The notes beneath the pieces were generated by a model. That model did no database searches. It worked only from the letters and a program-made list of their open reading frames with translations, and had not been told where the DNA came from. Shown here piece after piece: positions 1 to 64,000 of a stretch of 64,000 nucleotides of DNA. The position numbers and the translations under genes are program-made. The DNA comes from Amphibalanus amphitrite (Eukaryota > Arthropoda > Thecostraca > Balanomorpha > Balanidae). The stretch is taken from the NCBI RefSeq assembly GCF_019059575.1, contig NW_024881611.1, positions 931,001-995,000 on the forward strand, given 5' to 3'. How positions within the stretch are numbered: position 1 is the first letter of the stretch; every line of letters starts with the position of its first letter.

Positions 1-49
1 GGTCAATGACAGATAGGTATATAACTAAACATAATCTAACCTGACCTAT

Positions 50-125
50 CTCTATTCTCTACCTACAACCTACCAACCTACAACCTACCAACCTATAACC
101 TACCAACCTACAACCTACCCTACCT
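50..125. repeat. Minisatellite of CCTACAACCTACCAA-like units
   Basis: About five imperfect copies of a 15-base unit (CCTACAACCTACCAA and variants) lie head to tail. It is a simple tandem repeat in intergenic DNA with no coding potential. Confidence 0.8.
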
Positions 126-2549
126 ACTAGATATGGCAGCAGGGGTGACGTTTGCTAAGAGAATACTCATTAGCTCATAATAATTCAGTGTTTTTTATAT
201 AAGATAGGTGATGCATAGTAGGGCTCATTATCCGGAGAGCAGTAGGTTAGAAACCTAAGATTTGTTGACCTCACGGCTCACTTAGACCAACTCTCATGTC
301 AAAGAGATAGGCCTACCCTAGGTAGGTAAGGCGAATGCCCACAATGTAAGGAAGGGAAGTGATTTTCTTGAAAACTAAGCAGTTGAGACATGAGAGTCCA
401 ATGAATGTCACTACCCATATCAATATTTTCTCAATTTCTACTGCATCTTGGCTATATCAACTAAATTGTAGTGTTAAGGTCGGATAGCCAATTATGAAGA
501 TTAAATCCTAAGAAGTGTTCATGATTGTCACAGCTACTTTGAATAACTGTTTTGAACATTTTGTACTCAATGGCAATTGATAAAAGTGACTGGATGTGCA
601 AACATGTATCTCAAAGTTTTTTTACCTACGTATCGTGTATCAGCACTCAGCAGGGCTGTTAAGTCAACAATTTTTTTATGACTCTAACTCTGACTGACTT
701 CAAAAATAAACTCCGACTCTGACTGTAACCCTGACTCAGGGCATTGCTTTTTAAGTCAATATAATGAAAGAAAGGCTCCTGTCAGTCGTCAAGAGTCCAG
801 AGATATTTCTATCTTGCCTGAAATGACTGCATTTCATGACCTTGCATTGCAAATATAGCTTGCAAATAATATGCGAAACTAAAAGCAGGTTCTAACACAG
901 ATGCTGTATTCTGCATTTTTTCAGTGAAAACGCTCGTCCAAAAAGGGGGTATGGGCCCATGCGTCATCAAAATATGATTTTGAAAGGTCAACGAACGTGA
1001 TAGCGTGAAGCAAACAGGTGTCGGTGTGGCTCAAAGCATGACTTTGAGCCATATCGACTCCGTTTTGGCGACTCCAACTCCGGCTCCGGGTAGAACCGTC
1101 GAGTCTGAGCGACTCGTAGCCAAATCTAGTATATGGGAAGGAGTCCACGAATTCGCGCCCAAGGCTGTATGTAGGCTTGCACCGATCGTCAATCCCGCCA
1201 AAACTCACTCGTGTTATCAACTTGATTCTGACCGAAAATTGAATGAATTAGCTTGAATTTTCCGACAGATTTAACTCGCTGGACCTATCATTGGTTTTGT
1301 TGATACCGAGAGGGAGGGGGTTGGTACTTGGTACACTACGACCCCTCACCGTTTCGCCTCTAATGAAGCCAGAGCCTCGCGGGAAAAAAACGAGCGCGTG
1401 CGCCGTTACGAGACGCAGCGATTGGTACGGGGTTTTAAGGTCTCAGGTCAACCGGTGACCTCTGAAGTCAGATAAGTGGCCCGAGGAAGAGGAAGGGGTT
1501 CGGTTTTTGGTTTTAGAAAAAAAAAACTTGCTAAAAAATGGCCGCAGAACCGCTAAGGCGCGTCGAATGTTATACTTTTTTGTTCGGGTGACCTGACCTA
1601 GACCTCGGCCCTCGGGTCACTGTCAAGGTCAGGTCAGAGCCCCTCAGGTCACGAAGTTCGTCAAAGCAGGTCATATTGCATATCATTCGATCCGGCAGGT
1701 CTTCCCGGGTCCATTGGGGGCTTTCCCGAGTCCCGACTCTTTAGCTCAATTTGATTGGGAGTTATTGACGAAAAATTTATGACCCTGGTGACGTCATACA
1801 TGACGTCACGCAAGGTCATTTATGCAAATGTGAAGCATTGGACCTTACAAGAAGTGCATGAAATCACGATTCTATGTGCTTGAGATAGTTTAAGATTATT
1901 CCCGGCGGCAAAATCACAGTTTCCATTTTTTCTCATTGACTTATAATGGTGAGGTCACGTGACCGACCTGACCTCTTGTGATCTTTAGAAAAAATCCGAG
2001 ATATACAAGTTGTGAGACCTCTGTTGAAGATGCCATCGACTTGTTCGTTCATAAGCCTACCATGATCGTATAAAATGGCTTTATTGTAGATCGAATAGTT
2101 TCTGGGATTATATAACAGGAAATGTAAAAGAGCAAAACCTACCACTTGATCTCGCGAGAGCCGTACATATATAATATCCAGTGAGTTGAAAATGTTAATA
2201 TGTGAGCAATCTTTGGTATCAGTTGAGTTTTATTTGTTACAGTTTGCAGACCACTAGATTTTGAGGTAAAATTGTAAAAGAGCATTTTAACACAGTATGA
2301 GCAAATTGTTACAAGTGAGTATATTTTAGTACCCGGAAAACTACATCTTATTGAAAATGGAATCATTGCACCACAGATGAAGTCAAAACTACTATACAGA
2401 CTGTGAACCACGCTTCACTCTTCCCCTTTCCATTTGGCTCCCATTTTACGCAAGGCAGATGCGATTGTTTTATGAAGTATCGAACACCGTTTGCGACAGG
2501 TGCGCACTGCGCAGTCTCCCGTGCTCTGCTCTGCACTCTGTCCAGCGAG
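126..2549. other. Intergenic region upstream of the TP53I13-like gene, repeat-derived
   Basis: I see no credible gene here; the open frames are short and lack recognisable motifs. It holds a 9-bp-arm hairpin at 1028-1050 (GGCTCAAAG, loop CATGA, CTTTGAGCC). Low-complexity GACTCTGACT/GACTCC stretches lie near 680-740 and 1060-1100. At 1590-1810 there is an A+T-moderate stretch with many AGGTCA/TGACCT half-sites and TGACGTCA motifs, resembling repeats near 12 kb and 40-41 kb. The last 150 bases become G+C-rich toward the promoter. Confidence 0.6.
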
Positions 2550-2557
2550 TATAAAAG
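2550..2557 (+). promoter_or_regulatory. TATA box of the TP53I13-like gene
   Basis: TATAAAAG lies in a G+C-rich context 128 bases before the first start codon at 2678. Transcription would begin near 2580, leaving a 5' leader of about 100 bases. The assignment rests on motif and spacing only. Confidence 0.6.
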
Positions 2558-2677
2558 CGGGGCAGCCCGCCAGCGGCAGCTGACCGGTCCGGCACTCTGT
2601 CCGCCCCGGTCGGAGGTGTCGCACGGCGCGGAGTGTAGTCGGGTGCGGTCGGCCGGCGCGCTCACGTCGTCACCACG

Positions 2678-5600
2678 ATGGCCGTCCGTCTGCCGCCGCT
2701 GGTGACGCTCCTGCTACTGCTGGTGCTCGAGTCTGGTGTCAGAGCCGCCCGACTGGACCTGTTTGATCGCAAGCAGGGCATCCGGATGGGCGTGCCCTCC
2801 AACGGCTGTGATGACGGCAAGGTAAGCGACTAGCGAGGGAAGGTTTCCACCGGCAGGATATAAAAATCGGGATAGTAGGAGTACATTGTCTTCGTAGGCG
2901 GCGGAACGGGGGGGGGGGGGCACCGTGCCCCCCTTTGATTTTGGCATTTTAACATTAGCCCTATGGGCGTTGCATGGAAAGAATGGGACCAAAAGTCAGC
3001 AGTGTCCCCCCCCCCCTTAATTGAAGGTGTTCCGCCGCCACTGACTGTCCTAAGTTACTATCTAACTTGATTTCCCTGAATTCATTTTTTTGTGAATATC
3101 ATTGTCTATGCTGGATTTTATTTTTAGGTTCTACGTTTCATAAGAAAACATTTCATGTATTATTTATTGCGTTAAGATTTTCATATTTCTCTCAGGGGCA
3201 GACTGTCGCGGCGTTCAGCATACATTCTATATATGCTGCGTCCTTCACTGCGCGAACGCACGTATACGTGTCACGTCACCTCCCATCCCGGCTGACCGGT
3301 GTCGGCGGCCCGTGTAATGGCGTCCGGCCGGCGGCCTTCGCGCCGTCACTCCTCTCCGCACCGGGCGTGTCGGCCGCCGGAGACGACCTTTAGCGGGGCT
3401 CGTCACCGGACGACATGACCCGGGACGCGGGGGAGGGGCGCCGGAATCGCGCACTTTGACCCGGGACGCGGGGGCGCCGGAATTGCGCACTCGGACCGCT
3501 GCTGTGGCTGCAGTAAAGGAAACCGCCGCTGATTGGGGGGATGAAGGCACGTCGTCGTTCAGCGTGCATTGCTGATGAGGTCCGGCCGCTGTTCCAGACG
3601 GGACTGAGCGTCGACTACAATGGCTCAGCCGTCGAGTACACGTGCTTTCTGCCCAAGTCCAAGCGCTGGAGGGTGGGGCTGAACGTCGTGGAACCGGTTC
3701 AACATTGCGACGATTTACCAGATGACTACTATGTAAGTCTCCCACCCCATTTTGTTCATGGTGCTTCACGGTGCTTCATGTCCATGCATATGACAATCAG
3801 CTAACCCTGTCTTCCGACAAAATAGGACTCAGAAGATTTAAGATATAGCATCTAATATTTCGTATTTGCACCAATTTTAACACATGCGATGAACTAGGTA
3901 TTTAACGCTCATATTTGCAATCGTGATGATTTCGTTATAAATAACCCATAGCATAGAAAAATGATCGTAAGCTCACTATTTTGAAAATCTAATCATAACC
4001 TAAAGTGAATGAATATATTTCGGAAGCGTTCCTTCTCCAGTTCGAAAATTCGTTCATTTAGCCTAAGTTTACATTTTTCAAAGAAAGTGAGCGGACAGTT
4101 ATTTTTCCACGCTATTCACTCATGCTGCTCATTTTAGCACTTCGTCACCGTATTATAGATAAATAACCCATGCTTCTTTTTGTCAACAGCCTCAGCACTA
4201 CTGTATGAACCAATCTCTGGTGTACAAGGATACTATTCCAACTTAGTAAGTACTAAGAAGGTACCTTTGATTATTTATTTCAACGCCGTTTACAATTTTC
4301 AACTGGCCCTTTTATTCTATTTCTAACTCTTTCCAAGTTTTACAAAAGGTCATGTTTTGACTGTATCTTTATAATCTGCATTTTATTAAGTTTCATTCAG
4401 TTTCTTGTGCCGAAATGGCTGAATCGATTACGTGATAATTGCGAAGTGTTTTGTAGTGAATGTTTTTTTACTGTGAAAAAATTTCTTATTTGTTTTTAAA
4501 CAATTCTTATTCATTTTACAGCGGAGACCACCGTCCTCTTTGGGGGATATTTGGGGAATACCAGTATCTGCCGCCTCAGCGTTGGCTTCACAACGTCGAG
4601 GTAAATATTTTAACCAAAATATCGTCATGGTTGAATATGGACACACTTGACACACCGCCTGAGGCGGCCGCCGTGAGTGACCGAGAGAGAGCGGTGCCGG
4701 GCCGACCGAGGCCCGTGCCGGCGGGCCGCTCCCACGCTCTGCTACGACCGGCTGGACAGCTGATCACCGGCGCTGCGCAGACACCCGCCGCCCATCAGCG
4801 GCCGCCCAGCCGGACCCGCCGGAGCGCCGGTGAGCGGCCGCCTGACCCACGGTCGCGGTCGGCTCGGTGCGGAGCTGTGGGTGACCCTACACCGGGTGGC
4901 GCTCGGGGCCGGCGCGGCGGACAGAAGCGACGCCGTCCCCGCCGCAAGAGGGGAGGCAGGGACTGGCGACGGCACGGCGACATCACAGCCAACTGCCTGC
5001 TGTTCGGACAGCTCAATGTCCAATCACTAAAGCCAAAGATTGCCGACCTCCGGATTGACTTGACCGATTACCAGTATGATGTATTAGCGCTGTGTGAAAC
5101 CTGGCTAACACCTAGTGTACCAAATAGGCTCCTCAATATCGATGGCTACCGGCTGTACAGGTGTGACCGTTCCAACACACGTGGACTAGCCAAGGGACGT
5201 GGAGGAGTTGCCCTGCTTAATCGAGACTCGTACCATGTCGAGGTTTTGAAAACTCCTGCGACCGGTGTGCCAAACTCGAATCTTGAAACGTTATGGGCCA
5301 AAGTATGCGTTGGGAAGTGTCGTGGTATGATTTATGCATCGGTGTACCGCGTGCCATCAAACACTTCAGCCCAGGTCACTGTAGATTTAGAGGACCTAGA
5401 GTATCAGTTGCAGCATATGTTAACTACCTATACTGGGGCTACGGTAGTAATCGCTGGCGATTTAAACTGCTGCCTGTCAAGGTGCGCGGCTGACTCTCCA
5501 GGACAGCGACTCCACCGGCTTCTGACAACGTACGGACTGACCATCGGTAACACCCGGCATCCGACCTACCGACCGGCCGGCTCGCTGCTGGATGTAGTAG

Positions 5601-8600
5601 CGGTCAGCCGTCCCGAGCAGCTGGTGCGCGCCGGTGTGACCCGCTGTCACTACGGCACCCCGCACGACTACACCCGTGTCGTGTTACGGTGCGCCGGCAG
5701 GACCAGACCGACCTGCCCGGTCGTGTGGCGCCGACGTCTGGGCCGGATCGATGGCGACAGCTTCAACCGGCAGCTCTACAATGTCGACTGGAGCCCGGTT
5801 TTCCGGACACAGCAGACGGAGGAGAAGTGGGAGGCGTTCTGTGGTATCTTCCTCCGCCAGTTGGACACAGTAGCGCCTGTTGCAAAGGTGCAGCAACGAG
5901 CGCCCGGGAGCCTGTCTGTCTCAGCACCCACCAGAGACCTGATGGCCCGTCGGAGACAGGCCCTGCGCCCTGGCGGTGACCGAGAAGACTACAAGGAGCT
6001 GAACCGCCTGTGCCGCGCGGCTGTTCGGAAAGACCAGCAGAACCACATTCAGCAGGAGCTGGCCAAGGCGGGACCCAGTAAAGTCTGGAGGGTACTTCGG
6101 CCCATTATTGGCAACAAGAAGGAAGTGTCGGTGCCCAATGCCACGCCGGATGCACTAAACGACTACTACGTAAACATCGGGCCAAGCACAGCTGCAAGCG
6201 TCCCCCAGCCTGCAACGCCAGTGCCGATCAGGCTGCCGCGTGTCACCACCAGCGGGTTCAGACCGCAGCCGATTGACATCGAGTCACTGGGCCAGCTCCT
6301 GATGCACATGAAGCCGTCCAATTCAACTGGTATTGACGGGGTTAGTGTCAGCATGTTCCAAAAGTTCTACTGGGGCATGGGTCACGTCCTCCTGGATATC
6401 CTGAACTCCAGCCTCACCACCAACAGCGTGCCCAGCCCGTGGAAACACGCAATGGTAACACCGATTCCCAAAGGACAGGGACCATCTGAGCCAGCAAACA
6501 CCCGGCCGATTTCCATCCTACCGGCAGTGGCAAAAGTTGTCGAACGAGTCGTACAGCGCCAGCTGGTTCAGTACATGGAGGTGAACCGGCTGTTGTCTGC
6601 CACCCAGCACGGCTACCGTCGCGGACACAGCACCGAAACGGCACTCGGTGTTATATCAGACCGTGTGCTGGAAGCGATGGATGCTGGAGAGGTATCGATA
6701 CTGGTGCTATTAGACCTGTCAAAATGCTTTGATGTGGTGCCGCACCGCAGGCTGTTGGACAAACTCGCGCTGTACGGGGTGGAAACGGAGTGGTTTGCGG
6801 ACTACCTCAGCGGCCACACGCAGCAAGTGCAGATGCCCAGCGGCGACGGTGGATACGTACGATCCGGTGTGAAGCCGAACACGATCGGCGTGTACCAGGG
6901 CGGATCACTTAGCTGCACATTGTATACGGTGTTTGCAAATGAAATGTATCTGTATCTACCTGCCAATGTCACGATGGTCCAGTTCGCTGACGACACCCAG
7001 CTCCTTGTAAGCGGCAAAAAGCGCGACTTGCCACAGGTGATAGAACGAATGGAACAGGCTCTTGAGTGTTTGTACCAATGGTTCTGTACCAACTCAATGA
7101 AGCTTAATGCAGCTAAGACGCAAGTTGTCGTGCTTGGAACTCCTGCTATGCTCCGAGGACTGCCGTCTGTCACACTAAATGCGATGGGTACTGTGATTCC
7201 AGATTCTAGAGTCGTCAAAAACTTAGGAGTGATTATGGACAACCATTTGAAGTTCAATGATCATGTCGATCATATCACTGCTAAATGTACCGGCGTCCTT
7301 ATCGGTCTGATGCATGCCAAACATGTTATACCAAAGGTATCTCTGTCAGTGATAGTAGAAGCGCTTGTGAACTCACTCATCAGGTACTGCATATCAGTGT
7401 ACGGCACGTGTGGAGTCACTCAGCTTCATCGCGTGCAGAGACTTTTAAACTTTGGTGCTCGTGTCATTAGCGGTCGTCGTAAATACCACCATATTAGCGA
7501 TGTACTCCGCGACCTGCAGTGGCTGAATGCACCTAGCCTTGTTAAGTACCACCGGATCTGTGTGGTGCACACGCTCGCTACGACGGGCAAGCCCGAAGTT
7601 CTCGCAGAAACTATCGGTCGCACCGTGCACCACTCGTACCAGACACGTGCTGCGGGCAACCACATGTTGCCGAGAATTCGCACTGAAGCTGGTCGACAGC
7701 GGCTCTGCTACGACACTGTGCGCGAGTATGACCGCTTACCGTTCGATGTCACCGCTCGCAACTTTCGACACCAGCTCAAAAAGCACATTTTTATGGAGCA
7801 GTCTGCGATGTCTAGTTAGTTTCAGTTGAGCACTGTGTCTTGAACCTTGTGTATTTACATATTTGACGTATTGCAATGAAAAGCCATGTTCCATGGATTT
7901 GCTGTGAATAAAGTATCTGTATCTGTATCTGTATCTGGACTTGAGGGCAAATTGAAATTATATGTGTCAATACTGTACTATTAAACGTTTTTTTTTTTTG
8001 CCATGCCTGTAAGCTTTTTGTATTGTATTGTATTGTCTACCTTTTTCTGAGGAGCAAATCACGTTTTCAGCACGGCTCTGTGATAATGCTGTACCATCCG
8101 TGTGCCGACTACCGGGAGGTCGACAGGCTAAAGGGCCTTGTGCGGGGCTGCATCCGAAAACACATCATTACACCGTACCCCAAGCTTTCGCTGCTCCGGG
8201 TGAGTTTCTGGAACGAAGGGAATAAGTGGAATTGTAATTTTGGGTCCGATGACTCGGTGCAGTTTTTTTTCTTTTCGCCGCACTTACAAAGCTGATTGTT
8301 CCCAGTTGTTAGAGTCACTTTTGAAATTATGATGCGATGATAGGAGGGAGAAGCTAGTCGTGAAAGTTGGATATACTTGCCTTTCACGTGGGCTTTTTTT
8401 TACGTTTTACGTAAACTTATACTCGTTTAATTTAGTTCGGCGTGAATTAGCGATCAGATGTTCCAGTATCGTGCTGGAACAGGTGTTCTGGTATCGGTGG
8501 AATATAGATTGGGCAGTGCTGAAATCCGCCGATAGTGGCGGGATGATTAGACTGAAATTTAGTGGCCAGTTGGGTAACGTTTGGTGATAGTTATATTTTT

Positions 8601-9045
8601 ATCAGATTACGGAGAGGACAGTTTGATTAACATTCGGGGATAATTTTCGACTACCTAAACAGGAAAGTGGAGCAGGGTTTATCCACTGCCTGTATCGGGC
8701 AATTCATAGGAAACAATTGTCATATCTTCCTGAGCTGTACTGCTATGATGTACGTATGTTTCATTAGCCGTATGTTGTTCGAAAAGCGTTCACGGCACTG
8801 CGTTATAAATGACCAGCCCTGAACGCATGTTTCAGCCGCTGGCGCTGGTGGCCTGGGGCTGTCGTCTGGAGATGTCACACGTGGACCCAGCTACCGTGCG
8901 GTCCTTCATCAGGGAGAAAGGACTGAAGGGGCCTGAGGGCGACCTGCCGAAGCAGGGACAGTATGACTTCATGCTTCTGCAGCGAGCAGAGCCGCCTGCC
9001 GGCTCCGATATCAATGATTCGGTGCTCTGTCCGAACCAGCCGTAA
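2678..9045 (+). CDS. TP53I13-like secreted/membrane protein, six exons
   Basis: Coding exons by splice sites and phase: 2678-2821, 3580-3732 (start could be 3598), 4190-4245, 4522-4600, 8071-8199, 8836-9045; about 256 residues. Residues 1-23 form a signal peptide (MAVRLPPLVTLLLLLVLESG). Exon 4 encodes HRPLWGIFGEYQYLPPQRWL and the exon 4/5 join gives HNVE-HGSVIMLYHPCA, the Cys/His-rich core of the TP53I13 (p53-inducible protein 13) family. Exon 6 gives LALVAWGCRLEMSHVDP, also matching that family. Cysteines in CDDG, YCMN, YHPC and GCIR probably form disulfides. The vertebrate protein continues into a transmembrane segment and tail; here the chain stops after the luminal domain, so this one is probably secreted. 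Its biochemical function is unknown. Intron 4 contains a LINE. Confidence 0.82.
2897..3044. mobile_element. Miniature inverted-repeat element with poly-G/poly-C ends (hAT-like MITE candidate)
   Basis: The left end reads GGCGGCGGAAC followed by a long G run; the right end has a long C run followed later by GTTCCGCCGCC. The ends are inverted repeats about 145 bases apart, and the sequence between them is noncoding. A GTGGCGGCGGAAC-type terminus followed by G runs resembles hAT-derived MITEs common in marine invertebrates (family memory, not a search). It sits in intron 1 of the TP53I13-like gene. Confidence 0.55.
3418..3503. repeat. Two-copy tandem duplication of about 42 bases
   Basis: ACCCGGGACGCGGGG...CGCCGGAATCGCGCACT occurs twice in succession, starting at about 3418 and 3460, with small differences. 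It lies just upstream of exon 2 of the TP53I13-like gene. Confidence 0.75.
4601..7937 (+). mobile_element. APE-type LINE (CR1/L2-like) in an intron
   Basis: A non-LTR retrotransposon in the same orientation as the host gene. It contains one long reading frame (4637-7819), then a short 3' UTR with AATAAA at about 7909, and ends in a TATCTG repeat (four units, about 7914-7937). A terminal short tandem repeat instead of poly(A) is typical of CR1/L2-group elements. The exact 5' boundary is unclear: the upstream exon ends at 4600 and the element's first ATG is at 4637. No separate ORF1 is visible, so it is 5'-truncated or a one-ORF type. Confidence 0.85.
4637..7819 (+). CDS. LINE endonuclease/reverse transcriptase polyprotein, intact frame
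   Basis: About 1060 codons without a stop. Residues 1-110 are Arg/Pro/Gly-rich. An APE-like endonuclease starts near residue 118 (FGQLNVQSLKP), with LCETWL, AGDLN and SLLDVVAVS motifs. The last endonuclease motif reads TPHDYTRVV rather than the usual SDH. The reverse transcriptase runs from about 6290: STGIDGVS, ITPIP-like VTPIPKG, HGYRRGHSTE, LLDLSKCFDVV, YQGGSLS and the catalytic FADDTQLL near 6980. A C-terminal region with HRVQRLLNFGARVI is typical of CR1/Jockey-type LINEs. The intact frame suggests a recent insertion. The frame happens to stay open back into host exon 4, but that is read-through of a splice donor. Confidence 0.88.
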   Translation: MDTLDTPPEAAAVSDRERAVPGRPRPVPAGRSHALLRPAGQLITGAAQTPAAHQRPPSRTRRSAGERPPDPRSRSARCGAVGDPTPGGARGRRGGQKRRRPRRKRGGRDWRRHGDITANCLLFGQLNVQSLKPKIADLRIDLTDYQYDVLALCETWLTPSVPNRLLNIDGYRLYRCDRSNTRGLAKGRGGVALLNRDSYHVEVLKTPATGVPNSNLETLWAKVCVGKCRGMIYASVYRVPSNTSAQVTVDLEDLEYQLQHMLTTYTGATVVIAGDLNCCLSRCAADSPGQRLHRLLTTYGLTIGNTRHPTYRPAGSLLDVVAVSRPEQLVRAGVTRCHYGTPHDYTRVVLRCAGRTRPTCPVVWRRRLGRIDGDSFNRQLYNVDWSPVFRTQQTEEKWEAFCGIFLRQLDTVAPVAKVQQRAPGSLSVSAPTRDLMARRRQALRPGGDREDYKELNRLCRAAVRKDQQNHIQQELAKAGPSKVWRVLRPIIGNKKEVSVPNATPDALNDYYVNIGPSTAASVPQPATPVPIRLPRVTTSGFRPQPIDIESLGQLLMHMKPSNSTGIDGVSVSMFQKFYWGMGHVLLDILNSSLTTNSVPSPWKHAMVTPIPKGQGPSEPANTRPISILPAVAKVVERVVQRQLVQYMEVNRLLSATQHGYRRGHSTETALGVISDRVLEAMDAGEVSILVLLDLSKCFDVVPHRRLLDKLALYGVETEWFADYLSGHTQQVQMPSGDGGYVRSGVKPNTIGVYQGGSLSCTLYTVFANEMYLYLPANVTMVQFADDTQLLVSGKKRDLPQVIERMEQALECLYQWFCTNSMKLNAAKTQVVVLGTPAMLRGLPSVTLNAMGTVIPDSRVVKNLGVIMDNHLKFNDHVDHITAKCTGVLIGLMHAKHVIPKVSLSVIVEALVNSLIRYCISVYGTCGVTQLHRVQRLLNFGARVISGRRKYHHISDVLRDLQWLNAPSLVKYHRICVVHTLATTGKPEVLAETIGRTVHHSYQTRAAGNHMLPRIRTEAGRQRLCYDTVREYDRLPFDVTARNFRHQLKKHIFMEQSAMSS

Positions 9046-12000
9046 TAACACCTGTGTAACAGAAGGGCGCCATGCGCTGTAATCGTTACAATGGATTATC
9101 CGGCCTGAGCCGACAGACAGGCGTTCTGTCGCCGCCGGAATGGTGGTGGGGAACCATAGATATACAGACTGTCTATGTGGGGAACACTGGCTGTTCAACG
9201 ACGCGTGTGCAGTCGGAGCACGAAGGTAGTGCCGGTTGTGTTGATAATGTCGTACCTTGTGTAACCAAAGTTCCAATAGTTGTTAGTCATATACTATATA
9301 TTCTGTATTTTTGCATAATTTTATATGTTTGGTGCTTAACGAGACAGCGTCCAGCGTCTGGTTCCTTATCTCCGTCCATGGTTTTTATGTTCATCGCCGT
9401 TCGGTATACTATTTTGGCGTTTTGCTTAGCTGCGTATTTACACTATTAAGTATGTGGATTTCCAATCCAAGTTGTTTGTCGAGCATTTCAGCTCGTATTC
9501 TACTTATCTTAGGTTATTAGAGGTTTCATCCTGAAGGTGTTCTAACGTCATTGTGACGGACTGGTTGTGGTTGTCGAAATATTTTATTTTTATGTCACGG
9601 TAGGTATGTGATATGCTATGGCGGCTGTTGGCTTATATTGAAGTGTTCCGCTTCGTTTACTGCTAAGCGAATGGTATTTACATTTGCTATTTTGACCATT
9701 GACCTAAAATAGCATAAGCCTTTCATAAGATTTTGTGGTTTTCTTGTGTCCAAGATGCTATCAATAAAGATCTCAGGACATTATGCCACTTTTGGTGTAA
9801 CTCCAAAAGTGTACACCTAAAATGGTTTTGTCGTGAAAGATCCGTATGCGACCACTCATCTAACGGAACAGCGTAGGCGCTGAGTGCAGTAGCATGTCGG
9901 AGCAGCGGGTGATGTCCTGCCCCGCGGCGAGACAACGTTCTTGCGTCGACCTCTAAAAGGTTAACGATGCGAGGGTCACCAACTCCAGTCCAATAAGTGA
10001 TTATTGGCGTTCTAAATATGGTAAACAAAACAAGCGTCCTTCGCCGCGATTTTTGTGAGTCGTGTCCATTTGCGGCAGCATAATTCACACCGCCTGACCT
10101 TCCGGCTGCCATGAGTGGCTCAGTTTGTACCATGCTCGAAGTCGAGTTAGCTCGATAAATCACGAAAACCAATGGCGTTCATGGCGTAGTCATTATACCC
10201 ACGGTGAATTATACCCTTATCGTGTCAACACAATTTGAATGTGAAATAATAATTTACCTATCGTTACCCTGACGAGATGCGGCGGATGCGGCGTATGCAG
10301 CCTTTTCGACAGCAATGCAAATAACAGATCTTTCGTAAACTCATGGGAAACTACTAATCATGTTCCTGAATTGCTGCTCGCGCTAGCTAAAAACAGCCTC
10401 TCGAGCACTACTGCCTATGTTTTGGAGCAATTGGTTGTATGCCTTGTGAGCTCTCTCGACATTTATTTTTTGAGGCATTGTTGATTGATAGGTCGTTGCT
10501 AGGTGAGTTTATTACTTTTAAACATTTTATTTGGCTTATTCGTCAGAATTTCGGTTCATTTTACTGAATGGGACTACATTTTCATGCACATAAGTTGTCC
10601 AAAAGAATGGGCCAGTTCAAGTTCTTATAAAAATTGTTTTTATTTTGTTGCAGTTTTTAAGATTTCATCAAAACGTGATCAATTTCCTTCATCCAGTATT
10701 CTGAGGGCTGTTCACGGGGCACACAGCCTTGAATCTCCGCCCACTTCGTCCCCACGTCAGCCTTCCGTCACCGCACACAGCGATTGCTGTGGCCGGTCGG
10801 GACTGGCCACAGCGGACCGTCCACCGCACGCAGCCGCGACGTCAGAACCGCCTACCCATCCCCTACCCCCATGCCTGCTGGACGCACCGCACACACCGCA
10901 AGCAGCAGTGTGCGGTGCCCGTGAACACCCCTCGGATTGGAAAGATGAAGATTCCCTGGTATCTTAATTGTGTTAGTATAAAACTAATTACTTATAGGAT
11001 AGGTACCTACCTACTCAATTATACTTGTGCAGAATTTCAATTTTGAAAGACCACTTGGTCTCAAGGATCCGGTCTTATCGAGCTCCTTGCAATTGCAATT
11101 GCCTCACTCAGTCATTCGGATGTGTTGTGTATTTGAATGTGCCCAGGATTTGTCCAGTCTGGCTATGAATGCATTAACCCGCGCATGACTGAAGGGGGGG
11201 GGGGCTCTAGCCTCTACAGAGCCCCCTCCTGTTTTTCAGCAATATCTTCTAAACTGTTTGATGGATCAACTCGAAACTTGTGGTACCCTCAGCGGCATCA
11301 ATTTGACACCTTGTGTTAAAAGTTCAACTTTCTAGCTACCATAGTTTGGCCGGAAATGATGTCAGTGTGACGTCATGTTGGTCGATTTTGATGCAAAATA
11401 TTGAATGATGGCAAACGCTATCAAGAGCTTAGTTTTAAAGCTAGATCCTATTTTTTTTGCATCAGTGTGCTACAAATACACGTGGCTATCAAAATGCTAT
11501 CTCGAATTTTCGAAATTCTAAAATTTTTGATTTTTTTCAGTTACAAAAATGTATATTTTTTATTTTTTTTTTCAAAAAGTTTTTGATTTTTTGCTACAAC
11601 CGGAATATATGTGATAGAACACACACACTGATATACTACTCTAGCAAGTTTTAGCCTAATATCTTCACAAATCGCCAAGTTATTGGCATTATTGTCAAAA
11701 TTTTACAATTATATATTTTTCAAAACCATTTTTCAGTACGTTTTTGACATCGTACAACAATATAAATGGCGCCATCGTGTTCCTGAGCTCAAATTGCATC
11801 TGATAGGCACATTTTTGTTGAAAACTTTCATTTTCAAAATTTGACCTTTTCTGACCAGAAAGTGACCTTACCTCCGGTAAATTCAGCTGAAAATAACCTC
11901 AAATGACCCAGACGACATTATTTTCGAAATCTACGAGTAAAATGGAGCATAAAACATGCGTCACGTGACCGATACAATGATACATGATATACAATTTTCG

Positions 12001-12530
12001 TGACCTAGGATGACCTGGCCTTGCCCTGAAAAATTTGAAGTAAAAGTTTGGTACCCTAAGGGTATCTAATCTAAGGCATATATCAAGAAGTGCGTAAACC
12101 AAAAATGAGCCTGATCGGACTTGTCAGCCGGCGGCCAGAGCCTTAATTGTGAACAAGCAAAAATGCCGATAATTTTTTCTTTGACCTGACCTGTGACGTC
12201 ATCGGTGACCTCGAGGTCAATGAAAATATGTTTCGCTCTACAGTTTTTCCAGGGCTATCAGACGCTGTTTGAATTTTGACGATCGGCCCAGTAGTTTCGG
12301 AGATTCTGGAGAGCACCCCCCCCCCTCCCCCAGTCACTCGTGTTATGGAAAATACCCCATCCATGCGTGGGCTAAGGCTGGGAGCGTCGACGACTGATGG
12401 CGGTAGTGCATTCCAATTGTTGATGACGCGGACAGAGAAGACATTTCGACACTCTTCAGTTTAGTGTATGGATTGTTCATTCATGCCTTATGACCTATTT
12501 CAGATCAATCTGCTTATTCTACTCTGAACC
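9046..12530. other. Intergenic region between the TP53I13-like gene and VPS33A
   Basis: No gene is supported. A possible poly(A) signal AATAAA for the upstream gene is at about 9763-9768. From about 11170 to 12330 lies a dispersed repeat flanked by a G run (about 11197) and a C run (about 12317). It contains TGACGTCA, TGACCTGACCT and the ATCGGCCCAGTAGTTTCGGAG motif. Its last 140 bases resemble 40872-41020. Confidence 0.6.
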
Positions 12531-15500
12531 ATGACATCAGCACTGCACCTGATGCATGGTCGCCTGCGCACAAACATCTTCAGAGATGAGGCCCGACAGA
12601 AATTTGTCACCCTTCTGGACAAAACCGTTGGCACTAAGGTGATTCTTGTCGCCCTTGATATTGTCGAGTTTATTCTAGGCATGATTGTGACGTGCCTTGT
12701 GGTTACTCTGCTCCCATGTCATAACCATCTTCAAATTTTCCTCAGTTTTGCAAGTAGAGCTTTTAAGCACTGTATTTGGTTTTACCAGCAGATGTGAGCG
12801 GCAGTAATGCTAAGCTAAGAGTTCTCAAGTTAATGCGCCAGAATGCTGATCATAGATTTTGCTCAAATTGAAAAAAAAAACAATCCATACATTGGAGTTC
12901 AGTTCAGTTATTTGATTTTATCTTAACCATGTTCTATTCACACTCACCGCAATGTGGCAAACAGCCCTGCAAACAGCCCATTCCATTGACCGCGCCGCCC
13001 CTGTGCGTCAGGCGATCGTCTGGGACGAGCGGCTGACGGGCCCGTTCGGCCTGGTGGCCGAGTACTCGTTTCTGCGCGAACACGACGTGGCCAAGATGTT
13101 CCCGCTGCGCGCGGGCCGGCTGCCGCCCAGTGACGTGGACACTGTGGTGTTCCTCGTACGCCCAGAGGTCGGCCTCATGGAACTGGTCGCCGAGAACGTG
13201 CAAAAGTACGTGTGTACGTAGAGGGCGGAAACGTCACGTCGGTCCGTACGGTCAGTGGGCGAGAGGCGGGGATGGTGAATGGTACAGAATGTTGAAACAT
13301 CACACAGGCTGCAGAGTGCAGTATGTTGTAAGGCTAGCTGAATGTCGAGAAAATTAATTTGGTTACAAGGAGATGGGCCATGGGAGTATAAGACAGTAAT
13401 GTGAGAACCTGTGCGGTGTTGTGCACATAGGTTACAAACTCCATCGCACCCACATGCAACGATCCTTGCATTGTTGAAGTGACATTACTATGCAACAACT
13501 GTCGCTGTGTCGATGACCCAATCAGTCACAAATCGATGTCACCTAACCTCACCTGTCTGTTCGATAGACCAAGACAACCTTTTCATTCCATTTGCCATTA
13601 ATACCAAACCTCAGTTCATCTTCCATCGTCCGCCCATCCAAAATCAATAACCGCCCGTCTGTCCGTCTCCCAGGGAGGAGGAGCAGGGCGGCCGGCGCAA
13701 GGAGTTTGTGCTCTGCTTCATGCCGACCGGGAGCGGCGCGTGTGAGCGGGTGCTGGAGGAGCGCCGGGTGCGCGGCACCTTCAGTCAGATCACCTGTCTG
13801 GAGGTGCGCCTGCTGCCGCTCGATGCCGACCTCCTCTCCATGGAGTACCCGCTCGGATTCAAGGCACGTGAGGACCGGGTGATAGTGGGTGTGGACTGTG
13901 GAGGGGATGAATAGATAGGAAACAAGGAGACTGGTTGTTTGTATGCACCCCTTGGTGTAGGTGACGGATGAAGTGTCCAATTCGAGAGGTTGATGTTATT
14001 TCTGTTCAAAGTACGGCCTCTTTTTGGTTCTCGACGTGATTCGACCTTACTCAACGTATTTACAGATGCGAAGTTTATAAACCGAGATATGAAGTGCATT
14101 TACTGAAGCATGTCACTTATGGCTGAAATTGTTGCTGTTTTTTACAGGAGTACGCCCTGGAGAACGACCCGAGCTGTCTGTTTGAGGCGGCCCAGGCGCT
14201 GCTGGAGATCCAGCTCAAGTTCGGCATCATTCCCTCCATCTGTGGCAAAGGAAACGCCGCTAAAAAGGTGGGCTATGATTACATTGCAAGAGTTACCACC
14301 TTTTGTTAGGTAGTTTATGTTTCTGCGTTATGCTGGTGAGTCATATATCCGATCGTTTTATTAATGAAAAGATGCTGAAGTCAAATACGTTACCGATCGC
14401 GGTGATCGAACAAAAATTATCTAAACCAATTTTCGTTCGCCGACTCCATCTTGGCGTCCCGTATCAGAGATAGTCTGAAATGTGAATAACCAAGTGGCAT
14501 TCACCGACATGACTAGAAAGAAGTGCGGAGTTGTGGCGGTTACATTCCAAGCGTGCACCTGCCGGCAGTAGCGGCCGGGACCTTCACCTCACCCTCCGTC
14601 CGCCAGGTGTACGACTACCTGTTGAACCTGCGCCGGGAGCACCAGGACTCGGAGTTTCCGACCGTCTGCGAGATTGACACACTGCTGCTGATTGACCGCG
14701 AGGTGGACCTGATTACACCGGTGGCCACCCAACTGACCTACGAGGGACTCATCGACGAGGTGTTCGGCATCCACAACAGTGAGTGCCGCTACACTGAGAT
14801 ACTGTACTACCACCCAGCTCACCTAGGAGGGAGGTGTTCGGCATCCACAACAGTAGGTGCCGCTGATGTTGCTGTACTGATGGACGCAGCTGCTGCAGGG
14901 ATGCAAGGAAGATGAAAATAATTTCCCTTATAATGAACATGAAGTCGACAGCCCGTTGAAAGGATGGGTATTGTATGATTCAATGACGATCGAATGTTTA
15001 ATGAAAACGTTCCTGCTTCATTTGTGCATTTTTCCTAATTTCCACTCATTCGCTTCCTATGATGATACGTTTGCCGCTCAGCACCACAATAGATGGTAAG
15101 TGTAAGATGACCTACCCACCCATTGACACCGTTCGTCGTTCTGGCATGCTATTTTTACTCTGAAGGACGACTTTCCACTTTTTTTTAATAAGCGACCGTT
15201 TCCCATCCCGATGACATAATGTATAGCTACCGTAGTTCGGAAAGTAGCGTATCACGTTCGATGCGTCCGTCGCCACTCCCTATCGTGGCTCCCTCGGTGG
15301 TGGACTTCGGGGATGTGCCCCGCACAATGTGACAAGCTCTTTGGAGAGACAACTTGCGTCTTTTTATTGCTATACTCGCCAGTATCTAACCCAAAATACC
15401 CGTCCATTGGCCATTGTTGTGATTGTGATGACGAAGGCCGCAGCTACGAACGACCTTGGCAGTTATTGTCTGATGCGTGAACAATCCCCAGGCTTGACAT

Positions 15501-18500
15501 CCCTCCTTTGCGTGTTTTGAATTCGGGATCATTTCGCAAGGCATTCATGCCGACCGTCTAGACACGGCATGCGCGCACAGTTGCGGTTCGGCTCATGCGA
15601 CTGTCGGGGTGTCTCACCCCGACTTTCCGCTCCATGCATCGTTGGCTTTGGATGGCGTTCCGCCGGCGCGTCCCTGGCACCGCTGTGTGCCTGCGCCCAC
15701 TTTCGGTCCACATTATCCGGGGTTATCGGTCTGTGCCCGGTTGCGTCATCCCGGCGATATGACAATGTGTTGAGGTGAATGACGGGCCCATCATACATAC
15801 AACGGATGGATCCGTGACATGCACAGAAAGAAAGGCAGCTTAGGTGTCGATGAGCTGAAACAGAGTGAAAGTGGTTCACTATAAATGTGAATGTGGCGTT
15901 GACACTTCGCTTAGCAGGGCAAGTTTTATGACGGATAGGTGACCAATTAGTTTGCACAGCAGTTGTTGATTGATGATAAGGTACATTCATGTATGATATT
16001 CTTATATTAGCGAGTGAAGCGGAAAATTGACATGCTCGAGAGGGTCAACATGAAAAATATCACCACTACCAAGTGATATACAACCGACAACAGAGGAGGC
16101 ATGTCTATTCTATTTAAATAACATACAAAACAATAAATGCAAGTCTTTGGATGTGGCCAACACGTAACACCAATTCTTTGAGTCCACAAACTACTTGCAG
16201 TCGAACGCTAGGCGTCTCTCTGCTGCGTCTGGCCGCGAGCTAACTACGTGCGTATGCGCATCGGGTTCCACTCGCCGAACTGCGGGGAGAACCGGTGCAG
16301 AGGCGAGTGGATGAACTGGGCCAGCGGGTGGCTGGGGTCGGCCGCCGCCGGCTCGGAGGGACCGGCTCCGAAGGCGCCACTCTGCCTGGGAGCGCGCACT
16401 GCGGCGCTCCGCGCCTGAGGCCGCTGACTGAGGCGACCCTGCCGGGCGCTGAACTGGGCGGACGGCGTAACCACGCGGCCGGCAGGAGCTGCCGCCTCGT
16501 CATCCCCAGAGCGCGACGCCGGTCCGGCTGGGGAGCCCGTCTTGTGCGACCAGGAGTGGTCCTGGGCGGGCGCCGCGGTGGGGTGTGCGGGGGACGCCGC
16601 CGGGCCGGGCTGCCCGCCGGGCGGAGCGCCGCCCCAGCCGTGTCTGATGGTGTTATCGGCGACCAGCCAGGCGCCGGCGGTCGGCGGTGGAGCGCTGCTC
16701 TGCAGCCTCCAGGAGTCGCCGGCAGCACCGGCGGCGCCGGCGGGCGGCTCGCGGTCGCCGCCGGTAGGTACGGTATTGGCCTCGGGACTCCAGGGAGCTG
16801 GTCTGACGCCCGCGGGCCGGACTGGGAGGCGGCGCTGCTGGAGCGCCGGCGGTCGGCCCTGCGGCCCCGGTCCCGCCGCCGGCGGCTGGTTGGGTCTGGC
16901 GTGCTGTCCGCCCGGCTGGTGAGACGGTCCCGGGCCGGGGTTCACCAGACGGCGGATCTGTGGACGTCCGCCGCTCAGCGGCTGTGGCCCCTCTCGTCTA
17001 CCCTCCGGACGGGGGCCGTCCTGTGGCCCCTCTCGGCGGCCGTCGGGCCGGGGAGCCGAACGGGGACCGTTCTGTGGCGCCGCCACTGATCCCTGCCCCT
17101 CTCCGGGGCTGACCTCGCGCTTGGCCGGTCCGGCGAACCCCAGCGGCGCGCCGCTGTCGGCCCGCCGGCCGAAGCCGGGCCCCAGGTCGGCAGTGAGCGG
17201 CGGCAGCGGGCCGGAGAACAGGAACGTTGGCTGGCGCGGCTCGGCGCGCGGCGGCGGCGCGCCCGGCGCCTGCTGCGGCGACGGCAGCGGGATGCCGTCC
17301 GGCGTCTGGTACGATACCGTGGCGCGGTAGCCGTTCTCGTCGGCCACGTAGTTCACCACCTGTGGGTGACGAGGTCCGGTTAGGTGTAGAAGAAATAGTT
17401 AAGATGTTTAAACAGTATGGACGCTATGTACGTTCATACTCGTACATACTCAATCGTCAGTGACTCAATCGACGATGGCGTCCACTTGCACACTTCCTGA
17501 TCCTTCTTCCGGACTTACTCTACCGGACTAGTATAAGCCGGACTTATTCGCCCGCGGGTGCATTACTGTGTTACCTCATACCAAGCCTCATACCCACCTG
17601 AACGCGTCCGTCGGGCAGCAGCGTGGAGTAGAACCCGGTGACGGCGTTGCCGTTGCGCTGTTCGTTCTGCTCCGAGTAGGTGGCCTCTGCCGGGTCCTCC
17701 GTCTTGTACCCGTACGTGTACTGAGCTACACCCTGGGTAGTAAATAACGGGACACACTCAATGGAATGGTGACGGATGATATCCGCTGGGCGCTAATGCC
17801 TTTTAAATTCGCTCACTTTCCACTGACTGCCTCTTTAATAATTGATTTCATTTTTATTCATTGCTTTATCACGACAAAGTAAGCCGCAGCGACGCATCAA
17901 TATTTGGTGTGAACTTCCTTTAAAACAACAGCAAGAGCGTTATAAGTCCATCCCAATAATTATTTATATCGATGGCCCCCGTCTGCCCCGGTGTACTGAC
18001 GTCGGGCGGCGGCTGTCCGAGCGGGGTCAGCGGCGCCGGCGCCAGCGGACCGCTAAAGAACTGGTTACCGGGGTTGATCTGAGCTCGAGCCGCTGCCGCC
18101 AGCAGCGCTGCCAGCAGGATGGCCCGCATCTAGACACGAGATGGGGAGACGAGATGGTCAGACGAGATTGGGAGGCGGGGCCTAAGTAATCGAGACATGT
18201 GGCTGATTATTATAATAACAATAGAAGATGCCTGTTGGTGATGCTGGCTTGATCACCGCATCGTGATGTGTGCTTATTTCTGAGTCGAAAGCTGTCTGAA
18301 ATACCCCAACAACATTTTGTTAGTTTAGCTGGTCGAAAACATGGTTCTGAGTTTGTGTGCTAACATTTAGACATGAATATCAGGTTGTGAGGTGAATATA
18401 TTTAGCAATGTTTATCGAATTTAATCACCATCGATCGTCATTATCATTGGGCTCCTTTTCTGTTAGAGCTGCTTGAATTACGCTAAGTTGAGTATTTCCT

Positions 18501-21500
18501 GGTTCGACCGTGGGTGTACAGATTTTGGCTCTGGATCATCCTAGATCGAAGACCTACAAGAAGTGCTTGATTAACAACCTTATTGTATTTTAGCACAACA
18601 TATGCCTCAACTTTGGCCACTTGTACAGTCTCTTGAATCCAATTGTTTACGCAACACACTGGCGACCAACTGGCGATGACTGACCTTTGCGCACCGGTGT
18701 CTTCAGTTGCTCGCTGAGCTTTGATGCTGTGTCCTCCAATTTCTGACTAGAGCTATCACTGACTACCACTTCCTGACCACCGCCTGCACTCGATAGGAGC
18801 TCCCTCTCTCCCACGATTCGTGGCTGCCGCCCCCGCACGACGCACTCCACTGTGGCCCGCCGGGCGCGGTGAAGGGATTTATACTGCCGTGGGCGAAACG
18901 GGCGGGGGCGGTGCCATGGAGCCTGATCGCCGCTCCTGTGTTTCTATTCAATGTACGCTTGACGCTAGCCTTGTTTGAAGGAATGCCAGTTATTCTATTT
19001 TTTGTGCATTTTCCTTTTCTCTTTGTCTTTGTGATAAGGAAGTGAACGTGACATAGAAACCATCCACCACAAAGCTCATAAATGTGTAAATATTTGGCAC
19101 GTGACCGCACGGACCTGCCTTTCTACCCTGAGCTGGCTGAAGGTCTTTAACTTAAATAAAATGCCTCCTTGAAAGTTGAACGTGTATGCTCTCTGATATT
19201 TAACACGCACCTACATAAAATGCTACATAAAATGCTCGTTTTTAAATTCCATATGGGATAGCTTATTTATGATAGGTCTATGACTGGCATTCGAGTCATC
19301 AACCAACATTTCTTATTAAAAACTTCTTTAAGTTCTTTGGCGTTTTTCAGTTACCTTAGGCGGTTCGTTACTTTATTACCGCTGCCATTACCGCTGAAAC
19401 CGGTGTGCTGCGCGCCCCAGCCGTCCTATGGTCCCGGCGGCGGCGACCCGTGACCGTGCCCAGACGTTCCGCCGTACCGGGCACGCCGCTCCGACCCACA
19501 CGGCGCGCGCCACGCCGTGTCGGCGCCGACGAGGGTGCGCGGGTCGACGTTACGTCACCGGGTGAAGCTCGGCCGGCGACTCTGATGGCAGGCTGCGTAC
19601 AGGAACGGTCACACCGTCACGGCGGGTGTAGGTAGTGCACCAGGCACCCGGGGCGGTCTGCGTTGTGTTTGGATATGGCTTACCGACAGGTTTACCGACA
19701 CAGTGACTCTATTTGTAATCTGAAGTTATCTCTTTGTGGCTGTTAGTTGCTCTTGTAATTATACTTTTTCAGTATGTTTCTGCCTTTCAATGGATGGGGA
19801 CAATATCTATGAAAACTACTTTTTGTGCTAAGTTATTGCGCTGTGCGGCTGTGGAATGCTGTTTAAACAACTTGGATAAAATACCCTGCATAGTTAGCGT
19901 TAAATCATCTGATTTTGCGTAATAATTGTCAGTCAACGCAACTTCTTGGGCTTAATGTATGTGGAGTTGTTGGGTTCGTAGAGTTATTACGCGTGAAACT
20001 GTCTCCATGCACGTGCATTCAGAGATAAATGCTGTCAGCGCGCCTATGAAAGGAAAAGTAACGATGCATGGGTGTTTTATGAGCTGATGTTTTATGGTAG
20101 CTTATTTTGCAACGTCCCGATTTCAAGGTTCGAGTTGTGGTTTGATCGTCGGGCTTACATCGGGCAAAACTATACGTGCTCAGTGCTGTAATCCTATACA
20201 GCGGGGAGCATAATATCTCGACAGGGCAAACATGTTTTCTGAAACGGTTGTGCTGTGTTTTGTGCAAAAAGGCGTCTTTTTGCGATCTTGTTTCTGTATT
20301 CTGTTCATGTACTCATATTTTTGTGTGGGTCGTTTTCATTAAAGGGACCCTCCCACCTTAACATTAGTTTTGAGTTGAGATAGCCAAGTTTGCGGCCAGG
20401 CTCAGAAACCACCATTTATCCTGGTCGCAACCCCCGCAGCTTTATGGTGTTCAAGAAATTTCTTCCCTTTACTTGCAGGGTGGGACCAGCGTGGTCCCTA
20501 TCTCTTAACCATTACGGGAATCTGATGACGTCATCAGGCTTTCGAACGTCCGTTAAATGTTTGACTAAAACGTTTTGTAGCACGCGGTGGTATATGCTGC
20601 TTTGCGCGCAACAAATGCCGCACTTTCAAATAAAGTCGCTAGGAACAGCGGAGATCCCAAAAAGTAAACAAAAGTAAAAGTCTAATATCTTGAAAACCGA
20701 TGAATATTTTTCGATGAAATTCGGTAGATATTCGTTTTTGCTCTTTCTGAACCGAGCGACATCACTTTCATGCCAATTCATTAACTTTTTTGAAGGTGGG
20801 AGGGTCCCTTTAAAAGACTACATTTTTATCTCCTGGGATCCAGGCGAGACTAAGATAGCTCATAGCCGAACTGCCCACTTTTCTCACTGTTCTTATATAA
20901 TTGAAGAACTGCGAGCAGTCCATCTTGAGCTATTTTCTAGTGATGTTAATACGATCCAAAAACAAAGCAATACGGCCTGCGGGCGCCAATGATCGCTATT
21001 ATGGCACTTGGAATGAGCCCTGTTTTGGGACAACGTGAAACTCCGAGTCCCCGACCGCATCGTATCATAACCAACACCAACATTACCACCTGCTTAGCTT
21101 ACCACCTGGCACCTAGCGACTGTTTTGGAGTCGTATTGAGTTGGCGTTTGAAGGGAAGGGGCGAACTACAGTCATCTCGCGCGACGCGCCCAAAACCCCA
21201 GAGTGGCAAGCGCTGAAGTCTGAATGAAGTTGCCTCATTCTCATGCCTGCAAATGCCATTGAAAGTGAGCGTCACACCGGTTAATTGTCTGGCAGTTTTA
21301 ACTGCGGCGTACGGAGTCGGTGCGTGAATTAAATTACCCTGGATTTTGGAGCGTACTCCGATAATTACACGGTGGATGGGTGACACTATAGTTGGGTCCA
21401 GTAACGGAGTTCTACATGCTGTCACGATGCCTATGAGTATGGAGTGCCTGGCTGGCGTAATACGCCGCACAGTTTTGTCCTTTTTTAACTCAGGCTAACC

Positions 21501-24500
21501 CAAGATGGCTGAGTAGTTAGGATGCTCTTCTATTGTAAGATTTCTGGAGTTTGTTTGACGGGTATTTGACAAAATCACTGACTATTTTATGCGGTGGTTT
21601 CTTAGCTGCATGATACGCAATATTTATGAAGAAAGGCGACGGTAATGTCAACCATCTTACAATCCTTATCTTATTCTAGATTTCCTTTAGTGGTGACTGG
21701 TGCACATAATTATCGTTCCTATTCATAATCACTTGTTTCAGTTGGCCTTTACGTGTGCATCTTGAAATATGTATTTTGAGATACCTCTAAGACTAGTTTA
21801 ATTACGAATAGCTTATAAAACTCTAGCCCAGCGAGCATCGTTGCGTTGATATCAGTTAACGTCATGACATTGTTCACAAAATCTACTGGAGTCGACTATT
21901 TTTCGTCATGGCCCGGGCGTTTGAACGTTTCACTTTTGTGCGTGATGGTTCACGGTGACATTTTTGCCGATATTGCACTGTGCGCGCTATGACGACAGGT
22001 TCCCACCCGGCCAGCGTGTAATCTCGCCCCATAATACGCTTATTAACTTTTGACTGCACCCTCCGAGCAACGGTTACGTAAAATATAGCGAGGGGACACT
22101 TTCGCTTATGTCATACGAGCTGATTTAATGGCAGGGACCGTCAAAAACGAGAAGGAAAATAAATTGTAAATGCGCTGGAACACAATGAGCTCAACACCAG
22201 CGCGACCCAAACCCGAACTAACGAGCTGAGTTGCGTTGTGTATCTCAAATTGCCGAGCGTTCCCCGCGCACACGTCGACATGGTCATAGAATACTGAAGT
22301 GCTCAGTGCGCCCCACTCGCACGATGCACGCGCTGATGTCATTGAGCTGACGGTCGGGTTACCTGTCTGTGTTCGCAGATACGGTGAAGCTGCCCTCGGA
22401 GAAGTTTGTCAAGCAGGACGGCGGGCCCATCGAGATGACGAACGACCGCAAACAGTTCCTCCTGAGCTCGGCGGAAGAGTTGTACGCCGACATCAGGTTA
22501 GGACACTAGGGGAGAGAGTTCAGGAGGGGTGACAGGTCGTACCTAGAAGGTGATCACTGTTCAAGTCACGACTCTCGGAAGTGAGGTTAGGCTTGTGAGG
22601 AACTGAGCTCTCGGAGGTTAGGTGATGGGGAAGGTCAGAATAGGATGACAAATCAGAGGACGTTCATTGCGGTGCCTTTTCGACACGTCTAAGACAGGCA
22701 ACTGGGTCAAGTGGATCCTGAAGCTTTTGGCATTGCCGCCGATCTGTAAGTTTCTCCACATATTTACGTGTTTAGGTATTCATGGGTTCACTCATTGTTC
22801 CAGGGATAAGAACTTCAACGCGGTTGGTCCGGCCCTCAGTAGGAAGGCGAAGCAGATCTCTGCTCAGTACGAGGAGCGACATTCTCAGTCGGTCAGTGAG
22901 ATGAAGAACTTTGTCAAGAACGTGCTGCCGACCATCAAAGCCGCCAAGGAGTCACTCGGACTGCGTGAGTAATGAGTTTATTGACAATATCGAAGTGAAC
23001 AATGTGGATTGTTTCTGGAAGGCCTCTACATGCCCCACTGCAGATAATTTTAATGACTCAATATTATATGGTGTTATTACGTGATGTGATTGTTTTCATC
23101 CACTGGGCCACCGATCTCGTAGCTATTCGCTAGTAAAGGCTATGCTTGTTAATCTTTTATTTTTTTATATGTAAATGCTGTTTTATGTAAATAAGATTAA
23201 TGTTGGCTCGTCATCACTAAACTGACCCGTCTGCCGACCCCCCCCCCCCCCTCCCGCAGACACGTCGATCGCCGAGCTGATCAAGGAGCGCACCGACAGC
23301 GAGTCATTCCTGGAGGCGCTGCAGACCGAACAGGAGATGATGAACGCCATCGACACAGACCGGGCGCACCCGCACATCGAGCAGCTCATCGCCAAAAAGG
23401 CCGACCTCACTCGGGTGGGTGACGGGGTGTGCAACGGCGCCGGGCGTGGAACTGATAGGCAGTTGTTTATGTTGTTTTCTGTGGAGGGGAAAATGTGCTT
23501 TGGCTGGTTTGAACTGTCTGGGCTATTTTTTTTTCTTGAAATATTATTTGAGATAAATGTGCTTGTGCAGTGTGCACATGAAGCTGAGGTGACACGGATA
23601 TTCAGAAATTGAAGACCTTTCACCAGTTTTACTTCTTACTGCTTATCGGGGCTTCTGTGATTTCGGGGCTTGGGCTCGGTAACTTGGGGTCTGCGCCCAT
23701 AATATTTATCCACTTTGTCGGTCTGACTCGCTCTTTTGACTGCGCAGGTACTGCGGTTGATCTGTCTGCAATCGGCCTGCAACTCTGGCCTGAAGCCGCG
23801 CCTGATGGATCAGTACCGACGCGACCTGCTCCAGACCTACGGCTTCCAGCACGCGCTGACCCTGAACAACCTGGAGCGGGCGGGCCTGCTGCGCACGCAG
23901 GGACGCACCACCTACAGCGCTCTGCGGCGGCAGCTGAAACTTACCGTGGATGATGTGAACGAACAGGCGCCCACCGATATATCCTACACGTTCAGCGGGT
24001 GAGGAAGCGGCCGGAACCGAGGTGGGGGGGGGGGGGGGGGAGAGGGGAGGCGGACGAGACGTGACTGGGGCAGGGTGGGACGAGGGAACGGGCAGTGCGA
24101 CGGGCGGGTGATGCAGACAGAATGTATTGTTTAAAGGGTTGAGTCAGTTGCCGCCTTGTTATTTTCGATTCACCGGCAGTGTTTTGATTCGATGTTTACC
24201 ACTATTGGAGATCACCACCGTCAGGGCGCCATAATAGTGCAGTGTTACCGATAATGGGGCATTGTTGTCGGGTGGTAATTGTCCAGTCACGGACGGGGTG
24301 GCGCAGTGGCACGCTGGCCGGCCGGAAATGAACCGTTACCAACGAGCCCGTCTGCCGGGTCTGTCTGGAGGTACCCGACCAGACCCGACCAGCGGCAGGA
24401 TCATGAAGCCCGGAACAGAAAGCGTGACCGTTTATCATATCACCGATTGTGTAACTTTAAACTTAGAACGACAATCAACATTTCATCGAACCAGTAACCG

Positions 24501-27500
24501 TTTCGACTGGGTATGGTCTTAAAGTACTGGTTGTCGTTTCGATTATTATTTTTATTGCAATGTAGGGTTGCTTCAGCTTTGGCGTAAACTTTTTTTTCAA
24601 CACCCGCACGTTGATAATTTGGCGTACTGTACAGTAATGCTGCCTCGCGACGCTAGGCAAGGGTGAACCGTAGGTAGACCTGAAGTTTTTCACAACACCT
24701 TACACACAATATCACAAAACACAATAGGCTGCTGGTTAGAGTTGTCCGAGCAGAATGTGCGCCGGTCGGTGCGACTACACAGGGCCCGAGCGGGTGACGA
24801 TCGCAGGCTCCTCTCCCGTGACTGGATGACTAGACGTGGGTCGAGCCGGAGCGGTGTTTCGAGCCGGCCAGCTCAAAGAACAGCACGTATGCCTTTCCGC
24901 TGTTGACGTTTCTCTGGTCCATCACGTGGACCCGCGAGTCGTTGTACTCGTACCACTCTGCCGTGTACGGGTGTCGGCAGTAAGCGGTGTAATGTCCTGA
25001 GAGCAGCGTGCCAGAGTGGTTCGCCACGCCGTATAGGCTGTACCGGCAGGGCGTCTGTCCGGCCGAATAGGGCGACAGGTCCAGGTCGTTCACCGAAAAG
25101 TCGACAGTGGTGTTCAGCTTCCCGCGGAACCTCTCCTGCGGCGAGAACCGCTTCAGGTGGACCACCAAGATACGAGGGAACTTCTGGATCGAGAGGCTCC
25201 TGGTGCACTTTTGGTGCTTCTGGCACTTTGAGCAGGTCGGTTTTTCGTCGCCATCGAGCACCTCCTCTTGGGTGAACAGGTCAAAACAGGCCTGTAGGCG
25301 CACCTGGCCACTTCGTGACGGGATTGGCAGACTCAGATCCCAGAACGGGTCGAAGGTAACCGATGCGTGGCCACATACCGTGCACTGCAGGGTAGCCTTG
25401 AGCTGGCCCACGAACAGGTCAACAAACTTGGAGTTTTCCAGGCGCAAGAAACGTTTCCAGGCCTCCATTGACTTTTGACTGGCGCTCAGTGAGTCGTCGA
25501 TGTCGGTCGTGATCGGCTTTGGCCGGCTCGTCACCCGGTTCACGTCCTCGTGAAGTCCCTGCATTAGATATCTGAGGAATTCCTGCGCGTCCTGCTGCTG
25601 GGAGCCCATGAAGCGCGGCGCGAGCCGTTGGATCATCGACTTGAGTGGTGCGGTGGTGAGCACCCGCTCCGTTTCGTCCGAGGATGTCCACATGTCGCGT
25701 ATCATGAATGAACACATTCATGTCGCATGAATGTGTTCATGAGGGACCCCTTCGTAGCGGCGGCAGGCATGCTGGCATCTGAGGAGCGTCCATCGCGCAG
25801 GATGTAATCGTGGAGAGCGCGTGTGTTGCTCAGGCACTGGACGACTGTGTTCAGGAAGCAGGTGTTGCCCATGTTCCTGAGGCCGGTGAGACCGAGCGGT
25901 CTGCCGTCAGATTCACTGCCAGTCCCGCCGCCGTCTTCGCTGGGGTTGCCGGGCAATGAGTGGTGAGACAGTCTGGTGTTGGGCGGTGCAGAGGCCTCCT
26001 CCGACGGGAGTGCCAGCGGCTCGTCAGCTAAGAACTCGGGTGAGGCCTGGCACTCGGGTGGGGTCTGTTTTGCTGAGGCTCGGCCGGTCGTCGCAGACGG
26101 AGGAGGCGAAGGCCGGGTGCGCATCCCTGTCACTTCTGGTGGTGGCTGCTGTCGGCGGTCTGCCCTCGCCCGGTCTGTGGCGGCTGTGGCGAGAACCGCG
26201 GCGGCGTTGCCTCGCACAACGGCGATCGAGAGTCGCTGTAATAGCCATTCGGTCTCGCGTCGTTCGCCGGTGCGGGTGGTGATAAGCTGGCCCAGCTCGC
26301 GGATGAATTTTGAGGTGGCGGGGCCGAGGACTCCGGAGGTCTCTACTGCGATGGGCACGAACTTGAAGCGGGAGCTGATTTCTGAATAGTGGCGCCGTTT
26401 TCTGTCTTCTGCGGCCCGAGCGGCAGCACCAGGCTCTAGGGCGGTCTGAATCAGCACAGTGTCGGCAAATGTGTCTGCGCATGTGGCATCCCATGTCAAA
26501 CACATGCCTCCGCTGTACGGAAACAGCGTTAGGCCATCAGGTCGCTTGCCATCACCCCGGTCGAGGCCGACTGGCTACAATATGGAGGGGATGCCTGCGC
26601 TTGCCAGTCCGCGCCTCACCACGTCATTCAGTTGGGCGTGACCGGCGCTCTTCACGCAGGAGAGCCCGTGGTGGCCGAGCTGATCCACTTGACGTCCGCA
26701 CAGACGGCACCGGTGCTGCTCGCAGACTGTGGCTCCGAGGCGGAGAGCCACTGCCACCCGCACCGACTCCTCGTCCAGGTGTAGGCCGAGACTCGGCACC
26801 GGCACAGCCTGCAGCCAGGCGGCCGTGTGTGGCTGACTGGCGGCGACCAGGCGTGCCCGGTGCAGCTGGTTGGCGGAGTTGACCATCTTATCGCGAATCG
26901 CAGTGGCTGATAGGGTGTCCCAGGCCCGCTGGCTGCTGACAGCTGATGCGGGCGGCAGTTGTTCGGTCCCTGTCACCTCAGAAAACCGGTGAATTGCTGT
27001 CTGCAGGGTTGGTGGCACACCGCTGGCCGGAAGCAGCCCCGGAGAGATGCTGCGGAGGAGTGGCAGAGCAGCGTGCAGAGAAGATATGTAGCACGGCAGT
27101 GCCAGGTCCTCGACAGAGCGAACTCCGAGACCTCCCAGTCTGAATGGCAGTTTTGCCTGCTCCCACAGCTGGTCATTGATATTTACGTTTGTGATATCGA
27201 CCAGAGTTTCTCGCACCAGCTCGTCCACCAGCTTGAGCGCGGGCACCACCTTGTACAGGGGCGCTGAGCGCAGCAGGTACTGGAGGCGAGGCGCTGACGC
27301 GTAGTGGACGAGAAAGAAAAGTCCAGTGTGTCGGTCCAGGTGCGTCAGTCGGGTGCATAGGCGTCCGATGAGTTCGGCGGCACCATTGGCCGCTGTGTTG
27401 AGGCTGGCGTCCTGCAGTGGTGCGCCCAGCAGAGTGACGCTGTGGAGAGGGATTTCTGTTATCTCCGGCAGGATACTGCGAATGCTGTCGACCGCTGCGT

Positions 27501-30500
27501 TGCGAGCTATCTGGGGCGCCGCGTCGATGATGGCTACCTCGCACTTCGCCGGGTTCAGCTGCAGACCGAGTTCTGTCAGAGCCTTGGCGAGTGAGTGGAG
27601 GTCAGACTGGACGACATCAGCCGGGCCGGCGATCGTGGCGTCGTCCAAGTACCACACATTCAAAGGCGATCTTATGGCTCGGGCGCATGCGTCGACTCCC
27701 AGTGCGAAGGCGGCAGGTCCAAGAGGATCCCCCTGCTGGACTCCGGTCGCTGACAGTACCGTCTGGTCCCCGATGTGCAGCGGTGTTGGGAGGTGGTAGG
27801 CTTGATAGGCCAGCGGGTAGACCTCCGGGCAGCGCTCGTGAATCCTGGCCAAGATGACGTCCCGTCGGATGGTGTTAAAAGCGTTACGCACGTCGATTTT
27901 GACCATAACTCGCGGCGTGTCTGAGCTGGTGGAGTCGGAGCTGATGAATTCCCGCACTGCGTGCACTGCGGCCTCGCATCCCAGCGGGGTGCCGACCCCG
28001 AGCTGGGTGGGGCGTAGCTCCGGACCGGTAATGTCAGCGATGTGTCTCGCGGCGATGCGTCCTGGCAGGCGGCGGAACAGGCTTCCAACGGCTATCGGGC
28101 GCAGACCACCGTCCTTCTTTCTCAGAGCGCAGAGTGATGCTCCGAAAAGAGCATCGCGACCACACTCTGGCACGAGGCCGCGCAGAACCAGGTTGGTGAG
28201 GGCCGTCAGGGAGGAGAGGAGGCGCCGGCCGGACTCGGCGGTCTCTCGGGAGAGCAGCTGTCGTAGGTGTAATGGCCGGATGCCGTCGAGACCAGCTGAC
28301 GAGCCTGGTGGCATGCTGAAGATGGCGGCCCGCACCTGCTCCTCCGTGACAGTGAGCGGGGGAGGGTCGGAGGCCGCGGGAGGTGGCGGTAGGCTCTGGT
28401 CGAGTGGTGCGAGCGGGTGTTTCAGTCGGAGCGCGGCGATGACCTCGGCACTAGGGTCGACGAAGGTGTCGCTGGAGGTCAGGAGACGGAGACCGGCCCG
28501 GATATCCCCGTCGGCGCACTTAGCATGAACTCGACGAGCAAGGGAGTCAAGAGTCGTCCGTGGAGTAGGGGCGCGCCTCTCCACCGTCCGCGAGGGCGGA
28601 GCGGCAGAGTCTAGCCCGGCCACCTGACGTCGTATGTGTGACGTCAGTGTTGGGCCCCGTTCCCCGCTATTGGTCGAGTCGGGTGTGCGTAGAGCAACAA
28701 AGGCAAACGACAGAAACTTCCACCACGATGATGATGAGGTTGGACTGTTGACTGCCTCATTCACCACTTCTGACAGGGAATCGGCGACTAAAGACCGCGC
28801 AGCTTTCGGAATCCGGGCGATAACCTTCGTGCTGGCGCGGAGTTTCGACAAACCTGCCGCGATCCCGCAGAGTGGGGCTTCTGATGTCTGGGTGGGCGGC
28901 TCCAGTGTGGCAGCCGGGCGGCCAAGGCACGGCTGACAATGCCACACGGAGAGAGCTCGCGCCTGTTGGATGGTCAGCTTGGCGCAGGATGTGTGCCAGC
29001 GCTGGCCGCAGAGGCTGCAGGTGATTGCGGCCTTCCTTGAACTCCGGCTTCTGCATGCCTGGCAGCTGAGCGAGGCAGTTAGCTGGGTGGTGGCCGGTGG
29101 GCGGCTGCGTCCGATTGCTGTTTGTCGTTGATGAGCATTTTCGTTAGTTGCTTGATCCCTCCTTCTCTTGGGCTTTTTCTTTCTCGACGCGGTGACCCAA
29201 TTTCCGTCTCTGGGGTCAAAGCCCTCGATTGGTGAATCAGAATCATCAGTATCCATTTATGCATCTTATCTTTTCCCAAAGCGGGATTTTCTTTTGATAG
29301 TTGACACGAGACACAAATGGAAAAATCAAAGGGCAAAACCTTTCCAGACTCGATGCGTTTTTTGGAAATTAGGTCAAAAATTGACAATATTTAGGCGTTT
29401 ATACTGTGTAAAACGATGATTAAAAAACAATGAAAATGTGACCAAAATATTCTACGTTAGAATAGGAACATTTTTATATACATCACACGGCGTAGAAAAT
29501 AAGTAATTACGTTACAGCGAACTAGAAAGCGGGGCATCTGCGGGCACGTCCGAACCCTTCGAGTGTTTTCAAGAGCAAAATTATTTTTAGTATTTACATT
29601 ATTATTTTTTAGTATTACACTAGGGTTACCCGCGTGCTCCGCAACGCAAAGGGGGGATTTTTTGACCCGTGGGTATTGGGTTGGTCTGTGTCGATTTGGT
29701 TGGTAGATATCCATTTCGTTCGATTGCTTTTTTACGGCCAAGCATTTTGTAAGAAAACAAAAAGATACATCGCATCGAGGTGCCCGTGTCGTATTATCAT
29801 GCGTTCTACTTTAGAATGATTCGAAAACTGGCGTGAAGTCTTTTGAGGGCCATCGATGAATTTCGCTAAAAATGACAATGTAATGGTTTGGAACATTTAC
29901 ATTTTTTAAGAATACTGTTGCTCATCATGCAAAAATGATGAGTGTATCTTGGACAAAATTGAATGCTCTTTCCAACGATGCCATTTTCAATTGCCAAACG
30001 TATCAGGTTACGCAGCAAAACCCGTGTAATTAATAAAGTGGCACATCATCGACAAACACCATTTTCTCTAGCGATTTGTACCACCTTGCCGTCGATCAAT
30101 TAGCTATTCACAATTTTCCCATGAGAGGCGGTACATTTCTCTTGCCAATAGGCGTTGTTTCAACTCGCTCCGTCTGACGGTCACCTAAAAATAAAATCAA
30201 TTCCAAAATTCGTCAAAAACCGCAGTTTTTCAACAAAAGTGCCCTCCCCGGTGCACGTGGCGCGTGCCATCCACTGCTTCGCACAACATTCGATAGCCCG
30301 TTCAATTCTGTACACGATGCTGTTTTCCCCGTGCCGGTCGGACCCCTGGTCACCGAGATATTGCACGGGAACTGGACCCGTGTCGGCCAAAATAAGCCGT
30401 TTTCGCCCGATTTCGCACGCCGATTTATACATGTAAAGTCTATGACGCGAATTTGCACTTTTTGAGCACGCGCCACGCGCTCCCTATCAATCCGATCGAG

Positions 30501-31856
30501 CTGAGACCCCTCAAAGGCACGTCGCGCATCCTTGATCTATAAGTTGTGCAAATTTCACCGGGCTAGGTGCAACGGTCTGGCCTGTAGTCCACGCAAAGCA
30601 GCACCAAGTCGGGACCTCGGTAACGGACAGACGCACCCTCCTCAAATAGTAATATAGATTATTATGCACCCTGCACGTGCGCACGTGCAGGGTGCCGCTT
30701 CAATATCTCGAAAACGGCCGGGCCGATTGCACCCAAATTTTGCACACCGCTCTAGACGGGCGAATAGGGTGCCGTGCACGTCAGTTTTTAGCACACCCAC
30801 TCCGGTCTGCACGTGCAAGGCTCATCCTCTCGTTTGGCGGGTGGCGTTTTTGCGGCGTTACAGAGGTGCTTGCTCAAACAACCTGCGGTCCTATTAAACA
30901 AATGAGAGCAAGAAATCCACTAAGTGCGATTTCTTAAAATTATTTTTAGTAGTACAAGTATTTGTTTTATAAAATTCGTTCGTTCTGCTCACTGAAGCAC
31001 ATATGTATTCCTAGTGCGCCTGTCAACTTGTTTGCTAAACGACATCTAAACGCAGGATATTCAGCCGGAAGATTAGGAAGACACCGGTTACAAAAAACAA
31101 AATACTACTCTAACGAATTATTGAACACAAACCTACGGTTACCAGCTAAGCCTATCGAACAAACGACTTCATATCCCCCGTATCGCAGCTCGATTTCACC
31201 TCACACACCCGCGTCCCGCTGCAGGTACGCGCCGCTGTCGGTGCGGCTGGCTCAGCTGCTGGCGCGGCCCGGCTGGCGCTCAGTGTCCGAGGCCCTGGCG
31301 CTGCTGCCCGGCCCGACCCTGATGGAGGAGCAGCCGGCGCCGGCGGCCGCACGCAATCGGCGCGACACTGGCCCGCTGGGACTGAGCGCCGACGACGCGC
31401 GCCTCACCCTGGTCGTGTTCCTTGGAGGAGCGACGTTCGCGGAGGTGGCCGCGCTGCGCTTCCTCTCCAGCCAGGAGGACGGTGAGGAGGGCTCGGGAAG
31501 GGTGAATCGAGAGAACGGCATGGCTGGTTTTAAAAAGAGTAACCTTGTCAGCTGGGTATGCAATTAATGCGAATGGTTGGCACATCACATGTGGGATCTT
31601 TTAGCATTCGCTTTGTAGCCTGTTGCCTTTGATGACAGTGTCTTTTGTATATCCATGTCAACTAGCTTACAAGGCATCGTTTGTCACCAACACATTTCGG
31701 ATAAAGTGTGTCTACTTAGCTGTCTGCAAACTGACACTGCCCCATCCTTCTCCCTCAGCGCCCACCGAGTACGTGATAGCGACCACCAAGATGATCAACG
31801 GCAACTCCCTGATCAGTTCGCTGTCAGAGGAGCTGGTACCGGTGGGCGGCGCGTAG
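12531..31856 (+). CDS. VPS33A: VPS33A, SM-family subunit of HOPS/CORVET
   Basis: Eleven coding exons: 12531-12638, 13012-13205, 13674-13863, 14148-14267, 14607-14778, 22379-22496, 22804-22964, 23260-23414, 23748-23998, 31225-31481, 31759-31856. Phases agree and give 607 residues (human 596). Signature blocks: [111 protein letters not shown]-type junction, [31 protein letters not shown]. The family clamps SNARE bundles and binds VPS16 during late-endosome/lysosome fusion. Exon 3 either ends at a GC donor (AAG|GCACGT), giving exact family alignment, or at 13878, adding five residues. Intron 5 holds an antisense cuticle gene and intron 9 an antisense LINE-USP element. VPS16 lies convergent downstream. 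Confidence 0.94.
14757..14864 (+). repeat. Duplicated VPS33A exon 5 end with its splice donor
   Basis: The 34 bases GAGGTGTTCGGCATCCACAA...GTGCCGCT, which span the last coding bases of exon 5 and the 5' splice site, occur at 14757-14790 and again at 14831-14864. The first copy has the donor ACA|GTGAGT and the second ACA|GTAGGT, 74 bases downstream. Use of the second donor would shift the frame. Confidence 0.9.
16244..18129 (-). CDS. RR-type chitin-binding cuticle protein, three exons
   Basis: Exons, all phase 0: 18129-18001, 17732-17598, 17359-16244; 459 residues. Exon 1 encodes a signal peptide ([16 protein letters not shown]) and a short Pro-rich lead. Exon 2 ([12 protein letters not shown]...[13 protein letters not shown]) joined to exon 3 ([17 protein letters not shown]) forms a complete Rebers-Riddiford chitin-binding domain. 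The remaining ~350 residues are Pro/Gly/Arg/Gln-rich low complexity with RREGPQ-type repeats, giving a much longer tail than most RR proteins. It is expected to be an exported structural protein of the exoskeleton. A splice acceptor (TCTAG) directly abuts the ATG, implying a 5' UTR intron. It lies antisense inside VPS33A intron 5. Confidence 0.9.
18851..18883 (-). promoter_or_regulatory. TATA box and initiator of the cuticle protein gene
   Basis: On the minus strand TATAAAT occupies 18883-18877 and an arthropod-like initiator CACAGTG has its A at 18851, 32 bases downstream. That is the classic spacing. The leader would then be about 720 bases in genomic DNA, consistent with the 5' UTR intron whose acceptor abuts the start codon at 18129. 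Confidence 0.6.
18884..20338. other. Noncoding part of VPS33A intron 5
   Basis: I see no supported gene. A G+C-rich island at about 19405-19640 is open in one frame for 76 codons, but its translation (Arg/Pro-rich) has no recognisable motif. The rest is A+T-rich sequence. Confidence 0.4.
20339..20813. mobile_element. piggyBac-like MITE with TTAA target duplication
   Basis: Perfect terminal inverted repeats AGGGACCCTCCCACCTT (20343 onward) and AAGGTGGGAGGGTCCCT (ending at 20809) bound about 467 bases of noncoding DNA. TTAA flanks both ends (20339-20342 and 20810-20813), the target duplication characteristic of piggyBac. No transposase is present, so it is non-autonomous. Confidence 0.8.
20814..22378. 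other. Remainder of VPS33A intron 5
   Basis: No gene, RNA or clear repeat structure is recognised between the MITE and exon 6. Confidence 0.4.
24022..24040 (+). repeat. Poly-G run after VPS33A exon 9
   Basis: A G homopolymer of about 17 bases lies about 25 bases inside intron 9. A similar C run (about 23240-23252) sits in the polypyrimidine tract of the exon 8 acceptor. Confidence 0.7.
24551..24556 (-). terminator. Poly(A) signal downstream of the LINE-USP frame
   Basis: On the minus strand AATAAA (followed by AATAATAAT) lies about 275 bases after the USP stop codon at 24830. It is the first such signal and would serve as the 3' end of the chimeric element or retrocopy. Confidence 0.4.
24830..25893 (-). 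pseudogene. USP2-like deubiquitinase catalytic domain, intronless, frameshifted
   Basis: A complete ubiquitin-specific protease fold lies on the minus strand. The Cys box [20 protein letters not shown] has its nucleophile codon at 25860-25858. The [22 protein letters not shown] segment follows, then a zinc finger CTVC...CSKC and the His box [11 protein letters not shown] (His codon 24994-24992). NDSRV and a terminal YVLFFEL follow. These blocks match USP2/USP21-type enzymes, which remove ubiquitin from proteins. All catalytic residues are present and no intron interrupts it, unlike ordinary USP genes (family knowledge). The frame is broken at about 25702-25740 by a perfect inverted repeat, consistent with a 23-base insertion. 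Upstream it is in frame with a LINE polyprotein. Alternatives: a captured domain of the LINE, or a processed USP copy joined by template switching. Confidence 0.88.
25708..25740. repeat. Perfect 14-bp inverted repeat breaking the USP frame
   Basis: ATGAACACATTCAT (25708-25721), loop GTCGC, then ATGAATGTGTTCAT (25727-25740). The coding frames on either side differ by two, matching loss of register by a 23-base addition between two nearby TTCATG copies. Confidence 0.9.
25894..26181 (-). other. In-frame linker between LINE endonuclease and USP domain
   Basis: About 96 codons remain open between the usual LINE C-terminus ([14 protein letters not shown]) and the USP Cys box. The translation is Pro/Ser/Glu-rich, low complexity, with no domain I recognise. 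The same frame serves both sides, with no stop codon in this stretch. Confidence 0.75.
26182..29256 (-). mobile_element. RLE-type LINE polyprotein (PHD finger, RT, CCHC, restriction-like endonuclease)
   Basis: On the minus strand a frame opens with ATG at 29256. Residues 65-110 form a PHD-like C4HC3 finger (CQAC...CSLC...HTSC...WHCQPC). The reverse transcriptase follows: [36 protein letters not shown] and YLDDATI (about 27640-27652). Near the C-terminus is a CCHC knuckle ([18 protein letters not shown]). After it comes a restriction-like endonuclease with [13 protein letters not shown] and PIAVETSG blocks. There is no N-terminal APE domain. One in-frame TAG at 26577-26575 (a GAG in related elements, from memory) breaks the frame between CCHC and endonuclease. 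It is antisense within VPS33A intron 9. The frame continues past the normal LINE end into a USP domain. Confidence 0.88.
29257..31224. repeat. Repeat-rich remainder of VPS33A intron 9
   Basis: There are no genes. Around 29620-30660 are degenerate dispersed repeats (for example GTTACCCGCGTGCTCCGCAA). At 30666-30695 lies a 30-base perfect palindrome with two CACGTG cores. It is followed at 30700-30740 by an inverted copy of the ATCGGCCCAGCCGTT-type motif that recurs near 32.2-34.2 kb. Confidence 0.6.
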
Positions 31857-32599
31857 GCAGGCGGATAGGCAGCGCGTAGGCGGTCGGACAGGACAGGTGG
31901 CGCCTGGACGGTGAGGGACATACAGCAACCGGCGCACAGCGTAGCGGTCTAGCGGCAAAGGCTGTGCTCATCACTTTTCATGCGTGCCGAAGCTTGCCGA
32001 TGGCGAGTCGCCGTTTGCTAGACTGTCGCCGTGGCTACCCGGGGCAGGCTTTTGGTCTCGACTGAGTCTTGACTGAGAGATCACGATTTTCCGGGCCAAA
32101 GCGTCATACCAGTAAAACGCCTTTTGGGCGAAGAACGAGCGAGCGAGATAGTGAGCCCTGCACGTGCGGAAAGGCGAGAAGGTACTTCCAACGGGCTTGT
32201 GCAAAGCGCCCTTCTAACCGGTCGCTAGCGGTGTGCCAAATTTGAACGCAATCGGCCCAGCCGTTCCTGAGATCTGGAAGCGGCATTCTGCACGTGCGCA
32301 CGTGCAAACGGGGTCCAAACTGACTTTTGCACGGCACCCTACTAACTGGTCCCCAACCGTGTACCAAATTTGAGCGCAATCGGCCCAGCCGTTCTCGAGA
32401 TCTGGGAGCGCCCCCTGCACGTGCGCACGTGCAGTAGCACCCTAACCGCAACACACGGGAATGCATTGCCTGGTGGGTGCCTACCTGTATGCCAAGTTTC
32501 AGCGAAATCGCCCCAGTAGTTACCGAGTTATTGAAATGGGAACAAATTTGGCACCTCTTATTGTTGTATTTTGCACGTGCTTTGGGGGTCACTCACATA
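31857..32599. repeat. Dispersed repeats between VPS33A and VPS16 (left part)
   Basis: After the VPS33A stop come two tandemly related units of about 115-120 bases (about 32220-32330 and 32340-32450) plus a weaker third. Each has CCAAATTTGA(A/G)CGCAATCGGCCCAGCCGTT, then GAGATCTGG, then CTGCACGTGCGCACGTGCA. They are the reverse orientation of the copy at 30.7 kb. Function unknown. Confidence 0.75.
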
Positions 32600-33912
32600 C
32601 AGGGTGTTCACTAAAAATTGAGACAAAGTTTAGCAGGCTGTATCTTCGGTAAAAATGTACCGATTTAAACAAACGAGGCATTGTTGTAATGCACATTGCA
32701 TCTGCTGCAAACCGTTGAGCGTCAACAGATTTGCCTGATTCCCGTAGGTCATTTTTTGGACATTTTCTTGTAAGTGTTTTCACAAGATCTGGCACCAGTG
32801 GACCGTGAATTTGGCCAATTCATGGCGGTAATGAGCAGCCAGTTGATATTTTGTATCAAATTTAAAGACACCAATATACGTAATAGCCTTCGGCAAATCA
32901 CATTAGATACTCATTTGTTAATTTCAGTCGTGGCAAATGGCTTATCGGGCCTTGTTTCAATCATGCAATTTTTACATCGGCCGGAGCCCCCAAGGCGCCC
33001 CTTGATTAGTGTGCTGGCGCGAGGTCGTACCAGAAGATCACCTTCTGGTTACATATGTTGTTCTGCATGAACCTCTAGTGCTAAATAATACACTTGACTC
33101 AGAAAGTATCATATTGTAAAGGACCGGCCTGGAGGAATAAAGTCGAACTGATGATATGCTCTGAAATAACACACGTACCACGGCATCCAGCGTTAGCTAG
33201 GATGCTAAATGGACGTTAGCTCTTGTATCATTGATAACATCACTACAGAACACTCCATTGTCTAGTAAATTGTCGCCCTTTGACAAAAACATGATTTTTC
33301 TTTCTTAAATAGATCGGTCGTTTTCTGCAATTTGTGGCGCTTTCTTGACCTTTGTTTATTTACTTCTCTTGCCTTATGTTGTTCCCAGTCGCTTCGAGAA
33401 ATCATTTACGCTGGTTGTAACTCATCCTAGCCTCAGGTGTGATATATGTTCTTCGCTTAGGCACAGTTAATACCTTACTGATCGGCAGCATTGCATCGTG
33501 AGGTGCCAAAAAGCCCCTCCACGTGCATTTTCGGGCCCCCGACCTTTCCTTTCGTCAGTATCTTCACATTTGCACCACTTCAGATTTTCTGACTCCCACA
33601 CCCACTAGAACTTTCGTCCCACCATACGGTATGTAACTAATTTCGACATTTTAAGCTTTCATTAGGTATTTGTACGTGCCAGACTCTCCCATTGACGTAC
33701 TATTTTGGGAAAGCGTGCCAATTGGCTTTCGGTGGGCCTTATTTAAAACGGCCTCCAACGCGACTGTTTTCATTACACCCATGAAATTTTATGTTCGGTA
33801 TGATACAAAAATGTCCCTTTTATCTCCATGCTAAGTTGCATCGTAATAGCTTGCTTCACTTTTGATGTGCAGTCATTCAAAGTTTGTGTCAATTTTTAGT
33901 GAACACCCTATA
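32598..33912. mobile_element. Mariner-sized DNA transposon remnant with 30-bp terminal inverted repeats
   Basis: The left end CAGGGTGTTCACTAAAAATTGAGACAAAGTTT (32600 on) is matched, inverted, by the right end ending at 33910 (CAATTTTTAGTGAACACCCTA). TA dinucleotides flank both ends (32598-32599, 33911-33912). The length of about 1311 bases and the TA target duplication fit the Tc1/mariner group. The only open frame over 90 codons (32774-33070) shows no DDE/D signature, so the copy is dead or non-autonomous. Confidence 0.75.
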
Positions 33913-33924
33913 GATCAAGAGTAT

Positions 33925-34228
33925 CCGACCTTTGGTAGAAGGGATGCAGCTACCCTACAAAAATTACCGCAAGACAATCGCCCAAGCGGCTGCTGAGATA
34001 TGGGCCTCTCAAAATCACTACTTTTGCAAAACAGCTTGAACACCCTTGACTTTTCACGTGGCACGTGCCACGACGGTCACTGAGATGTATCAAAAGTAGT
34101 CAATTACGGGGTAGAAGGGATGGGGCTACCCAGCAAAAAAGACCGCTGGCCAATCGGTCCAGCGGTTGCTGAGATATAAGCCTCTTAAAAGCGTTACAGG
34201 CTGGGCCGGGCCGGGCCGGGCCGGGCCG
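33925..34228 (+). repeat. Two-unit repeat plus GGGCC tandem tract
   Basis: Two related units of about 90 bases (about 33935-34010 and 34112-34192) share GTAGAAGGGAT...CTACCC, CAATCG(G/C)CC(A)AGCGG and GCTGAGATAT...GCCTCT. They are followed by GGGCC repeated about five times (34204-34228). Confidence 0.7.
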
Positions 34229-35800
34229 CTCATACAGAGATTTTTTCCGTTATATTGAAAAGACTCGCTTCGCTCGCTGCGCTCGCTCGCTCGTAATAAG
34301 CCTGGAGACAGAGTGCGTCAGGTATAAAGCTCCTCTCACCTTGGGTCAGTTCTTGCCTCGCTCCGTTGCGCTGGCCGCCGCTGAAAGACATTCCCAATCA
34401 CTGGCTGTTGAAACGATATTGCCGTCGGTCGTTGGGATGGAAAATGAATATGAAAACACGCTTATCCAGCTACTGGTAAATGTATGTGCACCGGCGAGAC
34501 TGGGATATCAGGTATTGTGTGTGAACGATTAGGGTTAACATTATCCGAAACGGTATTGTGTATGAACTATGGTTTACTTTATCCGAAACGGAAATGTATC
34601 TGCATTATTAATTTCCTAGTCCTTGTGTTCCCGCTATATGGCATGTGGGTTTAGCGGGATGGTTGTCAGGATGTCTGTGCGGATATGTAGTGTAACTTAT
34701 CAAACGCTGCCCACGTGAAAACATGAGTAAACAGAAAAAAAAACAGAGAGTATCTACAAGAGCGGAGCGATTATCCGCAGGATTGTGTGATATCGTATAT
34801 TGCAGTGCATGCTATTGTGTCGTCGCCGCAGGTGCATATGAGTGCATTTCGCTATATACATTCATATATGAACATTCCATCATTTTTGAACCTGTAATTC
34901 CAAACAGATGAATGGGGGGGGGGGAGACGGGACGAAGGTGTGCGCTAGTAAAAACGTATGCGCCTCAATAGATGCGATTTATAAGACCCAAGGGCTAGGT
35001 GGAGTTACCTTTCTGCACAGGTTACGATTTCACTCAGTAACTGCAACGAGTAACAATCTCACTCAAGCGTACGCAGAGCATGACCCGCAATCGCACGCCA
35101 ACTGTGGTTGATTCTAATTATTGTTTGGGCGGCGCGCAAAGCTCCGAATCCCGCATCAGCTAAAATAAAGTGCTTTGTAAACTGTAATATGTATATTATG
35201 CATTGTTGACTCGTATACTTTGCCAGTATTTAAACATTATTAATATATTGTGCAGCACAAATAAATGAAAGCAAAACAGTCCCGCAGTTGCCCACTAGCA
35301 CGATTACACAGTACACGCTATGAGCCTGTCATGGGTATGTAGATAAGCAAATCAATAAAGCCGCAGTACACAGCCCTTACATGGAATAGTCTGTGCATGG
35401 TAACCGAATAGGTGCAACTATCCATTACCATTCTGGTGTAACCCACTAAACAAAGCCATCACATAAGGCTGCAGCAGCTTTACAAAACACGATATAGAGC
35501 ACACCGCACTATCCTGTAATGACATAGCCACAGCCAAGAGCAGCGCCAGCTCACATAATTGGGCAGACCAGGTAGCACTCAGCTCCATCGAGTCCAGGTT
35601 GGGTCCACGAGCTCCCACTTGGAAACTATACAGCAGGCAGGATCGGCCACCGAGCCCAGTCAGCAACACCACAGCCCGCCCGATATCGCTGCACCGTCTA
35701 CAAATATCTCCACCGTACAAATTTACGCGGCTTGGACAGCACAGCATATTCATCCTCCCGTGTCCGGCTCGATCCGTGGAGTCCCTACACCACCAGCTGC
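34229..35800. other. Intergenic region downstream of VPS16, no gene seen
   Basis: This is A+T-rich DNA with short open frames only. A small duplication occurs near 34505-34590 (GTATTGTGTATGAAC...TTATCCGAAACGG). It lies between the convergent ends of VPS33A and VPS16. Confidence 0.45.
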
Positions 35801-35805
35801 GCCGC

Positions 35806-35935
35806 TTGACTAGGGTCTGAGTGTCTGCCGGAACTATAGGGACTGGAGTGCCGCCAGAACTATAGGGTTTCAGCGTCCGCCGGGATGAGGGTTTTAGCGT
35901 CCGCCGCGACTAGGGTTTGAGCGTCTGCCGGTACT
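35806..35935 (-). repeat. Tandem copies of the VPS16 terminal coding end and stop
   Basis: On the minus strand CGGCAGACGCTCAAACCCTAG (the last codons and stop of VPS16) is followed by four further degenerate copies of CGGCGGACGCT(A/G)AAACCCT(A). The unit is about 25-35 bases. The translated copies read like (P/A)ADA(E/K/Q)TL. Only the first copy is coding. Confidence 0.8.
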
Positions 35936-38900
35936 GGCCGATCTGCTGCAGCACTGACCGGTTGTTGGGACCACACAGACCCTCCACATACGCCAGCGCG
36001 TCGCGGTCGCGCTGCTCGAACGCGATCCGGGCCGCGTCCTCCAGCAGCCTGCAACGGGCGGACGGCGTCAATGAACCGGAGTGGTGGCCCCACTGACGAA
36101 CGCGTAGGAATTAGCGAGTCGATTCTATGAGATGTTAGGGGGGGGGGGGTGAGAGTTCCATTTGAGCGGTTTCATCTAAGATTCAGCCCAGCTGGGATTA
36201 CGCGTGTGATGTTTTTCCTTGGGTGTTAATCGGTACACGTGACAACTACGGACAATTAATCTGAACAAGAGTAAAACAGCTTACCCGGCCTTGGCGTAGT
36301 ATTTGACTTTGTTTTCGTCGTTGACGCGGGGCAGATACTTTTTGGCCTCGACAAGACTGCCGTGCTCCAGACACGCGTCCACGAACGGCTGTAACGAGAA
36401 GATCCACTGGATGTCAGAGGTCTGTCGGCAATAATACCCAAATATGATATGAGATTGCAAGACACAAAGATCTTTTCTCCAGTTTTCCCTGGGCAGACAG
36501 GGAGCTGACACAAGCAGCTGATAAAAGAGCTAAAATCCGTCTGGCCTTATTTAGCAAAAATAAACAAAATAGCCTCGGTGAATTTTCAGCTCACCTCGTA
36601 ACCGACGGGCGACTTTTTGCTCTTGGCGAATTTCTCCAGTTCGGCCCACTGCTCTCCCTCCGCCAGCGCAAGCAGCTTGGTCCACCAGAACCTGAGCCAC
36701 ATGCGTCATCGATCAATGAAGGAACTCAATTGACATCAATTCACTGTAACGTTCTACTCAAGCTTGACTATAACGTAATTAGCTGAGCAGACGGTACCAA
36801 GTTCTTTTGACAAGAACCATTTTACAACATTCACGTCACGATGGCTCGCCTCGAGCTCACTTACGTACGTACCATTTGTCTTATATTTTGTACTGTACTC
36901 GCCACGTACCGTTTGTCTGACATTTTGTTCTGGACACGTACCGTTTGTCGGAGATTTTGTACTGGACACGTACCGTTTGTCTGATATTGCGTACTCGCCA
37001 CGTCGTACCGTTTGTCTGATATTTTGTACTGGACACGCACCGTTTGTCGGAGATTTTGTACTCGTTGCGCAGGCTGTCGGCCAGTTTGTGTCGGTCGGAT
37101 AGGATCAGCTGTTTGATGGTGTCTTGTAGAGACAAGCCGACGTACTCCCGGTTACAGCTCTCCTCCAGACTCGACTGCAAAACAGACACCGATGTTGGTA
37201 ATCTGTTGATGAAGCTTTAAATACAGTCATCGAGTTAATCGTTCTGCTTTTTCTTTCAATACATAAGGTCTACTTGACTTGATACGACAAAAAGATGTCT
37301 AATAGACGCATCAATCATTTTCTTCGGGCATTGTTTCCATACTTTTTTCTAGTTAGCTGTCATAAACTCATATACCCTTTAGGAACAGCCATGACCCTAA
37401 GACGTGCTTCTCTGGGTGTCAGTAACAATCAGATAGCTACTGTATCTCACCTGGTATTTCAGGAGCTTGTGCTGGTCCTCGGTCTGTGTGGCCCAGAACT
37501 CGTTCTTGGCCTTCTTGTAGCAGTCCTGGGCGGCCACCAGATGCGATATCCTCAGATCCACGCGCTGTGAACGGTAACAGATCAACGTTTCGAAACATTG
37601 CACCCACAAGGGGAGCGAAACCCACAGCCAGCAGCTGCCCAAAATGCAATAATATGTCTGTCGCCAGCACACGACCCTAGTTACCCGAGTTCCCATTTGC
37701 AGAGCCTCGTCAACCACGGCACCCAAAGGATCTGATAATTCACACACGCACCCAAAGGAATCGCCCCTACCCTGTTTTAGCTCGAAAACCCGCTGACCCC
37801 TTAATCTCACCACTCACCGTCTCTTTGTACGACTCGGCGATGCGCAGGCGCGCCTGTCCCTCAAAGTCGTCCTCCTGAATGAGTCCGTCGCGCACCAGCT
37901 CGGTCTGACCGCGGCTCCGCAGGTACTTCATGTAGAGGGACTGCATCAGTGGGTAGTTGCGGATGAGCATCTGTCGAAACAGGCGGGACGAACCTAATAG
38001 TACGCGGCAAGAGTACCAGCAGAGGGTGTTGTGCTGGCATAACTTGGCATAACTGGGTGCTGGCAAGGGTGCTGGTTAATCCGTGTTGGGGATGGTCAAT
38101 AAGAGCTCAACAGGAGCTTAGACGGAACTCCCAACAGCTAAACGTCAACACATCAGTCGAATACTATGGACGCCGAACTACCACGCACCGCCTGCCGTAG
38201 CGATCTATCAGGCGTTGAGCCGCAGCATTAGACCTCACCTGGAACTCTGCCCGTCCGCGGGCGTCCCTGAGCTGCAGGAGTGCAGAATGCGCCAGGTCCG
38301 GGTCGCCTGAGTCGGCGGCCCGCTTCAGAGCCTCGTCACACATGTTGAGGTCGATTAGCAGCGGTACGGTGCGCCGCGCCTGCTGCTCCATCGCCAGCAG
38401 CTGGGGAGAGGGGGCAGACCGGTGTCAGAAGGGGCTAAATGATATCAGAGCTTATAAGTCTCTACGTCCCTGACACTCACTCCGCTTTCTATAATGAAAT
38501 TTTGCTTCGCGCAACAATTAATAGTCTCAACACGTCCCAGGTTAAAGATGAACAAATGTACATGTCCAAAACAAAGACTGTGCTTTATATGATTTGCGAA
38601 TACCCGGCCATCATTCACCAAAGATAAGGACGAATTCAGTAAAACACACCACAAAATGTACAGGTCTCGCGGGTTTTAAGCGTAGGTTTTGCCTTTCCGG
38701 CTATATCTTTTTCGTCTTCAGCTTTGTAGGCTTGAAGATGTGACCGATTTATTCGTTTAACTCCCTTTCATGATCATGGAAAAAGGTTTGATTGTATGCC
38801 GGCTAGTTTCGGAGAAATTAAAGGAAAACCTCAAAATTCGCCGTTTGGGGCATTCTGACCGCGGCTTCCCTGCAGTCGCCTATGACTACAGTGGCGCCAC

Positions 38901-41900
38901 CCGACGAGTAGGAGGCTGAAACACAGAGGCATGAATGAATCCAGCGCGTGGTGAACGGTGGATAGAGGCGGGACTCGGCAGAGGCTATCACTGCGGCCCG
39001 CGCAGGGCGTCCTTGGACAGCGGGCGAGCCTTCGGGCGGTGAGGCCAGAGGTCACGACAGCCAGGCTCTGTTTGGCATGAAGGGAGGGGAGGCACTCGCC
39101 TCAGCCAACTCAGCCGGTTTGGTGGTAGTGGTGGTGGTGTGGGGGGGGGGAGGCGGCAGGCGAGAGGGGCTAGAACAAACGGGTCACGGGATGAAATAGA
39201 ATGGAAATGTAGTGCCATGGTCAACTTACAATATTGTTTACCTTATCATTTATTAACATTACGAAAGAACCCACCATATTAAATTGAGAAATATACTACA
39301 GGAAATGTTATTTTTCGATGTTACCGTTTACTTTTAATGGAAACCCTACTTCTTATTAGGGGTGATAAAATGAGCCCCTCTCCTCGTTTTTTCCTGAATA
39401 ACTCTGGTAAATAGTGGCGGATAGCAGCGAAGCGTTCAGTGCCGTAAGTTATTTTTCTCACCATAAGTAAATAAATACCCATGCGGTCAGGAGCCAGGAT
39501 AAGTTCAGGCCATCTGCAATTAAAAGTTTACACCTACCCTGAAAATTTCATGACCCTGACCAAAATGACCTTTGGTCTGTGACCAGTTTTTAGAGCCCAT
39601 TACAGGCCAGAATGGGCATGCGGCGTGTCAGGTCTCATTAACCGTTCGTTTCTAGACTTGTGATTAGAAACGTCCCAACATATGAAATTGTGTTTGGTCC
39701 CTTGTGTCTTATTTGGCCGGGACCAGCGCAGGAACTTGGCCGGTGCCTTCAGGGCTGCTTAACTACAAATTTGCCGATCTGCTGAGCGCAGGGACACGAT
39801 CTATCCAGGTTGAAAACCATTCGGAATGACATTGCGGCACAGCTAATCTTCAAGGTTTCCGCGACTCTAGAATATCTGCTGTTTAGCTGCCGGTTTCTGG
39901 TCACATTACCTAAAGGCGAGGTCACTAGCGATGGAAATGGAAACACGTTGAACAGGCTAGTGAGAAGGATTCAGAGAAGATGAGAAGCAATTTCAAAGTT
40001 CTCTATCTGGTCGTGTAGAGGAAAGACGGCGCTACAAAACTGCAAACTGGGATTTTCAAACTTGTGAGATTTTGACCCCCCAAATAAAAAAAATTGGTCT
40101 GTTACAAAATAGCAAAAACCCCAAACGTTTTTCGAATTAAAAAAAGGAATATAATAGAACAAACATGGAATATAATTAAAGAACATGCAATATAATAGTC
40201 CCTGATTTCTTCGATCTACCTAACAAATTGTAGATCGATACCTCCTTTTTTTGGCCAAGTTTTAGCGAAAAAAAACTTCGAAATTGGTGACGTCAATTTT
40301 TAACTCAATTTTTAGCAATTCTAGACCACGTAGCGCAAAACAAAGACCACCACATTAGCCTTATTTTTTAACCATAAGTAAATAAATACCCATGCGGTCA
40401 GGAGCCAGGATAAGTTCAGGCCATCTGCAATTAAAAGTTTACACCTACCCTGAAAATTGCATGACCCTGACCAAAGCTGCGTGACGAGCTGCATCGAATC
40501 GATACCAATTTTATGCAAAAATATCAAATTAAAAAATTTGACCAAATTTGACCTGACCTTTACCTGACCTTCACCAGAACATAACCTAAACTGGCCCCAA
40601 AGGCTGCCTGACCCACATAATCGCATTTGTCATGTAAAATGAACCAGAAAACATGCATCACATAATAGTTATTTTCATATTGTGACCCTCAGTGACCTGA
40701 CCTCTGTGACCTGACCTGGTATCAGTGACCCCAAATTACAAAATATGTGTTTGACGAACAATTCCCCATCGAAAATTGTCATTCATCGATTCCTTATCGA
40801 TTAATGGCATGCATTTTACTCGATTTTAAAACATATTTCTTGAAATGCCTGTAAACGGTGAAAATTCGACATTTGACCTGACCTGTGACGTCATCGGTTT
40901 GACTGAGGTCAATGAAATTGAGCCAAAAGGTATTTCCTCGTTGGGACCATCCAACACAGTTTGCTGCTTGTCGCTATTTTGCGTGGTTCTCGAGATCTTT
41001 GAGGGGGGCAAATCCCCCCCCCCCCATGGGACCGATGCTTGGTAGACCTTAACGGGGCGCGGGTTAAATGACAGAACTGTTCCCAAGAAATAACATTGCA
41101 GTCGTCTCCCGGCCTCGGCTAAAACGTTGGACGACTACCTATGAATCGGCACGCTGCCGGCTCACCCCGCCCGCCGCTGGCTACGGGTGGCCTTTACCGT
41201 TCAATGCCGATTGGCCAACGGCCGAGGTCGTGCGCTGGTCAGCACGCAGAGAGGACGGGACGCGGTAGTGCACATTGTGAGTGACCTCTGACCTTTCCCC
41301 GTCCCCTGGCCGCATGCCGTGTCGCCGGCCCAGACGACAGAAACCGGTTCTAGCCTCTACGCAGGCTGCCACTCTGACCCTTCCCTCCCCACTTTACTAT
41401 GTGCCGTAGTACGCACTCGCGAGTAACTGGGCGGAGCGAATGGTCACCGATACAGAGGCGGAACTGGTTGCCCTCCCGCTCGCCGAGCCACCTACCGCTA
41501 AAACCCGCGAGACCTGTACACCTGAGCCGCGTCCCCCTCCCCTGTCGCCCCGCAGCCCTCCCTCACCTGTATGGCAGTGCCGCGCTTCCCGGCCGCGATG
41601 GCCGTCTTGGCCACGTCGGCGAACGATATTCCCGACTGGGAGCCGAGCCGGTCGGCGATCTGTCGCGCCACCGCCTGTCCCTCGCCGTCCGAGCTGACCA
41701 CCAGGTGTTTGGCCCAGGCCTCGAGCACCCGGCGCTGGTCGGCGTGTGGTGCCGGCTGCAGCTGGCGGCACACGCGCAGCGCCAGAAAGTGCAGCCTGCG
41801 CCGCATCAGCCGGTCCAGCAGCGCCGGCACCGGCATCTGACGCAGTCTGACGCAGGGAGACGGAGGGGGGGGGGGGTGAACTGAGGGCAGGGAGTTGCAT

Positions 41901-44900
41901 TGACAGCCATAGTACGATACAGTCACATCCTTGACGGTTTGTGTTGCAGTGTCCAGTAAACACGATAGATTCAATGGACCGAACCTGCATAGACCTGCTT
42001 TGTCATTCAATTTAACCTCGGATAAATGTTAGCTGTCGGAAGATTCATTTTGTCCTCCCGGACTACCAAGAAGCGTACAACGAGAGAATGGCCGAAGAAA
42101 GACTGTCACTACATTTTTCATCTCACAGTGAGTTGATCACAGTCCCATATCCCTGTCTCACTACTCATTGTCCCATGGTGAGTGGCATGCCGTGACTGTG
42201 GTGCCTCAGTGAGTTGAGCACGTCCCTCTATCCGTCTCACTACTCACTGTCCCATGGTGAGTGGCATGCCGTGACTGTGGTGTCTTAGTGAGTTGAGCAC
42301 AGTCCCCTATCCCTGTCTCACTACTCACTGTCCCATGGTGAGTGGCATGCCGTGACTGTGGTGCCTCAGTGAGTTGAGCACGTCCCTCTATCCCTGTCTC
42401 ACTACTCACTGTCCCATGGTGAGTGGCATGCCGTGGCTGTGGTGCCTCAGTGAGTTGAGCACGTCCCTCTATCCCTGTCTCACTACTCACTGTCCCATGG
42501 TGAGCGGCATGCCGTGGCTGTGGTGCCTCAGTGAGTTGAGCACGCGCAGGTAGCGGCACGTCGACACGAACAGCTCCGGATCCAGCTCAGACACGAAACT
42601 CTTGCCGTACTGCGCCGCCTGCAAACGATACAACGAGTGAACTGAGGAAGTGTTTAGATCATTGAACTGCTAGAATGCACATTGCACAGGCACTTCAGTT
42701 TGGAATTCAGTAAGAAGCACAAACAGAACAGAGCACCAGAGTTGCTGCAATAGCATTCATATTTATGGCCATGGACATCCAAAAGCAAAAGTTTAACAGG
42801 CGTATCGTAGTTCATCTATCAAATCAACAAAAAGAGTAATACCGAGGAATCTGCAATGACTGGAATTCAGTAGAGCGTGTTACGCTGCTACTCGACACAG
42901 AAGGGCAAAGGAAAACACAACCCAGTACTATGCGTGCTTTACTGACCCTGAGCAGGAGTTTCTGAACCTGCGGGTTGTGCTCGTGGCCGGCCGCCTCGAT
43001 ACAGGAGGTGACCGCCTGGTTCAGCCGGGTCAGAATCATCCGCAGATACTCGTCCGCCAGATGGCTCCGCTTCTGCTCGGGAACAGGTAAAGCCGGTGGT
43101 CAGAAACATGAGCACCAAAAGCCGGTGTCAGCTGCAGGATTTCTTGACGTACCATAGCCTGTGCATTCAACTATCTAGTATCGATCGAAGACCAAAATGA
43201 TATTCGAGCTGTAAATGTAAGAAGTGAGCATTGACCGATGACAAAACACGTCCTTACAGGGCCTCTGTTAACCGGCGAGTGCTGGGAGGGTAGTTTCACT
43301 GACCTCATACTCGCGGTGTGTCTCCACCAGGACGGCTGCCGGGTCCATGGAACCGATACGGAACACAGCCACTGAGTCGCTCCACACCTGGGAAATGGGA
43401 AGACGGTGTAATGAACAGATAAAATAAACCCGTCCTGAACACTGCCACTGACTGCTCCACACCAGGAAATATTCAGGAGATTGCATCAACGTCCAACATC
43501 GGCCGATACGGAACATGACCACTGAGTTGCTCTATACCTGCACAGAGCCCACAGGGGACTGGAGATGGAAAAGCAATCCGCAAATACCCTCCACAGAAAA
43601 AAATGCACGTGGTTACCTACGGCATTGGTACTTACGACAGCCGAAGACACGAGCCGTTTGCTAACATTTACCAGCTTCAAGGTGAGCATAAATTTTAGTC
43701 ATTCCCTGCCGCAGCGGCGCGCACCTGTTCGATGAGCTCGTGGCTGTAGGGTGTCACCAGTCGGATGCAGTCACACTCGGCACACAGCTGGCCGGGCACG
43801 TCCAGGCCGTATTTGATGGTCTCCCCGCGCCGGTTCACCACCAGAAGACTGCTGTTCCAGTAGCCCACCACCGCGTACGAGCCGCACCTGGGCGCGCATC
43901 GACGGCATGGTGGTGACGGGACAAATGATATTCGGCGACGAGGTTGATTGTGATTGTATCGATACAGAGCGCCCGAACTGCAGACTGGTCACCCGACAGC
44001 ATTCAGCTGCTTGTCGGATAGACGTCAATATGCATAACAGAGGGTCCATGGGTCCATAAAATATGCACACAGCTTCTTGCTTTACATCTAAGTAATGAAT
44101 CCATCTTAGCCATAGATTAGCAGAACCAGTGTCACTAGCAGCTGGTTGCATTGAGAGGATTGGACGATAAATGAACGCTCTCTGAACGGTCAGTTAGTCA
44201 CTCCCTCACTCTAACACCCTCCCCTCCCTAGACCTCATCATCACTGACCACTGGAGTTGTTTGGCCGGCTGGCGGGCGCCTGTGTCCACTGTGCAGAACG
44301 TCTGACGCAGGTCCAGTGACGTCAGCACCAGGTGACCCGAGTCAGTCAGCGCCGCCAGCAGGTCCCCGGCGCGGTTCGTCACTAGCTGCGTGACCCGCTG
44401 CGCCGCCGCCGGCAGAGTTATCGCCTGAAAAGGCGGGGAGGTGAGTTACAGGCGACTAATGTAATCAGGATGAGGAGCGGGGCGAAATTAACGAGACGTA
44501 TGCGAGCAGTATATCGAGCCAGAACGACCTAACGGGAGGGTGGAACTAGGCACAGCCGGGAAACTAGGCACAATCATTGAAAAATGAACACGACGCGTAC
44601 AATAACTGACAAGCCAATAAAATAATGTCAAGAATTGAGTGTGGTAAGGCCAGTAGCTGTTTGGGATGGCAGCTGTTCGCCAAAGAAGTTATAGCTCATA
44701 AAACAGATGAGTTTTAGCTGCAGGCACTGCATTATTTCCCGTCCCATGTAATTCACATCTGACCATCTCTCATCACACACTCACCAGCGGCTGAGCCTTG
44801 GAGTCTGCCTCCAGAAGTGAGACCTCCAGTCCCTTGGCCACCAGCACTGCTGAGCGGTACCGGTCGGCCGTGGTCACCCAGCAGCTCGGAGGTCCGCTGC

Positions 44901-46629
44901 CACCTACCGGACAGACACCGAACTAAAAACACCGACGGCCGAATACACCGTCGCTGCCACATGCTTCAACCGGCTGACAGCACCAAGAGAGAATGTCTTC
45001 GATTTTACTAGAAATTTACGATAGGTAATCCAAGTTGACTTTGACACAAGTAAAATAAAACCATGTATTCATAGCTCGCATTTGCAACGATACTTATCAC
45101 AAAGTACTGCATAGCTGAGCTGACCAATGTACCCATCTTCCTCATTCGGCCACGCTTTCACTCTACCCCTCGACCTCAACTACACGTACCGGGTGCGTCG
45201 GGCAGTTTTTTGACGAGCGGCTGTTCCAGCGATGTGGTCATGTAGAAGCGCTGGTTGCGGCACAGCACCGCCAGTCCGGTGCCCTGGTGACTGAGGAACA
45301 CGGACGCAGACTCCACCGTGAACTTTTTCACCTCCTGCGGACGGCGGCCGACAGATCAAACGGTCAGGCGAGGCATGGAGCGTCATGGGAAATACACTAG
45401 TGAGGCAAAATGAAGCAGCAGACAAGTCAACACGAAGAACACACAAACAAGCGCAAAAAATGTTATCATCACCATAGCACCGTCTTCGAACGCAATGCAT
45501 AAACTTCAATTTTATTTTTAGCTAGGTGGCGTTTTAGCCAAAATTCTTGTTTAAATCAGAGTTAAAATGTGAATTCAAAAACGATCACTGAGAGTGTCAC
45601 CGAGGCTGATCTCCCTACGGACCTGTCCGAGGCTGAGTGAGCGCTCCATCTTTCCGAACATGTCGTAAACGGAGACCTGACCGGCCGCGTCCACCAGCAC
45701 CAGGCGCTCGTCGTCACTCCAGCCGGCGCCGGCCAGCTGACCATTCCACTGCGGGCAGAGGGGTCTCTGGGGTCATCTCCGGCTGTGGTCCGTCATGGAC
45801 CGCGACTGATCATGAACCCTCACTTTCTCTCCGATGACATTTTACAGCTCATAGAGGTGAAAAGGTTGAGATGAAGCATCGCCAAATGTTTCTTCAGAAT
45901 AGCTCGGGATAATACCTACAATGTAAAATCATGGATCAGGAATACTTCATCCATGGTACAATTATGTAGGACGTACATGGCAAATTCGGAAAACAGAGAC
46001 AAGCAGCGTCCAGCACTGAGGAAGATATGCGTCTAGACTTTAAAAAATGTGCTTAGCAGCCCCACCCCATCTACCACACCATGCTGCCCTGACTGACCTT
46101 GGCCAATCCGAGGCTCTCGCCGGCGCCGTTGTAGATCATGATGGGCACGGCAGAGTTGGAGACGTCGCGGCAGACAGCGATCGGCCCACCGGAGCTGGCC
46201 ACACAGACCAGCGTGCGCTCCGTCCAGTCGCACTCGGCCCACGACATGGGGTACAGCTCGTGACGCCTGGGGACGATGGGACAGTGGACAGGAGTCACTG
46301 GCACTGCAGCTGACCAGGGCCAGAGGATATAGAATGTGAGGATCTTCACACATTTATGAAGAAGCAACATATAGAAGTTACAATGCATTTTGCAGTGCAA
46401 AACTTATTATTGTAAGATATATCAGTTGCAAATTGCAAGTCACAATTTTACCTAGAAAATAGCAGGTTTGGATACTGAAAATCGTTGAATAAGCGTTTAA
46501 CACTTATGAACTTTATAAACTTATGTAAAAATCGAAAAGAAGAATGTCAGCCAGTCCCTGATAGAAGCAACCTTACCTGAAGAAAGTGTCATCGTTTATT
46601 GGAGTCCAGTCTGATGTATATAAAGCCAT
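35910..46629 (-). CDS. VPS16: VPS16, core subunit of HOPS/CORVET, 18 exons
   Basis: Exons (minus): 46629-46577, 46266-46098, 45748-45623, 45334-45190, 44903-44785, 44424-44249, 43887-43725, 43387-43304, 43072-42947, 42618-42491, 41846-41567, 38400-38239, 37970-37818, 37564-37451, 37174-37041, 36691-36595, 36421-36285, 36048-35910. All phases agree; 834 residues (human 839). The N-terminal beta-propeller begins [18 protein letters not shown] and has [10 protein letters not shown]. The C-terminal alpha-solenoid includes [57 protein letters not shown] and [20 protein letters not shown]. The C-terminal solenoid of this family binds VPS33A. Exons 8, 10, 15 and 18 border tandem copies of their own edges. 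Intron 11 (38401-41566) is 3.2 kb of repeats. Confidence 0.95.
36867..37062 (-). repeat. Six-copy array of VPS16 exon 15 end plus splice donor
   Basis: Six units of 32-37 bases each carry AGTACAAAATCTCCGACAAACG followed by GTACGT or a variant on the minus strand. The first unit is the true exon end (donor GTGCGT at 37040-37035). Donor-like GTACG(T/A) occurs again at about 37008, 36973, 36941, 36909 and 36872. Units differ by a few bases, so the array is not very recent. Confidence 0.9.
38401..41566. repeat. Repeat-filled VPS16 intron 11
   Basis: No gene. A segment of about 110 bases (CCATAAGTAAATAAATACCC...CACCTACCCTGAAAATT) occurs at 39469-39558 and again at 40371-40460 in the same orientation. 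Between 40540 and 40910 are many TGACCTGACCT/GTGACC repeats and a TGACGTCAT. 40872-41020 resembles 12179-12320 and ends in a C run. A G run lies at about 39141-39150. Confidence 0.7.
42127..42544 (-). repeat. Five-copy 81-bp array of VPS16 exon 10 end plus splice donor
   Basis: Units of 79-81 bases each contain the minus-strand end of exon 10 (CTCAACTCACTGAGGCACCA...ATGGGACA) followed by the donor GTGAGT. Donors start at 42490 (the one that gives correct phase), 42409, 42328, 42247; the fifth at 42168 is changed to ATGAGT. Reading past the first donor meets TGA at once (CAG TGA). Confidence 0.93.
43340..43547 (-). repeat. Copies of VPS16 exon 8 acceptor and exon start in intron 7
   Basis: On the minus strand the true exon 8 start (CAG|GTGTGGAGCGACTCAGTGG...TTCCGTATCGG) is preceded upstream by a copy at about 43546-43502. 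That copy reads CAG|GTATAGAGCAACTCAGTGG...TTCCGTATCGG. A third, weaker copy lies at 43470-43436. The upstream copy carries an in-frame TAG immediately after its acceptor. Confidence 0.85.
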
Positions 46630-47526
46630 GATAGTCCTGAACTTTTCTCTGATATTTGCAGCCTTTCACTTTTAGTGACAATCACTTCTATTCAGTAGAT
46701 GAATCCAGTGAGCTGAAAAATTGTTATATTAAACATTTTAATGGATAAAATGTGCATTGTGTGTGGTGCAGTCAGCAGTTCTGTGCCAAGTTTAACTAAG
46801 CTTAATAAATCAAAAGATGTCAACTATACATATCGTTCCAAACTAAAAATGAGTGTAAACAGGCATGCAATTTAAAAGATTACCATGTGAGCCTTCAGCC
46901 GCTGCCCGCCAGGCTAAAAAATCGAAATCAGTTATGATGGTGACTGTATGATCAACTTGCTCAAATTAACTTCTGCTCGTCCCTCATAATAGGCATGAAC
47001 TGCTCACATTATTACTTATCAGTTATCATGGGCCCATTGCGGTAGTGTGAGAGAGATGAGCATGGCCGATGAGAGGGCCAGAAAATCACCACTCTGCCGC
47101 TCCAAGCAGTCAAATGCCAACAATTTATCAGGTAGGTTTGACACAGCTAAAAGGCTGCATTGAAAGAATCTGAGTTTGTTGCATTCTGCACTCAGCATCA
47201 TTGGTGAATGAGATGCGCTCAGCTTTCGTGTGGATTTTTTGTACTCTCAGTGAGATTACTCTTTGGTGCAGATTTTCCGGCTACGTTTGAAGGGTTGGTG
47301 CGGATTTTCAGCTTGGGTCGGTGCGCCTCATCGACCTGTGAGCCTCACTTTGCAGACTGGCTGTGCACCACAGTCCACACATAGCGTTGAAGGTATTGGT
47401 GCGGAATTAGTCTTGGCCTTTCAGTAACCAGCGTTGCAAGGGTCTGGGCAGTGGGCGATGTTTCCATGGAAACCCAATAGAGCACTAGGCGTAGCACGCT
47501 ATAAAGCAGTGCCATGAAACAGGGTC

Positions 47527-47654
47527 TACACCTTTGAAGGCGCAATTTCAAAAAGGTAAAGATCGAATTCAAAACGTTCACATGCATTTCAATTTTGAAC
47601 GTAAGCTTTTTAAATTTAGCCTTTAACTTTTTGAAAATGCGCCTTAAAGGTGTA
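47527..47654. mobile_element. Fold-back element (MITE candidate)
   Basis: Arms of about 34 bases, TACACCTTTGAAGGCGCAAT... (47527-47561) and its near-perfect inverse ending at 47654, are separated by about 60 bases. A second small inverted segment (CAAAACGTTCA / TTGAACG) lies between them. No coding capacity. Confidence 0.65.
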
Positions 47655-48518
47655 AATAACCACAAAATAAATGAGAAACATTTGAGCGTTTAAATTCAAT
47701 TCAATGAATTTTGCAAGCAGCTACGCAAAGTTAATTCACACAATGACACAACAGTTCAATGAAAGCAAACCCATAGAAAAACACTTAGGTAGTTCGTATA
47801 TAAATATATAAAACGAACTCATCTACATGACAGAGGATAGATCAACAGAAAATGCAGAAAATAAAATGAAAAAGTAAGTAATCCACCCAAGGTAGTACAA
47901 TATTGATTGATATAAATCCCGATAAATCCGATATAAATTCACCTAAGCTATAAGCGGCGGGCGCAGCGCATATTCACTGCGTCCTATTTGACGCAGGTGC
48001 GTCACATTTGCATCCACTGTGTCCTACCAAATTCAAAGACTTCTTTCTCTGGATATTGTTCCGGTGACGGTGTTCGTTTATTCCCCTGGAGCTTGGTGCG
48101 GAGTCTTGCGTATTGCGTTGAGATCGTTTACATTTGCCAGCGAACATGTGTCTTATGAAACTGATCAATGCAAGCGTTATATCATGGAACTTACGATGCG
48201 GTCCATCCACTACTCGACTAGAACGCACCGTCCTTCGAACGGCACCCACCGACCGGTGACCACCCTCGCCACCACACGAGATCGCCTACCAACCCTACTC
48301 GACCGGCTGGTCGCTGTCAGTTATTTATCACTCGAATACTTCACTCTCGCCCATTTCCTTCCCATTATCAAGTTATTTCCAAATACGCAAATTTTGGAGA
48401 CCAGTCCATCGACCCCACGATTCCGCCCCCTCCCACCCCGCCCAGCCTCTTCACCGGCCCGATCGTCCGCCCTCCCTTCGCTTCCCCTACAAACACCACA
48501 GGGTTGATGACATGCCGT

Positions 48519-48524
48519 TTTATT
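48519..48524 (-). terminator. Candidate poly(A) signal of the srGAP gene
   Basis: AATAAA on the minus strand lies about 370 bases after the srGAP stop codon. Confidence 0.45.
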
Positions 48525-48893
48525 TTCCACTGAATGACGCCTACGCTACGGACATGACTGCGGCGCATATCACCCAGCGCGGGTCGGCCGAGACCCAGTA
48601 TCAAAACGGTCAGACGCAGAAAGTGGTCGGGAAGCACTCGCCGAGTATATGGCTGGATATACTTGACTGAAAACTAGCTCTCTGTCCCTCTCTGTCAGGC
48701 TTCCCTCACTCCCGGCCTCTATATTCACAAATGTACACAGTACATGCGCGCACCTCAGTATATAAATGACTCAACAGGGCGCAGGGCCAGGTCGGCACAG
48801 CGCGCGCCAACATATTTGGCGCCCCCGCGCGGGCGCGCGCCAGCACACAGCGGATAAACAACAACACGCGGCGCATATTCAGTCAGAAACACA

Positions 48894-51800
48894 TTATGCG
48901 TCAGTCAGTTTCTTCAGCATTTCGGGCGACAGTTTGGGCTTCTGCGCCACCTGGGGCTTGACCTTGACCCTGGGTTTGAACGAGCTGACCCCGGCGGGCA
49001 CCACGGGCGGCTCGACGGGCACGGCCCCGGGCGGCGGCGCCAGGGCCGACTCGCGCTCGGTGCCGCCGGCGGCCTGCCGCGCCGTGCCCGGCGACGTGTG
49101 GCCGCTGCGGCGCAGTGTGCACTGGTTCTGGCGCGCGAACGTCTCGGCGGCCGTGCTGGCGGCGTCGGGCGGCGAGCCGCGCGCCGGCCGCTGCGACTCG
49201 GGCGGCAGATCCATCACCAGGTCGGGCGTGTGCTTCGGTCCGCGCTGCCGCACCGCCAGCGGCGCCGGGGACACGGACGACGCCGACGAGCCGGACGACT
49301 CGCCGGAGGAGGTGCGCTCGCGCGGCCCGCCGGCCGACAGCGTCTCCCAGAGGGCGCGCCGCGAGCGCACACTGGCCGACGAGTCTGGCAGCGGCGGCGG
49401 CTGGCGGCGCGACTCCCAGGCGGCGCAGACGGGCGCGCGGCCGCCGCGGCCCGCCGCCGCCTGCTCGGCCCTCTCCGGAGAGGAACCGGCCGTGACGGCG
49501 GCGTCCCCGGACAGCTCAGCGGCGCGCAGCGTCTCCGTGACCAGCTCGATCTGACGCATGGCCTGGTCGAGCTCGCCGGTGCCCGTCTCCGGGTCCGGGT
49601 CATCCGAGTGTCCCAGGTCGGAGGTGGACAGACCAGAGGGAGTGTCCGTGGTGCCGGACACCCCCGACAGTGACAGGTCCGCAGACAGGTCACCCGACTG
49701 GCCGCTGCCGTGACCCGAGGTCACCGACATGTCGCCCGCACTGGGACTGTCCCCGGCAGCCGGCGTCACCGGCAGGTCGTCCACCGGTGTGCCCGGCTGT
49801 GGCGCGGCTGGTCCCACGGTCTCCGGCGTCTCCTCCTGAGCGGGGCCTTCCTCCTCGGCCGGCACCACTGCCACCTCCGTCACGGCTCCGAACGTGTGCT
49901 CCTGCTGCTGCTCTGGTGACGGCTCGGCGCCGGCCGCTACCTTCACGGTCACCTCGCCAGAGGTCACGGTGACTTCCTCAGCCGGCGCGGCAGCGGCGGC
50001 GTCCTCCTCTCCGTTGGTCTCGGCGGCTGGAGCGTCGGCTGGGGCCGGGTCGGCGGCCGCAGGGTCGGCGTGGCCGGGCCGTCCGGCGCCGGAGCCTCCG
50101 GAGCTGACCGAGTGCTGGAGCGCCGGCCGCGACGGACGGCGCCCGGCCGCCGGCGGCAGCGACAGCGAGGCGGCCAGGGGCAGCGGAGGGGACGGGTCGG
50201 CCGGGGGAAGGGTGCCGCCCCGGACCGGCCGCCGCACGCCCTACGGTGGGTTAGAGACGCGTCACCATCCGGCACCGGCACACGGCATCTCAGGTCAGGT
50301 ACACACACGCCACTCAGCGGCAAAATATCACATCAGTATCAGTGTAAAACCCCTCTCGCCGATGCAGCGGTCACGCTGCATCGGCAGCAAACGTCGAACT
50401 CGTTGCATTAGCGATAAAATAGCTCTCCCCAGCCTGCATTGCGGTAGCGCAAGGCAGTAAGTAGCATTACACACCCCAGCGTCTCACGATTAAAAAACAG
50501 CCGCGCTCTGGTGCAAAAATAGCAGGCGGCTACGCAGATCAAAGGCCACAGATCGTGCAAAAGGCACATCTCCCGAGAAGGGGACCCAGAGATATAGAGA
50601 AAACCCTCCATGCAGCCGTTACGACAGAACAGAACCCAAAAGAACAGAACAGCACCGAGCAGACAGACACAGAGCCGGACCGGACCGGGGCGGTGGGGTG
50701 GGGTGGGGCGGGTGACGGTGGGGCTGGGCTGAACAGAGGACGGACGGCCGACTACACGTGGGTCTCGGTTACCTCTGGGGGCGGCTCGGCGACGTCGGGC
50801 GGCTCCGGGGCCGGCCCGGAGCCCGTGGAGGACGGGGTGGACGGGGGCGCGGGGGTGGACGCGGCCGCCGGCACCGCCGACGGACACTCGCTCGACACGG
50901 AGGCTCGCGGCTGGCTGCTCGAGTCAGACATGCTGCTGCGGTCCTCGTCCCTGCCGGAGGAGCCAGTGTCAGTCACCTGACGGGGGATAGTCGCGGTCAC
51001 AGCGGCAACACGGGACCCAGCTGGGGTCCACACACTACGGACGCTAATTGGTCAAAACCACAGAAAAAAGCGCCGATTAGCATTTTGGCATGACCGCAAC
51101 TATCGTAATCTTGCAAATATCCATTATCCATTTATCTTTAGATCGGCGGTCAAGCCCTTTCTAAGAAGGATAAACTACGTTGCGGCATATTTGCAGACAA
51201 TGCCAGCAGCAATAGATAAACTCGAAACATCAGCTCGTATACAAAACAAACACACGAACTGAGATAACACCACATTTACCCAGCTATCATTTAAAACTCA
51301 ACACCATATTTATCACCCGTACGACGCATCCATCCCCGCCCGCCCACCTGATTTTGAGCATGATGTATTTGTCGGGTACCAGGCCGTCCCGGCCTCGGAA
51401 GTGCCCTCGCCACCAGTCAGAGGACACCTGACGGTACAGTGTCAGCACGTCCCCGCAGTGGAAGCTGAGCTCGCGCGGCGACCGGGCTGTGAAGTCGAAC
51501 TGCGCTACCGCCTCCAGCTGCTCGCTCTCTGCGGGAGAGGTGGGGTGGGTCAGAGGGCGGTCAGGTGGCCAGTGGATGGGTAAGTGGATAGGTGGGTTAG
51601 TGGGTGGAAAGATGGGTGAGACGGTGGACGGATGGGTATGCCATGTGGATGGTTCAGCAGTGAAACGAGAAGTCAAGATAGGCACTAGGCAGACTAACTT
51701 ACATTTTGTAACGGACTACGGAGATTACGCGTGTTGTTTTATGTAGAACCCTTGGTAGAACCTAGCATGCCACATCTGGTCGCGGCACATCACTTTTCAT

Positions 51801-54800
51801 AGTCGGCCGCGAGCAGCCGCGATCTCCCACCACACAAAACGGGACCCGGGCCGGTATTAAAACAAGATACAGCCGTCTGCACTTGAACCATTTCCATTTG
51901 GTACATGAGTCGGCACATCCAATTTGACGGGATGCTCTCCACAGCGGACGTATGGGGCACTGAGGGACAGGGAATGTTCCCCAACTGCGGGAGAGGTGGG
52001 GTGTAAACCTCTAGCACGGACCCAGGCCAGACTTCATCAACAGAACGGACTTGTACACACAATATGGTGCAGCACAGTTACATTTTTAAAAAAAATGTCT
52101 AGGAAATGCTAGCCTGCTTTTGTAAATTTCCATACCCCGTTTGTTTTAGAAATGAAGTACCCATCATAGTAAGTGAACAAAATTCGCCGTCATCATTACG
52201 ATTTTCGATGGATATTATGATAATATAAAAAGTGCCAAAGGACAAACCTGAGGCATACATATCGTACTGTCACCGTCGCCTGCGGTTTGTCGATCACAGC
52301 TCTACCACAGAAATTGAACACCACAGTCTGTGGTAAGGTGGTGTTTCACTTGAGCGTCAGCTCGGGTTACAAGTGGCGTGATCGTTGGACTACAAACGTA
52401 TCAGCTGAGCCGTGGTCGGGGGTACTTTTTAAGAACAACAGCCAGACTGATAAAGGAGACTAGCTTCTGCGATTATCGTTGAGATAGTTAATGTCAACAA
52501 CCTCATGTTCAATGTACACATACACATTACAAAGTAGACACTACACAGACGTATACTTACTTCCGAAGATCTGCAAGCTTATGTCCCTTTCTTTTAAAAC
52601 GGAATCTGAAAACAAAACGCGGCAACATAAGAACTAGCGAGCACACAAAACGAAAGCAGGCAGCGTCAATAGCTCAGCTGAACAACAAACAAAACGCAAG
52701 GCGCTAGAACTAGCAGAGCGTTAGCAAAACGCGGAGACTGCACAAAACCAAAATAGAAAAACACATGCCAGCTAAGGGGTGGAATCATCCGAATATTTAT
52801 GGTGGTTAAATAAACAGAGGACGCCTTATATTTCTTTCTGCGATGCCTCCTATCTGGTATATTTGAACAAGACCGTATGTTTGACTTGAAGACTGAACGG
52901 AATGTCTAACGCAAGACATACGAAGGTCTGAATTATACAGGGAGATGAAGCTAATATGTGCAAATTCTGCTGGTATACACAGTACACACAAATGGTAATC
53001 GAGGTCATACTTATTAGTGAAAACCTACCAATATATTATAGAACGTTAATAACACACCAACCGGACCCAATCTCGTAAGTGCACCATATGCAAATTAGCA
53101 TCTGAAATCTTGGCAGCAACTTCACTCACATACTGACTCGCTTGAGTCACCAGCTGCTGCCACCCGTACCGAACTAGTTAGGCCATAGACCACTATATAT
53201 GTATCTATATGGTTAGGCTCATCCATTCCCCCACTCTGCTCCGTCAGTGACACTGGCTAGTCGGCCGTGACCCAGATAAACCCGTGACCCCTGCCCGTCC
53301 GTGACCTTATCTCCCCCATCCCGCGACCCCGACTGACCATCCGCGACCCCTGCCCGTCCGTGACCCGACCTCTCCCAGCCCGTGACCCCAACTGACCGTC
53401 CTCCGAGGGCAGCTCCAGGTCCGGGTCGTCCACGGTGCTGGCGATCTCCGACGGCGCCTCGCCGATGTCCTCCTGCTCGTCCAGGCCCTTGCTGATGTAC
53501 TTCTCGTAGACTGGGCCGCCGTCGCGAGGGAAGATCTCCTCGTGACAGAGGATGATGTGCTTCATCAGCTCGTTCACCAGGTTCTGGTACTGCACCTGGT
53601 CCTTGTCCTCGGGAATGGGCAGCAGCGTCGGCCCGAAGCAGATGGCTAAGTTGTAGGGCTCCATCATGTTCTCGTCACTGAACTCAGACAGGCTTAAAGA
53701 CAGAGAAAAAACAGCGATAAGCAGAATCAAACATCCGTTTTACTCGAGCAGTAGCGTGTTTGTGTAGGAAACTGAAAGAAACTGAAGTGAACAAGAAAAA
53801 CACCTAACTGTGGTTAAACACACTATGTCATCATGAGTATCAAATAAAAGAAATACCATTAGAAAGAACATAGCACAGTATGGCCAACAAAGGCAACCAC
53901 GTTTGTTGCGGCTTTAGGGTGTGTCGACTGCATGCATAATTCTCACGGAAATTACCATAAAAACGGAACACGGAAGTTTCGTCACTCACTGGTTGAGGAA
54001 CGCGAACAGGTAGCGCATGACGACAAAGACTGGCCGAGGTAGCGAGGCGACCACCTCCCGGATCCGCGCCGTCATCTCATCGGCGCTGCGCAGCTCTGCC
54101 AATCAGCGAGGGGAAGACATCCATCAGCCAATCAGAGCGCACAGAGACAGTCAGTCAGCCAATCACCGAACGGGTTGTTAAATGTTGAGTTACACAGGCT
54201 ACAAATCACGGCATAAATGAACAGCAAGCTACCAGTGGTATTGAAGCTCACGACGAAAAACAAATGACCTCCAGAGAAAGGCTGGAGCATTTATCTGCAA
54301 GACAAATTATCCAGCATTCTTTATGAGACATGAGCTGGCGATTTGGTTAATAAGGCCCAGGGTAACCAGTCATTAAGTCTTGTATATTAGTAGCATGGAT
54401 CAGCCAACTGCATGCCAACAAATTATCCTTGAGCGGGCTTAAACAGAACAAACAGCTGTTATAAACGTGAACGGGAAACCGGGGAACTAATACGGCTGTT
54501 TTGTCCGGCTCAACCCACTGTTATACAAATATCTGGACAAGCACACAGTCGCTGTGTCGTTTACTTGCACACGAATGTCAGTGCAAGTCATGGTGTATAT
54601 CCACGAAAAGCTCAGTGGAATTAGTGCGAGACGCAAACACAAAGCGGAGCCGGCCGGCAGACTTCACAGAATTAGCCACACACTGGCTTGGACCGGCCCC
54701 TGGACAGATCCCGTCGCTCGGCTGATTCCACGGAATCACTCGGCCGTTTGCGAGCTCCATCCCGCAGTGGTGTGTGATAACACCGAACTAATGACCGGCT

Positions 54801-57800
54801 GTGCGCCGCCCCCGGCCGTGTGTTTACAGTATCCGGGCTCCCCGCGGACCCCCGGGCCCGGCTGGCCGGCCGAGCGCGCCGCTGGGCGCCGGCGGCTGGT
54901 TATATCGGTTAGGACAGCACACGCCCCAGCCCACACGTCTCACTATAGTTGGGCGCCTCTAGCACGCAGCGCGGGATGACCACATTGGCGCTGTCGTACA
55001 TGGCCCGTCTCAGCGGAGACGTCAGACCCTCTGCGGGCGGACCAGCGCAGCTCAGCACGGGGACACGCGGGCCCAGTGCCGCCCCGGGCCCCGGCAACAG
55101 CGACCCAACATCCACCATCCCAAACACTGGCCGTACAAACACAGCACTCGTATCTAACACCCAGCACCGAACTGAAACATCCGGTACATTAGCAACCAGA
55201 CACCCAGCAAGACAACCTGCACTCATGCCAAATACCAGACACACCCTACAACCACACCCTGCAGTCTGCATCCCCCAGCTGCGCCAAGCACCCAGCACAG
55301 CAGTCAACCATAGACACCCACCACCAAAAGTCAGACACCCGCGGGTATCCTAGCACCCCACAGACACCCAGCATCTCTAGCTCCAGCGTTCCAAGCTCCG
55401 CCGCTCAGAGATAGCCCGAAGGCCAGCCGCCCGTCAGCCCCTGACGCGCGGCAGTCGACCGACACAGCTAGAGGCTCACAAAAATGGCAAACTGGTAGGT
55501 ACTAAGGAAACAATTTCACAGTTGGTACACAATACGAAGGCCTGTGACTCGGCTAATACCATCTAAACACCCTCCTCAGGCTGCCAGTGGACCGACTTAG
55601 ACGTTCCAGGGTCACCTCTGGCGGCTACTTACGGGCAATCTCCATGAACTGGTCAAAGTAGAGTGTCGGGAAGAAGGGCTCCCTGAGCTCGCGCAGGTAC
55701 AGCTTGAGCACGCCCGCCACTGAGTTGATGTCGGAGGCGTCCGTGACGTCGGCCAGCGGGTCCTCGCCGCGCTCAAAACTGTCGCGGAAGTTGTTGATTT
55801 CCACCTGAGAACAGAGTAGGCAAACTAAGACAAAGGCCGGATAGTTACGAGATAATGACACCACTACATGCTGCAGGTAGAACAATTTAAACGAATGCGG
55901 TCTGCTGAATGACATCATAACAGTCTTATCTCGGCTGTTTTGAAAGGAACTTGTTAGGATAAAGCAGAGTTATCTGTTATGTCATCTTCGATAGCGTCAG
56001 CGCATACACAAACACTTTTCCTGATTACATACTTGACTGCTGAAAAACAAAACCGCTATGCTATGTCCGTCACGAACAATTAAACTTTTACTTTCGTGAA
56101 AGCCTGTCAAACGGCAGTTCATAAACGAAACCACGGTCCGTGTTTTCAGAGAAACCGGCATGAGCCTGATGTACTTTTCATGCGGTGAGTACTAGCGACT
56201 GGCCCGGAAACCGGTCGTTTTTACTGGGCTTTCGATTCAGTCATGACTGGCGGCGCATACCGACCGGGTCCGAACCGGTTCGTCGCAGTCAACCTTGAGC
56301 GACGGCGCGGACCGAATTACAAATGCGCCGGGGCAGCGTTCCCGCCCCTCACGCCTGTTCACTAATCAGGCAGATAGAACGCATGGTGACGCGAGATAAA
56401 CTGGTGACCACCCCGTCCTGTCTTGTTCAGCGGCGGCCCGGCACGGTCTGATCCACTACTAGGGCGCTCGCTCACCGGCAGGCGCAGTGTGCATGACACT
56501 ATGTAGATAACCAGCTCCGTCACGTCCCCGTGGCGATCCCCATTTCGTCCACACACGTAGGTAATCATCCCCCATTCCCAACACACACGCATCAACAATT
56601 CAGCCTGTTACAACGGCCTCTCATAGACCCCTCCCTCTCGCCGTCGACCCTGCCTCCTTCCGCTCGTACCTGTGATCCCGACACTCTGAAGATGCCCTGA
56701 TGGTGCAGTCCGAACAGGTTGATGACCCTGACGCTGGAGCGGACGATGAGCGGGATCTCCTGGCCGCTCAGCTCCAGATACTCCTCCAGACTGCCGCCGA
56801 AGAGGCGCGGCTGGCCGCTGGCCGGCGCGCGGCCTATGCGCTTCCTCCGCGGCTTCTCGCAGATGCTGCGACTGAGCCGGTTCAGCTGGGTGGTGTGCTC
56901 GCCCAGACCGGCGCGCAGGATCTCGTACTTGGCCTGCAGACGCGCGATCAGATTCGATTCGCCGATGTACTCGGCGAATTTCTGTGAAAGGGGAGGAGAA
57001 AGTGAGTTGTCAGAGCATGGAGAAGAGTGTGAAGTACAGCAAAGAGATCAAAGACACGCAGGGTCAAAAGGAAGGTCGTGACGCTAAGAAAGTCAGAAAA
57101 AGATGCATGAAAGGCGTCATATGCCAAAAGTGGCCGTCCGACCGTGCTTGATTCATGACACACATGCTTGATTCGTGGAGCGGATTCCAACCCCATCCCC
57201 TCCCATGCCCAAACCCCAGGAACCGTATCCGGTCGATTCGTGAGCCGTGAGTCGTGGCTAAGGCCTATCACGTCCCACTCAGCCCGGGGAATGGCCGTCC
57301 AAGTCCACGGCGGCGACTGGCGCCAAACAAAGCACTGGTTCCTTACGACTGGTGGTCGATGGACGGCAACTACATAGACCCTATGGTCTAAGACCGGGGA
57401 CCGCGCCTGTGTCCAAGGCTGAATGACCAGGGTAGGGGCTACGGACCGACGCCAAGCGGCCGTCTGTACACGGCCGGACGACGGCCTGCGGTCAGCCGTC
57501 ACCATACCGGGCTCTGGCCGAACAGCGCTCGGCGTTTGCCCAGTTCGGTAAAGACAGCGGTGCCCGACCGGCCGGCGACGCACCGTACAAGGCCAAATAG
57601 CGCCGGGTGGGAGACGGACAGGGACGGCAGCGCTCCGGCCGTTGAACCTGAGAGCCTGTTCAGTGAAAACTTCGCCACTTACTGTTCACTTTTACACACT
57701 AACTGGCTTAGAACGTGGTATGTGGTAGTATTACCATGTCGTAGCATTGCCACGCGTCTATGTGACAATCGATTATTTGTCTATATTTTTGGGAAGCTCG

Positions 57801-60800
57801 TTATTGAAAATAAATTTTACTGTGGTTGATAAGCGAGACGATTCTCGGAGCTTTGCGGCCGCCTAACTACTTGGTTATCAGAACCCGGTATAAGGAGTTG
57901 CCCCGAACATTTATTCAAGGATTAGCAAAACTTCAAATGGAATTCAAGCTGCACAAGGCCTTATTGAGCAGCTCAGTCCTTGGACTGTAACTTAGTATGG
58001 GAGTGAGCTACAAGAGACAGATTAAGCATGTTTTATTATCGAGGCCCTCGCCACATGGCCATTCAGCCACTGCTACCGCGCCACAGCCCAATGGAAGGTC
58101 AGCCACCCCGGTTAGCGACGTGGCGCCACCGCGACAGGCGGCCCAATTAGTGCGTCCTCCGCGCCAGACACACACACTACCACCAGCTACATAAACACAC
58201 ACATACCCCCACGGGCCGGGCGCCGGGTTATAATCAGACCGGCCAAAACGGCCACTTCCGGCCGACAAACAGCCGCGCCGTGAGCAAGGGTTGGAGGTTT
58301 TTGTCGCAGACCATCTCCGACCTGCGTGGTTACATGTAGGGAATGCTGATGGCTTGGCCTATCACCCGGTAGAGTATTTGATTTGGGACTGCAATATTCT
58401 GTTACCACATTCAGTATTCCGCTTGCGTAAAGTATGAGCGGTGGCGATGGGGCTCCGAGGGGCAGCGATATAAATAACAATGTTTCCTCATCTCATTGCT
58501 GCTGATCAGTATGCACATCAGAAACGTCACCACTTGCCGAGAGCAGGTGCAAACTAAGGTCACTGCAGTCGCCCATTCAGTGGCGGCAACCCGACCTGAA
58601 GAGCCCCCCCCCCCCCCCCCCCCAAGTACTTTATACAATCCATTCCATGACAGACTCCTCCCACACTTCTCTTCGTCCTCCTCTTCTATCCCCTCCCTCT
58701 ACCTCCCTCTCCCGCACACCCACCGTCATATAGAACTGCTCCGTCTCCTCGTGGTTGGCCCGCAGTTTGGCCAGCGCCACGTCCGACGTCCTCTGAGCGC
58801 CGGTGGGTCGGAACAGACTGCGCACGTCCATCTCATCCGTCGCCACCATGGCCACCAGGGAGCGCTCGGCCGTCTCCATGGTCTTCCACACCTCCTCCGT
58901 GGAGGTGCGCAGGGAGGTAATGCGCCGGCAGAGCGCGTCGTACCGCTTCTGCGTCTCCTCCTGGATCTCCGGGTCCACCTCGTACCGGGAAGTCTGTGGG
59001 AGGAGGTAGGGGATCGTCAGAGAGTCAGACGTGAGGAGGGAGGGTCAAACAAACAAAACACAAAGCCAGCCAATCACTCAAACAAACTAAAAAGCTCAGA
59101 GGATCAAACATGGCCGTCAGATCGTTAACGGATACAGTGAGGACAGAATAGCTGCTGGTCATGAAACTTGATCTGAGGAAAAGGGAAGGCGAACGGCGAA
59201 TAGGGTGGGTCGGGTAAATAAGTTGAAGCTCTCGAGCGATGACGAGATGACTCCACAGTTCCGGGCGATAGACTGCGGTTTGGTGCCCTGATAAGAGGCC
59301 TCACCGAATCAGTTAAAGTGCAAACAACAAACACCTACTGTCAAGGGGAAAGATGACACTGAAAGATGACACACGTGAGAAAGAGGAATGGATTGCCATT
59401 GGCACTCGAGATTGCCTGTGGCATGTAGTCCCGATAGCCAAGCTGATACATCGCAGACGTCCGCACACTCCGCCGACCAAGTCGAGTGGGAGGGACCGGC
59501 ACGGTAGCTGGCCAATGATTGAGAGGAAAGTAGTCACCCCCCACAGTGACGCATGCAGCGATAACAGACTGAACGGTCCGCTCACGGTCCGAGGGCCGGT
59601 CAAATAACCAGCCCGGATCGCAGCAGGGAGGCCGCTGACAGAGATGACGAGTAGGAACATTGAAAGGACAGGGACGGGCGGCCGGCCAACCCAAACACGG
59701 CTGTGAGACACCGGAGTTCGGTCAGGGGACCGGTCCCGGATGGAAGGATATTGGATTGGGCCGCCAAGGAACGGTTCTCTGTATAACAGAGAGAGGATCA
59801 TCAGAAGAGAGCAGAAACAATTTACCGTTTCGTTTTCTGGCGGAATGCTGACGCAAGCGTCAATGACGTTCACAGTTTACATGGTTTACATGATGTAACG
59901 GTCAATGAGTATTACTACATTATCGCCTCCAAGAAAGGGTGGAGCATACCGTTAGTCAAATCCGCATTACGTCGTGACAAACATTATGACCAAACTACTC
60001 ACAAACCAACCCACAAACTCTGAATACAAACATCGTAACACAAACACACCCACCTGGTCGCCCCGATGCGGAGTAAACTCAAACTTCTTGGGCAGCATGA
60101 ACGGATTATTATTGGCCTCGATAAACTTTTGTTTATCGAGCCGCGAGTCCAGACCCGTTATGGTCTTGTGCAGGCCGTCGATGCCCGCCTTCTGTCCGGC
60201 CATGACACACTCCTGTGCCGAGATGGTCATGAGCAGGGCGCGCGCGATGCCCGTGTGGAAGCCCACGTCCATGCAGTCCATGATGTCGGAGAGGTCGTCG
60301 GCGAAGTAGCGGTGCACGGCGGCGTTGGCCGCCTCCAGCGCCAGCAGGAAGTCGTTGCGCGCCTGCAGCGCCTTCAGCCGGGTATCCTGGTACTTGTGAC
60401 GCCGCTAAGGAGAAAATAAAACCAAAGTGGTTAGATATTCAGCACGATGTTCAGTGTATAATAGCAAAACACTGTAGTGGCTCGAGAGTCATAGGATGCA
60501 AAGCCAACGACACATACACGTAAGACACGAGGTGCAACAGTATGTGCTCAAAAAGCTTGCAAAAAGACAAAACATGAGCACAAGACGAAAAAGAAGAACT
60601 CGACCGCCCCGTCGTCCTGCAACGACCGCCAACACCGCCTGGTATCGTCATGTTAAGAACAATACAGCAATCACAGCGGACCAGCATCACAATTGCCATT
60701 GACATCAGCACATCACTAACGCTACGTCAGCGCGCTGTAATGCATATGGCACGGCGCGGGTCGTTCATTAGATCAGCCCCAAACAGCCATCTGTCGTGGA

Positions 60801-62135
60801 AGGACCGCAGCACGACTCGGCTCTTGGACAATGGAAACAAACCAGACACTGGCCCGGGCACTGACAGGGAGGTAATGGCAGCGGGTGGAGGCATCGGTGA
60901 CAGGGTGATGTCACGACAGTAGCGTATGACGCCGCCCGCAGCCATACATCAGCTGACGCAGGAGATGACAGTCGATGACAGGTGACAATAGGTAATGGCG
61001 GTGATGACAGGATGGACACCACGCTGACATGACAGAGCGGTCCACATCTTCCGCTGGACCACACATATTGAGACGCTCACATGGCAGGCACACAGAGACG
61101 CTACGACAGACACCATTAGCTGCTGAGAGGAACAACATACACTGCATAGCGAGGGTGACCGGCCTGACCGCCGCGCCCCTCTCATTCCTTCCCCGGGTGT
61201 TGACAGACGGGGAACGATTGGCCGCCAGAGAGCTAATATCGCGGTCGGACATCGACCGAAGGGGCGCCGCCCTCTCCGCGCCATAGCTGGGGGCGACTTC
61301 GGTCCACTCGCGGCGGAGACCCGTCTGTCGGGGACTGAATCTATCGATCGTCCGTCTCCCAGCCCCGGAATCCCCACAGCTGAATGAAGCTCCCCTCATC
61401 CGTTACAGCTCGGGACGGAGACTCGGCTTCTCCCTCCCCGATACGGAGACGGCGGCAGCAAGGGCGCGGCGGAGGGCGCCGCGGGTCTCCGCGGGCACTG
61501 AACGGCCCAATCCATCATTGGCAGCCGGCGGTGGACAGCTGCAGCGGCCAGGGAGCCCCATCATCGTCCGGCGGCCCGTTAATCCGTCACCATCGCCGTC
61601 CCGGGCATCTGTCGGCCGGTACCGGCGGCGCACCCCGCGGTGACGCCCCCCCCCCCCCTCCACCAGAGACTGGTCAGCTGATCGGCGTTCACTGACCGGG
61701 GTCCTAGGGCCGTTTGGCGGAGCTATAAACAAGTGCACAGCTCAGCAGAGCGGGACAACGCCGCTGCCACGGACGGCGCCGCAATACAAGCCAGAGACAA
61801 GACAACAGGCAGAGGCGGGTGCCATTTTTGAACGACAGGGATATGTAGAAGCCTGTTCTCGATAGGCAAATAACGGAGAAAGCTGACTAACATATGGTAG
61901 TGGCGACTCTCACCTTCAGTATTTCCTTCTCGACCAGCTTGAACTTGCGCGATTTCTCCAGCTTCTCCTTTGGAATGCTGAGCTCCAGCTTGCCTCGCTG
62001 ATTCTCCACATACTGCAGTTTGTTCTCGGCGTTGCTGAACTGGGTGTAGTACATGTTGTACGTCTTGGTGGACACTTGCAGTTCATGTAGCACCTTTAAA
62101 AGCTCTTCATGGGACTCGGAGCAGATCTGCCGGCA
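48894..62135 (-). CDS. srGAP-type F-BAR/RhoGAP/SH3 protein, 5' end outside window
   Basis: Exons (minus): 62135-61914, 60404-60054, 58993-58724, 56981-56670, 55804-55633, 54095-53990, 53692-53397, [52605-52561 optional], 51528-51348, 50950-50773, 50240-48894; about 1144 residues here. Order: the second half of the F-BAR domain (HEELLKVLHELQVSTKTYNM, ARNDFLLALEAANAAVHRY, KFEFTPHRGD); the RhoGAP domain with arginine finger GIFRVSGSQ, DINSVAGVLKLYLRELREP, VMRYLFAFLN and SDENMMEPYNLAICFGPTL; an SH3 domain (AVAQFDFTARSPRELSFHCG); then a long disordered tail with PKHTPDLVMDLPPES. This matches SLIT-ROBO Rho GTPase-activating proteins, which bend membranes and inactivate Rac/Cdc42 downstream of Robo. 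The start codon and first F-BAR exons must lie beyond 64000. The 1.35-kb last exon is very G+C-rich. Confidence 0.93.
51529..51640 (-). repeat. (CCAYC)n-rich polypyrimidine tract before the SH3 exon
   Basis: The srGAP intron before the SH3 exon ends in a degenerate CCATCCAC/CCCACC repeat of about 100 bases. The acceptor CACCCCACCTCTCCCGCAG (about 51547-51529) recurs as an exact 19-base copy at about 52002-51984, where no exon follows. Confidence 0.65.
52561..52605 (-). CDS. Candidate 45-nt cassette exon of the srGAP gene
   Basis: On the minus strand a strong acceptor (TTTTGTTTTCAG) and a strong donor (GTAAGTAT) bound 45 bases. The flanking intron is phase 1 and 45 is divisible by three. Inclusion keeps the frame and adds 15 residues (SVLKERDISLQIFG core) between the RhoGAP and SH3 domains. 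No stop codon arises. This is inference from splice signals only; skipping it also gives a continuous protein. Confidence 0.55.
53277..53397 (-). repeat. Two-copy duplication beginning at an srGAP splice donor
   Basis: Downstream of the exon ending at 53397, about 59 bases (GGTCAGT(T/C)GGGGTC(A/G)CGGG...GGACGGGCAGGGGTC) occur twice. GTCAGT donors start at 53396 and 53337 on the minus strand. Confidence 0.75.
54096..54170 (-). repeat. Three copies of a CTGATTGGC motif at an srGAP acceptor
   Basis: The 3' splice site before the exon starting at 54095 reads CGCTGATTGGCAG. Related (C/G)TGATTGGCTGA copies lie about 30 and 60 bases upstream. On the plus strand these read as CCAAT motifs. Confidence 0.6.
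55120..55410. repeat. Degenerate ACACCCAGCA-rich low-complexity tract
   Basis: An srGAP intron contains many imperfect copies of CACCCAGCA/CACCCACC with no regular period; it has the character of a simple repeat. Confidence 0.55.
58606..58623 (+). repeat. Poly-C run in an srGAP intron
   Basis: A C homopolymer of about 18 bases lies roughly 100 bases from the exon that ends at 58724. Confidence 0.75.
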
Positions 62136-64000
62136 CTGAAAAACAAGAGACAATCCGTTAGCACCAGGCAGTCCATGGTCCAAGATAAAAACGAACACCT
62201 CAACACAGCAATGTGCTCAGACATTAGAAACACGGGCTGACACGGCGCCTGGCACCAAAGGCACTGAAAATATGTCCGACATGTCTCTCGCTGACGGATA
62301 CATCTCACAGGTTACATCAGTCGCTCAGTGGTCACTGGTCGCCCAGCCGACCGGCGAACATCGGAAGGGCTGTTGCTGAGGCCGATAACACGGCCCGTCC
62401 GGCCGGCACAGGATGGCGGCCGACAACGTCAAGGCAGCCAGGACAGCAATGGCGAGGGACAGGAGAGGGGCGGAGGCGCACATCACACCCCCACTGACAG
62501 AACAGTGCCAGGTCAACACGCACACGCATACATACACATACGCCCGCCCACACACGCGTAAACACACACGCATGACCGCGCAGCCAGCACGGCGGTCGGC
62601 GCCCACGCTGTGCGATCTCCAGTCATTAACCAGTGCGCTGAGCTCGGTATAAACACCCGGCACGGTGGTCCTCCGTGGTCGGCCCCGCGGGGCGGTGCTG
62701 CGCCCGCCGCTGACGGCGCCGCCCCCGGCCTGCCCCGGTCAGCAGAACTGCGCCCAGCGGAGCCGTCCTCCGGCCGACCAACTGACTGCCCATAGCGGAG
62801 CGGCGATGGAGGAACGACCCATGGAGGATATGACAGGCCGGCCGACCCAGCATCGGTCGGACAGGCCACGAACGCGCTGTTCCCGTGTCAGTGACGCCTC
62901 CCGCGGCCTTGGCGTCCGCGCTGACCCGTGGACCGTAGCCGGAGAAAGTCGGAGCGTCGGCCGCCGGCGGTACACATTTGGTCCAGTGAAGCGGAGCGCC
63001 GGATGGTAGGAAGGGCAGAACAGACGGCGCACCTGGCCGGAGATACACATGGCGGGAAACGCGGCTCCTCTGTGGCGAGTGGTTCTTAGTGATTAAATAC
63101 CATCTGTCATATGGATGGTCGCACCATCAACAGATGGCCCTAAATAGTAGGCATATTGACCTTTCAACATAAGCGCGAAGCACAGCGTCTTCGACCACTG
63201 ACACACGGTCATGTACTGACGTGGAGATCAGACGCCAGTCCGAGCTCTGGCTGTGATGAAAAGTGAGTTTCATTGGCAAGCGGAACACCCCGTGACGCTG
63301 AGCGTTGTTAGCGGAAAGCATGCCAACAGGTGCGGGGTTGGATGAGTTCCTAGAATGACTGTTTGATCCAGGAAATCGGTACAATACTATCAAAGAATGC
63401 CAATCGACATTGCCGTGCGCTTGGTCAGGACGGCGAAAACAATAGCTGATGCAACTTAAACAAAAGTTGACGTGCTGCTTGGATCAGAAGGCTGGAGCCA
63501 TGTCAAAAGTTGTAATTAGCAGTAAATCATATTTAAATAACAGTACGGCTAATGTAATCAGAAATAAATCTCAATTAGAATAACAGTGCTGACGGAAGAA
63601 ATTCCTCTGAAAACCACAGCCGCGCCCGGAGATACACCCGGAAAAAGTCTGGCACGTGGTCACCACTCCACTGTGGCCACAAATCTCCGCGGCGGTCTCA
63701 GCCGCCGGCCGTCTGAGGTTCAGCCACCGCCGGCTGCGCGCACCGCTCGGCCCGGTGAGCCGCGCGGACAGGTAGGGACGGAGGTGGGGAGAGCCGAGCG
63801 CAGAGGGTGGGGAGAGCCGAGGGGCGGGGTGGGGAGAGCCGAGGGGCGGGGTGACGGCGCGCGCCTCGCACCCCTCCGGCGAGCCGGCGAGCTGCCAAGT
63901 CCGGCTTCCGGTGCAAACAGAGCGAGCCCCGCCGTCGGCGCCGGCCGGCCGGACCGCACGCAGGCACGCACACATGTGCGCCAGGCGTTGACCCCACACG
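62136..64000. other. srGAP intron or 5' region, no exon recognised
   Basis: I found no further F-BAR coding sequence on the minus strand. The distal 300 bases are G+C-rich, with about three copies of GGGGAGAGCCGAG(G)GGCGGG near 63785-63852. That could be a CpG-rich control region or simply a minisatellite. Confidence 0.4.

Follow-up and report, generated by a model that had tools for sequence, protein, structure and literature searches.

The 64,000-nucleotide stretch of the Amphibalanus amphitrite genome analyzed here (contig NW_024881611.1; hereafter, the window) contains a LINE that appears to end in a ubiquitin-specific protease (USP), which raises the question of whether a retrotransposon can carry a deubiquitinase as part of its own polyprotein and what it could gain from doing so. 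A sequence-only reading of this locus had described a single minus-strand frame at 24830..29256, running from a PHD-like finger through a reverse transcriptase (RT), a CCHC knuckle, and a restriction-like endonuclease (RLE) into a USP2-like domain. This reading was partly confirmed, and comparison with other copies showed the element to be longer.

The window copy

The element and its surroundings have the following layout.

24685..29567, minus strand: whole LINE-USP element, its limits set against those of other copies; complete at the 5' end, with ~36 nt absent at the 3' end
29257..29567, minus strand: 5' untranslated region
26578..29256, minus strand: initial 893 aa of the polyprotein frame, up to a TAG
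28927..29064, minus strand: PHD-like finger, aa 65-110 (PF00628, E = 2e-4, under the Pfam curated cut-off)
27529..28122, minus strand: RT core, aa 379-576, with a YLDD motif (PF00078 [RVT_1], E = 7.9e-17)
26200..26709, minus strand: CCHC knuckle and RLE (RPDG...WDATC), recognized by eye and from an alignment of relatives
26575..26577, minus strand: in-frame TAG within the RLE; L017, L027, and P0001 have a sense codon at the same place
25888..26199, minus strand: RLE-USP linker
24833..25887, minus strand: USP2-like domain, a putative deubiquitinase, split over two frames
25858..25860 and 24992..24994, minus strand: codons for the USP catalytic Cys and His, respectively
25708..25740, minus strand: inverted repeat and 17-nt insertion inside the USP (perfect 15-nt arms at 25708-25722 and 25726-25740)
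24685..24829, minus strand: 3' untranslated region
23727..23998, plus strand: exon of a Sec1-family host gene; the GT donor at its end is the only fixed edge (PF00995, E = 2.5e-12, profile positions 381-463)
31225..31477, plus strand: next exon of the Sec1-family gene; the AG acceptor before it is the only fixed edge

The RT, CCHC knuckle, RLE, linker, and intronless USP2-like domain were all found on the minus strand in the order originally described. The larger part of the USP is recognized by the UCH model (E = 1e-51), and its best relative of solved structure is USP2 (2hd5, E = 2e-94). The single frame, however, does not hold for the window copy. Past the TAG, the same frame is open to 25705, where it stops after covering what is left of the endonuclease, then the linker, and finally the Cys box of the USP; the remainder of the USP (25717-24833) is encoded in another frame. 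This frame shift goes together with the 17-nt insertion at the inverted repeat. With the TAG, a 12-nt gap in the endonuclease (relative to L017), and the frame-shifting insertion, the window copy is a broken element. These breaks, like the exchangeability of the USP described below, had escaped the sequence-only reading.

The element is inserted in antisense orientation within an intron of the Sec1-family gene, which is presumably VPS33A-like. The frame at 30953-31564, which covers the second of the listed exons, matches PF00995 with an E value of 6e-11 (profile positions 445-554).

A mobile LINE family in the barnacle genome

Eight loci that were read in the barnacle genome (G000) contain open frames of 1,430 to 1,933 codons with both RT and USP. 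L017, L021, and L029 to L034 stay open all the way from the RT through the complete USP, with RVT_1 and UCH each recognized by Pfam (PF00078 E values from 1e-14 to 6e-20 in eight relatives), and several further copies carry breaks of their own. The genome contains at least 150 RLE matches; among the 150 listed, 50 have a UCH match within 3 kb downstream, 37 have it in the same open frame, as judged from equal open-frame lengths of the two matches, and 100 have none among the matches listed within that distance, these copy counts being lower bounds. The RLE-USP junction is thus present at many loci, which rules out a chimera unique to the window copy. Among the 105 proteins of the first database search, 14 that come from other sources also have RVT_1 and UCH in one frame, as do more proteins of later searches, so that an assembly artefact is unlikely. 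The searched genome and the named barnacle proteins are probably not independent sources. A scan of IMG/VR with P0001 returned two pattern-matching stretches and no relative.

The ends of the copies are those of a LINE. The 3' end is common to 15 of the 19 loci compared (that of the window element is shorter), the 5' ends of full-length copies lie no more than 1-2 nt from that of the window element, five copies are 5'-truncated, and no long direct repeat was found at the ends of the window element. Flanks differ from locus to locus, except for L011 to L013, apparently one locus repeated. Candidate target-site duplications at the 3' end were seen at 2 of 10 loci, L009 (12 nt) and L016 (11 nt), with 14 and 22 extra nt, respectively, on their 5' side; L015 has a 10-nt match 97 nt away that may be due to chance, and the other seven loci have no duplication of at least 9 nt. 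USP identity among seven window-type loci is 99.3-100%. The window copy accordingly belongs to a recently mobile family, and its 5' truncation, common 3' end, and lack of terminal repeats are those of RLE-type LINEs. A processed host USP gene lying beside a LINE is ruled out, since the USP goes along with the ends, flanks, and truncations of the element.

The RPDG...WD.TC motif and, mostly, the CCHC knuckle are invariant across six aligned families; no Pfam model matched this region, and the names CCHC and RLE are assigned by motif. In this one clade of RLE-type LINEs, a single polyprotein comprises an N-terminal zinc finger or cysteine-rich stretch, the RT, and the RLE, and the open frames demonstrate that its C-terminal slot can carry what is predicted to be a complete ubiquitin-specific protease.

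Host origin of the cargo

Capture of a host USP2-like cDNA, as first proposed, is supported by comparison with the host genes. Introns interrupt the host USP2 gene (contig C271) but are missing from the LINE cargo; of the seven exon stretches compared, five are 91-94% identical to the cargo in DNA sequence and the other two 74% and 79%. One 79% stretch extends beyond the stop codon into the 3' untranslated region, the start of which in the window copy may match the end of the last host USP2 exon. The host USP16 gene is likewise split by introns that its cargo counterpart lacks. At the amino acid level, L017 is 87-88% identical to USP2 and L030 is 93% identical to USP16. Introns are present in both host genes and absent from the cargo, which shows capture from spliced host mRNA for USP2 and USP16.

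The distance to host USP16 is dS 0.14-0.16 for the L030 cargo versus 0.59 for that of L034, so that USP16 must have been captured at least twice. For USP2, one clade of all LINE-USP2 sequences apart from host USP2 was not rejected (p = 0.09), which is compatible with a single USP2 capture. One capture giving rise to all USPs by subsequent divergence fits neither the variety of USP types nor, for USP16, the dS values.

Exchange of the slot content

Four USP types (USP2, USP16, USP35/38, and USP37-like) were identified in the barnacle genome, a USP8 cargo in one named barnacle protein, and USP30, USP10-like, and one unassigned type with best matches to USP8 and USP15 in further database proteins. 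The labels USP2, 8, 16, 30, and 35/38 are PDB matches; USP37-like and USP10-like are tentative names, and the best solved matches of P0114 ("USP10-like") are weak ones to USP15 (1e-14). Among 36 rows, which include three host genes and the second frame of the window, text patterns found the Cys box in 34, the His box in 35, and the third (Asp/Asn) box in 25; the USP38-type third box and the P0114 Cys box fall outside these patterns and were identified by eye. CxxC zinc pairs are seen in most of the rows and are absent in P0007, which is incomplete, and in P0114.

Cargo type carries no signal on the RT tree: a quick tree of 33 cargo-bearing LINEs requires 22 cargo changes, compared with a mean of 21.2 after shuffling. 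This set excludes near-copies (the window element, P0001, P0002, L027, P0024, P0029, and P0063), as well as RT-poor or unchosen rows (e.g., P0003 to P0007, P0018, P0023, P0032, P0169, P0171, and P0183). A one-clade arrangement was rejected for the USP2 cargo (p = 6e-96), as well as for USP38, USP37-like, and USP16. A separate RT-RLE tree contained 144 rows with at least 380 aa of this region and was built with FastTree only. In addition, three junctions retain stubs of an earlier cargo. Different USPs have therefore occupied the slot in turn, making the USP an exchangeable cargo. The linker from about position 25970 onward is common to the window element and a second LINE backbone.

Contrary to the possibility that all related LINEs end at the normal C terminus, USP tails recur among the relatives. 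Of the 176 database relatives listed, 112 end within 30 aa after the RLE, some perhaps cut by contig ends; among the 64 listed tails of more than 30 residues, 41 are USPs and 23 have no Pfam domain named beyond the RT. The first protein search was partly drawn from the USP sequence and thus favors USPs; the two later searches were not, and one of them lists the best 120 of 172 relatives. In 17 tails, short motifs take the place of the USP; with Pfam, three such database tails gave sub-threshold matches at best and seven genomic ones gave none. Judging from the 100 of 150 RLE matches with no listed UCH and the 112 of 176 relatives that end close to the RLE, the cargo is dispensable for the wider clade. 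Proteases within polyproteins often process them, and the USP could likewise cut at a ubiquitin-like junction, freeing the RT from the RLE or from itself. This common role makes such a function conceivable; however, many relatives have the RT and RLE with no protease, and Pfam found no ubiquitin-like domain in eight full proteins at E values up to 0.01, so that a processing protease is very improbable.

Selection on the USP

Neutral decay of the USP is contradicted by dN/dS, which is 0.17-0.34 for six pairs of cargos on unlike backbones and 0.12-0.23 when cargo is compared with host genes (for host USP2, over the codons that translate to the annotated residue). Where USPs were captured separately, part of this constraint is that of the host gene, which is avoided in the L017/L021 comparison and in the USP2-module counts. 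In the latter (17 copies, with L011 standing also for its repeats L012 and L013, and without columns inserted relative to L017, hence without the window frameshift), silent and replacing changes number 16 and 11 among fixed or shared ones versus 21 and 41 among singletons (Fisher p = 0.035); a comparison limited to fixed versus singleton changes gave no significant difference (p = 0.13). The singletons have an omega of 0.61 (p = 0.07), i.e., are not clearly neutral, and the young pair L032/L035 has an omega of 0.52. By these estimates, the LINE USP is under purifying selection, with the catalytic boxes kept.

These data bear on the chance chimera that had been named as the main alternative, in which LINEs were joined to host USP mRNA by template switches and carry the USP as a functionless passenger. 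Some cargo tails are indeed broken or truncated, 5'-truncated copies are common, and constraint is weak in some young copies. A single event, however, does not account for so many mobile copies, for several types of USP, or for capture on more than one occasion. A passenger would explain neither the lineage-level constraint and open frames as long as 1,933 codons nor why several USP types occur in the slot while the listings name no other Pfam domain there. A chance chimera without function is extremely improbable.

Possible roles of the protease

That USPs were taken from the host more than once and swapped among elements suggests that escape from protein disposal or ubiquitin signalling matters to these LINEs. 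The best overall explanation, to which we would assign a probability of roughly 0.55, is a refillable USP slot, exchanged by template switching, that would supply a generic deubiquitinase tethered to the element's polyprotein and shielding it. Cargo would be captured and exchanged by template switching during reverse transcription, favored where the GN(T/S)C sequence of the Cys box is common to the outgoing and the incoming cargo. Remaining tethered to the RT-RLE protein, the USP would strip ubiquitin from its own polyprotein or RNA-protein particle, so that enough polyprotein could outlive proteasomal turnover to reach chromatin and insert. As tethering provides the substrate, almost any USP catalytic domain should suffice. 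This would account for the way in which USPs whose natural substrates differ can replace one another.

The slot could further be viewed as a dedicated exchangeable cassette, with ~8 USP types (five named by PDB match and three less firmly) in the same C-terminal position across three RT subclades. In this view, the cargo turns over faster than the RT backbones diverge, as an arms race between host ubiquitin ligases and the element's deubiquitinase would predict, and elements with short-motif tails in place of a USP might serve the same purpose by recruiting a host factor. This extended version is offered tentatively, at somewhat less than even odds.

Two other roles would place the USP in trans. 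Acting on chromatin at the target or close to it, it might deubiquitinate H2A/H2B or silencing factors, with the help of the PHD-like finger, and so open chromatin or block silencing. USP16, a histone H2A deubiquitinase, is among the cargos, and PHD matches occur in several families, although they are mostly weak: the finger first reported for the window copy is present below the Pfam cut-off, L021 and L031 exceed it, and the L029 and L030 proteins have no PHD match by Pfam. The cargos also include USP8 and USP30, known from endosomes and mitochondria, respectively, and their mutual replacement suits a generic rather than a substrate-specific role. The paper on Ginger transposons suggests a part for the ubiquitin pathway, e.g., in DNA repair, in transposition (PMC2836005). 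On balance, a chromatin role is unlikely. The second such role, a block of host damage or innate-immune ubiquitin signalling triggered by LINE nucleic acids or nicked DNA, fits the fast cargo turnover of an arms race. Viral deubiquitinases do block host ubiquitin signalling; however, a particle at LINE levels would presumably have to outcompete abundant cellular deubiquitinases in trans, and this role is still less likely.

Why ubiquitin- and SUMO-type proteases, already known in a few mobile elements, are there at all had stayed open; a slot refilled with several USP types under purifying selection suggests that deubiquitination itself, not one substrate, is needed. Matched RT backbones with different or no cargo make a natural experiment, and the family exemplifies a retrotransposon that repeatedly acquires host coding modules in frame. 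As an annotation warning, some barnacle database proteins named USP2, USP8, and USP38 are retrotransposon polyproteins or fragments thereof.

Comparison with known systems

By their predicted proteins, the barnacle elements belong, in the wide sense, to the R2-like group of RLE-type LINEs. Among solved structures, the L017 RT-RLE matches only proteins of R2 retrotransposons at an E value of 0.01 (PDB 9nl2, E = 5e-8 for the RT), and the CCHC knuckle and RLE follow the RT in both. R2 inserts at one site of the 28S rDNA, whereas the barnacle LINEs are dispersed, with the window copy in a Sec1-family intron. R2 is not known to carry a C-terminal cargo, unlike the barnacle elements. The host USP2 and USP16 genes, the source of cargo, differ from it in having introns, the cargo being intronless and in frame with the LINE.

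No report of a USP within a LINE was found in the open-access literature searched. Ginger1 transposons have an OTU or Ulp1 domain at the C terminus, and a peptidase C19 domain occurs in a transposase_11 protein of Trichomonas (PMC2836005); like the barnacle polyproteins, these are mobile-element enzymes with a C-terminal ubiquitin-related protease, that of Trichomonas even of the same family. They belong, however, to DNA transposons rather than retrotransposons, and, in its passages on them, that paper reports neither capture from several host genes nor exchange. The RLE-type LINEs with Ulp1 (PMC4640811) are alike in being RLE-type and in encoding one protein with a ubiquitin- or SUMO-removing kind of protease. 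No Ulp1 was found by Pfam in eight full barnacle proteins, in contrast to the N-terminal Ulp1-like domain of NeSL/Utopia. Theirs is an N-terminal Ulp1 in nematodes, whereas the barnacle elements carry C-terminal USPs (C19) of several types that have been exchanged.

The LINE-USP copy of the window

The minus-strand element of the window encodes, in this order, a PHD-like finger (weak match), RT (PF00078, E 8e-17), a CCHC knuckle, RLE, a linker and a USP domain. The nearest solved structure of this last domain is that of USP2 (2hd5, E 2e-94), in agreement with the USP2-like identity assigned from the sequence alone. The domain order proposed in that sequence-only reading stands; the unbroken single frame does not, because the RLE is interrupted by a stop codon and lacks 12 nt, and most of the USP is shifted to another frame.

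Features of the window:
29256, minus strand: start of the LINE polyprotein frame
26577-26575, minus strand: TAG that breaks the RLE frame
25708-25740: perfect inverted repeat of 15 nt, the site of a 17-nt insertion that shifts the USP frame
end near 23998: Sec1-family exon on the low-coordinate side of the element (PF00995, profile 381-463)
start near 31225: Sec1-family exon past the element (PF00995, profile 445-554)
4460-7816, plus strand: a further LINE (Exo_endo_phos plus RVT_1), of apurinic-endonuclease type, with 1,119 open codons

The element sits antisense within an intron of the Sec1-family gene and is 97.4% identical to the open genomic copy L017 (4,771 aligned bases); the decayed state of an intronic copy is unremarkable. 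The inverted repeat was made by the 17-nt insertion in this decayed copy, as if the opposite strand had been copied.

Open copies and mobility in the barnacle genome

Further RLE-USP copies, which the sequence-only reading had suggested looking for, proved numerous. In the 807,550,619 bases searched, Pfam UCH gave at least 111 matches (scored per exon), and 41 of those listed sit in open frames of at least 1,100 codons. With the 174-residue RLE of L017 as query, at least 150 matches were obtained. Among the 150 listed, 50 are followed downstream within 3 kb by a UCH match of the same strand, including 37 in which both have the same open-frame length, i.e., share one frame; for the other 100, no UCH is listed within that distance and strand. 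Eight loci that were read as open frames each have RVT_1 and UCH together in one protein, with frames of 1,472 (L017), 1,558 (L021), 1,594 (L029), 1,933 (L030), 1,795 (L031), 1,430 (L032), 1,763 (L033), and 1,706 (L034) codons. Near-identical loci occur on different contigs (C614/C792, C205/C214, and L011-L013), so copy counts should be read bearing in mind that the assembly may hold uncollapsed haplotypes.

The 5' ends of full-length window-type copies coincide within 1-2 nt, and five loci (L010, L014, L015, L016, and L023) are 5' truncated at differing points. A common 3' end is found in 15 of the 19 loci compared; the window copy, L015, L019, and L027 end before that point. Flanking sequences are unlike between loci, except for L011-L013, which resemble one locus repeated in the assembly. 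Candidate target-site duplications adjoin the 3' ends of L009 (12 nt) and L016 (11 nt), where the 5' side has 14 and 22 additional nt, respectively; L015 has a 10-nt match 97 nt away that may be due to chance, and the other 7 of the 10 loci examined have no duplication of 9 nt or more. The element has been active recently, since L014 and L015 have different flanks and yet are 100.0% identical in the USP.

Cargo types and other tails

The RLE end was mapped in 176 proteins from three database searches, the first of which drew partly on USP sequence. The second and third used RLE-end sequence only, and UCH-bearing proteins still made up 29 of 120 and 14 of 82 listed, respectively. A tail of at most 30 residues past the RLE is seen in 112 proteins, some of which may be cut by contig ends. 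With a USP in 41 of the 176, the related LINEs do not all end at the normal C terminus. Short-motif tails, with PWGELFGA and/or DPELARYL plus a YRxxYxEM stretch, are found in 17, and other tails of 39-209 residues in 6; for these 23 long non-USP tails, RT is the only Pfam domain given in the database listings. Ten of the 100 RLE loci without a listed UCH were read, revealing USP37-like sequence in three and short-motif tails in seven, the latter without a Pfam match.

By sequence, USP2, USP16, and USP35/38 cargo was read in the barnacle genome, as was a type with weak PDB matches that we take to be USP37-like. USP8-type cargo is present in the named barnacle protein P0032. Database proteins other than the named barnacle ones contain USP30, a cargo with best matches to USP8 and USP15, and the cargo of P0114 (UCH E 4e-39; best solved match USP15, 1e-14), which is presumably USP10-like.

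The A. amphitrite database proteins named USP2, USP8, or USP38 (P0001, P0002, P0024, P0032, and P0046) are LINE polyproteins or pieces thereof; in P0046, the USP module lies within an LCAT Pfam domain. Two genomic places (L024 on C205 and L026 on C214) contain an open frame of 621 codons whose domain we assume to be USP20/33-like; the L017-RLE genome search gave no upstream RLE match for either, and the frame is possibly an intronless host USP. USP-free related LINEs (L036, L037, L041-L045; P0026, P0118, P0120, P0135, P0033, P0043, and others) have the conserved tail motifs PWGE(L/I)FGA(R/K)P and YRxxYxEM...DPxxDPELARYL, for which Pfam offered nothing convincing. These tails may recruit a host protein instead of a USP.

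Capture and exchange of the cargo

USP2 and USP16 cargo comes from spliced host mRNA, as the sequence-only reading had proposed for the former. The coding sequence of the host USP2 gene (contig C271) is divided among many exons, whereas the LINE cargo is intronless; DNA identity of the L017 cargo to the host exon stretches is 91-94% in five of seven and 74% and 79% in the other two, with dS of 0.54 and dN of 0.066 over 339 codons. Host and LINE USP2 copies form an unresolved bush with a very short host branch, and the test against a single capture was not significant (p 0.09). Host USP16 (C614, with a second copy on C792) is split, too. The L030 cargo has dS of 0.156 from host USP16 across 737 codons, or 0.137 when only the 494 positions common with L034 are compared; for the L034 cargo, dS is 0.59 to the host gene and 0.62 to L030. 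USP16 was thus captured at least twice, once recently. A USP37-like search of the genome gave some split matches of lower similarity.

The USP slot is exchangeable between elements. The window-type and L021-type RTs belong to different backbones and are 43% identical in amino acids, yet from window position 25970 on both elements have the same USP2 module and 3' UTR, at ~95% identity. In a tree of 144 RT-RLE sequences (FastTree only), all 56 rows with tails of more than 30 residues sit in three subclades (19, 35, and 5 rows); 32 changes are required to account for ten tail states. In a quick tree of 33 cargo-bearing sequences, with near-copies left out, eight cargo types require 22 changes; shuffling gave 21.2 on average, with a number as low in 162 of 200 shuffles, i.e., no cargo-type signal was detectable on the backbone. 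Keeping each type together was rejected on the same tree for USP2 (p 6e-96), USP38 (7e-59), USP37-like (2e-9), and USP16 (9e-4) cargo.

Three junctions retain stubs of earlier cargo. L030 is 98.2% identical to L040 over 169 nt, after which L040 continues to USP37-like cargo and L030 switches to USP16. L021 still has the Cys box of a USP37-like cargo (74% to L033 over 149 columns), followed by the USP2 module (97%, 38 nt in the query). L031 has, ahead of its USP35/38 domain, 25 nt that match the Cys-box region in the USP16 cargo of L034 exactly, a short stub that is only suggestive. The breaks fall at or close to Cys-box codons, which suggests that cargo would be exchanged by template switching at shared sequence.

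Selection on the USP

Pairwise Nei-Gojobori omega of the USP between elements is 0.23 (L017/L021), 0.17 (L029/L032), 0.34 (L029/L033), 0.20 (L033/L032), 0.22 (L033/L035), and 0.26 (L030/L034), and versus host genes 0.12 (L017 and L021), 0.23 (L030), and 0.22 (L034). Comparisons across separate captures also cover the period during which the sequence evolved as a host gene. The young pair L032/L035 has a value of 0.52 and L017/L027 of 0.08, on 5 changes; RT and RLE values are 0.09-0.25 where dS is computable, young pairs excepted.

The cleanest comparison is that of the USP2 module on its two backbones. Fixed differences among the 17 copies comprise 8 silent and 6 replacing changes (omega 0.24, p 0.008 versus neutrality), so that the neutral decay considered earlier does not describe this domain; shared changes are 8 and 5 (omega 0.20), and singletons are 21 and 41 (omega 0.61, p 0.07). 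Fixed and shared changes together differ from singletons (Fisher p 0.035; fixed alone, p 0.13). These counts indicate that the USP was constrained while the element was moving, with the constraint weaker, perhaps absent, after insertion. Of 36 rows screened with text patterns, 34 have the Cys box, 35 the His box, and 25 the third box; the misses are the second frame of the window copy, the incomplete P0007, P0114, and types with spacing outside the pattern.

Possible role and comparison with known systems

These LINEs possess a translated-length RT-RLE-USP frame that is under selection and recently mobile. Most likely, the deubiquitinase tethered to the polyprotein would guard it, or the particle, against ubiquitin-dependent loss; tethering would supply the substrate, so that unlike USPs could serve one slot. 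The strongest reason for such a generic role is that enzymes of differing cellular sites interchange in this slot: USP8 acts at the endosome, USP30 at the mitochondrion, and USP16 in the nucleus. Alternatively, the USP might target chromatin, immune signaling, or damage signaling.

Proteases of this kind have been described in other mobile elements. NeSL and Utopia LINEs carry an Ulp1-like protease at the N terminus (PMC4640811), unlike the C-terminal USP of the barnacle LINEs. Ginger1 transposases bear OTU or Ulp1 domains at their end (PMC2836005), where the barnacle polyproteins have a USP, and a Trichomonas transposase contains a peptidase C19 domain, of the same family as the barnacle LINE USPs (PMC2836005). 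Neither a USP in a LINE nor repeated capture or exchange of several USPs was found in the open-access literature searched; with Ulp1, OTU, and C19 elements already known, the LINE-USP system therefore stands at the far end of a known class of mobile elements with such proteases.
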